A stretch of DNA of 55,002 nucleotides, taken from contig JAEUJY010000094.1 in the NCBI GenBank assembly GCA_016794525.1, positions 1 through 55,002 of the forward strand. Reading direction: 5' to 3'. A program made the translations under genes and the position numbers. The notes under the pieces are model-generated. The model had not been told where the DNA came from. It searched no databases and was given only the letters and a program-made list of their open reading frames with translations. This document shows positions 1 through 55,002 of this stretch, in pieces. This DNA comes from Myxococcales bacterium (GTDB taxonomy: Bacteria; Myxococcota_A; Polyangia; Haliangiales; Haliangiaceae). Position 1 is the first letter of the stretch. Each line of letters starts with the position of its first letter.

Positions 1-1597
1 CGAGGTCGAGGCCGTGCGGCGCCGCCTTCACCTTGCCCAAGGACAGCCGGTGCGACCCGGCGCGCAGCCCCAGCTCGAGCATGCGCTCGGGCGGCAGCGC
101 CCGCGCCGCCCGCGCCGCGAACCCGGCCAGCGGTGCCGGCAGGTGGACGCGCGCCGCCAGCTCGGCGGCGATCTCCCAGTCGTGGCGCTGGTCGTCGCCG
201 CGCGCGAACACCGCCGGCGAGTAGCGCGCGACGTTGCGCACGCTGAACGCCGCCAGCGCGACGTCGTAGTCGCTGCGCTCGAGCGCCGACGTCGGCGGCA
301 GGATCACGTGGGCGTGGCGGGTCGTCTCGTTGAGGTGCGGATCGATCGACACCATGAACTCGAGCGTGGCCAGCGCCCGCTCGAGCCGCGGCCCGCCCGG
401 CGTCGACAGCGCCGGGTTGCCGGCGCTGGTGATCAGCGCGCGCACCTGCCCCGGCCCCGGGGTCTCGATCTCGTCGACCAGCGTCACCGCCGGCAGCTCG
501 CCGCCGAACTCGGGCAGCCCGCGCACCCGGCTGCGCCAGCGATCGAAGCCGCCGTCGAAGCCCAGCGTGCGCGCCAGCGGCAGCGCGTCGATCGCCGGCG
601 TCGTGAACATCAGCCCGCCCGGCGCGTCGAGCGCGCCGAGGACGACGTTGACCGCGTAGCACAGCCACGCCGCCAGCCCGCCGAACGCCTGCGTGCAGAC
701 GCCGAGCCGGCCGTACACCACCGGCCGCGCCGCGGCGGCCAGCGTCCGCGCCAGCCCGGCGACGTCGTCGGGCGCGACGCCGGTCAGCGCCGCCGTGCGC
801 GCCGGCGGGTACGCCGCGGCGATCGCCGCCAGCGCGTCGAGCCCGTCGGTGAACTTCGCCAGGCGCCCGGGCCGGGTCAGGCCCTCGGCGAACAGCACGT
901 GCAAGAGCGACAACAGCAGCGCCGCGTCGCCGCCGGGCCGGACGAACAGGTGGCGGCTGGCCAGCTGCGCGGTCTCGGTGCGGCGCGGATCGATCACGAT
1001 CACCTGCCCGCCGCTGGCCAGGATCGCCTTGAGCCGGCCGCGCACGTCGGGCGCGGTCATCAGGCTGCCGTTGGACGCCAGCGGGTTGGCGCCCAGCGCG
1101 ACGAAGCAGTCGCTGCGATCGATGTCGGGCACCGGCATCAGCAGCTGGTCGCCGAACATCTGCAGCGCCGCCAGCATGTGCGGCAGCTGATCGAGCGACG
1201 TCGCCGAGTACGCGTTCTTGGTGCCGAGCCGCCGCAGGAACAGCTGGCCGTAGGTCATCAGGCCGAGGTTGTGCGCCGTCGGGTTGCCCTGGTAGACCGC
1301 GACCGCGTCGGGGCCGTGGGCCGCGCGCACCGCCTTGAGCCGGCTGGCGACGCGATCGAACGCCTCGTCCCAGCCGACCTCGCGCCAGCTCGTCCCCTCG
1401 CGCACCAGCGGCCGCTTGAGGCGATCGGGATCGTGGTGCAGGTCGGCCAGCGCGGTGGCCTTGGGGCACAGGTAGCCGCGCGAGAACGGATCGGCGGCGT
1501 CGCCCCGCACCGCGGTCACCTGCGCCCCCTCCACGTCGATCGCGACGCCACAGGTAGCCTCGCACAAGGGACAGCTGCGATAATGCGTGACGGCCAT
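1..1597 (-). CDS. Molybdopterin-dependent oxidoreductase (C-terminal end cut by window edge)
   Basis: Oxidoreductase of the formate dehydrogenase/nitrate reductase (DMSO reductase) superfamily, using bis-molybdopterin guanine dinucleotide and one 4Fe-4S cluster. The N-terminus carries the cluster ligands CPLCEATC (residues 9-16) and a fourth cysteine in GYLCPKA near residue 46. Further on come the family landmarks YQGNPTAHNLG, SATSLDQ, LGANPLASNGS and IDPRRTETA. The equivalent of the Sec/Cys molybdenum ligand seems to be serine (SATS), as in many uncharacterised members, so the substrate cannot be named. The ATG at 1597 follows GGAG about 9 bases upstream. About 532 residues are visible; the molybdopterin dinucleotide-binding C-terminal domain lies outside the window. 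It is divergent from the cyclase gene, with 27 bases between starts. Family assignment is firm; physiological role is unknown. Confidence 0.92.
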   Translation of the reverse strand, partial: MAVTHYRSCPLCEATCGVAIDVEGAQVTAVRGDAADPFSRGYLCPKATALADLHHDPDRLKRPLVREGTSWREVGWDEAFDRVASRLKAVRAAHGPDAVAVYQGNPTAHNLGLMTYGQLFLRRLGTKNAYSATSLDQLPHMLAALQMFGDQLLMPVPDIDRSDCFVALGANPLASNGSLMTAPDVRGRLKAILASGGQVIVIDPRRTETAQLASRHLFVRPGGDAALLLSLLHVLFAEGLTRPGRLAKFTDGLDALAAIAAAYPPARTAALTGVAPDDVAGLARTLAAAARPVVYGRLGVCTQAFGGLAAWLCYAVNVVLGALDAPGGLMFTTPAIDALPLARTLGFDGGFDRWRSRVRGLPEFGGELPAVTLVDEIETPGPGQVRALITSAGNPALSTPGGPRLERALATLEFMVSIDPHLNETTRHAHVILPPTSALERSDYDVALAAFSVRNVARYSPAVFARGDDQRHDWEIAAELAARVHLPAPLAGFAARAARALPPERMLELGLRAGSHRLSLGKVKAAPHGLDL

Positions 1598-1624
1598 GGT
1601 GTGCTCCGGCCGGCAGTGTAGCCC

Positions 1625-3472
1625 ATGACGGTCTTGACGCTCGACGACGTCCATCGCCTGCACCCGTGGCCGACGCGCCACGGCGAGGCGCCCTCGATCG
1701 AGTTCCTGTGGCAGTTCGACCTCGCCGCGGCGCCGGCCGACGTCTGGCGCGCGACCGCCGACACCTCGCGGCTCAACCGCGCGCTCGGCACCGCCGAGAT
1801 GCACTTCACCGAGCGCGACGGCCAGCGGTTCGGCACGTCGCACAGCGGCGGCCGCGCCCACAGCTGGCTCGAGGTGCCGTGGAACTGGGTGGCCGGCGAG
1901 TGGCTCGAGTGCGTGCGCCTCTACGATCGCGGCTACCCGCGCGCGATGCACGCGATCCAGCGGGTCGATCCGCGCGGCACCGGCACCCGCTACACGGCGT
2001 ACTTCGGCTTCGTGCCGCGCGGCGCGCTGGGCAAGCTCGCGCTCAAGCTCGGGTTCGGCGGCCTCGAGCGCCCGTACCGCAAGGTCATGGCCGAGCTCGA
2101 TCGCCAGCTCACCGCGCTGGCGCCGACGCTGTTGCCGGTCGCCGCGCCGGCGCTGGCCCCGGCGACGCTGGCCCGCATCGCCAGCATCCGCGCCGAGCTC
2201 GCCGGCAAGGACCTCGACCGCGCGGCGGTCGATCGGCTGTGCGACTTCGTCGCGACCGCCGACGACCTCGACGTCGGCCGGATCCAGGTGCGCGAGCGCG
2301 CGCGGGCCTGGGGCCTCGACGAGGAGCGCCTGCTCGCGGTGTTCCTGCACGCCACCCGCGCCGGCCTGCTGGCGCTGTCGTGGGACGTGGTCTGCCCGCA
2401 CTGCCGCGGCAGCGAGGGCGTGCCCGCGCTCGACGCGCTGCCGACCGCGGCCCACTGCGAGACCTGCAAGCTCGACTTCGGCACCGATCGCGACAACGCC
2501 ATCGAGATCACGTTCCGCGTCCACCGCTCGATCCGCGACGTGCCCGAGCGCGCCTTCTGCAGCGCCGAGCCGGCGCGCAAGGATCACATCCGGCTGCAGT
2601 GGGTGGTGCCGCCGGGCGCCGCCGCCGAGCTGGCGCCGACGCTGGCGCCGCGCCGCTACCGGGCCCGGGTCGAGGGCGAGGAGCGCTACGGCTACCTCGA
2701 CGTCGGCGCCGACGGCGCCGCCGCGGTCGAGTGGCGGGCCAGCGCCGGCGCCGGCGAGCACGCGGTCGCCGCCACCCCGCGGCTGCGCCTCGCCAACGAC
2801 CGCGCCGACGACGCGGTGTTCATCGTCGAGGAGGCCGCCTGGTCCGACGTCGCGCTGCGGCCGGGCCGGCTGCTGTCGTTCCAGGAGTTCCGCGATCTGT
2901 TCAGCGAGGAGTACCTCGGCACCGACGTCCAGCTGGCGATCGGCGAGCAGACGATCCTGTTCACCGACATGGTCGGCTCGACCAACCTCTACGCGACCCG
3001 CGGCGATCCCGGCGCGTTCGTCGAGGTGCGCCGCCACTTCGCCGTGCTGTTCGAGCTGGTGCGTGCGCACCGGGGCGCGGTGGTCAAGACGATCGGCGAC
3101 GCGGTCATGGCCGCGTTCGGCGATCCGCTCGACGCGGTGGTGTGCGCCAAGGCGATCCACGATCGCTTCCCGCCCGGCTGCGCCGACTCGGTCGCGGTGC
3201 TGCGGATCTCGCTCAACACCGGCCCGTGCATCGCGGTCCGGCTCAACGCCAACATCGACTACTTCGGCAGCACGGTGAACGTCGCCGCCAAGCTGCAGGC
3301 GCTGGCCGAGGCCTGGCAGATCGCGATGAGCAAGGCCACCTACGAGGCGCCCGGCGTCGCCGCGTGGCTGCGCGACCAGGGCGCGACCCTCGAGGACGAC
3401 GCCTACACCTCGCCGGCGCTGCCGGCGCCGGTCGCGGCGCGGCGCTGGACGGTCTACCGCGCCGCCGAATGA
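1625..3472 (+). CDS. SRPBCC - DUF5939 - class III adenylate/guanylate cyclase
   Basis: Three-part signalling protein of 615 residues with no signal peptide or membrane segment, so probably cytosolic. Residues about 25-155 look like an SRPBCC/START-type ligand-binding fold. The middle (about 165-420) resembles DUF5939, the partner domain of many bacterial cyclases, and includes a probable zinc ribbon, CPHC near 257 and CETC near 278. Residues about 440-600 form the class III cyclase domain: FTDMVGST (metal Asp), KTIGDAVMAAF (second metal Asp) and VNVAAKL. In that last motif the usual transition-state Arg is Lys, so activity may be altered. Expected reaction is ATP or GTP to the cyclic nucleotide and pyrophosphate; ATP preference is not settled by sequence. 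The next gene is convergent, 22 bases away. Confidence 0.9.
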   Translation: MTVLTLDDVHRLHPWPTRHGEAPSIEFLWQFDLAAAPADVWRATADTSRLNRALGTAEMHFTERDGQRFGTSHSGGRAHSWLEVPWNWVAGEWLECVRLYDRGYPRAMHAIQRVDPRGTGTRYTAYFGFVPRGALGKLALKLGFGGLERPYRKVMAELDRQLTALAPTLLPVAAPALAPATLARIASIRAELAGKDLDRAAVDRLCDFVATADDLDVGRIQVRERARAWGLDEERLLAVFLHATRAGLLALSWDVVCPHCRGSEGVPALDALPTAAHCETCKLDFGTDRDNAIEITFRVHRSIRDVPERAFCSAEPARKDHIRLQWVVPPGAAAELAPTLAPRRYRARVEGEERYGYLDVGADGAAAVEWRASAGAGEHAVAATPRLRLANDRADDAVFIVEEAAWSDVALRPGRLLSFQEFRDLFSEEYLGTDVQLAIGEQTILFTDMVGSTNLYATRGDPGAFVEVRRHFAVLFELVRAHRGAVVKTIGDAVMAAFGDPLDAVVCAKAIHDRFPPGCADSVAVLRISLNTGPCIAVRLNANIDYFGSTVNVAAKLQALAEAWQIAMSKATYEAPGVAAWLRDQGATLEDDAYTSPALPAPVAARRWTVYRAAE

Positions 3473-3494
3473 CGCCGCTGCATGACGGCGCCGC

Positions 3495-4646
3495 TCACTC
3501 GCCGACGCGATCGAGGTCGCGCAGGATCAGCAGCGCCTGCTGGCGCGCGTCGGCGCGATCGGCGTAGCGCGCCGGCCACGCGGCGCACAGCCGGTCGGTG
3601 ATCGCCTCGACGTCGAGCTGCGCCGGCGGCGCCGCCCCCAGCGCGACCGCCAGCCGCGCCACCGCCGGGGCCACCGGCAGCGGGCCGCCGCGGCGGACGC
3701 CCAGCTGCGCCAGCAGATCGTCGCGCTCGCCGACCAGCGCGTCGACCGCGTCCATCGCGCGGACCTCGCCGCGGTTGCGCACGGTCCACGCCCACGTGCC
3801 GCCGGCGACGACCGCCCGCGGGATGACCTCGACCTCGAGCACGTCGCCGGGCGCGGCCGGCAGCGGCGGCTCGATCGGCAGCACTGTCTGCAGCCAGTGG
3901 GTCGGCGCCGCGCCGACCGCGGTGGTCAGCGTCACGCCCGGCGCCAGCGTCGCGACGAAGCTCACCGCGATCGCGGTGACCGGGCCGGCGGTCGCGATCG
4001 GCACCGCGGCGGTGACCCGGGTCGGCGTCGGCGCGCTGGCGTCGTGCGCGACGCCGCCCACCTCGGGGCCGCACAGCTCGGCCGGCGCCAGCCGCGCGTA
4101 GCTCGGCCGGTGGCGCAGCCGCTCGGCCAGCGGCGACAGATCGAGCCCGGCGACGTCGGCCACCGCCGCCAGCTCGCGCGCCAGCGCCGCCGGCCGCGCC
4201 GCCGCGAACACCAGCTGGTAGCTGGCCGGGATCGTCACCGCGTCGGGGCGCGCCCAGCGCCGGGCCAGCCGGTACAGGCGGTGGACGTCCTCGGCCGGCG
4301 CGAAGTGCCCGAGCAGCTCGGCGACGATCACCCGCGGCGCCTCGGGCAGCGCGTCGATCGCCTCGACGTCGGCGCGCACCGGCTCGACGACGTCGGCCAG
4401 CTGGTTGTGCGCGATCAGCGCGCGCGCCAGCGCGATCGCGCCGCTGCGCTCGACCGCGTAGACCCGCCGCGCGCCGGCCCGCGCCGCCAGCATCGCCAGC
4501 ACGCCGCTGCCGGTGCCGAGATCGACGACGACGTCGCCCGGGCGCACCGTCGCCGCGATCGCCCGCGCGTAGGCGTCGACCCGCACCCGATCGAGCAGCA
4601 TCGTCGCCTGCTCGGCGGGATCGACGTAGCCGAGCCAGAACGTCAT
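3495..4646 (-). CDS. SAM-dependent methyltransferase, PRMT-like
   Basis: 383-residue protein with a Rossmann-type SAM-binding domain at the N-terminus: motif I VVDLGTGSG (about residues 40-48), the acidic post-I strand VYAVERS, and an EPVRADVEAI motif. The following VIVAELLG resembles the double-E loop region of protein arginine methyltransferases and the L11 methyltransferase group, but only one Glu is obvious. The C-terminal 200 residues are beta-rich, as in the PRMT barrel. It methylates an unknown substrate, probably protein. The stop faces the cyclase gene across a short gap in which the two stop codons flank a weak CGCCG/CGGCG hairpin. A 26-base gap separates its start from the stop of the lipoprotein gene upstream, so the two may be cotranscribed. 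Confidence 0.85.
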   Translation of the reverse strand: MTFWLGYVDPAEQATMLLDRVRVDAYARAIAATVRPGDVVVDLGTGSGVLAMLAARAGARRVYAVERSGAIALARALIAHNQLADVVEPVRADVEAIDALPEAPRVIVAELLGHFAPAEDVHRLYRLARRWARPDAVTIPASYQLVFAAARPAALARELAAVADVAGLDLSPLAERLRHRPSYARLAPAELCGPEVGGVAHDASAPTPTRVTAAVPIATAGPVTAIAVSFVATLAPGVTLTTAVGAAPTHWLQTVLPIEPPLPAAPGDVLEVEVIPRAVVAGGTWAWTVRNRGEVRAMDAVDALVGERDDLLAQLGVRRGGPLPVAPAVARLAVALGAAPPAQLDVEAITDRLCAAWPARYADRADARQQALLILRDLDRVGE

Positions 4647-4672
4647 CGCGGCCTACCCGCGCGCCGCCGCGC

Positions 4673-5842
4673 TCACGGCACGCACATGCGCATCGCCCAC
4701 AGCGACGTGGTCGTGCCGTCGACCTGCAGCCAGAACAAGAACGGGTGCTCGCCGTGGACGGCGACGTCGTGGGCCTTCAGCCCGGCCGCGGTGACCACCA
4801 CGCCGGGCGTCAGCGCCGGCAGCGCCTGCGAGTCGGGGCCGAGCAGCGCGCGGCCCAGCCGATCGGTGCCGACCTGGAACGCGTACCAGACGCCGGCGCT
4901 GGTCGCGCCCAGCCGCGGCGTCGACGCGGTGTTGCCGGCGTCGTCGCCGAACACCTCGTGGTGCATCGGCAGCATCGTGCCCGGCGGCCCGCCGGTGGCC
5001 CACACGCGGTTGTCCTCGCAGTTCCAGCCCGCGACCACCGAGGTGCCGCCCGGCGCCACCACCAGGCTGGCGTTGTGGCAGGTCATCGAGATCGCCTGGC
5101 GGGTGGTGTCGTTGGCGGTCAGCGCGCCGTCGGCCACCACCACGTCGCAGTTGCTGCCGTTGCCGGTGATCGCCGCGTAGCCGCCGCCCAGCGGCCGCAC
5201 CGCCAGCGCCTCGGGCATCGCGGTGAACATCGGATCGGGCCCGGCGACGAGGTTGCCGTCGACGTCGAGCGCGACCGCGTGCGAGTCGGCGGCGGTGCCG
5301 ACCATCGCGACGAAGCGGGTGCGCCCGGGATCGGGCGCCAGGTAGTCGAAGCCGAACGCGCGGTGGCCGTCGATCCGCGTCGACGAGCCGCGGTCGTAGC
5401 CGGCGGCGTCGAGCGGCAGGAACTTGACGCCGTTGTTGGCGGCGTCGTCGACCGCCAGCAGCACCTGATCGCCGAGCGCGGCGATCGCGATCGGCCCCTC
5501 CTTGGTCGCCGCCACCGAGTCGCTCTGGGTGGTGGCCAGGTACGGGCCGCTGCCGTCGGCGCCCAGCGCCAGGCCGCTGGTGTGGGTCTGGCTGCCGCCG
5601 GTCTGCCACGCGGCGACGAAGCCGGTCGTGGTCGCGGCGACGTCGAGCGCGAAGGTCGACGCCGACGCGCCGCCGGTGTCGCCGAGGTCGATCAGCTGGA
5701 CCGGCGTGTCGCACGCCATCAGCGTGCCCGGCGGCGGGCCGGCCTCGGCGCTGTCGCCCTGGGCGTCGACCGCGGCCGGGTCGTAGCCGATCCGCCCGCA
5801 GCCAGCGGCGGCGATCGCGACGACGAGCCAGCGGGTCCGCAT
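4673..5842 (-). CDS. Secreted lipoprotein of unknown function (CGRIGYD type)
   Basis: 389-residue predicted lipoprotein. The N-terminus MRTRWLVVAIAAAGC is a short signal peptide ending in an AAGC lipobox, followed by GRIGYDPAAVDAQGDSA, a linker style typical of Kofleriaceae lipoproteins. The remainder is Gly/Ala/Thr-rich with repeated strand-like segments (for example FALDVAATTTGFVAAW and ALDVDGNLVAG) suggesting a beta-propeller or other repeated beta fold; no catalytic motif is visible. The start at 5842 is chosen over the in-frame ATG at 5851 because a TACGAT -10-like hexamer lies exactly 7 bases before it, matching the leaderless pattern of this window. Function unknown. Confidence 0.8.
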   Translation of the reverse strand: MRTRWLVVAIAAAGCGRIGYDPAAVDAQGDSAEAGPPPGTLMACDTPVQLIDLGDTGGASASTFALDVAATTTGFVAAWQTGGSQTHTSGLALGADGSGPYLATTQSDSVAATKEGPIAIAALGDQVLLAVDDAANNGVKFLPLDAAGYDRGSSTRIDGHRAFGFDYLAPDPGRTRFVAMVGTAADSHAVALDVDGNLVAGPDPMFTAMPEALAVRPLGGGYAAITGNGSNCDVVVADGALTANDTTRQAISMTCHNASLVVAPGGTSVVAGWNCEDNRVWATGGPPGTMLPMHHEVFGDDAGNTASTPRLGATSAGVWYAFQVGTDRLGRALLGPDSQALPALTPGVVVTAAGLKAHDVAVHGEHPFLFWLQVDGTTTSLWAMRMCVP

Positions 5843-5849
5843 CGGCGGC

Positions 5850-5855
5850 ATCGTA
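5850..5855 (-). promoter_or_regulatory. -10 element TACGAT, leaderless start
   Basis: TACGAT on the minus strand ends 7 bases before the ATG at 5842, so transcription should begin at or next to the start codon. No clear -35 box is seen. Confidence 0.5.
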
Positions 5856-5922
5856 GCGCAGGCGCGCCGCGCCGGGTACCCAACTCGCGGCCTGGCGGCC
5901 GGGGCGACACGCCTGCCGGGAC

Positions 5923-7161
5923 TCAGCGCCGGGTCAGGACCAGGTGGTGGTCGGCCAGCGTGCGCTCGGCGAACGCGGCCTGCGAGAACGCCAGGTACAG
6001 CGTCCACGCGCGCACGAACGCCGCGTCGAAGCCGAGCCGGGTGATCGTCGGCAGCGCCGCGTCGAAGCGGGCCCGCCACGCCGCCAGCGTCGGCGCGTAG
6101 TCGGGGCCGATGTCGTCGGCCTCGGTCAAGGTCAGGCCGGTGCCGGTCAGCGCCGCGCCGATCGCGCCCAGCGACGGGATCAGCGACCCGGGGAAGATGT
6201 ACGTCTGCATCCAGTCGACCGAGCGCCGGTACGCCGCGAACCGCGCGTCGGGCATCGTGATCGACTGGATCGCCGCGCGGCCGCCCGGGCGCAGCCGCTC
6301 GCCGACGGTGGCGAAGTAGCGCGGCAGGTACTCGTAGCCGACCGCCTCGAGCATCTCGCACGACAGGATCGCGTCGTAGCGGCCGTCGACGTCGCGGTAG
6401 TCGCACAGCCGGAACGTCACGCGATCGGCCAGCCCCTCGGCCGCGGCGCGGGCGGTGGCGTGGGCCAGCTGCGCCGGCGACACCGTGATCGCGGTGACGT
6501 GGCAACCGCGGGTGCGGGCCGCGTGCAGCGCCAGCGCGCCCCAGCCGCAGCCGATCTCCAGCACGCGATCGCCGGGCCCGATGCCGGCCAGCGCGCACAG
6601 CCGCTCGAGCTTGGCGGTCTGCGCCGCGGCCAGATCGGCGGCGCCGTCGCGCCACAGCGCGCACGAGTAGACCAGCTGCTCGTCGAGGAACGCCTGGTAG
6701 AACGCGTTGCCGAGATCGTAGTGGGCGTGGATGTTGCGCGCCGAGCCGGCGCGATCGTTGGCCGCGCGCTGGTGGCGCCACCGGGTCGGCAGCTGGGCCA
6801 GCCACGTCACCGGCGACTCGACGCCGCTGGCGCCGGTCGCGCGCAGGAACCACCCCAGCGCCGCCGGCAGGTCGTCGGCGTCCCAGTCGCCGGCGGTGTA
6901 GCCCTCGCCGGCGCCCAGCTCGCCGCGCCACAGCATCCGGGCGAACGCGCGATCGTCGTGGACCCGCAGCACCGCGGCCCGCTCGCCCTGGCCCAGCGCG
7001 ACCCGCCGGCCGTCGGGGAGCACCAGCTCGACCCGGCGATCGGCGGCGGCGCTGGCCAGCCGCGCCAGCACCACCCGGCGGGCCAGGCGGCCCAGCGGCT
7101 CGAGCGCGCGCGGGATCGGCGACGCGAGCGGATGGACCGAGCGGCGCGCGAGCGAGGTCAT
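5923..7161 (-). CDS. cfa: Cyclopropane-fatty-acyl-phospholipid synthase family methyltransferase
   Basis: 412-residue SAM-dependent enzyme that modifies the double bond of unsaturated phospholipid acyl chains at the membrane surface. Family marks: NIHAHYDLGNAFY (about 143-155), YSCALW (175-180), the SAM loop VLEIGCGWG (200-208), CEMLEAVGYEY and IFPGSLIPS. Length is close to the usual 380-430 residues. It is the last gene of a run with a DUF1365 protein, an FAD oxidoreductase and a lipoprotein, 32 bases after the DUF1365 stop. This FAD oxidoreductase/DUF1365/CFA trio is a recurring bacterial cluster tied to unusual fatty-acid modification, so the product may be a methylated or otherwise altered acyl chain rather than a plain cyclopropane; that is inference. 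Confidence 0.92.
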   Translation of the reverse strand: MTSLARRSVHPLASPIPRALEPLGRLARRVVLARLASAAADRRVELVLPDGRRVALGQGERAAVLRVHDDRAFARMLWRGELGAGEGYTAGDWDADDLPAALGWFLRATGASGVESPVTWLAQLPTRWRHQRAANDRAGSARNIHAHYDLGNAFYQAFLDEQLVYSCALWRDGAADLAAAQTAKLERLCALAGIGPGDRVLEIGCGWGALALHAARTRGCHVTAITVSPAQLAHATARAAAEGLADRVTFRLCDYRDVDGRYDAILSCEMLEAVGYEYLPRYFATVGERLRPGGRAAIQSITMPDARFAAYRRSVDWMQTYIFPGSLIPSLGAIGAALTGTGLTLTEADDIGPDYAPTLAAWRARFDAALPTITRLGFDAAFVRAWTLYLAFSQAAFAERTLADHHLVLTRR

Positions 7162-7193
7162 GCGTCGAGTTTGATGCACCGGCGCCGCCGACG

Positions 7194-7964
7194 TTACAGC
7201 GCCGCCGGCCGATGATCGGGCCCCGGGCGACGGAACGGCACGCGGCGCAGGTGGTTCCACACCGCCTCGCCGTAGATCAGCGCGACGACCTGCAGGCTCA
7301 TCAGCGGGAACCGCACCGCCGCGGCGGCCAGCGCGCGATCGGTGAGCGGCACCCGGGCCCCGGCCAGGTGCGCGACGAACACCCGCTCGCCGTCGGGCCG
7401 GTCGACGTCCATGTGCACCGCCAGCCGCGGCCCGTCGGGCGGTCCGGCCGCGAACTCGAACGCGTAGCGGGCGTCGCCGTGCAGGAACGGCGACACGAAG
7501 AACGCGCGGTCGACGACGAACCGCGCCCGCGCCGGGCCGGCGTCGACCCGCTGCGCCGGGCCGAGCAGGTAGCGGTGGCGGCCGCCGTAGGTGTTGCGCA
7601 CGTCGGCGATCACCGACGCCAGCCGGCCGGCGGCGTCGTAGCCGCAGAAGAAGCTGACCGGGTTGAAGACGTAGTTGGCGGTGCGCAGCTGCGTCACCAG
7701 CCGCGTGGTGGCCGGCCGCGGCAGCCCGGCCGCGGCCAGCCGCGCGTGGTACGCCTCGACCAGCCCGCGGCCGGCGTCGTCGTAGTCGCGATCGTGCAGC
7801 GACCACAGGTTGGCCCGGTTGTGGCCGAACAGCCGCAGCCCGCGGTGCAGCGCGGGCAACTCGTCGAGATCGAGGTGCGCGGTGACGATCGGGTAGCGGA
7901 ACGTGCGCGCGTAGCGATCGCGGCGGACGTGGACCAGGTGGCCCTGGTACAGCGCCGAGTTCAC
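7194..7964 (-). CDS. DUF1365 family protein
   Basis: 256-residue member of DUF1365, recognised by the N-terminal YQGHLVHVRRDRYARTFRYP, FGHNRANLWSLHDRDY, and the central NYVFNPVSFFCGYD and VRNTYGGRHRY motifs. DUF1365 proteins are found with CFA-synthase-like enzymes and an FAD oxidoreductase; the biochemical role is not established. The start is GTG at 7964, which overlaps the stop of the upstream oxidoreductase gene in a GTGA arrangement, indicating translational coupling. No signal peptide is seen. Confidence 0.9.
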   Translation of the reverse strand: MNSALYQGHLVHVRRDRYARTFRYPIVTAHLDLDELPALHRGLRLFGHNRANLWSLHDRDYDDAGRGLVEAYHARLAAAGLPRPATTRLVTQLRTANYVFNPVSFFCGYDAAGRLASVIADVRNTYGGRHRYLLGPAQRVDAGPARARFVVDRAFFVSPFLHGDARYAFEFAAGPPDGPRLAVHMDVDRPDGERVFVAHLAGARVPLTDRALAAAAVRFPLMSLQVVALIYGEAVWNHLRRVPFRRPGPDHRPAAL

Positions 7965-9199
7965 GCGCCCTCGTCGGCGAGCAGCCGCGCCGCCGCCACC
8001 TGCCCCGAGCGCAGGCCGTCCTCGTGGAAGCCGAACCCGGTCCAGGCCCCGGCGAAGTAGGTGCGGGCCACGCCCTGCAGCCGCGGCAGCCCGGCGTGGG
8101 CGTCGAGCGCGGCGAAGTCGAACTGCGGGTGCTCGAACGTCACCGCGTGGTGGACCGGCGCCAGCGGCCGGTCGGGGTTGAGCGTCACCAGGTACGGCGG
8201 CGCGGTCGGCAGCCCCTGCAGCCGGTTCATCCAGTAGGTGATGCGCGCCGGCCCGGCGCCGCCGACGTAGTTCCACGACGCCCACGCGTCGCGCGCCCGC
8301 GGCATGACCCCGACGTCGCCGTGCAGCACCGTCCGGTTTTCGGACGTCGCCAGCGGGCCGAGCAGGCGGCGCTCGGCGGCGGTCGGCGTCGCCAGCAGCG
8401 CCAGCGCCCGCGGCGCCGAGGTCGCCAGCACGACGCGGTCGCAGCGGTGCTCGGCGCCGTCGATCACCAGCGTCGCGCCGCGATCGTCGCGGTGGATCGC
8501 GGTCACCGCGGCCCGGGTGCGCGCCGCGAACCCGCCGGCCGCGACCAGCGCCCGCACGTAGGTCGCGCTGCCGCCGATCACGGTCCGCCACGGGTGCGGC
8601 CGGGTCAGCCGCAGCATGCCGTGGTGGTGGAGGAACCGCAGGAAGGTCTCGGCCGGGAACGCGCCGCAGCGATCGGGCGCCAGCGACCACAGCGACGCCG
8701 CCAGCGGCACGACGAACCGATCGCGCACGTCGGCGGCGATGCCGCGGTCGTGGAGCCAGGCGTCGAGCGTCGCGCGCCGCGTGCGATCGCTGCCGAGATC
8801 GCGCCGGCCGACCGCGAGCAGGCGCGCCACCTCGGCCAGCATCCGCCAGTGCCGCGGCGAGCCCAGCCGGCGCCGCTGCGCGAACCAGCCGCGCGGCGAG
8901 GCGCTCGACCACTCGAGCCGATCGTCGCCGTCGTCGACCGCCACCGAGAACGCCATCGGCGTCTCGCGCGACCGCACGCCGAGCTCATCGAGCAGCGCGG
9001 TGAAGCGCGGGTAGCTCGGCCGCGAGAACACGATGAAGCCGAGATCGACCGGCGTGCCGTCGACCACCGCGGTGTGGACGTGGCCGCCGAGGTCGGCCGC
9101 CGCCTCGAACACCGTCACGTCGGCGCGGCCGGCCAGCGCGCGCGCCGCCCCCAGGCCGGCGACGCCGGCGCCCACGATCGCGACGCGCGGTCGGGTCAC
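7961..9199 (-). CDS. FAD/NAD(P)-binding amine oxidase-type oxidoreductase
   Basis: 412-residue flavoprotein. The dinucleotide-binding GAGVAGLGAARAL motif begins near residue 11, followed by the acidic strand VTVFEAA and the LGGHVHT motif; the C-terminus has the FAGAWTGFGFHEDGL flavin-contact segment typical of amine oxidase/protoporphyrinogen oxidase-like enzymes. With DUF1365 and the CFA-family methyltransferase it forms a conserved fatty-acid-modification cluster; desaturation or oxidation of a methylated acyl chain (as in furan fatty acid formation in some alphaproteobacteria) is a possible role, by inference. The GTG start at 9199 overlaps the preceding lipoprotein's stop (GTGA), and its own stop overlaps the DUF1365 start. 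Confidence 0.9.
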   Translation of the reverse strand: MTRPRVAIVGAGVAGLGAARALAGRADVTVFEAAADLGGHVHTAVVDGTPVDLGFIVFSRPSYPRFTALLDELGVRSRETPMAFSVAVDDGDDRLEWSSASPRGWFAQRRRLGSPRHWRMLAEVARLLAVGRRDLGSDRTRRATLDAWLHDRGIAADVRDRFVVPLAASLWSLAPDRCGAFPAETFLRFLHHHGMLRLTRPHPWRTVIGGSATYVRALVAAGGFAARTRAAVTAIHRDDRGATLVIDGAEHRCDRVVLATSAPRALALLATPTAAERRLLGPLATSENRTVLHGDVGVMPRARDAWASWNYVGGAGPARITYWMNRLQGLPTAPPYLVTLNPDRPLAPVHHAVTFEHPQFDFAALDAHAGLPRLQGVARTYFAGAWTGFGFHEDGLRSGQVAAARLLADEGA

Positions 9200-10299
9200 G
9201 GTCCGGTTCGTAGCACCACGCCGCGCAAGCGCACGGGCGTGGGCGGCGCCAGATCGTGGCCGTCGCGGATCAGCGCGGCCAGCGTGAAGCCGGGCGAGGC
9301 GACCGCGCGGATCGCCTCGTCGGACAGCGCGACGTCGGCGGCCAGCGTCGCGTGGCCGCCCGCGGCCAGGCTGCCCAGGTACAGCACCCGGCCGTCGAGC
9401 TCCATGCTCGACGACGCCAGCACCACCCGCACGCCGTAGCCGCGCCCCGGCCCGACGTTGTCGATCGCCAGCGACACCCGCAGCCGGTTGCCGGCGGTCA
9501 GGCTGGCCGCCAGCGGCCCGGCCTCGTACTGCGCCACCTTCTCGAGCGCCGCCAGCGGCGGCACCGTCGCGTCGAGGCCGCGCTCGGCGAAGAAGCCGGC
9601 CCGGGCCGCCGCCAGCGCGCCGGGATCGATCACCGTGTCGATCCGCACCGGCACGCCGGCCACCACCAGATCGATCGCCAGGTCCAACGCCGGCAGCTTG
9701 GGCTCGAGCGCGTCGACGAAGTCGAACGGCGACACCGCGAAGCCGCCGTCGGCGCCGACCGCGCCCTCGACGTGCAGCCCGCTCCACAAGAGCGTCGCGC
9801 GCTCGGCCACCACCGGCTGCTCCCCGCACGGCTGCGGCGCGCCCGGCCGCCGCACCGCCTGCACGCCCACCGGGTTGCGCTCGACGCGGTTGCCGACCAG
9901 CGGCCCGATCACCAGCGGCACGCCGACCGCGACCGCGCCGGCCCCGACGTAGGTCAACGGCGAGCTGGCGCCGTCGTCCGACAGCATCCCGGTGGCCGCG
10001 CCGACGAACCCCAGCCCGGTGGCGATCACGCCGACCACCAGCGTCGCCGGGTTGGGCGACACCTTGACCACGTCGAAGGTGGCCATGTCGGTGACGGTCT
10101 CGGTGGCGCAGGCGAGCGGCGCGACGAACCGCAGCCGGCCCCGCTCGTCGAGCCGCGCGGTCGGCGGCAGCGCCCGCGGCGGCGCGGCGGTGCGCTCGAC
10201 GCGGGTCTCGCCGGTGCGGGTGTCCTGGTAGGCGATCGACGCGTGGCAGGCGCCGAGCGCCACCAGCACCGGCAGGGTGCGCGGGTTCACCCGCGCCAT
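9196..10299 (-). CDS. Hypothetical lipoprotein, first gene of the CFA-cluster operon
   Basis: 367 residues, no recognised domain. A short signal sequence PRTLPVLVALGAC ends in a lipobox-like LGAC. A hydrophobic stretch around residues 85-130 (TLVVGVIATGLGFVGAATG and YVGAGAVAVGVPLVIGPLVG) could form two membrane helices. The C-terminal half contains LRVSLAIDNVGPGRGYGVRV and LYLGSLAAGGHATLA, which resemble CARDB-like domains that recur in bacterial secreted proteins. It is coupled to the FAD oxidoreductase by a GTGA overlap, so it may support envelope lipid modification. The gene is divergent from the alpha/beta hydrolase, with 23 bases between starts. Confidence 0.75.
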   Translation of the reverse strand: MARVNPRTLPVLVALGACHASIAYQDTRTGETRVERTAAPPRALPPTARLDERGRLRFVAPLACATETVTDMATFDVVKVSPNPATLVVGVIATGLGFVGAATGMLSDDGASSPLTYVGAGAVAVGVPLVIGPLVGNRVERNPVGVQAVRRPGAPQPCGEQPVVAERATLLWSGLHVEGAVGADGGFAVSPFDFVDALEPKLPALDLAIDLVVAGVPVRIDTVIDPGALAAARAGFFAERGLDATVPPLAALEKVAQYEAGPLAASLTAGNRLRVSLAIDNVGPGRGYGVRVVLASSSMELDGRVLYLGSLAAGGHATLAADVALSDEAIRAVASPGFTLAALIRDGHDLAPPTPVRLRGVVLRTGP

Positions 10300-10309
10300 C
10301 GTACCGCAG

Positions 10310-10315
10310 TACGCT
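10310..10315 (+). promoter_or_regulatory. -10 element TACGCT, leaderless start
   Basis: TACGCT ends 7 bases before the ATG at 10323, inside the 23-base gap between divergent starts. No good -35 is visible. Confidence 0.45.
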
Positions 10316-10322
10316 GGCGCGC

Positions 10323-11039
10323 ATGGCGCCCCCGCCCCCGCCCGCCGATCTGGCCACGCCGGTCGACATCCCCGCCGGCGATCGCGCGATCGCCGGCCGG
10401 CTGTGGACCGCGCCCGGCGCGCACACGATCTACGCGCTCGGCCACGGCGCCGGCGCCGGCATGCACCACCCGTTCATGATCGCGATCGCCGCCGCGCTGG
10501 CCGCGCGCGGCGTGACGACGCTGCGCTGGGAGATGCCGGCGATGACCGCGGGCAAGCGCCTGGCCGACCGCCCCGCGGTGGTGCGGCCGCTGGCGCGCGC
10601 CGCTTGCCTGCACGCCGCCGCCCTGGCGCCGGGCCTGCGGCTGATCGCCGGCGGCAAGTCGATGGGCGGCCGGATGACGTCGGAGGCCCACGCCGCCGCG
10701 CCGATCCCGGGGCTCGCCGGGCTGGCGTTCCTCGGCTTCCCGCTGCACCCGGCCGGCGCGCCGGCGTCGACCCGCGGCGCCCACCTGGCCGGGATCGACC
10801 TGCCCATGCTGTTCGTGTCGGGCACCCGCGACGCGCTGGCCGAGCCGGCGCTCCTCGACGCGCTGCTCGCGGCGCTGGGCCCGCGCGCCACCCGCTGCCC
10901 GATCCACGACGGCGACCACGGCCTCGAGGTGCCGCGCCGGCCGGCGCCCGACCGGCCGCGCACCGCCGATCCGATCGCCACCGCGGCCGAGGCGATCGCG
11001 GCCTGGGCCGTGACGCTCCCGGCCCCCGCCATTCCTTGA
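10323..11039 (+). CDS. Alpha/beta hydrolase (KANL3/Tex30-like)
   Basis: 238-residue cytosolic hydrolase of the alpha/beta fold. The oxyanion region is ALGHGAGAGMHH (about residues 40-51), the nucleophile elbow is GGKSMGGR (about 113-120), the acid is in FVSGTRDALAEP and the catalytic His in IHDGDHGLEVP. This pattern matches the KANL3/Tex30 dienelactone-hydrolase-like family. The substrate is unknown. A TTGACA box overlaps the stop codon, but no matching -10 at standard spacing is seen for the MerR-TPR gene that follows 32 bases later. Confidence 0.88.
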   Translation: MAPPPPPADLATPVDIPAGDRAIAGRLWTAPGAHTIYALGHGAGAGMHHPFMIAIAAALAARGVTTLRWEMPAMTAGKRLADRPAVVRPLARAACLHAAALAPGLRLIAGGKSMGGRMTSEAHAAAPIPGLAGLAFLGFPLHPAGAPASTRGAHLAGIDLPMLFVSGTRDALAEPALLDALLAALGPRATRCPIHDGDHGLEVPRRPAPDRPRTADPIATAAEAIAAWAVTLPAPAIP

Positions 11040-11071
11040 CACCGCCGATCACGTGCGCAAATCATCGCCGC

Positions 11072-11890
<819 letters not shown>

Positions 11891-11942
11891 GCGAAGCGGG
11901 ACGACGAGGGGCCGCGGAAGCCCGGCAAGATCTCAGGAGGGC

Positions 11943-12030
11943 GGTGGAGGCAGGGTCCCGCGAAGAGGATCTCGCGTTTCGGGTGGGGGCCCCACGTCTT
12001 GTGGGGGAGGGGCTTTGCGAAAGCCCCTCC
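11943..12030 (-). repeat. Gene-end palindromic element, copy A
   Basis: Read on the minus strand, directly after the stop of the lipoprotein gene at 12035, this has a perfect hairpin (12006-12030: 11-base arms ending GGGGCTTT, loop CGC), then a GGGGCC block, a CCCGAAACGCGAGA tail and a GGAGGCAGG-type motif (reverse complement). The same order recurs at 14949-15056, 17217-17445 and 40385-40463. It probably acts as a 3' end or terminator, although no U-tract follows. Confidence 0.7.
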
Positions 12031-12034
12031 AAGG

Positions 12035-12661
12035 TCACGGGCAGCCGGGCGCCGCGCGGCCGTGGCCCAGCTCGACCAGCGTGTGGAACCGGTTGCGCAT
12101 CGACGCCGCCATGTCGCTGGTGGCCCCGCGCACCGCGGCCAGGTGCTCGATGAACTCGACCTCGGTGGCGCCGGCCTCGGCCGCGCGCACCATGATCGAG
12201 CCCTCGATCAGCGTGATGAAGTCGGAGCCGAAGACCTTCTGGTAGCGGATGATGGCGAGCTCGGGCGCCTCGGGGGTGCCGGTGATCGTCCCGAACCGCC
12301 ACAGCTCGTCCCACGCGACCGTGATGATCTCGTCGACCTCGTAGTGGAACTTCCAGCCGTACTCGTACTGCGGCTCGACGCCGACCATCGCGCTGTGGCG
12401 GGTGGTGGCGCAGCTGTACAGGTGCTCGGGATCCTTGGCCGCCGCCCACACGACGCCGGGCGGCGCGAAGATCAGCCCGCGGCCGTGCACGACCTTGGGG
12501 TCGCCCTCGGTGGCCACCGTGAGGAGCTCCTCCACCCCGGCCCCGGCCTGGGGCACCGGCGCGGTGTTGTCCTCGAGCGGCTCGAGACCGTCGGGGAACA
12601 CCGTCGTGATGTCGTCCTGGCAGGCCGCCAGCACGAGCACCATCGCCAGGGCGTAGCGCAT
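12035..12661 (-). CDS. Lipoprotein with SRPBCC-like domain (putative)
   Basis: 208-residue predicted lipoprotein. The N-terminus MRYALAMVLVLAAC is a signal peptide with an LAAC lipobox. The body (about residues 45-205) has the alternating strands and C-terminal helix expected of an SRPBCC/START-like ligand-binding fold (VVWAAAKDPEHLY, YEYGWKFHYEVDEIITVAWDE, AAVRGATSDMAASMRNRFHTL), but the match is by eye and weak. The gene is divergent from kinase 1 and ends at the hairpin element at 11943-12030. Function unknown. Confidence 0.75.
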   Translation of the reverse strand: MRYALAMVLVLAACQDDITTVFPDGLEPLEDNTAPVPQAGAGVEELLTVATEGDPKVVHGRGLIFAPPGVVWAAAKDPEHLYSCATTRHSAMVGVEPQYEYGWKFHYEVDEIITVAWDELWRFGTITGTPEAPELAIIRYQKVFGSDFITLIEGSIMVRAAEAGATEVEFIEHLAAVRGATSDMAASMRNRFHTLVELGHGRAAPGCP

Positions 12662-12832
12662 CGGCTCCACTATCGCGCCCTGCCGCCCGTTAGGCAAGTT
12701 CGGGGTCCGACCAGCGATGACGGGACGCACTGTTGCCACATCGAGCGCAATCCGTCACACCGCGGCGTCGCGCCACGGAGGTGGTCGCCAGATCTACCGC
12801 GGACGGACGAGCGGTGCGACACTAGCGCTGGC

Positions 12833-14734
12833 ATGCGCGAACCGCGCCGCGATGAACCGAGCGAGACGTTCGGCACCTACGTGCTCTTCGAGTGCCTGGG
12901 CCGCGGCGGCATGGCGACGGTGCATCGCGCGAAGCAGACCGGCATCGAGGGCTTCGAGCGCCCGGTCGCGCTCAAGCGCATGCTGCCGTGGCTCACCAGC
13001 GACCCCGAGTTCGTGAAGTCGTTCGTGCGCGAGGCCCGGCTGGCGGCGCAGCTGCGCCACACCAACATCGCGCAGACCTACGACCTCGGGAAGGTCGACG
13101 GCGTCTACTTCATCGCGATGGAGATGATCGCCGGGCGCGACCTGCGCGAGATCTTGCGCCAGGCCCACAACACCGTCGGGCCGGTGCCGGTGCCGATCGC
13201 GATCCACATCCTGTTCCAGATGTGCGACGCGCTCGACTACGCGCACAACTTCCGCGACGAGCAGGGCCGCGCGCTCGGCCTCGTCCACCGCGACATCTCG
13301 CCGGCCAACGTGATCGTCGGCGAGGACGGCTGCGCCAAGCTGGTCGACTTCGGCGTGGCCAAGGGCTCGACCGCGACCCTGGCCACGATGAGCGGCATGC
13401 TCAAGGGCAAGTTCGCGTACATGGCGCCCGAGATGCTGCAGGGCCAGGTCGACGCGCGCTGCGACCTGTTCGCGGTCGGCGTCGTCGCGTGGGAGCTGCT
13501 CACCGCCAAGCCGCTGTTCGCCGGCGGCGACGACATGGAGATCCTGCAGCGCGTGACGACCTGGGATCCGCCGCCGCCGTCGTCGGTCAACCCGATGGTG
13601 CCGCGCGAGCTCGACGCCTGGGTGCAGATGGCGCTCAACAAGAACGCCGCGCGCCGGTTCCAGTCGGCCGCGCAGATGCGCGCCGGCCTCGAGCTGGTGG
13701 CGCGGGTGCCGTCGATGCGCGCCACCGGGCCCGACGTCGCGGCGTGGGTCGCCTGGGCGTTCCAGCAGAAGAAGGGCAACGTCGCGCCGGCCCCCGCCCC
13801 GATCGCGGCGGCGCCGCCCGCGCCCGCCCCCGGCGGCGGCGACAGCGTCGTCGTCACCGTCGAGCGTCCGCTGGCGCGCGGCCAGTCCGACAGCCGACCG
13901 CCGACGGTGCGCGCCACGCCGCAGGCGGTGGGCCTGCCGCCGATGCCGCCCGGCCTGGGCGCCGCGCAGACGCTGCTGGTCGACGACGCCGCGGTGCTGG
14001 CCTCGGCGCCGGCCCCAGCCGGCGGCGAGCGCAAGACCACCGCGATGTTCGGCTCGGGGTTGCCGCCGCGGCAGTCGAGCCCGCACCTCGCCGCGGTGCC
14101 GACCCCGGCGCCCCAGGCCGCCAGCGGCCCGGTGCCGACGCCGATGCCGCCGCAGCCGTCGAGCGCGGTCGCGATCCCGCCGTCGGCGATGGAGCGCACC
14201 CGCTCGCCCAGCGTCCCACCGCCCGCCGGCGGTCCCCACGCCACGATGATCGGCGCCGTCGTGCCGATCCCGGTGGCGTCGCCGTCGGGGCGCTTCTCGG
14301 CCACCGCGCCGCCGCCGGCGATCAGCCCGTCGACGGTGCCGCCGCCCGCCGTGACCCCGCGCGCGATGCCGGCCCAGCCGATGCACACGCCGCAGGCCGT
14401 GCCGGTGCCCAGCTACACGCCGCAGGCGTACCCGGTGCAACCGACGCCGCACGCGATCGCCGCCCAGGCCGGCGCGCAGCCGCAGGCGCGCACGGTGAAC
14501 CTCGACGCCGGCACGCCCGCGTGGGCCGCCGGGCCGCAGCCGCTGGCCAGCCCCGAGTACCAGCAGGCCGCCGCGACCTTCGCCCGCGGCACCGCCGAGC
14601 CAGGCGGCGCGCCGGCGTCGGCCCCCACGCCCCTCCCGCGCCCGCCCAGCGGCAACGGGGCGCTGATCGCCGTGCTCGTGCTGGGCGCCGCCGCGGCCGT
14701 GGGCGGCTTCTTCCTGGTGCAGCACTTCCTGTAG
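12833..14734 (+). CDS. Membrane-anchored Ser/Thr protein kinase (kinase 1)
   Basis: 633-residue PknB-type kinase. Residues about 12-285 are the kinase domain: glycine loop LGRGGMATV, VALKRM (catalytic Lys), VHRDISPANVIV (catalytic loop, with the DISPxNV variant common in myxobacterial kinases), VDFGVAKG and MAPEML. A long Pro/Ala-rich linker (about 310-600) with multiple Thr/Ser and repeated PQAxP segments leads to a single C-terminal helix, GALIAVLVLGAAAAVGGFF (about 608-628), so the enzyme is tail-anchored with the kinase domain in the cytoplasm. No extracellular sensor domain follows the helix. It is a single gene upstream of slyX, and its stop codon overlaps slyX's -10 box. Confidence 0.93.
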   Translation: MREPRRDEPSETFGTYVLFECLGRGGMATVHRAKQTGIEGFERPVALKRMLPWLTSDPEFVKSFVREARLAAQLRHTNIAQTYDLGKVDGVYFIAMEMIAGRDLREILRQAHNTVGPVPVPIAIHILFQMCDALDYAHNFRDEQGRALGLVHRDISPANVIVGEDGCAKLVDFGVAKGSTATLATMSGMLKGKFAYMAPEMLQGQVDARCDLFAVGVVAWELLTAKPLFAGGDDMEILQRVTTWDPPPPSSVNPMVPRELDAWVQMALNKNAARRFQSAAQMRAGLELVARVPSMRATGPDVAAWVAWAFQQKKGNVAPAPAPIAAAPPAPAPGGGDSVVVTVERPLARGQSDSRPPTVRATPQAVGLPPMPPGLGAAQTLLVDDAAVLASAPAPAGGERKTTAMFGSGLPPRQSSPHLAAVPTPAPQAASGPVPTPMPPQPSSAVAIPPSAMERTRSPSVPPPAGGPHATMIGAVVPIPVASPSGRFSATAPPPAISPSTVPPPAVTPRAMPAQPMHTPQAVPVPSYTPQAYPVQPTPHAIAAQAGAQPQARTVNLDAGTPAWAAGPQPLASPEYQQAAATFARGTAEPGGAPASAPTPLPRPPSGNGALIAVLVLGAAAAVGGFFLVQHFL

Positions 14735-14737
14735 GCT
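14732..14737 (+). promoter_or_regulatory. -10 element TAGGCT, leaderless start of slyX
   Basis: TAGGCT ends 6 bases before the slyX ATG and its TAG is the stop codon of kinase 1. Confidence 0.5.
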
Positions 14738-14743
14738 GCGCCC

Positions 14744-14947
14744 ATGCACGAGTCGCTCGCCGACACGGTCATCGAGCTCGAGATCCGCATCGCCTACCAG
14801 GACCGCACGGTCGCCGCGCTCGACGAGATCGTCCGCCAGCTGCACGCGCGGGTCGACACCCTCGAGGCCGCGCTGCGCGAGCTGCGCCAGTCGAGCGCCG
14901 CCGCCCCACCGATCGGCCCCGCCAACGAGCCGCCCCCGCACTATTGA
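14744..14947 (+). CDS. slyX: SlyX family protein
   Basis: 67-residue SlyX-type coiled-coil protein: a heptad-rich N-terminal half (IELEIRIAYQDRTVAALDEIV, then LHARVDTLEAALRELR) and the hallmark C-terminal PPPHY. Length and ending fit the family. SlyX is of unknown biochemical role. The start at 14744 is supported by a TAGGCT box 6 bases upstream, and the stop is followed at once by gene-end element copy B. Confidence 0.93.
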   Translation: MHESLADTVIELEIRIAYQDRTVAALDEIVRQLHARVDTLEAALRELRQSSAAAPPIGPANEPPPHY

Positions 14948-14948
14948 A

Positions 14949-15056
14949 TGGAGGGTTTCTCGCGAAACCCAGGCGGAGGCAGGTGGCCCACCAATCCCTA
15001 TGCACCACTGATCTTGGCCGGGGACGTCCCCGGCGGGGCCCCCACCCGAGACGCCC
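14949..15056 (+). repeat. Gene-end palindromic element, copy B
   Basis: Starts one base after the slyX stop. It holds a hairpin (14953-14970, GGGTTTC arms), a GGCGGAGGCAGGTGG motif, a perfect 16-base palindrome CCGGGGACGTCCCCGG (15018-15033), then GGGGCCCCCACCCGAGACGC. Layout matches copies A, C and D. Confidence 0.6.
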
Positions 15057-15143
15057 TGATGACCACCAACGGCCGGGTTCATGACGACGGACGTTGCACG
15101 GCGTCATCCGGCCCAGACGCCACGAAGCCACCACGGCACCACC

Positions 15144-15650
15144 ATGAAGAAGCGCATCGCCCTCATCTCCACCGGCGGCACGATCGAGAAGACCTACGAC
15201 GAGCTGTCGGGGCTGCTGCACAACCAGGTCTCGGTGCTCGACATCATGCTGGCGTCGCTCGAGCTGCGCGGCGTCGAGGTCCGGCGGGTCCAGCTGATGA
15301 ACAAGGACAGCCTCGAGATGACGCCCGAGGATCACGCGCTGATCGCCGAGACCGCCGAGAGCATGGCGCGCGCGAGCGACGGCGTGGTCGTCGTCCACGG
15401 CACCGATCGCCTGCAGCACTCCGGCGAGGCGCTGGTCGCGATGTTCGGCACGCCGCGCACGCCGGTCGTCTTCACCGGCGCGATGCGCCCCTACCAGCTG
15501 CGCTCGACCGACGCGCTGCAGAACCTCACCGAGGCGCTGCTCGCGGTGCAGCTGCTGCCACCCGGCGTCTACGTCGCGATGCACAACCAGGTGCTCGCCT
15601 TCCCCGGCGTGGTCAAGGATCGCCAGGCCGGCACCTTCACCAAGGCGTGA
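15144..15650 (+). CDS. Single-domain asparaginase-like protein
   Basis: 168-residue protein equal to the N-terminal domain of L-asparaginase. Seen: STGGTIEKTYDE (first nucleophile Thr region) at residues 9-20, VVVVHGTDRLQHSGEAL (second Thr-Asp pair) and VFTGAMRP. The C-terminal domain of a normal 330-residue asparaginase is absent and is not found downstream, where dps begins. Short 'asparaginase domain-containing' proteins of this size exist in other bacteria, so this looks like a real family rather than a truncation. Amidohydrolase activity on Asn or Gln is possible but unproven, since the full enzyme completes its active site at domain and subunit interfaces. Confidence 0.85.
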   Translation: MKKRIALISTGGTIEKTYDELSGLLHNQVSVLDIMLASLELRGVEVRRVQLMNKDSLEMTPEDHALIAETAESMARASDGVVVVHGTDRLQHSGEALVAMFGTPRTPVVFTGAMRPYQLRSTDALQNLTEALLAVQLLPPGVYVAMHNQVLAFPGVVKDRQAGTFTKA

Positions 15651-15727
15651 GCGGCGACGGCCGGCTGATAGCTCCTGGTTATCACCCCGAGCACACCGCG
15701 CCGGTTTCGCGAGCATCGCCGCGCCGC

Positions 15728-15733
15728 TAGGTT
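15728..15733 (+). promoter_or_regulatory. -10 element TAGGTT, leaderless start of dps
   Basis: TAGGTT ends 6 bases before the dps ATG. No clear -35 or OxyR-like site is visible. Confidence 0.5.
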
Positions 15734-15739
15734 GGCGGC

Positions 15740-16213
15740 ATGCGCACCACCCGGAACGATCTGGCCCCGACCACCCGCACCACCGTCATCGCCGCGCTGG
15801 CCCCGGCGCTGGCCACCGCGATCGACCTCGCGCTCGCCGCCAAGCAGGCCCACTGGAACGTCCGCGGCCGGCAGTTCGCGCCGCTGCACGCGCTGTTCGA
15901 TCAGGTCGCCGGCGAGGCCGGCGCCTGGGCCGACGATCTGGCCGAGCGGATCGTCCAGCTGGGCGGCGTCGCCGACGGCACGCTGGCCGCGGTCGCCGCG
16001 CGCACCGCGCTGGCGCCCTACCCCGCCGCCGCCACCGCCGGCGACGACCACGTCGCCGCGATCGCCGACCGCCTCGCCGGGTTCGGCGCGCAGACCCGGG
16101 CCGCGATCGCCACCACCGGCGAGGCCGGCGACGCGGTGACCTCGGATCTGTTCACCGAGCTGACCGCCGGCGCCGACAAGCAGCTGTGGATGGTCGAGGC
16201 GCACCTGTCCTGA
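15740..16213 (+). CDS. dps: Dps-family DNA-binding ferritin-like protein
   Basis: 157-residue mini-ferritin. The ferroxidase signature is present: KQAHWNVRG (about residues 34-42) with its conserved His, and HALFDQVAGEAGAWADDLAER, giving the His-x-x-x-Asp-x-x-x-Glu pattern at the inter-subunit site. The N-terminal tail (MRTTRNDLAPTTRTT) has three Arg residues that could bind DNA. It should form dodecamers that oxidise Fe(II) with H2O2 and store iron, protecting DNA under stress. It stands alone in its own unit. Confidence 0.93.
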   Translation: MRTTRNDLAPTTRTTVIAALAPALATAIDLALAAKQAHWNVRGRQFAPLHALFDQVAGEAGAWADDLAERIVQLGGVADGTLAAVAARTALAPYPAAATAGDDHVAAIADRLAGFGAQTRAAIATTGEAGDAVTSDLFTELTAGADKQLWMVEAHLS

Positions 16214-16260
16214 CCGGGCCGGGGTGACCGTCCTGGGCCCGGCGTGATATCTCCGGGACC

Positions 16261-17211
16261 ATGAGCGATCCATCGATCCCGGTCGTCGACGTACGCGACT
16301 GGTTTGGCGACGCCGCCGCCCGCGCCCGCTTCGTGCGCGGCGTCGGCGAGTCGCTGGCGGACATCGGCTTCTTCGCGCTGGCCAACCACGGCATCTCGCC
16401 CGAGGACACCCAGCGCGCCTACGCCACCGCCCGCGAGTTCTTCGCGCTGCCGCCCGCCACGAAGGCCGCGTACCACCGCGCCGGCGCCAAGGGCCAGCGC
16501 GGCTACACCGGCTTCGGCACCGAGCACGCCAAGGACGCCCAGGCCGCCGACCTCAAGGAGTTCTGGCAGGTCGGCCGGGTCGACGTCCCCGACGCGCACG
16601 AGGTCCACCAGCCGTTCGGCCCCAACCTGTGGCCCGACGCCGACGTGCCGGCGTTCCGGCCGGTCATGTCCGAGCTGTACCGCGGCCTCGATCGCCTCGG
16701 CGCGATCTGCCTCGAGGCCGCCGCGCTGTACCTGGGCGAGCCCGCCGACACGTTCGCGGCGATGGCCACCGACAGCGACACGATCGTCCGCGTGATCTAC
16801 TACCCGCCGACCGTCGGCGCGCCGCCCGGCGCGGTGCGGTCGGCCGCCCACGAGGACATCAACCTGATCACGCTCCTGTCGGGGGCCACCGCCGACGGCC
16901 TCGAGCTGCTGCGGCGCGACGGCACCTGGATGCCGGTCCACGTGTCGTTCGATCACATCGTCGTCGACTCCGGCGACATGCTGCAGAACCTCACCAACGG
17001 CCTGTACAAGTCGACCACCCACCGCGTCGTCAACCCCGCCGACGCGTCGAGCGATCGCTACTCGATGCCGTGCTTCATCCACCCGCGCAAGTCGGTCGAC
17101 CTCACGCCGATGGCGTCGGCGGTGGCCCGCACCGGCGGCGTCGCGCGCTACCCCAGCCTCGACGCCGGCAGCTACCTCATCCAGCGCCTCAAGGAGATCG
17201 GGCTGGGGTGA
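16261..17211 (+). CDS. Isopenicillin N synthase-like 2OG-Fe(II) oxygenase
   Basis: 316 residues, double-stranded beta-helix oxygenase. The N-terminal DIOX_N part is PVVDVRDW with FFALANHGIS. The iron ligands are the HED in AAHEDINLITLL (about residues 197-208) and the His of STTHRVVNP (about 255); the 2-oxoglutarate-binding Arg is in RYSMPCFIHP. Residues for IPNS itself cannot be told apart from those of other 2OG oxygenases, so the substrate is open. A TATCTC hexamer 7 bases before the ATG resembles the local leaderless pattern. The stop is followed by the triple palindromic repeat. Confidence 0.9.
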   Translation: MSDPSIPVVDVRDWFGDAAARARFVRGVGESLADIGFFALANHGISPEDTQRAYATAREFFALPPATKAAYHRAGAKGQRGYTGFGTEHAKDAQAADLKEFWQVGRVDVPDAHEVHQPFGPNLWPDADVPAFRPVMSELYRGLDRLGAICLEAAALYLGEPADTFAAMATDSDTIVRVIYYPPTVGAPPGAVRSAAHEDINLITLLSGATADGLELLRRDGTWMPVHVSFDHIVVDSGDMLQNLTNGLYKSTTHRVVNPADASSDRYSMPCFIHPRKSVDLTPMASAVARTGGVARYPSLDAGSYLIQRLKEIGLG

Positions 17212-17216
17212 CCGAA

Positions 17217-17445
17217 CTCCTCGGAAGGGGCTTTCGCGAAGCCCCTTCCCCGTCGGGGGCATGCCCCGACGGGGCCCCAACCCCCGAGTTCCTTGGAAGG
17301 GGCTTTCGCAAAGCCCCTTCCCCGTCGGGGGCATGCCCCGACGGGGCCCCAACCCACGAGTTCCTTGGAAGGGGCTTTCGCAAAGCCCCTTCCCCGTCGG
17401 GGGCATGCCCCGACGGGGCCCCAACCCGAAACGCGAGAGCCCTCA
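17217..17445 (+). repeat. Gene-end palindromic element, copy C: three tandem 72-bp units
   Basis: The 314-base stretch 17212-17525 has no gene and is filled mostly by this element. Units begin at 17223, 17295 and 17367, exactly 72 bases apart and nearly identical. Each unit holds two palindromes: a GGAAGGGGCTTT hairpin with loop CGC, and a second hairpin around GGGGGCATGCCCC. After the third unit comes CCCGAAACGCGAGAG, also present in copy A. The near identity implies recent tandem amplification. Confidence 0.85.
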
Positions 17446-17513
17446 GCGCGGATAGGCACCTCGATCGACCGTGGGCGATCGTCGCACCCGGCGATGGCCC
17501 GACGCAGGAGTGC

Positions 17514-17519
17514 TAGTGT
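17514..17519 (+). promoter_or_regulatory. -10 element TAGTGT, leaderless start
   Basis: TAGTGT ends 6 bases before the ATG at 17526. Confidence 0.5.
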
Positions 17520-17525
17520 CGGCCC

Positions 17526-18866
17526 ATGCGCCGCGCGCTCGCCTGCCTGACGCTGCTCGCCGCAGCCAGCGCCGCGACGCCGGCTCGCGCCAACGGCCGC
17601 TTCCCGCGGTCGCAGAAGCTGGTGTTCCAGCCCGGCCACCCGCAGACCGCGCTTGCCGGCCTGACCTTCGGCGCGTTCCTCACCAAGGATGACGGCGCCA
17701 CGTGGCGCTGGATCTGCGAGGCCGCGGTCGGCTTCGAGGGCACCTTCGATCCCGACTACGAGCTCACCGCGTCGGGCGCGATGTTCGCCACCACGCCGCA
17801 CGGCCTGCGGATCAGCCGCGACGGCTGCGCCTGGACGCCGCCGGCCGGCGACGTCGGCACCACGCAGGTCACGTCGATCGCGGTGGGCGGCGACGGCGCG
17901 GTCTACACCGGCACGTCCGACGTCGTGGCCGGCAGCGCGATCTACAAGAGCACCGACGACGGCGTCACGTTCACGCCGACCACGCTGGTCGGCGCCGCCG
18001 GCGACTGGTGGAGCTCGATCGAGGTCGCGCCCAGCGCGCCCCAGCGGCTGCTCGTCACCGGCTACCGGATGGCCGGCGGCATGCCCCGCGAGCGCCTGCT
18101 GTTCCGGTCGGCAGACGGCGGCGTCACCTGGGACGAGCTGCCGACCGCCGCGCTGGTCGGCACCGACGCCGCCGATCTGCTGATCGCGGCGATCGATCCC
18201 TCCAACCCCGACGTCGTGTTCCTGCGGATCACCGCCACCGGGCCGACGATCGGCGAGGCGCTGTACCGCAGCGCCGACGTCTGGACCACCGCGCCCGGCG
18301 GCCCGACCTGGACCAAGGTGCTCGAGCAGCCCGATCGGATCAGCGCGGTGCTGGCCCGGGCCGGCGGCGAGGTCGTCGCGGCCACGCCGACGTTCGGCAT
18401 GTTCCGCTCGACCGACGGCGGCCAGACCTTCACGCCGATCCCCGACATCCGCTTCGACACCCGCTGCCTGGTCGAGCGCCCCGGCGGCGATCTGTGGATG
18501 TGCACCAACAACGTGCCGCCCGACTCGGCCACGCTGCACCGCTCGACCGCCGGCGCCGCCGGGCCGTGGACGCCCGCGCTGGCGTTCGCCGACCTCACCG
18601 GCCCGGTGCGCTGCGCCGCCGGCACCCCGCAGCACGACACCTGCGAGGCGATGTGGTGCGGCCTCAAGGAGAACTTCGCGATCCGCTCCGACGAGATCAG
18701 CTGCGGCGGCGCGGTCGACGCCGGCGTCGACGCGGCCGGCGGTGGCGGCGGCGGCAAGGGCTGCTGCTCGACCAGCGCCCGGCCCGGCGCCGAGGTCGGG
18801 CTGGTGGCGCTGGCGCTGCTGGGACGGCGCCGTCGCCGTCAGCGCCCGGGCCGCGTCTCGAGGTAG
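17526..18866 (+). CDS. Secreted beta-propeller protein with MYXO-CTERM-like sorting signal
   Basis: 446 residues. An N-terminal signal peptide ([22 protein letters not shown]) is followed by repeats with BNR/Asp-box-like cores ([41 protein letters not shown]), indicating a sialidase/VPS10-type propeller of about six blades. The C-terminus has a Gly-rich linker, GKGCCSTS, a short hydrophobic segment [10 protein letters not shown] and an Arg run, the layout of the MYXO-CTERM anchor used for surface sorting in myxobacteria. No glycosidase residues can be assigned, so a binding or adhesive role is as likely as hydrolysis. The last 28 bases overlap the end of convergent tyrA. Confidence 0.85.
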
Positions 18867-19936
18867 GCGCGGCCGCGCTCCATCAGCGCGCGGAACCCGG
18901 CGGTGTCGCCGGCCCGCACCACCGAGCGCACGCGCTCGACCGCGTACAGCAGCGCCGACAGCGACTCGCTGCCGTAGTCGTTGAGGTGCTGGATCTCGAA
19001 GTACAGGTCGGGGTTCTCGGCCGCGACGTTGGCCGCCACCCGCAGCTGCGCGTCGAAGGTCGTCGACGACAGCGTCGCCAGCCGCGGCGCGGCCTCGCCG
19101 CTGTCGGCCAGCGCGGTGAAGAACGCGATGTTGAGCGCGTGCGACAGGCCGAGCACGTAGGCGATCAGCCGGTCGTGGCTCTCGAGGTCCATGTCGACCA
19201 GCGTCGCCATCGTCGCCGCGAACAGCTCGCGCGCCACCGCGGTCGCCGCCGGATCGCCGACGTCGACGAAGATCACGTGGCGGCCGCTGAGCAGCTCGGT
19301 GTCGGGGCCGAACATCGGGTGCACCGACGTCACGCGGCCGCCGGCCGCCGCCAGCGCGCGCAGCCCGGCGCGCAGCGGGCTCTTCAGCGAGCCGACGTCG
19401 AACACCACGCCGGCCGGCGGCCGCGCCGCCAGCTCGTGCAGGATCGCGCTGGTGATCGGCATCGGCGCGGCGACGATGATCACCTCGTGGTCGAGCGTCA
19501 GCGTCCGCCAGTCGGCGACGCACGGGAAGCCCGGCACCTCGCCCGCCGGATCGGCGACGTCGACCGCGTAGCCCTGGGCCGCGAGGAACCGCGCGAACCA
19601 CCGGCCCATGCGCCCCGCGCCGCCGATCACCAGCACCCGCCGCCCGCCGCCGGTGCCGGTCGCCGCCACCCGGTCGCGCTCCTGCGCGGTCAGCGACGCG
19701 CGGATCAGCGTCAGCATCAGCTCCTCGCCGATCGCCGGCGCCAGCCCCAGCCCGGCCGCCGCGGTGCGCGCGCGCTCGATCACGTCGCGCTCCTGGCGGA
19801 AGTCGCGCACCGGCGTGCCCGCGGCCTGCTTGATCCGGCCGATCTGCTGCGCCAGCTCTTGCCGCCGCGCCACCGCCGCCAGCAGATCGCGATCGATCGC
19901 CGCCAGCTCCGCGCGCAGCTCGTCGAGGGTCGTCAT
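18839..19936 (-). CDS. tyrA: Bifunctional chorismate mutase/prephenate dehydrogenase
   Basis: 365-residue fused enzyme of tyrosine synthesis (T-protein): chorismate to prephenate, then NAD-dependent oxidative decarboxylation to 4-hydroxyphenylpyruvate. Residues 1-90 are an AroQ chorismate mutase ([35 protein letters not shown]). From about 97 the dehydrogenase begins with [18 protein letters not shown], followed by [15 protein letters not shown] with the catalytic His, and the C-terminal helical dimer domain. Size and order match E. coli TyrA (373 residues). The start is supported by TAGACT 6 bases upstream. Confidence 0.95.
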
Positions 19937-19942
19937 GGGCGC

Positions 19943-19948
19943 AGTCTA
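19943..19948 (-). promoter_or_regulatory. -10 element TAGACT, leaderless start of tyrA
   Basis: On the minus strand TAGACT ends 6 bases before the tyrA ATG at 19936, within the 19-base gap to the SGNH gene. Confidence 0.5.
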
Positions 19949-19955
19949 CTCGCGG

Positions 19956-20741
19956 TCACGGCCGCGCGAACACCAGCGCGCCCGGCGCGACGGCCAGATC
20001 GGCCTCCAGCGCGGCGTCGACCCGGGTCAGCAGGTACCAGAGGCCCAGCGGGTTGGGGTGCAGGTGGTCGAGGAACAGCAGCGTCGCCGCCGGCACCCGC
20101 TCGCCGGGTGCCAGCTCGACCTCGCCGTCGGCGAGCAGCGGCGCGGTCCAGGCCGCCAGCGGCAGCACGATCGTGCGCGGGCGCGCCGCGGCCCACGCCC
20201 GGATCCGGGCGTTCAACGCCGCCAGCTCGTCGGCTGGCGGCACCGCCGCCGGCGCCAGCATCCGCGGATCCGCGCCGCGCATGTCGGCCAGGTCGCCGAC
20301 CGCCAAGGGCGCGTCGAGCCGCGCCAGGAGCGCCAGGCCGCGCTCGAGCGACGCCGCCCGCGCCGCCGCGTCGCCGGGCTGGTACGCGAACCAGAACAAG
20401 AAGTCGATCGCCACCACCACGCTGGGCGCGGCCGCCGTCGCGGCCGCCACCTGGGCCGCGCCGTTGCCGTCGGGGTCCCGGAACATCCACACGTCCGCGG
20501 CGTCGGCGACCACCGCGCCGCCCGCCGCGGCGATCGCGGCCGCCACCCGCGGCGCGGTGAACCCGGCCGAGACGCTGGCCCCCACCACCGCCACCCGATC
20601 GACCATCACCGCGGGTAGCGGCGTCGGCGACGCGATCGCCGCCGGGGCGGCCGCGGCCGGGGCGGCGGGCGGCGGCACCGCCGGGGCCGGCTTCGACGCC
20701 GCGCAGGCCGCCAGCGCCAGCGCCGGCAGCCAGCGCATCAT
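19956..20741 (-). CDS. SGNH/GDSL-type hydrolase lipoprotein
   Basis: 261 residues. Signal MMRWLPALALAAC ends in an LAAC lipobox, followed by a Pro/Ala-rich linker. VAVVGASVSAGF is the block I serine motif (GASVS in place of GDSL), AIDFLFWF may cover a later block, and LFLDHLHPNPLG is block V with the catalytic Asp and His (DHLH). It is probably an envelope esterase or lipase of unknown substrate. The start overlaps the Nudix stop in an ATGA arrangement, so the pair is coupled, with Nudix first. Confidence 0.82.
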   Translation of the reverse strand: MMRWLPALALAACAASKPAPAVPPPAAPAAAAPAAIASPTPLPAVMVDRVAVVGASVSAGFTAPRVAAAIAAAGGAVVADAADVWMFRDPDGNGAAQVAAATAAAPSVVVAIDFLFWFAYQPGDAAARAASLERGLALLARLDAPLAVGDLADMRGADPRMLAPAAVPPADELAALNARIRAWAAARPRTIVLPLAAWTAPLLADGEVELAPGERVPAATLLFLDHLHPNPLGLWYLLTRVDAALEADLAVAPGALVFARP

Positions 20742-21190
20742 ATCGACAGCTCGTCGCCCAGCACCTCGAGCGGGAACATCGGCCGGCCGTCGGCGACGCT
20801 CTCCAATAGCGCCCGCAGATCCGCGCCGCGCAGCTGCAGCTTGGCGATCTCGTCGAGGGTCAGCCAGGCCGCCTTGAGCGACTCGTCGTCGGCCACCGAC
20901 TTGGGCGCGGTGTCGTCGCGCGGCGTCGCCGCGAAGATCACGCGGACCCGCGACGTCGCGCCGTTGGCGGTGTGCTCGATCCGGTAGATGCCGTCGAGCC
21001 GGACCGGCACCTCGGTCTCCTCCAGCACCTCGCGGATGCAGGCCGCGGTCATCGTCTCCCCTGGCTCGACCCGCCCGCCCGGGATCGACCAGGTCGCGCC
21101 GTACTTGCGCTCCTGGGTCAGCAGGAACCGATGCCCGAGGCGCACCACCGCCAGCGCGAAGAACCAGGTCGGCGTGGGCGTGCGCGCCAT
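20738..21190 (-). CDS. Nudix hydrolase
   Basis: 150 residues. The Nudix box is complete: GGRVEPGETMTAACIREVLEETEV (about residues 38-61; shown with all GX5EX7REUXEEXGU positions except that the last Gly is Val). Flanking strands FLLTQERKYGATWSIP and an EWA-like WLTLDEI segment fit MutT-like enzymes that hydrolyse nucleoside diphosphates linked to another moiety. Substrate unknown. Coupled through ATGA to the downstream SGNH gene. Confidence 0.9.
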   Translation of the reverse strand: MARTPTPTWFFALAVVRLGHRFLLTQERKYGATWSIPGGRVEPGETMTAACIREVLEETEVPVRLDGIYRIEHTANGATSRVRVIFAATPRDDTAPKSVADDESLKAAWLTLDEIAKLQLRGADLRALLESVADGRPMFPLEVLGDELSI

Positions 21191-21358
21191 CGCCGCATCG
21201 TGTATCGCACCCGGCGCTCCGCCGCCAGGGGCCGGGCCGCCCTGTGCGGAACCGCCCACCACCTCGTGCTTGCCCTTCGACCGCCGGGTGTGTCTCAATC
21301 GCGCCCGGTTCGGGGACCCTCGCCCAGCGCCGGCCGCGCCGGCACGATCGGAGTGCAC

Positions 21359-22093
21359 ATGAAGTTCGCGTCGCTTGTTCCTGCTCTGCTCACCTCGATC
21401 TCCCTCGCGGCTTGCGGCGGCGGTGGTGATGACACCGTCGTCGTCGTGGACGCCGCTATCGACGCGCCGATCGACGCCGCCATCGACGCGGGCATCGACG
21501 CGCCGCCGGTGTGCAACGCCCCGAACATGGTGTGCGGCGGTCAGTGCACCGACGTCACCACCAGCGAGCAGTTCTGCGGCAACTGCACCACCGCGTGCTC
21601 GGGCGGCCAGGTCTGCGAGTCCAGCGCTTGCGTCTGCGCCACGGACATCACGATCCCGGCGAGCCCGTCGTTCTTCATGCCGATGGTGCAGTCCCAGGGG
21701 GGGCTGACGCTCGGCATCGGCCCGATGCTGGGCAACACCGTCGACGTGCTGGTCGTCGGCAAGGCCGGCGCGGACGTCGCGGTCAACACCCCGCACACGC
21801 TCAGCGGCGCGTCGCTCGGCACGCCGCCCTTCGCCGCGTTCGGCTACGACGTCAACATCAGCACCCAGACCGCGTCGGCCGCGTACTACGCGACCTCGGG
21901 CACGCTGACCTTCACCAAGATCTGCCTGGCCGACTCGATGACCGGCCAGCAGGCGGGCTTCGCGGGCACCCTGACCAACGCGACGTTCAGCGCGGTCGAT
22001 AGCCTGATGAACCCCGTGCTGGTGCCCGGCGGCTGCACCTTCGACGTGACCGGCACGGTGACCTTCAGCTTCGGCAACGTCACCTGCCCCTGA
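21359..22093 (+). CDS. Cys-rich lipoprotein with Asp/Ala repeat linker
   Basis: 244 residues. The signal peptide LVPALLTSISLAAC ends in an LAAC lipobox; then comes a Gly run and a degenerate four-residue repeat (DAAI/DAPI/DAAI/DAGI) typical of Kofleriaceae lipoproteins. Residues about 52-95 are cysteine-rich (CGGQCTDV, CGNCTTACSGGQVC, CVC), a knotted module seen in many myxobacterial surface proteins. The remaining 150 residues are Thr/Gly-rich beta structure with one further Cys pair. A GGAG ribosome site lies 5 bases before the ATG, so this transcript has a leader. Function unknown. Confidence 0.82.
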   Translation: MKFASLVPALLTSISLAACGGGGDDTVVVVDAAIDAPIDAAIDAGIDAPPVCNAPNMVCGGQCTDVTTSEQFCGNCTTACSGGQVCESSACVCATDITIPASPSFFMPMVQSQGGLTLGIGPMLGNTVDVLVVGKAGADVAVNTPHTLSGASLGTPPFAAFGYDVNISTQTASAAYYATSGTLTFTKICLADSMTGQQAGFAGTLTNATFSAVDSLMNPVLVPGGCTFDVTGTVTFSFGNVTCP

Positions 22094-22106
22094 GCCACGG
22101 GCTCAG
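22090..22106. terminator. Compact bidirectional hairpin spanning two convergent stop codons
   Basis: CTGAGCC-ACG-GGCTCAG is a perfect 7-bp stem. It contains the TGA of the lipoprotein gene on one arm and the TGA of the DUF6941 gene on the other. No U-tract follows, so termination is inferred only from position and symmetry. Confidence 0.45.
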
Positions 22107-22507
22107 TTGGCGCTGGGGTCGTCGGGGGTCGCGGGCGGCGGCGGGGCCAGCGCCAGCACCATGAACGACACGCTGCCCACCGCCGTGCCGTCCACCGACA
22201 GCACGAACTGGTAGCGGCCCGCGACCGGCAGCGGCAGCGGGGCGAGGTTGACCTCGCCCTCGATCTTGCCGCCCGCCGCCGGGAACGCGAACGGCGGCAG
22301 CGACTCGACGACGCCGTCGGGCCGGCGCAACAGCAGCGTCAGCTGGTGGGGCCCATCGGCCGCGCCGTAGCAGCGCACGAACAGGCAGGCCGCCAGCGCG
22401 CCCGGCACCGCCGTCGCCACCTGGTCGAACACGCCATCGAGCGTCGCCTTGTTGGTCCCCGCCTCGCGCTTCACGCGGTCGCACAGGATCAGCACCGCTT
22501 CTTCCAT
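22103..22507 (-). CDS. DUF6941 family protein
   Basis: 134 residues with the pattern of DUF6941 proteins: VLILCDRVKREAGTNKATL and GVFDQVAT at the N-terminus, then ACLFVRCYGA, and a C-terminal strand pair GRYQFVLSVDGTAVGSVSF. It is small, probably a beta sandwich, with no signal peptide; the role of the family is not known. The ATG at 22507 is backed by TAGGGT 7 bases upstream. The start faces the CACGTG palindrome array. Confidence 0.78.
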   Translation of the reverse strand: MEEAVLILCDRVKREAGTNKATLDGVFDQVATAVPGALAACLFVRCYGAADGPHQLTLLLRRPDGVVESLPPFAFPAAGGKIEGEVNLAPLPLPVAGRYQFVLSVDGTAVGSVSFMVLALAPPPPATPDDPSAN

Positions 22508-22514
22508 CGCCTCG

Positions 22515-22520
22515 ACCCTA
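22515..22520 (-). promoter_or_regulatory. -10 element TAGGGT, leaderless start
   Basis: TAGGGT on the minus strand ends 7 bases before the ATG at 22507. The palindrome array begins 56 bases farther upstream, in the position of an upstream regulatory region. Confidence 0.5.
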
Positions 22521-22575
22521 CCACCGGGCCGGCGCTCCCGATTCAGCCCCGATCGGGGATGTCGCCGCGCCCATC

Positions 22576-22979
22576 TCCCACGTGGGACCGTCGTCAGCTC
22601 CGCGCCATCTCCCATGTGGGACGCACCCGCCACCTCCCACGTGGGACGCCGCGCCATCTCCCACGTGGGACGCCGCGCCAGCTCCCACGTGGGACGCCCG
22701 CCGCGATCTCCCACGTGGGATGCCCCGCCATGTCCAAGCCGCAGCGCCATCTTCCACGTGGGCGCCCGCGCGCGGCCGCGCCTTCTCCCACGTGGGACGC
22801 CCGCCGCGATCTCCCGCGTGGGACGCGCAGCGCCATCTTCCACGTGGGCCCTCGCGCCGCGGCCGCGGCTTCTCCCACGTGGGACGCCCGCCGCGATCTC
22901 CCACGTGGAACGCCGCGCGGTGGCCGCGCCAGCTCCCAGGCGAAACGCGCGCGGTGGCCGCGCCAGCTCCCACGTGGGA
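22576..22979. repeat. Array of TCCCACGTGGGA palindromes (13 copies plus a degenerate one)
   Basis: The 608-base gap 22508-23115 contains no convincing gene and is dominated by this array. Copies of the 12-base palindrome start at 22576, 22610, 22635, 22659, 22683, 22709, 22752, 22786, 22812, 22838, 22873, 22899, 22934 (degenerate) and 22968. Eight copies are perfect; others differ by one to three bases, some symmetrically. Spacing is about 24-26, 34-35 or 43 bases, so the longer spacers carry extra blocks of 8-9 bases (often GCGGCCGCG-like). All six frames stay largely open through it, giving artefactual repeats such as HVGR or PTWE. From 22990 to 23115 only GC-rich sequence is seen. Confidence 0.85.
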
Positions 22980-23115
22980 CGCCGCGCTGCGACCGTGCCA
23001 TCTCCGCCATGCGAGCCAGCACCGACCGCGGCAGCCCCTGCCGCGCAGGTGCCCGTCCCGCCCCCTCGCCCATCTCGCCCATCGCCCATCCCGCCCCGCG
23101 TCACACCCGCTCGAA

Positions 23116-23988
23116 TCAGTCGTCGAACGGCGAGATCATCACGGCTTCCTTCTTGCCCTTCGCGATGATCGCCTTGTCGTAGTACTCGGCGGCCGGGATG
23201 CCGCTCTCGTTGGCGGCCTTGATCTCGGCGTCGACCAGCTTCTTGAACGAGTCGAGATCGCCGGCCTGGGCCGGCTTGCCGTTGACGAAGAACGACGGCG
23301 TGCCGCCGACGCCGAACTTCTGCAGCGTGCGGCCGCTCTGCTGCAGCCAGGTCTGGCACTCGGGGCCGTTCATGTCGGCCTTGAACTGCTCGACGTTGAG
23401 GCCGATCGTGCCGGCCATCGCCTCGACCGCCTCGGCGGTGGCCTTCTCACGATTCGCGTTGCCCGGCCCCTGCGGCCAGATCCCGCTCCACAGCGCCGAC
23501 TGCATCTCGTGGGCCTTGCCCTGCTTGCCGGCGGCGCACATCGCCAGCCCCGACGGCATCGCCGGCGGGCCGTGGATGACCATGTACTTCGGCACGATGC
23601 GCACGTCGTTGGGGTACGCCGCGAGCAGCTGCTCCATGGTCGGCGCGATCATCGAGCAGTACGGGCACAGGAACTCGTAGGCCTCGACGATCGTGACCTT
23701 GGCGTCCTTGGCGCCGATGACCGGATCGTTGGGCTCGATCGGCACGGCGTAGGTCTGGGTCTTGTCGAGCTCGGGCGGCACGGCCTGCTTGAGGAAGCCG
23801 GCGATCTTGTCGAGCTTCTTCTCGAGCCGCGCCAGGCGCGCCTCGACGTCGCCGCTGGCCGGCGCGCCCATCGACGCGCCCGGACCGCGGTCGCGCTCGG
23901 CGCCCTTGCTCCACGACGGATCCTTCTTGTCTTGCTGGCAGCCGACGACCAGCGTCGCGGCGGTGATCGAGAGGAGAAGCTTGCGCAT
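23116..23988 (-). CDS. DsbA-family thiol-disulfide oxidoreductase lipoprotein
   Basis: 290 residues. Signal MRKLLLSITAATLVVGC with a VVGC lipobox (Cys17), a charged linker, a short coiled coil (about 47-68, VEARLARLEKKLDKIAGFL), then a DsbA-like thioredoxin fold. The redox motif is FLCPYCSM with Cys108 and Cys111, and the cis-Pro loop is GVGGTPSFFVNGK. Two more Cys lie in the helical insert (AMCAAG, ECQTW). It should act on thiols outside the inner membrane, as oxidase or isomerase. Start 23988 is chosen by TAGTAT 7 bases upstream. It is divergent from the CxVHGC-repeat gene, a very Cys-rich exported protein and plausible client (inference). Confidence 0.9.
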   Translation of the reverse strand: MRKLLLSITAATLVVGCQQDKKDPSWSKGAERDRGPGASMGAPASGDVEARLARLEKKLDKIAGFLKQAVPPELDKTQTYAVPIEPNDPVIGAKDAKVTIVEAYEFLCPYCSMIAPTMEQLLAAYPNDVRIVPKYMVIHGPPAMPSGLAMCAAGKQGKAHEMQSALWSGIWPQGPGNANREKATAEAVEAMAGTIGLNVEQFKADMNGPECQTWLQQSGRTLQKFGVGGTPSFFVNGKPAQAGDLDSFKKLVDAEIKAANESGIPAAEYYDKAIIAKGKKEAVMISPFDD

Positions 23989-23995
23989 GGCGGGC

Positions 23996-24023
23996 ATACT
24001 ACACATGTCGTTTCGGTTGTCGA
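23996..24023 (-). promoter_or_regulatory. Promoter of the DsbA-like gene, TCGACA-N16-TAGTAT
   Basis: On the minus strand TCGACA (24018-24023) and TAGTAT (23996-24001) are 16 bases apart; the -10 box ends 7 bases before the ATG, giving a leaderless transcript. This is the best-formed promoter in the window. Confidence 0.6.
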
Positions 24024-24117
24024 GCCGATCCGAACCCGGCCCGTGCGGTTAGTCGCTGTCAGGATTCGGCGACCGGTCCCGACAGAACAGACGCCCCGCT
24101 CGCACGTATTCCCACCC

Positions 24118-24648
24118 ATGCGCTCCGTCGTCGTCGTCCTCGCGCTCTGCGCCGCGCTCGTCGGCCTCGCCGCCGCTCGCCCCGACGTGCCGTTGCCGCG
24201 GGCGTTGAAGGACGTGCGGTTCCACGACGGCCAGGCCTGCTGGAAGGTCACCGGCGCCGCCGGCTGCAACGTCCACGGCTGCTGGAAGAACGGCGGCGGC
24301 TGCAACGTCCACGGCTGCTGGAACGGCCCCAACGGCAGCTGCACGGTCCACGGCTGCACCGACAACGGCACCTGCACCGTCGACGGCTGCCCGCGCGGCC
24401 GGGTGCGCGCCCGCACCGTCTGCGTGCCCGAGGACGAGCTGCCCGACGTCCTCGGCTACGATCCCGACGGCGCCGGCGGCTGCAACGCCCACGGCTGCTG
24501 GGACGCCGGCGGCGGCTGCAACGTCCACGGCTGCTGGTCGCACCTCGGCGGCTGCAACGTCCACGGCTGCTGGAACAGCCCGATGGGCGCGTGCAACGTC
24601 CACGGCTGCTCCGACCGCGGCGTGTGCAGCGTCCACGGCTGTCCGTGA
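24118..24648 (+). CDS. Exported protein with nine CxVHGC repeats
   Basis: 176 residues, not a family I recognise. The signal peptide MRSVVVVLALCAALVGLAAA is followed by a short region and then nine Cys-x-Val-His-Gly-Cys motifs with first Cys at residues 50, 62, 75, 86 and 122, 134, 146, 159, 170. The consensus is GGCNVHGCW; repeat 4 has Asp for His and repeat 5 Ala for Val. Spacing is 12-13-11 in block A and 12-12-13-11 in block B, and the flanks match (W-NGPNG/W-NSPMG, then TDNG/SDRG, ending CP), so the protein is an internal duplication. Twenty Cys remain after the signal peptide. Possible roles: metal binding through Cys/His, a disulfide-ladder surface protein, or a precursor of a modified peptide; none is shown. 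It is divergent from the DsbA-like gene. Confidence 0.85.
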   Translation: MRSVVVVLALCAALVGLAAARPDVPLPRALKDVRFHDGQACWKVTGAAGCNVHGCWKNGGGCNVHGCWNGPNGSCTVHGCTDNGTCTVDGCPRGRVRARTVCVPEDELPDVLGYDPDGAGGCNAHGCWDAGGGCNVHGCWSHLGGCNVHGCWNSPMGACNVHGCSDRGVCSVHGCP

Positions 24649-24651
24649 TGG

Positions 24652-24657
24652 TAGGCT
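24652..24657 (+). promoter_or_regulatory. -10 element TAGGCT, leaderless GTG start
   Basis: TAGGCT ends 6 bases before the GTG at 24664, right after the stop of the repeat-protein gene. Confidence 0.5.
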
Positions 24658-24663
24658 CGGCGC

Positions 24664-25500
24664 GTGCAACGCCTCGCGCCGCTGTGCTTCGCGCTCCTCC
24701 TCACCGCCTGTGGCTCGACGGCCAAGCCCCTGGATCCGCCCGGCGGCGGTAGCGGCACCGGCACCGGCGGCGGGGACGTCGCGCCGGCCGCGCCGACGGT
24801 CATCGCCAACCCCGGCGAGCAGATGATCTACCGGATCAGCCTGCACGGCATCGACGTCGCGGAGTTCACCGTGTCGATCGGCGCCGCCACGACGCTCGAC
24901 GGCAAGCCGGTGATCCCGGTCCAGACCCACGCGGTCAGCTCGCCGCTGCTGACGTTGTTCCACAAGGTCGACGACACGCTCGCGACGTGGATCGACCCGA
25001 CCACCGGCAAGCCGGTGGCGTTCCGCGCCAAGGAGATGGCCTCGGCCAAGAGCGACGCGGTCGAGGAGACCGACGTGACCTTCGCCCCCGGCAAGTTCCA
25101 GGTGAAGGTGCTGCGCGACGGCCAGCCGCTCGACGAGGAGCAGCTGGTCAAGCACGAGATCTACGACGTGCCGTCGATGCTGGTGTTCGTGCGCGGCTGG
25201 GACGACGCCGTCGGCACCAAGACCACCGTCGACGTCATGCGCAGCCGCACCGCGTGGCGGGTCGACTTCACGATCGGCGATCACGAGGGCGTGACCACCG
25301 CGCTCGGCGACCTCCAGGCGGTCCGCTACGACGGCGAGGGCGTACGCATCCTGCGCAGCGGCGAGATCGACCCCGACTCGGATCGCCGCCGGTTCTCGAT
25401 GTGGATCTCCGACGACGCCGATCGCGTGCCGGTGCGCCTCGTGGCCCACACCGACTACGGCGACATCCGCATGGACCTGGTCGACTACCGCGCCCAGTAG
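24664..25500 (+). CDS. DUF3108 family lipoprotein
   Basis: 278 residues. Signal MQRLAPLCFALLLTAC (GTG start) ends in an LTAC lipobox, followed by a Gly/Thr-rich linker. The body has the DUF3108 pattern: GEQMIYRISLHGIDVAEFTV, HAVSSPLLTLFHKVDDTLATW, GKFQVKV, EIYDVPSMLVFVRG and a C-terminal VPVRLVAHTDYGDIRMDLVDY. DUF3108 proteins are envelope beta-rich proteins of unknown function, distantly like lipid-binding LolA-type folds. It opens a tight run with the sulfatase (13-49 bases, by start chosen) and two thioesterases. Confidence 0.85.
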   Translation: MQRLAPLCFALLLTACGSTAKPLDPPGGGSGTGTGGGDVAPAAPTVIANPGEQMIYRISLHGIDVAEFTVSIGAATTLDGKPVIPVQTHAVSSPLLTLFHKVDDTLATWIDPTTGKPVAFRAKEMASAKSDAVEETDVTFAPGKFQVKVLRDGQPLDEEQLVKHEIYDVPSMLVFVRGWDDAVGTKTTVDVMRSRTAWRVDFTIGDHEGVTTALGDLQAVRYDGEGVRILRSGEIDPDSDRRRFSMWISDDADRVPVRLVAHTDYGDIRMDLVDYRAQ

Positions 25501-25549
25501 GCCCCCGAAAAAGATGCCCCGGCCGTCGCCCCGTGGCACCACCCCGAGG

Positions 25550-27742
25550 ATGGGACGCCTCCCGGTCGCCGCCTCGGTCACCTCCACCCTCGCCGCGCTG
25601 ACGCTGGCCTGCGGCAGCCACGGCGGCCCGCCGTCGCCGATCGGCAGCGCCGATCCCCGCACCGCGGCCGCGCCCACCGCTGCCACCGGCGCCGCGCCCA
25701 CCGCGCCCACCGCCGCCTCTGCCCCCGCCGCGCCGCCCCCGCCGGTCGCGCTGGCCGCCGCGCCGCGCCTCGACCTCGACGCCAACCGCCCGCGGTGGCA
25801 CGTCTACGACCGCGGGCTGGTGCTGCCGATCGCCACCGAGGGCCTGCGCAAGTACGACCAGGCCTACCGCTCGCCGTGGTCCGCGGTGCGCGGCGCCGGC
25901 GCCGACGCGTACCGTACGCTGCGCGGCACCGCGGCGCTGAGCTTCCCGTGGACCACCGCCGACGGCGACGGCGCCGCCGAGCTGATCGTCCGCGGCCGCG
26001 GGCTGGCCAAGCTGCGGGTCAGCCTCGACGGCCGCCGCCTCGCCGCCCCGACCGTCGGCGATGGCGAGGCCCGGATCGCCATCCCGGCCGGCGCGCTCAC
26101 CGCTGGCGAGCACGCGCTGACCGTCGCCGCGAGCGGCGACACGCGCTGGCAGGCGATCGAGATCGCCCCGGCCGGCGCCACCGCGTGCGCGACGTCGGGC
26201 ACCTGGCGCAAGGTCGCGCTCTACACCGAGCTGCCCCCGGGCGCGCAGCTGATCCTGGCGGAGCCGGCCAGCGCCACGCCCGACGCGCCGATCCGCGTCA
26301 CGCTCACCGACGAGGGCGGCGCCGTCCGCGAGGTCTACGCCGGCCCGCTCGGCGGCCTGGCCACGCCGCGCGCGCTCTCGGTCGCCGCCGATCACGTCGC
26401 GCGCCTCGACCTCGCCGCCGACGGCTGCGCCGCGTGGGATCACCTGCAGATCGCCGTCGCCACCGGCCAGACCCCGGTGCCCGCGCGGGCGCCGGTCGAC
26501 AACGTCGTGCTGGTCGTCGTCGACACGCTGCGCGCCGATCGCCTCGCCGCCTACGGCCCGACCCGGGTCCAGACCCCGCGGCTGACCGCCGCCGCCGCTC
26601 GCGGCGCCGTGTTCCTCCGCCACCAGTCGATGGCGCCGTCGTCGCCGCCGTCCCACGCGACGATCCACACCGGCCAGATCCCGCGGGTCCACGGCATCGC
26701 CGGCGACGACGGCACGCTCGGCGCCGACACGCCGATCCTGTCGGCCATCCTCGCGCGCGCCGGCTTCGCGACCCACTACGTCGGCAACAACGACTTCGCG
26801 ATGAGCCGCTTCAAGCAGGTCGGCAAGTGGACCAGCTTCGAGACGCCGTACTACGCGCACGGCAAGGACTGCGCGCCGATCGTCGCGAGCGCGCTGGCCC
26901 ACGCCACCGCCGCCCACGCCGCCGGCAAGCGGTTCTTCGTGTCGCTCCTGCCGATCGAGCCCCACGTCGCCTACCGCTTCCACGAGGGCGTCACCGAGAC
27001 CTACTGGCCGGGCCCGTGGCCCAAGCCGTTCGCCAAGGTCGTCACCGGCGCGCACCTCGGCCGGCTCAAGTCGATGAAGCTCACCGCCGACGACTGGCAG
27101 CGCCTGCGCGCGCTGTACGACGGCGAGGTGACGCACATGGACGCGTGCTACGGCGCGCTCGAGGACGGCCTGCGCGCCGCCGGCCTGCTCGATCGCACCG
27201 CGGTGATCATCGCGTCGGATCACGGCGAGGGCCAGGGCGAGCGCGGCGGCCGCGCCGGCCACGCCTACAGCCTCAACCGCGAGCTGGTCGCCACGCCGCT
27301 GATCGTGATCGGCGGCGTCGCGCCGGGGCCGGTCGCCGCCCCGACCTCCAACCTCGACCTGGCGCCGACGGTGCTGGCGCTGCTCGGCCAGCCCGCCGAC
27401 CCGCGCATGCAGGGCCAGAGCCTCTTGCCGCTGGCCGGCGACCGCCCGCTCGCGCCGTCGATCGTCGCCAGCGAGTACGGCAAGAGCTACGCGCTGCGGG
27501 CGTCGCGCTGGCAGCTGGTGGTCGACTACGACGGCGACCAGCACCTCTACGACGTCGCCGCTGACCCCGACGAGGATCACGACGCCGTCGCGACCGCGCC
27601 GATCGCGCTGCGCTACCTGCGCGACGCCGCCGGGCTGTACCTCGCGCACCGCACCCGCTGGCACGCCGCGACCTGGGGCAACCTCGCCGACCTCGCGCCG
27701 GGCAACCCGCTGGCCGGGACCGCGCTACCATCCGCGCCATGA
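25550..27742 (+). CDS. Sulfatase-family lipoprotein
   Basis: About 730 residues of the alkaline phosphatase/sulfatase superfamily, preceded by a 300-residue Ala/Pro-linked N-terminal region with beta-sandwich-like segments. Signal MGRLPVAASVTSTLAALTLAC ends in a lipobox; an in-frame ATG at 25514 would add 12 residues and cannot be excluded. The catalytic domain starts at VVLVVVDTLRADRLAAYG (metal Asp), then SPPSHATIHTG. The usual S/C-x-P-S-R is here with His for Arg, a variant that casts doubt on true sulfatase activity. IIASDHGEGQGERG and GHAYSLNRELVATPLIV supply further metal and substrate residues. Hydrolysis of a sulfate or phosphate ester outside the cell is expected. The stop overlaps the next start (ATGA). 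Confidence 0.88.
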   Translation: MGRLPVAASVTSTLAALTLACGSHGGPPSPIGSADPRTAAAPTAATGAAPTAPTAASAPAAPPPPVALAAAPRLDLDANRPRWHVYDRGLVLPIATEGLRKYDQAYRSPWSAVRGAGADAYRTLRGTAALSFPWTTADGDGAAELIVRGRGLAKLRVSLDGRRLAAPTVGDGEARIAIPAGALTAGEHALTVAASGDTRWQAIEIAPAGATACATSGTWRKVALYTELPPGAQLILAEPASATPDAPIRVTLTDEGGAVREVYAGPLGGLATPRALSVAADHVARLDLAADGCAAWDHLQIAVATGQTPVPARAPVDNVVLVVVDTLRADRLAAYGPTRVQTPRLTAAAARGAVFLRHQSMAPSSPPSHATIHTGQIPRVHGIAGDDGTLGADTPILSAILARAGFATHYVGNNDFAMSRFKQVGKWTSFETPYYAHGKDCAPIVASALAHATAAHAAGKRFFVSLLPIEPHVAYRFHEGVTETYWPGPWPKPFAKVVTGAHLGRLKSMKLTADDWQRLRALYDGEVTHMDACYGALEDGLRAAGLLDRTAVIIASDHGEGQGERGGRAGHAYSLNRELVATPLIVIGGVAPGPVAAPTSNLDLAPTVLALLGQPADPRMQGQSLLPLAGDRPLAPSIVASEYGKSYALRASRWQLVVDYDGDQHLYDVAADPDEDHDAVATAPIALRYLRDAAGLYLAHRTRWHAATWGNLADLAPGNPLAGTALPSAP
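27726..27731 (+). promoter_or_regulatory. -10 element TACCAT, possible internal leaderless promoter
   Basis: TACCAT ends 7 bases before the ATG at 27739, within the end of the sulfatase gene. It could drive the two thioesterase genes separately. Confidence 0.4.
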
Positions 27743-28230
27743 CCGCTCCCGAGGACGAGGCCGCCGCGGCCCGCCGCCGCGACCGCCGGCTGGCGATGGC
27801 CCGCGCCTTCGCCGACAACGTCCCGCACAACCACGCGCTCGGCATCGTCATCGAGGCCATGGGCGACGCCACCGCGCGGTTCCGCCTGCCCTACGCCGCC
27901 AAGCTCGTCGGCAACCCCGAGACCGGAGTGCTCCACGGCGGCGCGATCACCGCGCTGCTCGACGCCTGCGCCGGCGCCGCGGTGTTCGCCGCGCTGCCGC
28001 AGCTGCAGCCGATCGCGACGCTCGATCTGCGCATCGACTACCTGCGCCCGGCCGAGCCCGGCCGCGACGTCTGGGCCGAGGCCACCTGCCACCACACCAG
28101 CAAGAACGTCGCGTTCGTGCGGGCGCTGGCGTTCCACGCCGACGGCGAGCCGCCGATCGCCACCGCCGCCGGCACCTTCATGATCGCCACCAAGCTCGGC
28201 AACGTGGCCCCGCGCGGCGGTGGCGCGTGA
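27739..28230 (+). CDS. PaaI-family hotdog thioesterase, first of a pair
   Basis: 163 residues with the hotdog fold of acyl-CoA thioesterases. The central helix region is LVGNPETGVLHGGAITALLDACAG (about residues 55-78), with the HGG and Asp that form the active site in the PaaI group; LDLRIDYLRPA is the typical strand. It hydrolyses an acyl- or aryl-CoA thioester, substrate unknown. Its start overlaps the sulfatase stop (ATGA) and its stop overlaps the next start (GTGA). Confidence 0.9.
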   Translation: MTAPEDEAAAARRRDRRLAMARAFADNVPHNHALGIVIEAMGDATARFRLPYAAKLVGNPETGVLHGGAITALLDACAGAAVFAALPQLQPIATLDLRIDYLRPAEPGRDVWAEATCHHTSKNVAFVRALAFHADGEPPIATAAGTFMIATKLGNVAPRGGGA

Positions 28231-28667
28231 CGATGCTCGGCCACATCCTCGCCGCCCGCGCGGCCGGCGAGCCCGACCGCCTGCTCGCCGCGATCCCCTA
28301 CGCGCAGTTCCTCGGCCTGTCGGCCAGCCTCGACAGCGGCGAGCTGCTCACGACGATGCGCTACGCGCCGCACCTCGTGGGCAACCCGGCGCTACCGGCG
28401 CTCCACGGCGGCACGCTCGGCGCGCTGCTCGAGTCGGCCGCGGTGTTCTCGCTCTTGTGGGCCGCCGAGACCGCGGTCCTGCCCAAGACGATCACGATCA
28501 CCGTCGACTACCTGCGCTCGGCGGGCCCCAAGGACACCCACGCCCGCGGCCTCGTCACCCGCCTCGGCCGCCGGGTCGCCGCCGTCCGCGTCGACGCCTG
28601 GCAAGACGACCGCACCCAGCTGTGCGCCACCGCCACCGCGCACTTCTTGATCAAGCGCGAAGGCTGA
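28227..28667 (+). CDS. PaaI-family hotdog thioesterase, second of a pair
   Basis: 146 residues, a paralogue of the preceding gene: LVGNPALPALHGGTLGALLES aligns with the same helix, and ITITVDYLRSAGPKD with the following strand. The position of the catalytic Asp in gene one is Glu here (LLES), the other acid used in the family. Start GTG at 28227 overlaps the upstream stop; an ATG at 28233 is an alternative. The tandem pair could form a heteromer, an inference from coupling and divergence. Confidence 0.88.
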   Translation: MTMLGHILAARAAGEPDRLLAAIPYAQFLGLSASLDSGELLTTMRYAPHLVGNPALPALHGGTLGALLESAAVFSLLWAAETAVLPKTITITVDYLRSAGPKDTHARGLVTRLGRRVAAVRVDAWQDDRTQLCATATAHFLIKREG

Positions 28668-28713
28668 GTCGCCTGGCACGTTGAAGCCGTTGCACCGGTC
28701 GCCGCACACCGGC

Positions 28714-28719
28714 TAGGCT
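28714..28719 (+). promoter_or_regulatory. -10 element TAGGCT, leaderless GTG start
   Basis: TAGGCT ends 6 bases before the GTG at 28726. Confidence 0.5.
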
Positions 28720-28725
28720 TCATCC

Positions 28726-29340
28726 GTGGTCGGGAAGTGCATCTTCGTTGTCATGGCCGTGATCATGGTGGGAGGCGGCGGTTGCCAGTTCTCCCGCCCC
28801 TCCAACGTCTCGATCGATGCCGGCATCGACGGTCCACCGACGTTGACCGTCATGAAGAGCGGGGATGGCACCGGCGCCGTGAGCTCCAACCCGACCGGCA
28901 TCGACTGCGGCGTCTCGTGCCCGTCGGCGAGCGCGCCGTTCGCGGTCGGCACCAGCGTCACCCTCGCTCACATCGAAGGCCCCGACTCCGAGTTCGTCGG
29001 CTGGGCCGGCGCGTGCGGTGGCGCGAACTGCACGGTGACCGTGAGCGTGGACCAAGCCGTCACGGCCTCGTTCAAGCGGACCGACAAGTTGCTCACCGTC
29101 AGTATCGTCGGCGCGGTGAATGGCGTCGGTTCGGTCACCTTGGAACCACCCGGCGCGGCTGGCCCGGTCAACATGAGCGCGCTGTTTGCGCACGGTACTC
29201 CCGTGACGCTGACCGCGACTTGGGACCCGTCCATCCAGGACTTCGCCGGGTGGAGTGGTGACTGCAGCGGCACGAGCGCGACCTGCAACCTCACGATGGA
29301 CGCCGCGCATGCGGTAACGGCGACCTACACCCCGCGATAG
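28726..29340 (+). CDS. Lipoprotein with two InlB B-repeat-like domains
   Basis: 204 residues. The N-terminus CIFVVMAVIMVGGGGC looks like a signal with an unusual all-Gly lipobox, followed by NVSIDAGIDGPP. Two related modules follow: LTVMKSGDGTGAVSSNP to VTASFK, and LTVSIVGAVNGVGSVTLEP to VTATYTPR, each with the FVGW/FAGW core and a C-x-G-x-x-C disulfide. This is the divergent InlB B-repeat/bacterial repeat type found in surface proteins. Base composition is visibly less GC-rich than its neighbours, hinting at a different origin. Start by TAGGCT spacing; an ATG at 28753 is possible. Confidence 0.8.
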   Translation: MVGKCIFVVMAVIMVGGGGCQFSRPSNVSIDAGIDGPPTLTVMKSGDGTGAVSSNPTGIDCGVSCPSASAPFAVGTSVTLAHIEGPDSEFVGWAGACGGANCTVTVSVDQAVTASFKRTDKLLTVSIVGAVNGVGSVTLEPPGAAGPVNMSALFAHGTPVTLTATWDPSIQDFAGWSGDCSGTSATCNLTMDAAHAVTATYTPR

Positions 29341-29372
29341 CCGCCACCGCCGCCCGCCGCCGCCTCGCCCGC

Positions 29373-31073
29373 TCAGCCGACCTTGTGCTCGATCTCGGGC
29401 GCGGTGGCGAAGAACTTGTTGCGGGCGGGGTCGTTCCACCGCTTGTAGTCGATCACCCACGGCACGACGCGGGCGGTGCCGGCGTTGACGTGGATCGTGC
29501 ACGCCATCGGCGTCACGGTGCGGTAGCTCGACGACTCGGGCAGGTCGTCGTTGTCGGTGCCGCCGGCGGAGAACAGGTTGAGCAGCGTGATCGGGTTGCC
29601 GGGGTAGACCTCGCGGAACCCCTCGTCGATCTTCTCGTGGCCGCGCACCAGCATCGCGCAGCCCAGCCGGTTCATGAACTTCTCGAACTGCAGCCGGCCG
29701 AACGGGAAGCGGGCGTTCTGCGCCTGCAGGTCGTCGGGGATGTAGTCGGCGCTCGACGGGTCGCTCCACAGCATCTGGAACCGCAGCTCGGGATCGTTGA
29801 GCGACGCCAGATCGGTGAAGCGGTCGTCGATGGCCTGGTCGCGCGGGATGCCGGCGTGGACGAACATCGTCCGGTCGAAGAGCAGCACGTTGGGCAGCTC
29901 CTCGAAGAAGTGCATGTAGGCCTCGAACATCTCGCCCGGCATGTGGCCGACGAGCGTGTTGATCGCCTCGGCCGGCTTGACCCCGCCGTAGATGCGGCCC
30001 TTGTACTCGATGTAGTACTCGTGGTTGCCGCGCAGCATGTAGACGTGGTCGGGCGCGGCCAGGAACATCTGCATGACCGTGCGCAGGATGCCGTTGTACG
30101 AAAACCGGCCGCGGTCGATGTAGTCCCCGAGCAACACCAGCTTGGGGTTGGGCCGCGTCGGGTCCTTCTTCCAGGCCTCGACCTTGGCGAAGAAATCCGC
30201 CTGCATGATCGCACCCTTGAGGCACGAGTAGCAGCCATGAAGATCCCCGAGGACGGTGAGCTCGTAGCTCTGGTCCGGCCCCACCGGATGCACGTAGGTG
30301 TGACCATCGAGGAACGGCGCCTGGCCCGCCAGCGCCGCCACCGACTGCGCGCCGATCAGCTTGCCCGCGCCCGCCGCGCGCTGCTCGGCGAGCTTCGCGG
30401 TGACGTTCTGCATCAGCTTGTAGTCGGCCTCGGACTGCCGCCGGAGCACGTCGGGGTCGGCCGAGTAGTGCTGCTCGAACTTCTGGAAGAACGGGTGGTC
30501 CTCGAGGCGCGGCGCCACCTGCGCCGTCGCCGCGATCTCGACCGCCGGCTCCTCGGCGTCGATCTCGACCTCGACCGCCACCGCCACCAGCTTCTGCGGC
30601 GCGTGCAACAGCGCCTCGAGCTCGTCGCGGAACTTGGCCTCGGCCGGGTGGACGCTACCGTCGGCGTAGATCAGGTCGTCGATCGTCGCCAGCAGCTCCT
30701 TGCGGTTCTCGGGATCGAAGGTGTTGAAGATCTCGTAGCAGCGCAGCTTGAGCTTGGCGTAGACGAACTCTTCGGGGCGCTCGGCGTCGGCGACCGCCTC
30801 CTCGAACAGCGCCCGCACCTGGGCGTCGATCTGCTCGAACACCTCGTGGAAGTGCGCGACGAAGCGGTTGGTCACCTCCTGCCGCTCGGCGGTCGACGCC
30901 GTCGGCATCGCCGCCTTGGCCCGCGCCGCGACCAGCTGCCGGATGTAGATCTTGACGAACGTCTTCTCGTTCTGGTCGAAGTCGCCGTCGATGTACCCGA
31001 ACGCCGTCAGGTAGAAGATGATGGCGTTCATCTGCTGTTCGGCGACGTCGGGATCGGTGCTGAACTGGAGCAT
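29373..31073 (-). CDS. TerB-like domain fused to PPP-family Ser/Thr phosphatase
   Basis: 566 residues, cytosolic. The N-terminal part (about 1-160) has two TerB-like acidic helical segments, FGYIDGDFDQNEKTFVKIYI and DLIYADGSVHPAEAKF, with D-x-D-x-x-x metal-like loops. A linker leads to the calcineurin-like phosphatase core (from about residue 280): GDLHGCY, LLGDYIDRGRF, LRGNHEYY, MFVHAGIP and VRGHEKIDEG, all five PPP metal/phosphate motifs. It should dephosphorylate phosphoproteins using two metal ions and could oppose kinases such as those at 12.8 and 48.6 kb; the pairing is inference. The fusion of a TerB-like module to PPP is unusual. No clear ribosome site is seen. Confidence 0.88.
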   Translation of the reverse strand: MLQFSTDPDVAEQQMNAIIFYLTAFGYIDGDFDQNEKTFVKIYIRQLVAARAKAAMPTASTAERQEVTNRFVAHFHEVFEQIDAQVRALFEEAVADAERPEEFVYAKLKLRCYEIFNTFDPENRKELLATIDDLIYADGSVHPAEAKFRDELEALLHAPQKLVAVAVEVEIDAEEPAVEIAATAQVAPRLEDHPFFQKFEQHYSADPDVLRRQSEADYKLMQNVTAKLAEQRAAGAGKLIGAQSVAALAGQAPFLDGHTYVHPVGPDQSYELTVLGDLHGCYSCLKGAIMQADFFAKVEAWKKDPTRPNPKLVLLGDYIDRGRFSYNGILRTVMQMFLAAPDHVYMLRGNHEYYIEYKGRIYGGVKPAEAINTLVGHMPGEMFEAYMHFFEELPNVLLFDRTMFVHAGIPRDQAIDDRFTDLASLNDPELRFQMLWSDPSSADYIPDDLQAQNARFPFGRLQFEKFMNRLGCAMLVRGHEKIDEGFREVYPGNPITLLNLFSAGGTDNDDLPESSSYRTVTPMACTIHVNAGTARVVPWVIDYKRWNDPARNKFFATAPEIEHKVG

Positions 31074-31175
31074 CGCTGGGGTCCGCCCGACGAGCTTGCC
31101 GCTGTGGGCGCCGCGACGCAACCCCGCGGCCCCAAAGCGCGCAGCCCACGGGCGCCTGGGCTATGCTCGGGGCCC

Positions 31176-32999
31176 GTGTCCCGCGCTCGACTCGCCGCCC
31201 CGATCCTTGCGGCCTCGGCCGTGTTCGCGTCCCCGGTGGCCGCCGATCCACCGCGCCGCGTCGAGGTCGGTGGCTTCCTCGGCCTCGACTATTTCGGCGA
31301 GGACATCGAGCTCGGCAACTCGTGGGCCCCGGAGCAGGTGCCCGGCACCTCGCTGCTGTTCGGCGGGCGCGTCGGGTTCATCGCCTTCCCCGACCTGCTC
31401 CGCAGCTCGAGCTACGATCCCCAGCTCGGCGTCGAGGCCGAGGGCAAGCTGGCCCTGGCCGCGACCGGCGAGTCCGACGAGGGCGGCCGCGGCTCGTTCG
31501 CCGCGCCGGTGCTGGGCTGGCGCGTCCACGCCATCGCGCGCCTGAAGTCGAGCTACCTCCTCACCCCGCACCTCGTGGTCGGGGTCGGCGGCGAGAGCGT
31601 GCTGACCGGCTCGCCGTTCATGACCGACGACACCGACGCCGCCTTCTACTGGGGGCCGGGCGTGTCGTGGAAGCTGACCGACCGGCTCGACGGCCGCGTC
31701 GACCTGCGCCACGGCCTGACCGCCGGGCGGGTCGACGACGTGGTCTCGACCTTCGAGATTCACTTCGGCGTCCAGACCGGCTGGGACCTGCACCCGGGCA
31801 AGGCGTCGGCGCCGCCCGCGCCGGTCGACACCGACGGCGACGGCCTGTTCGATCCCGACGACGACTGCCCCAAGGAGCCCGAGACCGTCAACGGCTTCCG
31901 CGACCGCGACGGCTGCCCCGACGTGGCCGATCGCGACGGCGACGGCATCCTCGATCCCGACGACCAGTGCGTCGACGAGCCCGAGACCAAGAACGACATC
32001 GACGACGCCGACGGCTGCCCCGAGATCGACTTCGACGGCGACGGCCTGCTCGGCTCGAAGGACGGCTGCCCGCAGGCCGCCGAGGACTTCGATCGCTTCC
32101 AGGACGAGGACGGCTGCCCGGATCTCGACAACGACGGCGACGGCAAGCCCGACATGTCCGACGTCTGCCCGAGCGAGCCCGAGACCTACAACGGCTTCGA
32201 CGACGAGGACGGCTGCCCCGACGAGGTGCCGAAGATCGTCAAGCAGTTCACCGGCGTCATCGACGGCATCACCTTCGACTTCGGCAAGGCGCGCATCCGC
32301 CCGAAGTCGAAGAAGACCCTCAACGCCGCCGCGGCGATCCTGCGCGAGTACGCCGCGATCCGCATCCGCATCGAGGGCCACACCGACGACCGCGGCGCCC
32401 GCGAGCGCAACATGGCGCTGTCGCAGAAGCGCGCCGACGCGGTGAAGTGGTACCTGGTCGACCAGGGCATCGCCGCCGATCGCATCGAGACCATCGGCCA
32501 CGGCCCCGACGTGCCGCGCGCGTCGAACAAGACCAACAAGGGGCGCGCCCAGAACCGCCGGATCGAGTTCCACATCCTGGTCTCCGATCAGAGCGGCACG
32601 GTCACGTCGCCGACGCCCGACACCCAGCCGTCGACGCCGGCGCCCGAGACCCAGCCGGCGACGCCGCCCCCGGCGCCCGAGGCCCAGCCGGCCCCACCGA
32701 CGCCGACGCCGGACGCGCAGCCCTCGCCGCCCGCGCCGTCGCCCGCGCCCGACGCCCAGCCGGCCCCGCCGACGCCGACGCCGGACGCGCAGCCCACGCC
32801 GCCCGCGCCGTCGCCCGCGCCCGACGCCCAGCCGGTCCCGCCCGCGCCGTCGCCTGCGCCCGACGCCCAGCCGGCCCCGCCCGCGCCGACGCCGCCCGAC
32901 ACCCAGCCTGCGCCGACCCCGGCGCCGCCGCCCCCGTCCCCCCCGGCGCCGCCGATCAGCCCGCCGGGCACGACGCCCCCGATCAGCGACCTCCGCTGA
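31176..32999 (+). CDS. OmpA-family outer-membrane protein with TSP3 repeats and Pro-rich tail
   Basis: 607 residues. A signal peptide (start GTG, LAAPILAASAVFASPVAA) is followed by a beta-barrel-like region (about 25-210). Residues about 215-350 are thrombospondin type 3 Ca-binding repeats (DTDGDGLFDPDDDCP, DRDGDGILDPDDQC and others). The OmpA C-terminal domain (about 360-468) has FDFGKARIRPKSKKTL, EGHTDDRGARERN and RAQNRRIEFHI, with the Asp and Arg that bind peptidoglycan. Beyond the normal end there is a 135-residue Pro/Ala tail of repeated PAPDAQP units. It ties the outer membrane to the wall. TATGCT lies 8 bases before the GTG. Confidence 0.92.
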   Translation: MSRARLAAPILAASAVFASPVAADPPRRVEVGGFLGLDYFGEDIELGNSWAPEQVPGTSLLFGGRVGFIAFPDLLRSSSYDPQLGVEAEGKLALAATGESDEGGRGSFAAPVLGWRVHAIARLKSSYLLTPHLVVGVGGESVLTGSPFMTDDTDAAFYWGPGVSWKLTDRLDGRVDLRHGLTAGRVDDVVSTFEIHFGVQTGWDLHPGKASAPPAPVDTDGDGLFDPDDDCPKEPETVNGFRDRDGCPDVADRDGDGILDPDDQCVDEPETKNDIDDADGCPEIDFDGDGLLGSKDGCPQAAEDFDRFQDEDGCPDLDNDGDGKPDMSDVCPSEPETYNGFDDEDGCPDEVPKIVKQFTGVIDGITFDFGKARIRPKSKKTLNAAAAILREYAAIRIRIEGHTDDRGARERNMALSQKRADAVKWYLVDQGIAADRIETIGHGPDVPRASNKTNKGRAQNRRIEFHILVSDQSGTVTSPTPDTQPSTPAPETQPATPPPAPEAQPAPPTPTPDAQPSPPAPSPAPDAQPAPPTPTPDAQPTPPAPSPAPDAQPVPPAPSPAPDAQPAPPAPTPPDTQPAPTPAPPPPSPPAPPISPPGTTPPISDLR

Positions 33000-33005
33000 T
33001 CCGCG

Positions 33006-33562
33006 TCAGCCGCGGCGCACCAGCGCGCGCGCCCACGCCGCGTACTCGCGCACCGCCCAGCGGATCGCGCGGCCGGGGTCCTGGCGCTCGAGACCCTCGG
33101 CGGCGTGCGCGACCCGCACGTCGAAGCCGTGGGCGCGGAACAGCCACGCCGCGCGCCGCGCGTGGAACCGCTGCGTCGCGAGCCACACCGCGCGCGCGTC
33201 CGGCACCAGCGCGCGGACGAAGGCGGCGTTCTCGGCGGTCGAGCGCGCGCGGTCCTCGATCAGGATCGCGGCGGCGTCGACCTGCGCCGACCGCAGCGCC
33301 TCGGCCATCGCCGCCGCCTCGCTGCGCCGCGCGCCGCGGGTCTGGCCGCCGGTCACGATCACCCGCGCGCCGCCGCCGGCGTGCCACAGCGCCGCCGCCA
33401 CCGCGACCCGCTCCGCCACCACCACGCCCGGCCGGCCGTCGGGCGCGAGCGGCGCGCCGAGCACGACGATCGCGTCGCGGCGCTCGCAGCGCGGCAGCGA
33501 CGCGGCGATCGCGTCGCCCACCGCCAGCGGCGCGGTGAGCCACCCGGCCAGCGCCCGTCGCA

Positions 33563-33566
<4 letters not shown>
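33006..33566 (-). CDS. YdcF-family (DUF218) protein
   Basis: 186 residues with the DUF218 fold: DAIVVLGAPLAPDGRPGVVVAER (split in two here: strand then turn), HAGGGARVIVTGGQTRG, SEAAAMAEAL and the STAENAAFVR motif. A hydrophobic N-terminal stretch (LAGWLTAPLAVGDAIAASL) may act as a membrane anchor. The E. coli relatives are linked to envelope functions (ElyC, SanA). The start at 33566 overlaps the M28 peptidase stop in an ATGA arrangement; the second Met at 33563 is less likely. Confidence 0.85.
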
Positions 33567-35037
<1,471 letters not shown>

Positions 35038-35041
<4 letters not shown>

Positions 35042-36699
35042 GACACGCTCGCGTCGGCCTTCGGCTCGGCCTCGACCTCGATCGCCGCGCCCATCCGGCG
35101 CGCGATCTGCGCGCACAGCTCGACGTGCAGCAAGAGCGGCGTCGCCGCCGCCGGCGGCAGCGCGCGCCGCGCCGACAGCTCGGTCAGCGGCAGCAGGTCG
35201 TCGACGCTGGCGCCGTGGCCCGGGTAGACCCGGTGGCGCAGCGCCTCGCCCGGCCAGCCGGCCAGCCAGCCCTCGACGCCGGCCGCCAGCTTCGCGCGAT
35301 CGTCGGCGTCGATCGCCGCCAGCAACGCCGCGCGCTCACCCCGGCAGCGGAACCGCGCATCGAACACCGCGTCGTCGACGACGAAGCCGACGCCGGCCGC
35401 GGCCGGGGGCTCGGGGTGGCCGCCGGGCTGCCGCGCGACCAGCGCCCACCGCGGCGCCGCCGCGCTCTCGCGCCCGCAGATCAGATCGAGCGAGATGACG
35501 CAGCCGGCGACCCGGGTCACGCACAGCCGCACCGGCACGCCGGCGCGCTCGGCCAGCACCACCGTCGCGATCTGGCCGTGGTCGCCGCGCACCGACACCG
35601 CGCTCACCTCGCCGCCGTCGGCGCGCAGCCGCGTCACGACCTGGCCGACGAAGCCGTGCCAGATCTCGTCGTCGATCATCGGCGTCGCCGGGCCCCAGGC
35701 GCGGCGCTCCTCGCGCTCGGCCTCGCTGGCGTCGGCCATCGCCAGGATGCCGGCGGCCGCGACCGCGAAGTTCATCGGCCAGCCGAAGCCGACCCCGCCC
35801 AGCACCACCAGGCCCAGGCCGATGCCGAGCCGCCGGCGGGCCGGCGTCGGCGCGGTCAGGCACGCGACGATCGTCCACGCCACCGTCGCGAACGCGAGCA
35901 GGTAGAACGCGATCCACCGGCTGGCCGCGCGCGGCTCGAGATCGAGGCCGAGGCCGCGGTTGATCGCGGCGATCGTCGACAGGTAGTCGAGGCTCAGCAG
36001 CACCGCGCCGGTCGCCGCCACCGCCAGCCCGGCGATGAACGGCGCCGGGCGCACCACCGTGCGCGACAGCGGGCGCGGCGCCAGCAGGTACGGCGACGCC
36101 AGCGCCGCCACGGTCACCGCCAGGCGGGTCGCCGCGCCGAAGCTGGCCCGGGCCGCGCCGTCGAAGATCTCGGCCTCGCTCCACAGCCGGCGGGTCAGGA
36201 GCGCGCCGCCGCCGTAGATCAGCAGCGGCAGCGCGACGGTCGTCACGCCGAGCGACGTCATCAGGCCAGCCCGCCGCCACCAGGTCATGAACACCGCGGT
36301 CGCGGCGACGCCGGCCAGCCCGCCCCACACCAGCCACGGCGGCCCGGCGTGGTTCGTGGCGCCGCCCGCGACCGACGCGGCGAGCACCAGCGTGAAGATG
36401 CCGGCCGGCACCAGCTCGGCCCGCGCGCGGCCATCGCGCCGGGCGGTCTGGGCGTGCTCGAGGCGGCCGACCACCAGCGTCAGCACCCCGACCACGGTCA
36501 CGAAGTACAGCAGGAACAGCGCGAGGTAGTCGATCGCCACGAACCAGTCGGGCGGCGTGACCTTCTGCGGGACCCCGCGGATGATCTGCGGCTTCTTCTC
36601 CAGGCCCTTGACGATGATCCGGCCGACCAGCGCCTCCGCCGCGACCGCGATGAGCAGCGTCCGCTCCATCGCACGGCGGGTCTGGGAATGGCCCTCCAT
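35038..36699 (-). CDS. Multi-pass membrane protein with soluble C-terminal domain, unknown
   Basis: 553 residues; not recognised. About eight hydrophobic helices fall in residues 45-340 (for example AIDYLALFLLYFVTVVGVL, LAVTVAALASPYLLA, WIAFYLLAFATVAWTIVA and FAVAAAGILAMA). The C-terminal 210 residues are soluble and begin with DDEIWHGFVGQVVTRLRADG, a mixed alpha/beta segment with two Cys. The start at 36699 is the first ATG; an in-frame ATG at 36669 is possible. First gene of a three-gene coupled operon with the M28 peptidase and YdcF, so an envelope role is likely. Confidence 0.75.
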
Positions 36700-36779
36700 C
36701 GAAGGAAAAAAACGTAGCCTCCAAAGGTAGTTGCGTCAAGGCGCGGGCGGTTTTCTGGAGATGCTACATCGTTTCCACG

Positions 36780-36785
36780 TATCCT
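36780..36785 (+). promoter_or_regulatory. -10 element TATCCT, leaderless GTG start
   Basis: TATCCT ends 7 bases before the GTG at 36793. The surrounding 36700-36790 gap is markedly AT-richer than its neighbours and serves divergent genes. Confidence 0.5.
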
Positions 36786-36792
36786 ACATGTC

Positions 36793-37557
36793 GTGAAGTC
36801 GATCGCGATGCTCCCTGTGCTGCTGGCCGTGCTGGTCGCCGCGGGGCGCGCCGAGGCCGACGCCGCCGCCACCCCGCCCCACGCCCGTCCGCTGGTCGTG
36901 CTCGACGCCGGCCACGGCGGCTCCAACACCGGCGCCACCGGCACGCTCGGCGGGGTGTTCGAGAAGCAGGTCACGCTCGCGGTCGCCCAGCTGGTGCGCG
37001 ATCGGCTGACCGCGCAGGGGATCGACGTCGTCATGACCCGCGATCGCGACGCGACGTTGACGCTGCGCCAGCGCGTGGCCCTGGCCAACCAGCGCGCCGC
37101 CGACGTCTTCGTGTCGATCCACGCCAACGCCTCGCCCGAGCGGGTGCAGCGCGGCTTCGAGACCTTCGTGCTCACCGCCGCCGGCGTCGACGTCGACGGC
37201 CGCGCGCTGCGCAGCGAGACCGGCACGCCGCGCGACGCGGTCGACGGCGAGACCGCGCTGGTGCTCGACGACCTCGAGCGCGGCGCGGCGCAGTGGGAGG
37301 CCGCCGACCTGGCCGCGGCGATGCAGCGCGAGCTGCGCGCCGTCCGCGGCGCCGCCGGCGATCGCGGCGTCCGCCAGGACGCGCACCACGTGCTGCTCGG
37401 CGCGACGATGCCCGCGGTGCTGGTCGAGATCGGCTTCATCGATCACCCGCAGGAGGGCCGCGAGCTGGTCGAGCCCGCGACCCAGATCGCGATCGCCGAC
37501 GCGCTGGCCCGAGCGATCGCCGCCGCGTGCGCCGCCGCCGTCGCGCCCCCGGCGTAG
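36793..37557 (+). CDS. N-acetylmuramoyl-L-alanine amidase (Amidase_3)
   Basis: 254 residues. Signal peptide KSIAMLPVLLAVLVAAGRAEA, then an AmiC-type zinc amidase: LVVLDAGHGGSNTGA (first His), GVFEKQVTLAVA (Glu ligand), VFVSIHANAS (second His) and VLVEIGFIDHP (catalytic Glu). It cleaves the amide between N-acetylmuramic acid and the stem peptide in the periplasm. No AMIN or SPOR domain is attached. The stop codon TAG is itself the first three bases of the inverted-repeat element that follows. Confidence 0.92.
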   Translation: MKSIAMLPVLLAVLVAAGRAEADAAATPPHARPLVVLDAGHGGSNTGATGTLGGVFEKQVTLAVAQLVRDRLTAQGIDVVMTRDRDATLTLRQRVALANQRAADVFVSIHANASPERVQRGFETFVLTAAGVDVDGRALRSETGTPRDAVDGETALVLDDLERGAAQWEAADLAAAMQRELRAVRGAAGDRGVRQDAHHVLLGATMPAVLVEIGFIDHPQEGRELVEPATQIAIADALARAIAAACAAAVAPPA

Positions 37558-37717
37558 TGCTCCGACCGCGTGATTCTGAACCGCCACGCCGCCGATGCAT
37601 CTCCATGGGCTGCGTTGCAACTCCTCGAGTTACGGAGAGTAGCCCGTCGTCGTTGCGCCTTGCCCCTGGAGCGCCTCGACGCCGTGGACGGATCACGATC
37701 ACGCGGTCGGAGCACTA
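37555..37717. mobile_element. MITE-like element with perfect 20-bp terminal inverted repeats
   Basis: A 163-base element whose ends are exact reverse complements for 20 bases: TAGTGCTCCGACCGCGTGAT at 37555-37574 and its complement at 37698-37717. TA at each outer edge is compatible with a TA target duplication as in IS630/Tc1 or related elements, but the duplication cannot be separated from the repeat. The interior is non-coding, AT-richer, and has a small AACTC-CTC-GAGTT hairpin. No second copy is in the window. Confidence 0.65.
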
Positions 37718-37741
37718 GTCGCGGCCGCCCCGCGTTTCCGG

Positions 37742-37747
37742 TAGGGT
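37742..37747 (+). promoter_or_regulatory. -10 element TAGGGT, leaderless start of rph
   Basis: TAGGGT ends 7 bases before the rph ATG, 24 bases past the MITE-like element. Confidence 0.5.
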
Positions 37748-37754
37748 CGCGCCC

Positions 37755-38456
37755 ATGCGCCCCGACGGCCGCCGCGCCGACCAGCTCCGCTCGCTCGAGA
37801 TCATCACCGGCTACCAGAAGCACGCCGAGGGCTCCGCCCTGGTCAAGCTCGGCGACACCTGGGTGCTGTGCGCCGCGTCGGTCGAGGAGCGCGTGCCGCC
37901 GTTCCTCACCGGCAAGGGCAAGGGCTGGATCACCGCCGAGTACGCGATGCTGCCGCGCTCGACCCACACCCGCTCCAAGCGCGACCCCGGCGGGCGCGGC
38001 AAGGAGATCCAGCGGCTGATCGGCCGGGCGCTGCGGGCCGCGGTCGACCTCGACAAGCTGGGCGAGCGCACGATCACCGTCGACTGCGACGTGCTGTGCG
38101 CCGACGGCGGCACCCGCGTCACGTCGATCACCGGCGCGTGGGTGGCGATCGCGATCGCGATGCGCGGCCTGGTGGCCAAGGGCGCGCTGCCCGACCTCGC
38201 GGCGCTCAAGCCGCCGGTGGCCGCGGTGTCGGTCGGCATCGTCGACGGCGCGGTCGTCCTCGACCTGCCCTACGTCGAGGACTCGCGCGCCGAGGTCGAC
38301 ATGAACGTCGTGATGGCCGAGGACGGCCAGCTGATCGAGGTGCAGGGCACCGCCGAGGGCGCGCCGTTCTCGCGGGCGCAGCTGACCAGCATGCTCGACC
38401 TCGCCGAGGTCGGCATCCGCGCGCTCACGGCGGCGCAGCGGGCGGCGGTGGGTTGA
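37755..38456 (+). CDS. rph: Ribonuclease PH
   Basis: 233-residue phosphorolytic 3' exoribonuclease that trims tRNA 3' ends. Seen: [11 protein letters not shown] at the N-terminus, the [10 protein letters not shown] strand, [33 protein letters not shown] (phosphate-binding region) and [39 protein letters not shown] closes the core. Length is normal (about 240). It forms a hexamer in the family. The stop overlaps rdgB by one base (TGATG), and tRNA genes lie just downstream, which fits its role. Confidence 0.96.
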
Positions 38457-39088
38457 TGCGGCCGCTGGTGTTCGCCACCCGCAACCGCGGCAAGCTGTAC
38501 GAGCTGCGCGCGCTGTTCGACGGCCTCGACCTCGAGGTCATCGATCTGGCCGAGGTCGCGGCGCGGCTCGGCCGCGAGCTGCCGGACACCGTCGAGGACG
38601 CGCCGACCTTCGCCGGCAACGCCGCCAAGAAGGCCGCCGAGGTCGCCGCCGCCACCGGGTGGCCGGCGCTCGCCGACGACAGCGGCCTCGAGGTCGACGC
38701 GCTCGGCGGCGCCCCCGGCGTCTACTCGGCGCGCTACGCCGGGCAGCACGGCGACGACGGCGCCAACAACGCCAAGCTGCTCGCGGCGCTGGCCGGGGTC
38801 CCGCCCGAGCAGCGCACCGCGCAGTTCCGCTGCGCGCTCGCGGTCGCCGATCCGGCCGGCCTGCTGCGCGACGGGGTGATGACCGCCGAGGGCGTCGTCA
38901 AGGGCGTCATCCTCGACGCGCCCCGCGGCACCGGCGGCTTCGGCTACGACCCGCTGTTCTTCTGCCCCGAGCTCGGCCAGACCTTCGCCGAGGCCGGCAT
39001 CGGGCCCAAGGGCCAGCTGTCGCACCGCGCCCGCGCCTTCGCCGCGCTGTTCCCGCACCTGCGCGCGTACCTCGCGATCGAGCAGTGA
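38456..39088 (+). CDS. rdgB: Non-canonical purine NTP pyrophosphatase (RdgB/HAM1)
   Basis: 210 residues. Removes dITP, ITP and XTP from the nucleotide pool by pyrophosphohydrolysis. Family marks: [13 protein letters not shown] at residues 5-17, [29 protein letters not shown] (metal-binding acid), GVYSARYAG and the C-terminal [12 protein letters not shown] with SHRARAFA. Size is normal. rph-rdgB is a very common gene pair, and here it is translationally coupled by a one-base overlap. Confidence 0.96.
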
Positions 39089-39195
39089 CGGCGCGGTCAT
39101 GCTCCCGCCGAGCCTCCCCTGCGACGCGAGGCTCCCGCCGCGACGACCTGTGCTCGTCCGAAGAACTGACAAGCTCTGAGGAAGCAACGCCGCCC

Positions 39196-39224
39196 TTGCG
39201 TCGGCGGCGATCCAACGGTACTCC
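39196..39224 (+). promoter_or_regulatory. Candidate tRNA promoter TTGCGT-N17-TACTCC
   Basis: TTGCGT (39196-39201) and TACTCC (39219-39224) are 17 bases apart and end 22 bases before tRNA-Pro. The -10 is weak. The rest of the 158-base gap after rdgB holds nothing recognisable. Confidence 0.35.
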
Positions 39225-39246
39225 TTCACCGGTCGCGATAGCGATC

Positions 39247-39320
39247 CGGGGTGTAGCGCAGCCTGGTAGCGCACCTGTTTTGGGAGCAGGGAGCCGGAGG
39301 TTCAAATCCTCTCACCCCGA
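39247..39320 (+). tRNA. tRNA-Pro (anticodon TGG)
   Basis: Full cloverleaf of 74 bases: acceptor CGGGGTG pairs with CACCCCG, D-arm GCGC..GCGC, anticodon stem CCTGT/GCAGG with loop TTTGGGA giving anticodon TGG, and T-loop TTCAAAT. Discriminator A; the CCA end is not encoded. Confidence 0.95.
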
Positions 39321-39347
39321 CGAGTCACCGGCCGCCACCGCGGTCAT

Positions 39348-39421
39348 GCGCCCATAGCTCAGCTGGATAGAGCATCGGCCTTCTAAGCCGAGGGTCAGAG
39401 GTTCGAGTCCTCTTGGGCGCG
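39348..39421 (+). tRNA. tRNA-Arg (anticodon TCT)
   Basis: Cloverleaf of 74 bases: acceptor GCGCCCA with TGGGCGC, D-arm GCTC..GAGC, anticodon stem TCGGC/GCCGA with loop CTTCTAA giving anticodon TCT, T-loop TTCGAGT. CCA is not encoded. It lies 27 bases after tRNA-Pro, so both are likely cotranscribed. It reads AGA, a rare codon in this GC-rich sequence. Confidence 0.95.
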
Positions 39422-39461
39422 CGTTGCGCCCGCCGTGTGCCCGCCGGCGTGTGATCGGCGA

Positions 39462-39812
39462 TCAGCCGGCGATCGTCACCTTGCGGACGCCGCGCTTGGT
39501 CAGCACCGCCTCGAGCCGCGGCCGCAGGTCGCCCTGCAGCACGATCGCGTCGCCCTCGACCACGCCGCCGCACCCCAGCGCGCTCTTGAGGTCCTTGCAC
39601 CAGGTCGCCAGCGCCGCCGGCGCCAGGTCGAGCTTCTCGATCACCGTCGCCTCCTTGCCGCCGCGACCCTTGCGCTCGAGCCGCACCACCGCGCGGGCCG
39701 GGCCCTTGGGCGCGGGCGGCGCGGCCGTCGCGGGCGCCGGCGCCGGCGCGCTCGGCAGCTGGTCGCGCAGGCCGGCAAGGCCGGCGAACCCGGAGTCCTT
39801 CTTGCCCGTCAT
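39462..39812 (-). CDS. yciH: SUI1/eIF1-like translation factor (YciH)
   Basis: 116 residues. After a short Ala/Pro-rich N-terminus, the SUI1 domain has VRLERKGRGGKEATVIEKL (basic loop), the helix LATWCKDLKSALGCGGVV and the last strand VLQGDLRPRLEAVLTKRGV, followed by KVTIAG. It is the bacterial relative of eIF1, thought to affect start-codon selection. Start at 39812 is chosen because the SUI1 tail length fits and TACCAT lies 7 bases upstream. Interesting in a genome where many starts appear leaderless. Confidence 0.9.
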   Translation of the reverse strand: MTGKKDSGFAGLAGLRDQLPSAPAPAPATAAPPAPKGPARAVVRLERKGRGGKEATVIEKLDLAPAALATWCKDLKSALGCGGVVEGDAIVLQGDLRPRLEAVLTKRGVRKVTIAG

Positions 39813-39819
39813 CGCGGCG

Positions 39820-39825
39820 ATGGTA
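39820..39825 (-). promoter_or_regulatory. -10 element TACCAT, leaderless start of yciH
   Basis: TACCAT on the minus strand ends 7 bases before the ATG at 39812. Confidence 0.5.
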
Positions 39826-39881
39826 GCGGGGCCTCGGTCGAAACGGCAACGGCGCCTTGCGGCGCCGTCGACGTTAGCGGG

Positions 39882-39955
39882 GGTGGATGATGGGGATCGA
39901 ACCCACGACACCCAGAACCACAATCTGGTGCTCTACCAATTGAGCTACATCCACC
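39882..39955 (-). tRNA. tRNA-His (anticodon GTG)
   Basis: On the minus strand GTGGATG pairs with CATCCAC; anticodon stem CCAGA/TCTGG encloses TTGTGGT with anticodon GTG; T-loop TTCGATC. The extra 5' G (39955) opposite discriminator C (39882) marks tRNA-His. CCA is not encoded. Confidence 0.95.
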
Positions 39956-39966
39956 GCGTGGAGCGC

Positions 39967-39995
39967 GTTCTAGCCGAAATCCTCCCCCGCGTCCA
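39967..39995 (-). promoter_or_regulatory. tRNA-His promoter TGGACG-N17-TAGAAC
   Basis: TGGACG (39990-39995) and TAGAAC (39967-39972) on the minus strand are exactly 17 bases apart, with the -10 ending 11 bases before the tRNA. Confidence 0.5.
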
Positions 39996-40069
39996 TCCCC
40001 CTGCCACGCTTCCCGCCGTTCTCCGCCGTTCCCCCTCGGAAACGCCCCGCCGGCCGTCGTGCAGCTCAT

Positions 40070-40345
40070 AAACCACCAACGCCCCGCATCCAGCAGGGCG
40101 TCCGCTCCCTCCCCTCACCCGCGCCGCCCCGAAACCACCAACGCATCCAGCAGGGCGTCCGCGCCTCCCCTCACCCGCGCTGGACCCGCGCCGCTCCGAA
40201 ACCACCAACGCCCCGCATCCAGCGGGGCGTCGGCTCCCGCTCCTCACCCGCGCTGGACCCGCGCCGCTCCGAAACCACCAACGCCCCGCATCCAGCGGGG
40301 CGTCGGCTCCCTTCCCTCACCCGCGCTGAACGCTCCGGGCCGTTT
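40070..40345. repeat. Four tandem 62-73-bp hairpin repeats
   Basis: The 39996-40463 stretch has no gene. Units begin with AAACCACCAACG at 40070, 40132, 40199 and 40272. Units 3 and 4 contain a perfect 9-bp hairpin ACGCCCCGC-ATCCA-GCGGGGCGT; unit 1 has one C-A mismatch and unit 2 a 4-base-shortened arm. Each is followed by a Pro-codon-like CTCACCCGCGC tract. The last part blends into gene-end element D. Confidence 0.75.
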
Positions 40346-40384
40346 CGGGGCGGCCAACCTCCCCGTCAACCACCCGTGAAACGC

Positions 40385-40463
40385 GGAGTACCGTGAGCCC
40401 CCTGCCTCCACCTGGGCCCCGGCGCATGCCGGGGGAGGGTCTTTACGAAAGACCCTCTCTCTA
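40385..40463 (-). repeat. Gene-end palindromic element, copy D
   Basis: Directly after the HEAT-gene stop on the minus strand: a perfect 10-bp hairpin (40435-40457, arms GAGGGTCTTT, loop CGT), then a GGCATGC-centred palindrome, a GGGGCCC block and GGTGGAGGCAGG. Same order as copies A-C. Likely the 3' end of the HEAT transcript. Confidence 0.7.
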
Positions 40464-42548
40464 TCACGGCGCCGGGGCCGCCTCGGCGGGCGCCTCGCCC
40501 CAGTAGCTGCGCAGCACGGTGGTCTCGTAGTTCAGGTCGCCCAGCGTGGTCTTGCCCTCGCCGGCGGCGATCGCCTCGTCGAGCTTCGGGCCGCACTGCT
40601 TGCAGTCCTTGCCGGCGATCTTCGGCAGGGCGAGCTGGATGCTCTGGCGGATGATGCGGTCGTCGCTCTTGGCCGCGGCCAAGAGCGCGTCGGTCTGGCT
40701 CGACGCCGCCGATCCCATCTTGCCCAGCTCGAGCATCGCGCGCTCGATCTGCGCCGCCAGGAGCTCGTCCTTCTCGTCCTGGGTCATCGCGTCGAGCCCG
40801 CCGATGTACTTGCCGAGCTCGCCCTTGATCGAGTCGAACGTCGCGGTCAGCGTCGCGCCGTAGCACTCGGCCTTGCCGCCGCAGCGGATGGCCACCTCGA
40901 CGCGCGCGATGTGGGCCTCGAAGACGCGCTGCGAGGCCTTGTAGTTCTTGGCCTTGGCGTCGGCCTCGTCGTAGTCGGCCTTGGCGTCGTCGTACGCGCC
41001 CTCGACCTTGTCGACCGCGGTCTGCGCCTCCGTCATCTTGATGAGCACCTCAGGCTTGATCGTGCCCTTCTTGACGCCGTCCTCGACCTTCTTCATGCCG
41101 CCGGCGCGGGCGATCGCGTCCTTGGCCGCCTTGAGCTGCTCGCGGGCCGCGTCGTACGGACCCTTGGCCGCCGCCAGCGCGGCCTTGGGCGCGCCGTCGG
41201 CCGCGTCGCGCGCCTTCTTGGTGCCCTCGGCGAACGCCTTGACCTGATCTTGCAGCACCTTGATGCGATCGGGCGTGCGCGCCAGGCGCGCGTACGAGGT
41301 CGCCGACTCGAGGCGCACGGTGAAGTCCTGGGTGGTGTCGGCGACGATCTTGCCGAGCGCGTCGAGGCCGGTCGTCGTGCCGGTCTTCTCCGAGCCGTCC
41401 TTCGACACGAACGAGTACACGCCCACCGCCATCGGCTTCAGGTTCATGTCCTTGGTCGTCATCGCCAGGTCGAGCACCGGCTGCGCCGCGGCCGGCGAGC
41501 CGATCTTGCGGAGCGCGTCGAGCACGCCGTTCTGCGCCGGCGGGCCGGCGGCGCCGTCGACCAGGTAGGCCGGCTTGGCCGGGCGGGCCAGCGCGGTCAG
41601 GAGCGCCGGCACCAGCGTCGGATCGTACAGGTCACCCGCGATGATCGCCGCGTAGTAGTCCATCGCCGACACCGGCACGCACTGCGCCAGCGGCTTCTGC
41701 TCCTTGCCGGGATCGCCGCAGTACATGTCGAGCTTCTTGTCCTTGAACAGCGTGTTGAGATCGCTGTCGGTGCCCTCGAGCGCGGCCTTGATGCGGCCGT
41801 TGACCGACGCGCCCGACGCCACCAGCGACCGGCGCACCTGCTTGAAGAAGAACGGCAGGCGGTACATCGCCTCGATCAGCACCGGCACCGCCTGCGGGCT
41901 CTTGATCTTGCCGAGCGCGATGATCGCCGCGCCGTGCATCGCCGGGTTCTGCGGGTCGAACTCCTCGCGGAGGATGTTGGCCAGCGTCGGCACCGCGCCG
42001 TCCTTGCCCAGCACGCCGAGCGACAGGATCGCCTGGCCGCGGACCTGCTTGGCCTCGCTGCTGGTGGCGGCCTTGATCAGCGGCTCGAGCGCGTCGTCGA
42101 GCTTGGCCTCGCCCATCGCCTCGGCGGCGAGGCGGGCGCTCTCGACCGAGCGGGGGTTGGCGGCGTCGACCTCCTCGATCGCCTTGACCAGGATCGGCAG
42201 CGACTTGTCCCAGCTCGCCGGACGGACCTTGCCGCCACGGTAGATCGTGTACTGGGCCTCGCCGCCGTTCTTGGTCTGCTCGGCGGTGAGCGGCTTGGAC
42301 AGGTCGATGATGACCTGCAGGATGCGCTCGGGGCGGCCCTGCTTCTCCCAGGCCCGGCCCAGCGCGGGGATCGCGCTCGGATCACCCAGGCGCTCGAGCT
42401 GCGTCACCGCGCGCTCGGACTCCTTGGGATTGTCGAGCTTCTTCGTCCACGTCTTGGAGGCGAACTCGTCTTCCGGGCAGCCGGTCATGGTCGCGAGGAC
42501 CAGGGCCGCCAGGAACAGGACGGCCAGGTGTCGGATCCGCAGGGTCAT
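40464..42548 (-). CDS. HEAT-repeat lipoprotein
   Basis: 694 residues. Signal RIRHLAVLFLAALVLATMTGC ends in an MTGC lipobox (Cys24). Residues about 40-400 are HEAT/PBS-type helical repeats (AVTQLERLGDPSAIPALGRA, VRGQAILSLGVLGKDGAVPTL, HGAAIIALGKIKSPQAVPVL). Residues about 440-540 are Ala/Lys-rich and likely coiled coil, followed by a further repeat region with a CKQC pair. Expected to be a periplasmic or membrane-attached scaffold. It follows the ExbB-ExbD-ExbD set but is separated by a terminator and has its own TATAGT box and AAAGGA ribosome site, so it has a leader unlike many neighbours. Confidence 0.88.
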   Translation of the reverse strand: MTLRIRHLAVLFLAALVLATMTGCPEDEFASKTWTKKLDNPKESERAVTQLERLGDPSAIPALGRAWEKQGRPERILQVIIDLSKPLTAEQTKNGGEAQYTIYRGGKVRPASWDKSLPILVKAIEEVDAANPRSVESARLAAEAMGEAKLDDALEPLIKAATSSEAKQVRGQAILSLGVLGKDGAVPTLANILREEFDPQNPAMHGAAIIALGKIKSPQAVPVLIEAMYRLPFFFKQVRRSLVASGASVNGRIKAALEGTDSDLNTLFKDKKLDMYCGDPGKEQKPLAQCVPVSAMDYYAAIIAGDLYDPTLVPALLTALARPAKPAYLVDGAAGPPAQNGVLDALRKIGSPAAAQPVLDLAMTTKDMNLKPMAVGVYSFVSKDGSEKTGTTTGLDALGKIVADTTQDFTVRLESATSYARLARTPDRIKVLQDQVKAFAEGTKKARDAADGAPKAALAAAKGPYDAAREQLKAAKDAIARAGGMKKVEDGVKKGTIKPEVLIKMTEAQTAVDKVEGAYDDAKADYDEADAKAKNYKASQRVFEAHIARVEVAIRCGGKAECYGATLTATFDSIKGELGKYIGGLDAMTQDEKDELLAAQIERAMLELGKMGSAASSQTDALLAAAKSDDRIIRQSIQLALPKIAGKDCKQCGPKLDEAIAAGEGKTTLGDLNYETTVLRSYWGEAPAEAAPAP

Positions 42549-42574
42549 GGGACGATCCTTTCGAAGGCGCCGGC

Positions 42575-42580
42575 ACTATA
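42575..42580 (-). promoter_or_regulatory. -10 element TATAGT of the HEAT gene
   Basis: TATAGT on the minus strand lies 26 bases before the ATG, leaving room for a short leader with AAAGGA. No clear -35. Confidence 0.4.
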
Positions 42581-42653
42581 ACGAAACGGCCGGGTGGGAC
42601 GCGGGCGGGGATGCGGGTTTCGGAGTGGCCTACGCGGAGGCCCGTTGGCAGAA

Positions 42654-42685
42654 AGCCCGTTGCCGGAGTGCGTCCGGAACGGGCT
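42654..42685 (-). terminator. Intrinsic terminator of the exb operon
   Basis: On the minus strand the sequence AGCCCGTTCCGGA pairs with TCCGGCAACGGGCT (one bulge) and is followed by TTCT. It sits 28 bases after the ExbD stop. Confidence 0.65.
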
Positions 42686-42712
42686 CTCGTCTCGGCGCGA
42701 CGCGTGGCGTCG

Positions 42713-43321
42713 CTACTTCTTCTTCACGGCGAACAGCACGTTCTCGAAGTTCGCGTACTTCGCGGTCGTCACGATCATCGTGATGATCCGCGCGTCGGTC
42801 TCCTCGTCGGCCTGCAAGATCACCAGGCCCTCGGGGCAGAGGAAGGCGTTGTTGGTGATGCCGGCCTTGGCGTCGTCGCAGGCCTTCTTGGCCCGCTTGT
42901 CGGTCGCCTTGGACGACAGCGCCATCGTCTCCTTGGTCTTCTTGCCGTGGGCGTCGAGCTTCAGGAACAGCGCCTCGATCTTCATCTGCGGGTTCTCGTC
43001 CTTCAGCAGGCTCTCGATGGTCGCCACCTGGAAGCCCTGGAACGAGAGGTCACTCTTCGTGACCGTGATGATCGGCGCGTCCTGCAGCTGCTCCTTCCGA
43101 TCGGCCTTGGGCAGCTCGAGACCCTTCTGGGCCTTGAGCAGCTCGCCGCTCGTCGAGAACACGATCAGGAGGAAGGTGACCAAGATGGTCATCATGTCGA
43201 CGAACGGCGTCAGGTTGAGCGCGATGTTCGACGAGCGAGCGGTGCTCCCGGCACCGCCCTTGGCCAAGTGCTTGAACGGCACCGAGCGGTAGAGGCGTGG
43301 TCCTGCTTTGTGGACGGGCAT
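42713..43321 (-). CDS. ExbD/TolR-family motor protein (second ExbD)
   Basis: 202 residues, type II membrane protein. A 35-residue basic N-terminus leads to LTPFVDMMTILVTFLLIVFS, with the conserved membrane Asp that carries protons in ExbD/TolR. The periplasmic part is longer than usual (about 145 residues) and has a Cys pair (ACDDAK and FLCPEG). It should form the energy-harvesting stator with the ExbB partner. Last gene of the exb operon, 22 bases after the first ExbD. Confidence 0.88.
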   Translation of the reverse strand: MPVHKAGPRLYRSVPFKHLAKGGAGSTARSSNIALNLTPFVDMMTILVTFLLIVFSTSGELLKAQKGLELPKADRKEQLQDAPIITVTKSDLSFQGFQVATIESLLKDENPQMKIEALFLKLDAHGKKTKETMALSSKATDKRAKKACDDAKAGITNNAFLCPEGLVILQADEETDARIITMIVTTAKYANFENVLFAVKKK

Positions 43322-43343
43322 CGGATGGTTCCCTTCGGCTCGG

Positions 43344-43847
<504 letters not shown>

Positions 43848-43865
43848 CGGGGTCCTCCGTGGCAA

Positions 43866-43892
43866 CCCGGCGCCACTCGCGTGGACGCCGGG
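43866..43892 (-). other. mRNA hairpin between exbB and exbD
   Basis: On the minus strand CCCGGCG-T-CCAC pairs with GTGG-CGCCGGG around a GCGA (GNRA) tetraloop, one T bulged. It lies in the 104-base gap upstream of the ExbD ribosome site and may set the ratio of ExbB to ExbD by processing or stability. Confidence 0.5.
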
Positions 43893-43951
43893 GGAGTCTC
43901 AAGTCGGCAGGTGATCAGAGTGAGGACGCGGGCGCGCCCTCGCCAGGATCG

Positions 43952-44593
43952 CTACGCCTGGGGCTGCATGGAGGAGCGGTGGTTGACGACCAGGTTCACC
44001 ACCTGGACGGTCACCTCGTTGATGTCGTCCGAGACCTTGGTGGTCTTGCCCTGGATGAGCGAGTAGCCCAGCAGGCCGACCAGCGAGGTGCCGATGCCGA
44101 AGGCCGTACAGTTGAGGGCCTCCGAGATGGCGCCGGCGAGCTCGGTCGCCTTGTTTCCGCCCTGGTCGTCGCCGACCGACTTGAAGGCCTTGATCATGCC
44201 GGTGATGGTGCCGATGAGGCCGGCCATAACGGCGAAGTTCGAGAGCATCGCCAGGTACGGCGTGCGCGCGTTGATCTTGGGCAGCTCGCGGAGGGCGGCC
44301 TCGTCCATCGCGGCCTGGACCTCGTCGTCGCTCTTGTTGAACTTCATCAGGCCCGCCTGGACGATGCGGGTCATCGGGGTCGGGTTGCCCGAGCACACCT
44401 TGATGGCGCCCTGGACGTTGCCGGCCATGACCTGGCTCTTCAGCAGGGCAAGGAGCTTGTCCTTGTCGACCGAGGCCTTGAACAGATAGACGGACCGCTC
44501 CACGATGATGCCGATGATGAAGATCGAGGTGATGAGGATGAGCCACATGCCCCATCCGCCCTCGTGGAACGCTGCCGAAATCGTCTGCAACAT
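43952..44593 (-). CDS. MotA/TolQ/ExbB proton-channel protein
   Basis: 213 residues with three membrane helices: GGWGMWLILITSIFIIGIIVER (about 12-33), a long cytoplasmic loop, AMLSNFAVMAGLIGTITGMIKAF (about 119-141) and the last helix NCTAFGIGTSLVGLLGYSLI (about 164-183), the layout of ExbB/TolQ. It assembles as the pentameric channel around an ExbD/TolR dimer and uses the proton gradient to power outer-membrane or motility work. One ExbB with two ExbD recalls the AglRQS motor of Myxococcus gliding, but motility cannot be claimed. GGAGG lies about 9 bases before the ATG. Confidence 0.9.
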   Translation of the reverse strand: MLQTISAAFHEGGWGMWLILITSIFIIGIIVERSVYLFKASVDKDKLLALLKSQVMAGNVQGAIKVCSGNPTPMTRIVQAGLMKFNKSDDEVQAAMDEAALRELPKINARTPYLAMLSNFAVMAGLIGTITGMIKAFKSVGDDQGGNKATELAGAISEALNCTAFGIGTSLVGLLGYSLIQGKTTKVSDDINEVTVQVVNLVVNHRSSMQPQA

Positions 44594-44818
44594 GGTCGAC
44601 TTGCCTCCGGGTACCGAGCGCCGTGCGCTGGTGGGTCTGAGAACTCGGGGGACGCCTGTGCAAAGAAGGATCCACCGCAGCAAGTCATCGAGATCACGGC
44701 GGGATGCAGTTTGTTGCTGGCGAATTCGCTGGGGCGCCGCGCCGCAGGCCGAGGCGAAATGCCACGACCGACGCACGGTTGGGAACCGAAAGACCTCGGA
44801 CGTTGTCGGAGGTGTCCA

Positions 44819-45448
44819 GTGAAGTTCAGGCCCTCGCTCGCGGACGTGACGGTGACGATCGTGGTGCTGGTGGCGTTGTTCCTGCCGCCGCGCGCGCTGT
44901 CGGCGGCGTCGGTCGGAAAGTTCGACGCCGACGGCCGGCGCGCGGTGGCGTTCGCCGAGGCGCGCGTCGCGGTGAACCCCGGCGACGGCCGCGCGGCCTA
45001 CGACCTGGCCCGCCAGTGGAGCGACGCCAAGGAGGTCGACTGGGCGATCCAGGCGGCCGGCGTCGCGGCCACCCGCAGCGAGGGCTCGCCGACCCACTGG
45101 CGCGCGCTCTACGCGCTGTCGATGGCCCACATCGATCGCTACGAGGCCAAGGAGGCGCTGGCCTACGCCAACGAGGCGCTCGCCGCGTGCGACGCCGCGG
45201 CCGCGACCTCGTGCCCGAACCACGAGCAGGCCCACGTCGAGCTGCAGCAGCGCTACCTCGACGCCGGCGTGCGCTCCGGCATCAACCCGCGCCGCGATCC
45301 CAAGGCGTTCGTCGAGGCCGCCAACGCCGGCCTGCGCCAGGTGCGCACGATGGGCACCGGCATCGCGCCGCAGCCGACCGCGCCTCCCGCCGGCCCGGGC
45401 TCGGCCCCGCCCGCCGGCAGCGGCGCGCCGACGCCGCCGGCCCCGTAG
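44819..45448 (+). CDS. Membrane-anchored TPR-like protein
   Basis: 209 residues. GTG start with GGAGG 6 bases upstream. An N-terminal helix LADVTVTIVVLVALFLPPRALS is a signal anchor or signal peptide; residues about 40-170 are helical with TPR-like spacing (AVAFAEARVAVNPGDGRAAYDLARQW, ALYALSMAHIDRYEAKEALAYA), and the tail is Pro/Ala-rich. Divergent from exbB across a 225-base gap in which I see no other gene. Its stop TAG abuts the EEP stop in a TAGCTA palindrome. Function unknown; an envelope partner of the motor is possible. Confidence 0.8.
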   Translation: MKFRPSLADVTVTIVVLVALFLPPRALSAASVGKFDADGRRAVAFAEARVAVNPGDGRAAYDLARQWSDAKEVDWAIQAAGVAATRSEGSPTHWRALYALSMAHIDRYEAKEALAYANEALAACDAAAATSCPNHEQAHVELQQRYLDAGVRSGINPRRDPKAFVEAANAGLRQVRTMGTGIAPQPTAPPAGPGSAPPAGSGAPTPPAP

Positions 45449-46174
45449 CTAGCCGATCGTCAGGTCGGCGATCAGCGGCCGGTGATCGCTGGCCCGCCGC
45501 GCCAGCTCGGTCTCGCCGCGCTCGACGCCGGTGAACCGGACCGCGCCGCGCACGTAGATGCCGTCGAGGGCGCGCATCGGCGCCCACGCGGGGAAGGTGC
45601 GCAGCCGGCGCTCGACGCCGCGGAAGCCGTGGGGCGCCAGCCAGCCGGCCAGCGAGCCCCAGACGTCGTTGAGGTCGCCGCCGATCACCACCGGCGTGTC
45701 GTGGTGCAGGCCGTAGAGCGGGTGGCAGTCGACGAAGTTCTCGACCTGGATCCGCCGCTCGTACTGCGCGAGCCCGAGGTGCAGGTTGAAGACGTGGACC
45801 GTGCGCGCGTGCTGGTCGTGGCGGACGTGCAGCGCGACGTGCAGCGCGCTGCGCCGCTTCTTCGGCGCCACCGTCAGATCGATGTTGCGCATCTCGGCCA
45901 GCGGGAACCGCGACAGCACCGCGTTGCCGTAGGTGCCGCCGCCGCGCACCGTCACGTTGGGGAACCACGCGTAGTGGCCGAGCCCGAGGCCCTCGGCCAG
46001 CAGGCTGGCCTGGTGATCGCCGTTGGAGCGCTTGGCCCCGGCGTCGACCTCCTGCAGCAGCACCACGTCGGGGGCGTAGTGCGCGAGGCACGCCACCGTG
46101 CGCGCCGGATCGTAGCGGCGATCGACGCCGCCGATGCACTTGTGGATGTTGTAGCTGACGACTCGCAGCTTCAT
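45449..46174 (-). CDS. Endonuclease/exonuclease/phosphatase family hydrolase
   Basis: 241 residues. EEP fold: [11 protein letters not shown] (Asn), [10 protein letters not shown] (metal Glu), [20 protein letters not shown] (His), [14 protein letters not shown] (Asp, Asn), ALDGIYV and [12 protein letters not shown] (final Asp-His). All catalytic positions are intact. Members act on DNA or on phosphodiesters such as sphingomyelin-type lipids or inositol phosphates; no signal peptide is seen, so a cytosolic substrate is likely. Start overlaps the SpoIIE-gene stop (ATGA). Confidence 0.9.
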
Positions 46175-48375
46175 GAGCGCGCCTCGCGTTCGGCGGCACC
46201 CCCAATGTGGCGATCGAGGCGCGCCACCACAAGGGTCATGTCGTCGTCGATCGGCAGGCCGCCCAGGTGGGCGGCCAGCTCGGCGGCCAGCCGCTGCTGC
46301 ACCGCCACCGGGTCGAGCTCGTCGCCGGCCAGCCGCTTGAGCACCCGCTGCAGGCGGCGATCGCCGAACTGCTTGCCGTCGGCGCCGTGGCACTCGATCA
46401 GGCCGTCGGTGTACCAGATCAACAGGTCGCCGGGCCCGATGGCCCGGGTCGCGGCCTTGGCCACGGTCGCGGCGCCGGCGCCCAGCGGGTTGCCGCGGGC
46501 CACCAGCGCCGACAGCTCGACGGTGTCGCCGGCCGGCGTCGGGGTGGCCCGGGCCCGGCACACGTAGGGCGCGACGTGGCCGGCGTTGGCGAAGTGGATC
46601 TCGCCGCGGTCGGGATCGAGGACGGCGGCGAAGCAGGTCAGGTGGAAGCGGCCGGCGCCGACCTGGCGCACGGCGTGGTCGAGCTGGTGCAGCAGCGTCA
46701 GCACGTCGAGCGTCTCGGGGCGGGCCGCGACCGCCGCGTCGCAGGCGCCGCGCGCGGCGGCGGTGACCATCGCCGCGGCGACGCCCGAGCCGGTGACGTC
46801 GCCGATCACCACCAGCGTGCGCCCGCCGGGCAGCGCGTACCGCGACCACCAGTCGCCGCCGCACTCGCTGGCCGGCTGCCACGATCCGACGACCGTGACG
46901 CCGTGGTGGTGGCTGGGCTCGCTGCCGGGGACGAAGCCGGCCTGCACCGCCGCCGCCAGCTCGACGTCGCGCACCAGGTCGGCGCGGGCCGCGGCCTCCT
47001 CGGCGATGTGCACGTAGTCGAGCGCGGCGCCGGCGCGATCGGCGACCGCGGCCAGGAACCGCAGCTCGGCCGGGCGGCGACCGGTGCGGCGGCCGCGCTG
47101 CCGCAGGATCAGCAGGCCGACCAGCTCCTCCTTGGCCGTCAGCGGCACCAGCGCGATCGCCGCGTGGGCGCTCATCAGGCGCTCGATCGACGGCCGCAGA
47201 TCGCCGACCTCGGCGCTCTCGATGTCGCGGGCGAACACCGGCCGCCGCTGCTCGGCCAGCCACGGGCCGACCAGCGGGTCGGGCACCCGCTCGCCCTCGA
47301 TCGGCGTGCCGTCGGCGTTGCGCCACGACCAGTCGTCGCGCGCCGGCGTGATCATCTGGACGTCGTCGCCGAGCGCGATCTGGCACACCTCGGTGGTCAA
47401 CGTCGCGACCTCGCCGGCACGGGTCAGCTGCCGCACCCGCGCGCCGTACTGCCGCAGCAGCCGATCGAGCGGGCCCTCGCCGGGCGTGCGCACCGCCCAG
47501 ATCCGCGCCACCAGCGCCACCGTCAGCCGGGCGCCGAGCGCGCCCAGCAGCAGCGTCAGCCCGACGATCCACGCCGGCCACGGCTGGACGACGTACACCG
47601 CCAGCACCCACGCGGCGGCGCCGGCCAGCGACAGCGCCAGGAACGTCACCGGCGCGCGGCTGTCGAGCGACTGCGCCCGCAACAGATCGTCCTGGAAGAT
47701 CGAGCGCAGCGCCAGCAGCGAGCCGATCGTCACGAACAGCCAGCTCATCGGCGCGTAGCCGACGCCGTAGGACAGCAGCACGTCGGTCATCGCGAAGAAC
47801 GACACCGCCAGCGCGATCAACCCGCCCCACAGCTGCCGCCGCCGCGACGTCGACGTGGCCCGGCGCGCGGCGCGGAACGCCTCGACGAACGCCGCCACCG
47901 ACACCGCGGTGATCGTGATCGACGCCGGCGGCACCATCGGCCCCGCGGCGAAGAACCGCAGGCCCGACGGCGTGATCAGGACGTGGTCGACGGCGAGGTT
48001 GGTCGTGAGGCCCAGGCCGAGGAAGCCGATCGCCACCACGCCGGCGATGCCGACGACGACGCGGTAGGCGCGCAGCCGCCCGGCCAGCGCCAGCTCGAAC
48101 ACCATCGCGCCGGTCGCGCCGAGCGGCACGAACGCGGTGCCGAAGCGGAAGAACGCGTGGGCCGCGGCGTCGTCGGGCGCCGCCACCGCCAGCCCGAAGC
48201 TGGCGACGAACGGCAACAGCCCGCCGGTGAAGACGATCATCGGCACCCGCAGGTGCGACGCGCCGCGCATCACCAGCGCGTACAGCAGCACCGCCGCCAG
48301 CGTGCTCGCCGCGATCAAGAACGGCAGGCCGACCAGCCCGAGCGCGTAGCTGTGGGCGTCGAGCAGCGGGCTCAC
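46171..48375 (-). CDS. Membrane GAF-SpoIIE (PP2C) phosphatase
   Basis: 734 residues. About eight or nine helices in residues 10-300, a GAF-like domain (about 325-480; [18 protein letters not shown]), and a SpoIIE phosphatase (about 510-730): [39 protein letters not shown] and [13 protein letters not shown], which supply the Mn/Mg-binding Asp residues. It is expected to dephosphorylate an anti-anti-sigma-type or other phosphoprotein in a partner-switch. GTG at 48375 has GGAGGAG upstream; an ATG at 48441 is in frame. Coupled by ATGA to the EEP gene and divergent from kinase 2, a likely functional counterpart (inference). Confidence 0.9.
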
Positions 48376-48549
48376 CGCTCCTCCGCCCGGGGTGATCGCC
48401 GCGGGCGGCGCCGGCCCGACCAGCGCGGCGCGATCGCGCATCCATCGACGCGAACCCGCGCGCGCGGGCCGACGCCCGGCGTCGAGCGGACGCGATCGCT
48501 CGATCGATGCACTGTCCCTAGAATAGCGGTGACCGGCGGCGCGCGGGTG

Positions 48550-48555
48550 TACAAT
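48550..48555 (+). promoter_or_regulatory. -10 element TACAAT upstream of kinase 2
   Basis: TGTACAAT is a near-consensus -10 sequence, about 60 bases before the kinase start, so this transcript would have a leader. A second box, TAGAAT at 48519, and its minus-strand face TATTCT suit the divergent SpoIIE gene. Confidence 0.45.
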
Positions 48556-48615
48556 GCATGGCCATCGCCCCTGCCCTGGACGCCGTGCCTCCTGTCCTGA
48601 CCTGCGGCCGCCATC

Positions 48616-50676
<2,061 letters not shown>

Positions 50677-50721
50677 CCGCCAGGCCCGCCGGTCGAGCGG
50701 CGACCGCGCGCCGCGATCAGC

Positions 50722-52350
50722 TCACGTCCACCACAGGTGGGCGGCGGCGTCGTCGACCTCGGTGTTGGTGGCCGACGCGGCGAGCGCCTCGAGCTCGGCC
50801 CGGAGCGCGGCCGCGCGCGGCGGCGGCATCGCGGTGAAGTCGACCGAGATGCCGTCGATCATCGTGCGGTAGTCGGGGCGGCGCGGGCTCACGGCGTACC
50901 CCGACGCGCGGACCTCGGGCCACGTCGTCATGAACTGGAAGAACGCGCTGGTCGGCGGCGCGTCGTTCTGCTGGGCGTGCGGGTGGATGAAGCCCTCGTC
51001 GAGCAGCGTCGTCAGGCCCGCCAGATCGAGGTCGTCGTAGCGGATGATGCCGCCCGCGTCCTCGACGCCCTCGATGCCCAGCAGCGCCGCGCGGCGGGCG
51101 TGGTCCTGGTTGAGCGCGCGGCCCATGCCGTGGGCGGCGAGCTGCAGGTCCTGGCCGCGGGCCTCGATCGCCGGGCCGCCCTGCCGCGCCAGCGCCGGCA
51201 CCAGCGCCGGCACCAGCCAGCGCAGCGCCGGATCGTCGAAGCACGCCAGCAGCGCCTCGGCCAGCGCCGGATCGGGGCGGGCACCGGCGGCCTGCACCAG
51301 CCGGTGGGCGGCCTCGAGGCGCGCCGGCCGCGCCGCCTCGTCGATCGCCTGCGGATCGAAGCGCACCTCGTCGCTCGCGAGCAGCGCGGCCAGCCGCGCC
51401 GCCGCGCCCGGGTGAGCCAGCCGCGCGAGCACGTCGACCGCGACGGTCCACTCGCTCGGGTGCGCGCGCACGACGCCCAGCACCGCCTCGAGCGACGCGT
51501 CGTCGGCCGCGGTCGCCAGCGCGCGCAGCGCCATGCGCGCGACGTAGCGCGACGGGTGGGCCAGCAGCGCCCGGGCGATCGGCGCCGCCGCGATCGGATC
51601 GGCGTGGGCCGCGACCGCGATCGCCACGCAGCGCGCCAGCGGCGTCGCCATCGTCAGCGCCACCGCGAGGGCCGCCTCGTCGGCGACGTGGCGCGCCAGC
51701 GGCGTCAGGTCGGGGCCGCACAGCGTCGGATCGGCCAGCGCCGCCGCCCGCCGCGCGGCGTCGAGGCCCGCCGCCAGCGCCAGCGCATCCCGCTCGGCGT
51801 CGGTCGGCGCGTCGAGCCAGTAGCGCGCCTCGCCGTCGCGGTACGCCGCGCGCCGCAGCGTCGGCGACCGGTCCTTCGCGCCCAGCCAGGCGTCGACCGC
51901 CACCGCCAGCGTCGCCAGCCGCTCGTCGGCCAGCACCTCGTGCAGCGGGCCCATCGCCAGGGCGCCATCGGCGTCGAGATCGATCCGCGTCGCGCCGCCC
52001 AGCGCCGGCAGCACCACCGCGGCCACGCCGCGGCCGCCGACCGCCGCCGCCTCGCGCAGCGCGGTGATCAGGCCCAGGTGCCAGGCGATGATCCGCTCCT
52101 CGCCGCTGATGATGCCGGTCAGGCCCTCGCCGTCGCGCCACTCCAGGAACGCCGCGTCGCCGTCGGCCTCGAGCGCGTCGCCGGCGGCCAGCAGCTCGCC
52201 GACCGTCGCGAACGGCGGCGGGCTGCCGAACAGGAGCGCGTCGTCCGGCCAGTCGTCGTGGCGCGACGGGTCGAGCGGGCGGGCCTGCCAGGCCGCCAGG
52301 CCGCCGGGGGGGAACTGGATGGAACCGAGGACCAGCGCGAGCAGCGTCAT
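50722..52350 (-). CDS. Unknown 542-residue HEAT-like/TIGR02270-style protein
   Basis: Not recognised with confidence. The start MTLLALVLGSIQFPPGGLAAW at 52350 is chosen because the upstream open frame runs into the permease promoter region. Residues about 15-70 describe a short acidic segment; the middle (about 190-400) contains Ala/Leu helix pairs with HEAT-like spacing (RALLAHPSRYVARMALRALATA, VLARLAHPGAAARLAALLASD). The C-terminal 130 residues are distinct (GMGRALNQDHARRAALLGIEG, FFQFMTTWPEVRASG, YRTMIDGISVDFTAMPPP). No signal peptide or catalytic signature. It could be a repeat scaffold; function is not proposed. Confidence 0.7.
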   Translation of the reverse strand: MTLLALVLGSIQFPPGGLAAWQARPLDPSRHDDWPDDALLFGSPPPFATVGELLAAGDALEADGDAAFLEWRDGEGLTGIISGEERIIAWHLGLITALREAAAVGGRGVAAVVLPALGGATRIDLDADGALAMGPLHEVLADERLATLAVAVDAWLGAKDRSPTLRRAAYRDGEARYWLDAPTDAERDALALAAGLDAARRAAALADPTLCGPDLTPLARHVADEAALAVALTMATPLARCVAIAVAAHADPIAAAPIARALLAHPSRYVARMALRALATAADDASLEAVLGVVRAHPSEWTVAVDVLARLAHPGAAARLAALLASDEVRFDPQAIDEAARPARLEAAHRLVQAAGARPDPALAEALLACFDDPALRWLVPALVPALARQGGPAIEARGQDLQLAAHGMGRALNQDHARRAALLGIEGVEDAGGIIRYDDLDLAGLTTLLDEGFIHPHAQQNDAPPTSAFFQFMTTWPEVRASGYAVSPRRPDYRTMIDGISVDFTAMPPPRAAALRAELEALAASATNTEVDDAAAHLWWT

Positions 52351-52411
52351 CCCCGAGGTAGAGGCCCCGACGATCGGCTTGTGACATCCGAACCCGCGCC
52401 CCGGCCTCCGA

Positions 52412-52417
52412 TATGCT
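52412..52417 (+). promoter_or_regulatory. -10-like element TATGCT of the permease gene
   Basis: TATGCT lies 9 bases before the ATG at 52427, giving a leader of only two or three bases. Confidence 0.4.
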
Positions 52418-52426
52418 CCGAGGTCC

Positions 52427-53842
52427 ATGGTCGATCCCTCCCTGCACAACGAAGACCTCGCGCCGGTCCCGCCCGAGAAGCGGACCTGGCGCACCGGCAA
52501 CATCGCCGCGCTGTGGGTCGGCATGGCCATCTGCGTCCCGACCTACACGCTGGCGTCCGAGCGGGTCGCCGGCGGCATGAGCGCCTGGCAGTCGGTGCTC
52601 GTCATCGCGCTCGCCAACCTGATCGTCCTCCTGCCGCTGATGGCCAACGGCCACCCCGGCACCAAGTACGGCATCCCGTTCCCGGTCCTGGTCCGCGCGT
52701 CGTTCGGCGTGCGCGGCGCGCAGATCCCGGCGGTGCTGCGCGCGCTGGTCGCCTGCGGCTGGTTCGGCATCCAGTGCTGGTTCGGCGGCCTCGGCCTGTG
52801 GGCCACCGCGTCGGCGCTGGCGCCGTCGGTGTCGGTGCCCGACGTGACCATCCTCGGCGCCGATCTCGCCCCGCTGATCTGGTTCTTCGTCTTCTGGCTG
52901 ATCAACGTCTACTTCATCTGGAACGGCATGGAGTCGATCAAGTGGCTCGAGACGCTGTCGGCGCCGTTCCTGCTCCTGTGCGGCGCTGCGCTGCTGGTGT
53001 GGGCCATCTCCGAGGGCGGCAGCGTCAGCGCCTTGATGTCCCAGCCCGCCACCAAGCCGCTGTCCGAGACCTTCGCCGTCGCGCTCACCTCGGGCGTGTC
53101 GTTCTGGGCCACGCTGGCGCTCAACATCCCCGACTTCTCGCGCTACGCCCGCAGCCAGCGCGATCAGGCGATCGGCCAGGCGATCGCCATGCCGACGACG
53201 ATGACCGTGTTCGCGTTCATCGGCGTCATCACCACCGCCGCCACCGTCGTGGTCTTCGGCAAGGCGATCGCCTACCCCGACCAGCTGGTCACCAAGTTCG
53301 GCAACCCGCTGGTGGTCGGCATCTCGATGCTCGGCCTCGCGCTCGCCACGCTCTCGACCAACATCGCCGCCAACGTCGTCTCGCCGGCCAACGACTTCGC
53401 CAACCTCGCCCCCGCCCGCATCACCTACCGCACCGGCGGCCTCATCACCGCCGTCATCGGCGTGCTGATCTGCCCCTGGCTCATCCTGAAGTCGGCCGGC
53501 AACTACATCTTCATCTGGCTGGTCGGCTACGGCGTCCTGCTCGGCCCGATCGGCGCGATCATGATCGTCGACTACTTCGTCCTCCGCCGCCGCGAGCTCG
53601 TCGTCGACGACCTCTACCGCCGCGGCGGCCAGTACGAGTACGCCGGCGGCATCAACCCCCGCGCCCTGATCGCCTTCGGCCTCGGCGTCGCCCCGTGCCT
53701 CCCCGGCTTCCTCGTCGCCGCCAGCGGCGCCGCCCCCTCCACCGTCCCCGCCTTCTTCAACCACCTCTACACCTGGGCCTGGTTCGTCTCCTCCTCCGTC
53801 TCCGCCGCCGCCTACTACGCCCTCATGCGCCGCCGCGTCTGA
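52427..53842 (+). CDS. NCS1-family nucleobase/hydantoin permease
   Basis: 471-residue inner-membrane symporter with about twelve helices. The N-terminus NEDLAPVPPEKRTWRTGNI is typical of the NCS1 family, and helix 1 (AALWVGMAICVPTYTLASERVAGG) and GWFGIQCWFGG and NIPDFSRYARSQRDQ are conserved cation- and substrate-site segments. The family takes up uracil, cytosine, purines, allantoin, thiamine or hydantoins with Na or H; the substrate cannot be fixed from the sequence, and no catabolic genes adjoin. The gene is divergent from the unknown protein at 50722 and ends at the start of a repeat region. Confidence 0.92.
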   Translation: MVDPSLHNEDLAPVPPEKRTWRTGNIAALWVGMAICVPTYTLASERVAGGMSAWQSVLVIALANLIVLLPLMANGHPGTKYGIPFPVLVRASFGVRGAQIPAVLRALVACGWFGIQCWFGGLGLWATASALAPSVSVPDVTILGADLAPLIWFFVFWLINVYFIWNGMESIKWLETLSAPFLLLCGAALLVWAISEGGSVSALMSQPATKPLSETFAVALTSGVSFWATLALNIPDFSRYARSQRDQAIGQAIAMPTTMTVFAFIGVITTAATVVVFGKAIAYPDQLVTKFGNPLVVGISMLGLALATLSTNIAANVVSPANDFANLAPARITYRTGGLITAVIGVLICPWLILKSAGNYIFIWLVGYGVLLGPIGAIMIVDYFVLRRRELVVDDLYRRGGQYEYAGGINPRALIAFGLGVAPCLPGFLVAASGAAPSTVPAFFNHLYTWAWFVSSSVSAAAYYALMRRRV

Positions 53843-53881
53843 CCGCCCGAGCCCGACCGGACCTCAGCCGTGTCCGATCCC

Positions 53882-54030
53882 GAGCCGGCTCCCGCGGCGG
53901 CCTCGGAACCGGAGCCGGAATCGGAGCCGGAATCGGAGCCGGAGCCGGAGCCAAAACCGGAGCCGGAATCGGAGCCGGGATCGGAGCCGGAGCCGGGCTC
54001 GCAGCCGGCAGCCGGAGCCGGGATCGCTCG
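53882..54030. repeat. GAGCCGGAATCG-type short tandem repeat
   Basis: Starts 40 bases after the permease stop: a degenerate 6-12-base tandem repeat of GAGCCGGAATCG/GAGCCG units. In one frame it reads as (Pro-Glu-Ser-Glu)n behind a GTG at 53870, but that frame runs straight into the next repeat element, so it is treated as non-coding. The whole 53843-55002 stretch holds no gene I can support. Confidence 0.6.
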
Positions 54031-54066
54031 GGATCGGCCGCCGCCTCTGTCGATCCTCGGCGCGGC

Positions 54067-54208
54067 GGTGGTGCCCCCCTGGGCCGTGCTCAAACAGTGC
54101 TCGCGCCGACGACCCCAGACTCCCGGTGATCCACCGGACACCTGCGAACACCGACGTGATGGGACCTGGGCGCTGCGCAACTGCGCGCGGCCCAGGGGGG
54201 ACACCACC
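54067..54208 (+). mobile_element. TIR-bearing repeat, copy L
   Basis: 142-base element with imperfect 19-20-base terminal inverted repeats: GGTGGTGCCCCCCTGGGCC at the left and GGCCCAGGGGGGACACCACC at the right. Similarity to copy M in inverted orientation extends from 54056 to 54227, strongest at the two ends. Inside it GCTCAAACAGTGCTCGCGCCG is shared exactly with M. MITE-like; no transposase nearby. Confidence 0.6.
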
Positions 54209-54407
54209 TGGCGCCGACGCACCTGCCGCTGCGAGCTCCGCACACGCCGCCCGAGCGCGGTCCGCCACAGCGACCACGGCCCGACGAACGCCACGCATCG
54301 AGGTCGCGAAGATCCCGTCCGACCGCCAGCGCACCTGGCTCGAACGGCCGTCCGTCCGATGCTGGGCTCCGGGAACAGCCTCGGTGCAGGCAGGTGACTC
54401 GGCGCCA

Positions 54408-54547
54408 GGTGGTGTCCCCTCTGGGCCGCGCGCAGTTGCGGAGCGCCCCCGACCGATCTCGGTGTACGCCGAACCACGGTCGTTCGACCCACGCGGCGGG
54501 GTCACCGGCGCGAGCACTGTTTGAGCACGGCCCAGGGGGGCACCACC
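54408..54547 (-). mobile_element. TIR-bearing repeat, copy M (inverted)
   Basis: 140-base copy in the opposite orientation to L, with terminal repeats GGTGGTGTCCCCTCTGGGCC and GGCCCAGGGGGGCACCACC. L and M could pair across about 180 bases with a 160-base loop (54228-54388), which has no recognisable content. Confidence 0.6.
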
Positions 54548-54624
54548 GCCCGCGCCGAGGGGCTCCCCCGACTCGCCACCTCCGCCTCCCGTCTCGACCT
54601 CCCGCGCTGTTCATTCCGGCTCGT

Positions 54625-54799
54625 GACGATCCCCATCCGATCGTCAGGGGCGTCACGACGATCCCCATCCGATCGTCAGGCTCACAGCCTCGTCACGACG
54701 ATCCCCATCCGATCGTCAGGCTCATCCGATCGTCAGGCTCGACGATCCCCATCCGATCGTCAGGCTCAGGCGCGTCCCGACGATCCCCATCCGATCGTC
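54625..54799. repeat. Array of five identical 7-bp hairpins
   Basis: GACGATC-CCCATCC-GATCGTC occurs at 54625, 54657, 54697, 54741 and 54779, with a half copy at 54724. Arms and loop are the same in all five; spacing varies (32, 40, 44, 38). Flanking CAGGCTCA and CGTCACG are also repeated. Lies between copies M and R. Confidence 0.75.
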
Positions 54800-54881
54800 G
54801 GGCCCAACGTCCGGCTGTGAACGTCAGCGAAGACGGCAGGTGCTGCCATCGTTCGCGAAGACGGCAGGTGCCGAGGCGCCA

Positions 54882-55002
54882 GGTGGGGCTCCCCCTGGGC
54901 CGCGCGCAGTTGCGGAGCGCCCCCGACCGATCTCGGTGTACGCCGAACCACGGTCGTTCGACCGACGCGCCGGGGTCACCGGCGCGAGCACTGTTTGAGC
55001 AC
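54882..55002 (-). mobile_element. TIR-bearing repeat, copy R (cut by window edge)
   Basis: Third copy, same orientation as M and nearly identical to it from 54898 onward (shared GCGCAGTTGCGGAGCGCCCC and CGAACCACGGTCGTTCGACC segments). Its left repeat has GGTGGGGCTCCCCCTGGGCC. Just before it GCGAAGACGGCAGGTGC is repeated twice (from about 54838 and 54855). The other end lies outside the window. Confidence 0.6.

Follow-up and report, generated by a model that had tools for sequence, protein, structure and literature searches.

Here we describe a gene in the window (the whole 55,002-nucleotide stretch of Myxococcales DNA that was analysed) whose product, judged from its translation and its homologues, is a genuine exported protein of nine short cysteine-pair repeats. 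In our searches the family to which it belongs is small, confined to a few Myxococcota and apparently undescribed. The explanation that we prefer, and that as a whole we hold at even confidence, is a disulfide-bonded surface or periplasmic repeat protein displaying a row of aromatic residues; disulfide bonding as such is likely.

Organization of the repeat protein

The open reading frame and its parts are the following, all on the forward strand.

24118-24648, +, whole open reading frame, predicted exported CxxxGC repeat protein of 176 residues (from translation and homologues)
24118-24177, +, apparent Sec signal peptide MRSVVVVLALCAALVGLAAA, residues 1-20, boundary AAA/RP, assigned by eye; the N-termini of the homologues are also hydrophobic
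24178-24264, +, N-terminal non-repeat segment of 29 residues with one Cys (ACWKV); relatives were sought elsewhere and only the same-genus homologue G006 has one
24265-24282, +, repeat 1, CNVHGC, block A
24301-24318, +, repeat 2, CNVHGC, block A
24340-24357, +, repeat 3, CTVHGC, block A
24373-24390, +, repeat 4, CTVDGC, block A, followed by the Pro that ends the array
24391-24480, +, linker RTVCVPEDELPDVLGYDP between the blocks, with one Cys, the putative partner of the N-terminal Cys
24481-24498, +, repeat 5, CNAHGC, block B
24517-24534, +, repeat 6, CNVHGC, block B
24553-24570, +, repeat 7, CNVHGC, block B
24592-24609, +, repeat 8, CNVHGC, block B
24625-24642, +, repeat 9, CSVHGC, block B, followed by the terminal Pro and the stop codon

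An earlier sequence-only reading of this DNA had described a signal peptide and nine motifs, one of them with Asp for His, and its counts and spacings proved exact on retranslation. In block A the motifs follow one another at steps of 12-13-11 residues and in block B at 12-12-13-11, the step from one block to the next being 36; together they hold 18 Cys and 8 His. Shuffling the residues of the protein 20,000 times gave a mean of 0.43 and a maximum of 4 CxxxGC motifs, against nine in the real protein. The GC content of the reading frame by codon position is 0.66/0.59/0.98, the third position being like that of the neighbouring genes, and the gene is present in a single copy in the window genome (G000). 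The internal duplication that had been pointed out was confirmed as well: aligned with the final four units of block B, block A matches at 32 of 44 amino acids, and the two blocks of G006 share 40/44.

Distribution of the family

The best homologue, in the same-genus genome G006, is 66% identical (E 3.8e-67) in a protein search of 56 relatives, in which the f6 proteins also matched. The reading frame is retained in G006 and the repeats are retained in six further genomes. An HMM search with the repeat, which had been suggested as a check, was run over 318 genomes of the class together with DNA patterns, and it yielded eight clear members, the window genome included: G000, G006, G387, G044, G471, G052, G477 and G553. 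In a 379-genome sample of the phylum the array HMM added marginal matches only. Weak HMM matches were discarded: the loci inspected had no CxxxGC array, that of G519 is a Prok-RING protein, and G347 and G134 are marginal.

Wider collections were also covered. A DNA pattern of two 12-spaced CN..GC units gave five matches in 84,980 species; it demands Asn in both units, and relatives without Asn could escape it. Three of the matches are Myxococcales MAGs, whose records are identical to those of G471, G044 and G052, and the other two (L013 and L014) are unrelated Asn/Cys/Gly-rich reading frames. The same collection searched with the window protein gave no match, perhaps owing to low-complexity filtering. 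A tblastn search of plasmids returned chance matches only (E about 10), and one of phages returned no match.

The array occurs in more than one setting. In G553 it is fused to EGF-type Cys repeats behind a lipoprotein-like start. The f6 repeat proteins (L049, L050, L051 and L052) carry an additional six-Cys N-terminal domain, which is exclusive to these four among the 57 genomes searched.

The best Pfam-A match of the window protein, with an E-value of 0.21, scored 12.6 bits where the cut-off is 25; NCBIfam (release 20.0, up to E 1) and PHROGs gave no match, and the PDB sequences, antifreeze chains included, gave none worth keeping. These searches support the earlier view of a secreted protein from an undescribed repeat family. 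In broad terms the family is of one type with the Cys-rich repeats (TIGR04201) of myxobacterial TraA, which are likewise tandem repeats in a secreted protein, are thought to be oxidised and have been proposed to give a surface receptor its rigid stalk (PMC3325183). The repeat itself is a different one, however, and the window protein matched neither a PA14 domain nor MYXO-CTERM, nor, provided that NCBIfam release 20.0 includes the model, TIGR04201.

Repeat code and evolution

The eight proteins comprise 56 units, and the hexapeptide has Cys1, Gly5 and Cys6 in every one of them (56/56). Position 2 is N in 45 units, S in 6 and T in 5. Position 4 is H in 23, W in 22, Y in 8, F in 2 and D in 1, and is thus aromatic or His in 55/56, the sole exception being the window unit CTVDGC. 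The motif CxVHGC, as first proposed, holds in the window but is too narrow for the family, for which the wider form is C-[NST]-x-[HWYF]-G-C. Apart from CTVDGC, the window protein has the units, the 11-, 12- and 13-residue steps and the GCP end that define the family. The 12-residue steps mostly read W..GG, the 13-residue steps W..P.G with one exception and the 11-residue steps [STR][DNE].G, and GCP closes every array.

Arrays contain 4, 5, 6, 7 or 8 units, odd numbers being found in block B of the window protein (5) and in G387 (7), and the number of Cys is even in 8/8 predicted mature proteins. Within a protein, positions 3 and 4 are mostly uniform: they read VH in G000 and G006, IH or VH in G387, QW in G044, G052 and G471, and AY in G553; G477 has the only mixed array (QY, YF, EY, YF).

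Between units of the same protein pS is 0.40-0.74 and pN 0.00-0.06 in G044, G052, G471, G553 and G387, and for the hexapeptide of G044 the values are 0.63 and 0.04. Since synonymous sites differ while pN stays at this level, the uniformity of the units is not merely a matter of recent copying. Core residues are fixed although the flanking codons have diverged, which argues that the aromatic residue at position 4 is kept by selection. Among the f6 homologues dN/dS is 0.12-0.24. Some homogenisation is indicated too, because the blocks of G006 are closer to each other than to their G000 counterparts, with which they share 37/44 and 35/44; when G000 is compared with G006, the blocks have a pS of 0.16-0.21, while the N-terminal segment and linker have 0.45-0.59.

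Proposed structure and function

In the explanation that we prefer, the two Cys of each unit would oxidise after Sec export to an intra-unit CxxxxC disulfide. Each unit would then fold alone, and arrays could gain or lose one unit; arrays with odd numbers of units fit self-contained units better than units obliged to pair. The strict code of units and linkers and the even Cys numbers of the predicted mature proteins also speak for this explanation. The EGF-type repeats and lipoprotein-like start of the G553 protein point to an extracytoplasmic setting of the disulfide type. The units may stack as short strands, perhaps as a narrow two-sided beta-roll with the disulfides inside, and this would place an aromatic row along one edge (His here, Trp or Tyr elsewhere), with Trp on most linkers. 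The row would be the likely working surface, serving either to bind a ligand with repeating units, for example a glycan, or to pack in the envelope. One further disulfide, between the N-terminal Cys and the linker Cys, probably connects the blocks. Counting against this explanation, dN/dS of the same-genus pair G000/G006 is only 0.65, and gene neighbourhoods differ even between these two species.

Structure prediction, likewise suggested beforehand as a check, placed strands but did so at low confidence. The pLDDT of AlphaFold2 was 52.3 for block B (8-row alignment) and 41.8 for the mature protein, with no pTM above 0.34; the alignments drew on the window and the loci found by DNA search, and hence did not contain G006, G387, G477 and G553. 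In both low-confidence models a short strand recurs roughly every six residues where units are 12-spaced, giving two per 12 residues. Foldseek with the weak model matched just two chains, both from the head of BadA of Bartonella (E 4.9 and 9.8) and neither usable, and a second structure comparison found no solved fold at Z 2 or more. Given the low confidence and the lack of a matching solved fold, we treat the beta-roll as a hint only.

A more far-reaching version, which we offer as speculative and rather doubtful, is a new small fold: a beta-roll with a core of stacked intra-repeat disulfides and an edge row of one aromatic residue, with which the protein would recognise a ligand of repeating units as by a ladder that can be tuned. 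It draws on the residue pair at positions 3 and 4 (VH, QW, AY) being set protein-wide and swapped as a block between lineages.

With this family the envelope proteins of the Myxococcota gain a Cys-repeat module that has apparently not been described before. Its unit code is strict and residues are swapped across whole arrays, which makes it a clean natural case of arrays that keep one surface residue uniform. Should the fold prove to be a disulfide-cored solenoid, the module would also offer a compact and stable scaffold whose face can be programmed.

Alternative explanations

Three functions had been proposed from the sequence alone. The disulfide ladder fits best, His-based metal binding is weakened and peptide modification is without support from gene context.

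A secreted Cys-cluster metalloprotein, in which the Cys pairs of neighbouring units would store or sequester Zn, Cu or another soft metal by binding it, assisted by His in this lineage, is possible but unlikely. The many Cys and His of the window motifs speak for it, as does a resemblance of the array to the CW..NGGC..aGC end of the Prok-RING_1 zinc finger (PF14446), which has identical spacing in the G519 protein (CWQENGGCGIYGC). This likeness is local, a string CW..xGGC..[aromatic]GC of 13 residues; the repeat protein has neither the initial CxxC nor the H ligand and is predicted to be exported, whereas the Prok-RING_1 protein is apparently cytoplasmic. PF14446 has no match in the window protein, where of the full ligand set CxxC..CxxC..HxxC..C4C the last string alone is similar, and the only zinc-finger families of Pfam to match did so at E 0.21 and 3.1, short of significance. 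The His position is occupied by Trp throughout the arrays of three homologues, by Tyr in one and by Tyr or Phe in another, and with position 4 varying among H, W, Y and F, coordination of a metal by His is unlikely as the common function. In addition, odd arrays would leave one unit unpaired, Cys of exported proteins are normally oxidised, and no metal transport gene was recognised adjoining any copy. As separate observations, the Prok-RING_1 protein with CWQENGGCGIYGC lies at L067 51-632, for which convergence or origin is possible and derivation of the repeats from a zinc finger is a lead rather than a claim, and the window genome has two Prok-RING_1 matches at G000:C105:2517-3234 (E 4.0e-10 and 1.8e-5), the only ones among 36 genomes searched.

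Modification by an enzyme of the MNIO type (multinuclear non-haem iron oxidase), as in bufferins or 'CxxxxC' precursors, whose Cys are converted to copper-binding heterocycles, is improbable. Published precursors (bufferins, Buf_EGKCG/oxazolin and the CxxxxC cluster) are likewise Sec-exported with repeated Cys motifs of the CxxxxC kind, the EGKCG repeat type having been modelled as a beta-helix (PMC12452194), and MNIO genes were found in 7/8 of the repeat-protein genomes. However, published precursor genes precede the MNIO gene, whereas the repeat gene has none adjoining it: every MNIO match (PF05114) lies off its contig. The window genome has one distant match (E 4.9e-20), on another contig, and G553, which is 96% complete, has the repeat protein and zero MNIO matches. 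No other modification enzyme was recognised in the scanned neighbours, bar a methyltransferase-domain gene beside the g22 copies.

A precursor that releases small, secreted Cys-loop peptides by proteolysis, whether signals or antimicrobials, would suit the modular repeats, the Pro closing the arrays and the patchy distribution, but we rate it as very improbable, there being no conserved dibasic or other cleavage site between units and no adjoining export, protease or immunity gene recognised among the neighbours scanned. Least credible is a solenoid binding ice or another inorganic surface like the Tenebrio-type beetle antifreeze protein (TCTxSxNCxxAx, with C2-C8 disulfides in the core; PMC8038014), which shares the 12-residue repeat length, one Cys pair per repeat and a variable copy number, but whose TxT face is absent here (units read GCN or GCW, with Thr next to Cys only in CTV units), whose Cys are 6 rather than 5 apart and whose sequences in the PDB gave no match, while the mixed 11- and 13-residue steps would disrupt a flat regular face.

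Gene neighbourhood

In the window the gene is accompanied by a candidate DsbA-like lipoprotein (23116-24006, other strand), a DUF3108 protein and a sulfatase-family protein. The DsbA-like neighbour was considered as a functional partner and rejected: the adjacency is missing in the same-genus homologue, and proximity to an unconserved neighbour is no evidence. A comparison of called genes found no neighbours common to the window and G006, where the gene upstream is a DUF4185 gene. The three g22 genomes share their neighbours, and the G044 copy is preceded by a 760-residue methyltransferase-domain protein. Neighbourhoods are thus not conserved, and the repeat protein looks self-sufficient.

Three repeat arrays were observed elsewhere in the window. 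The palindrome TCCCACGTGGGA occurs in 11 copies (with at most 1 mismatch, against 0.14 expected) at 22576-22979; this array is flanked by a gene around 22103 and by the DsbA-like gene. Positions 17218-17427, just after the gene at 16261-17211, hold three near-identical 72-bp units with nested inverted repeats, and a 73-bp unit is present in three copies at 40117-40328.
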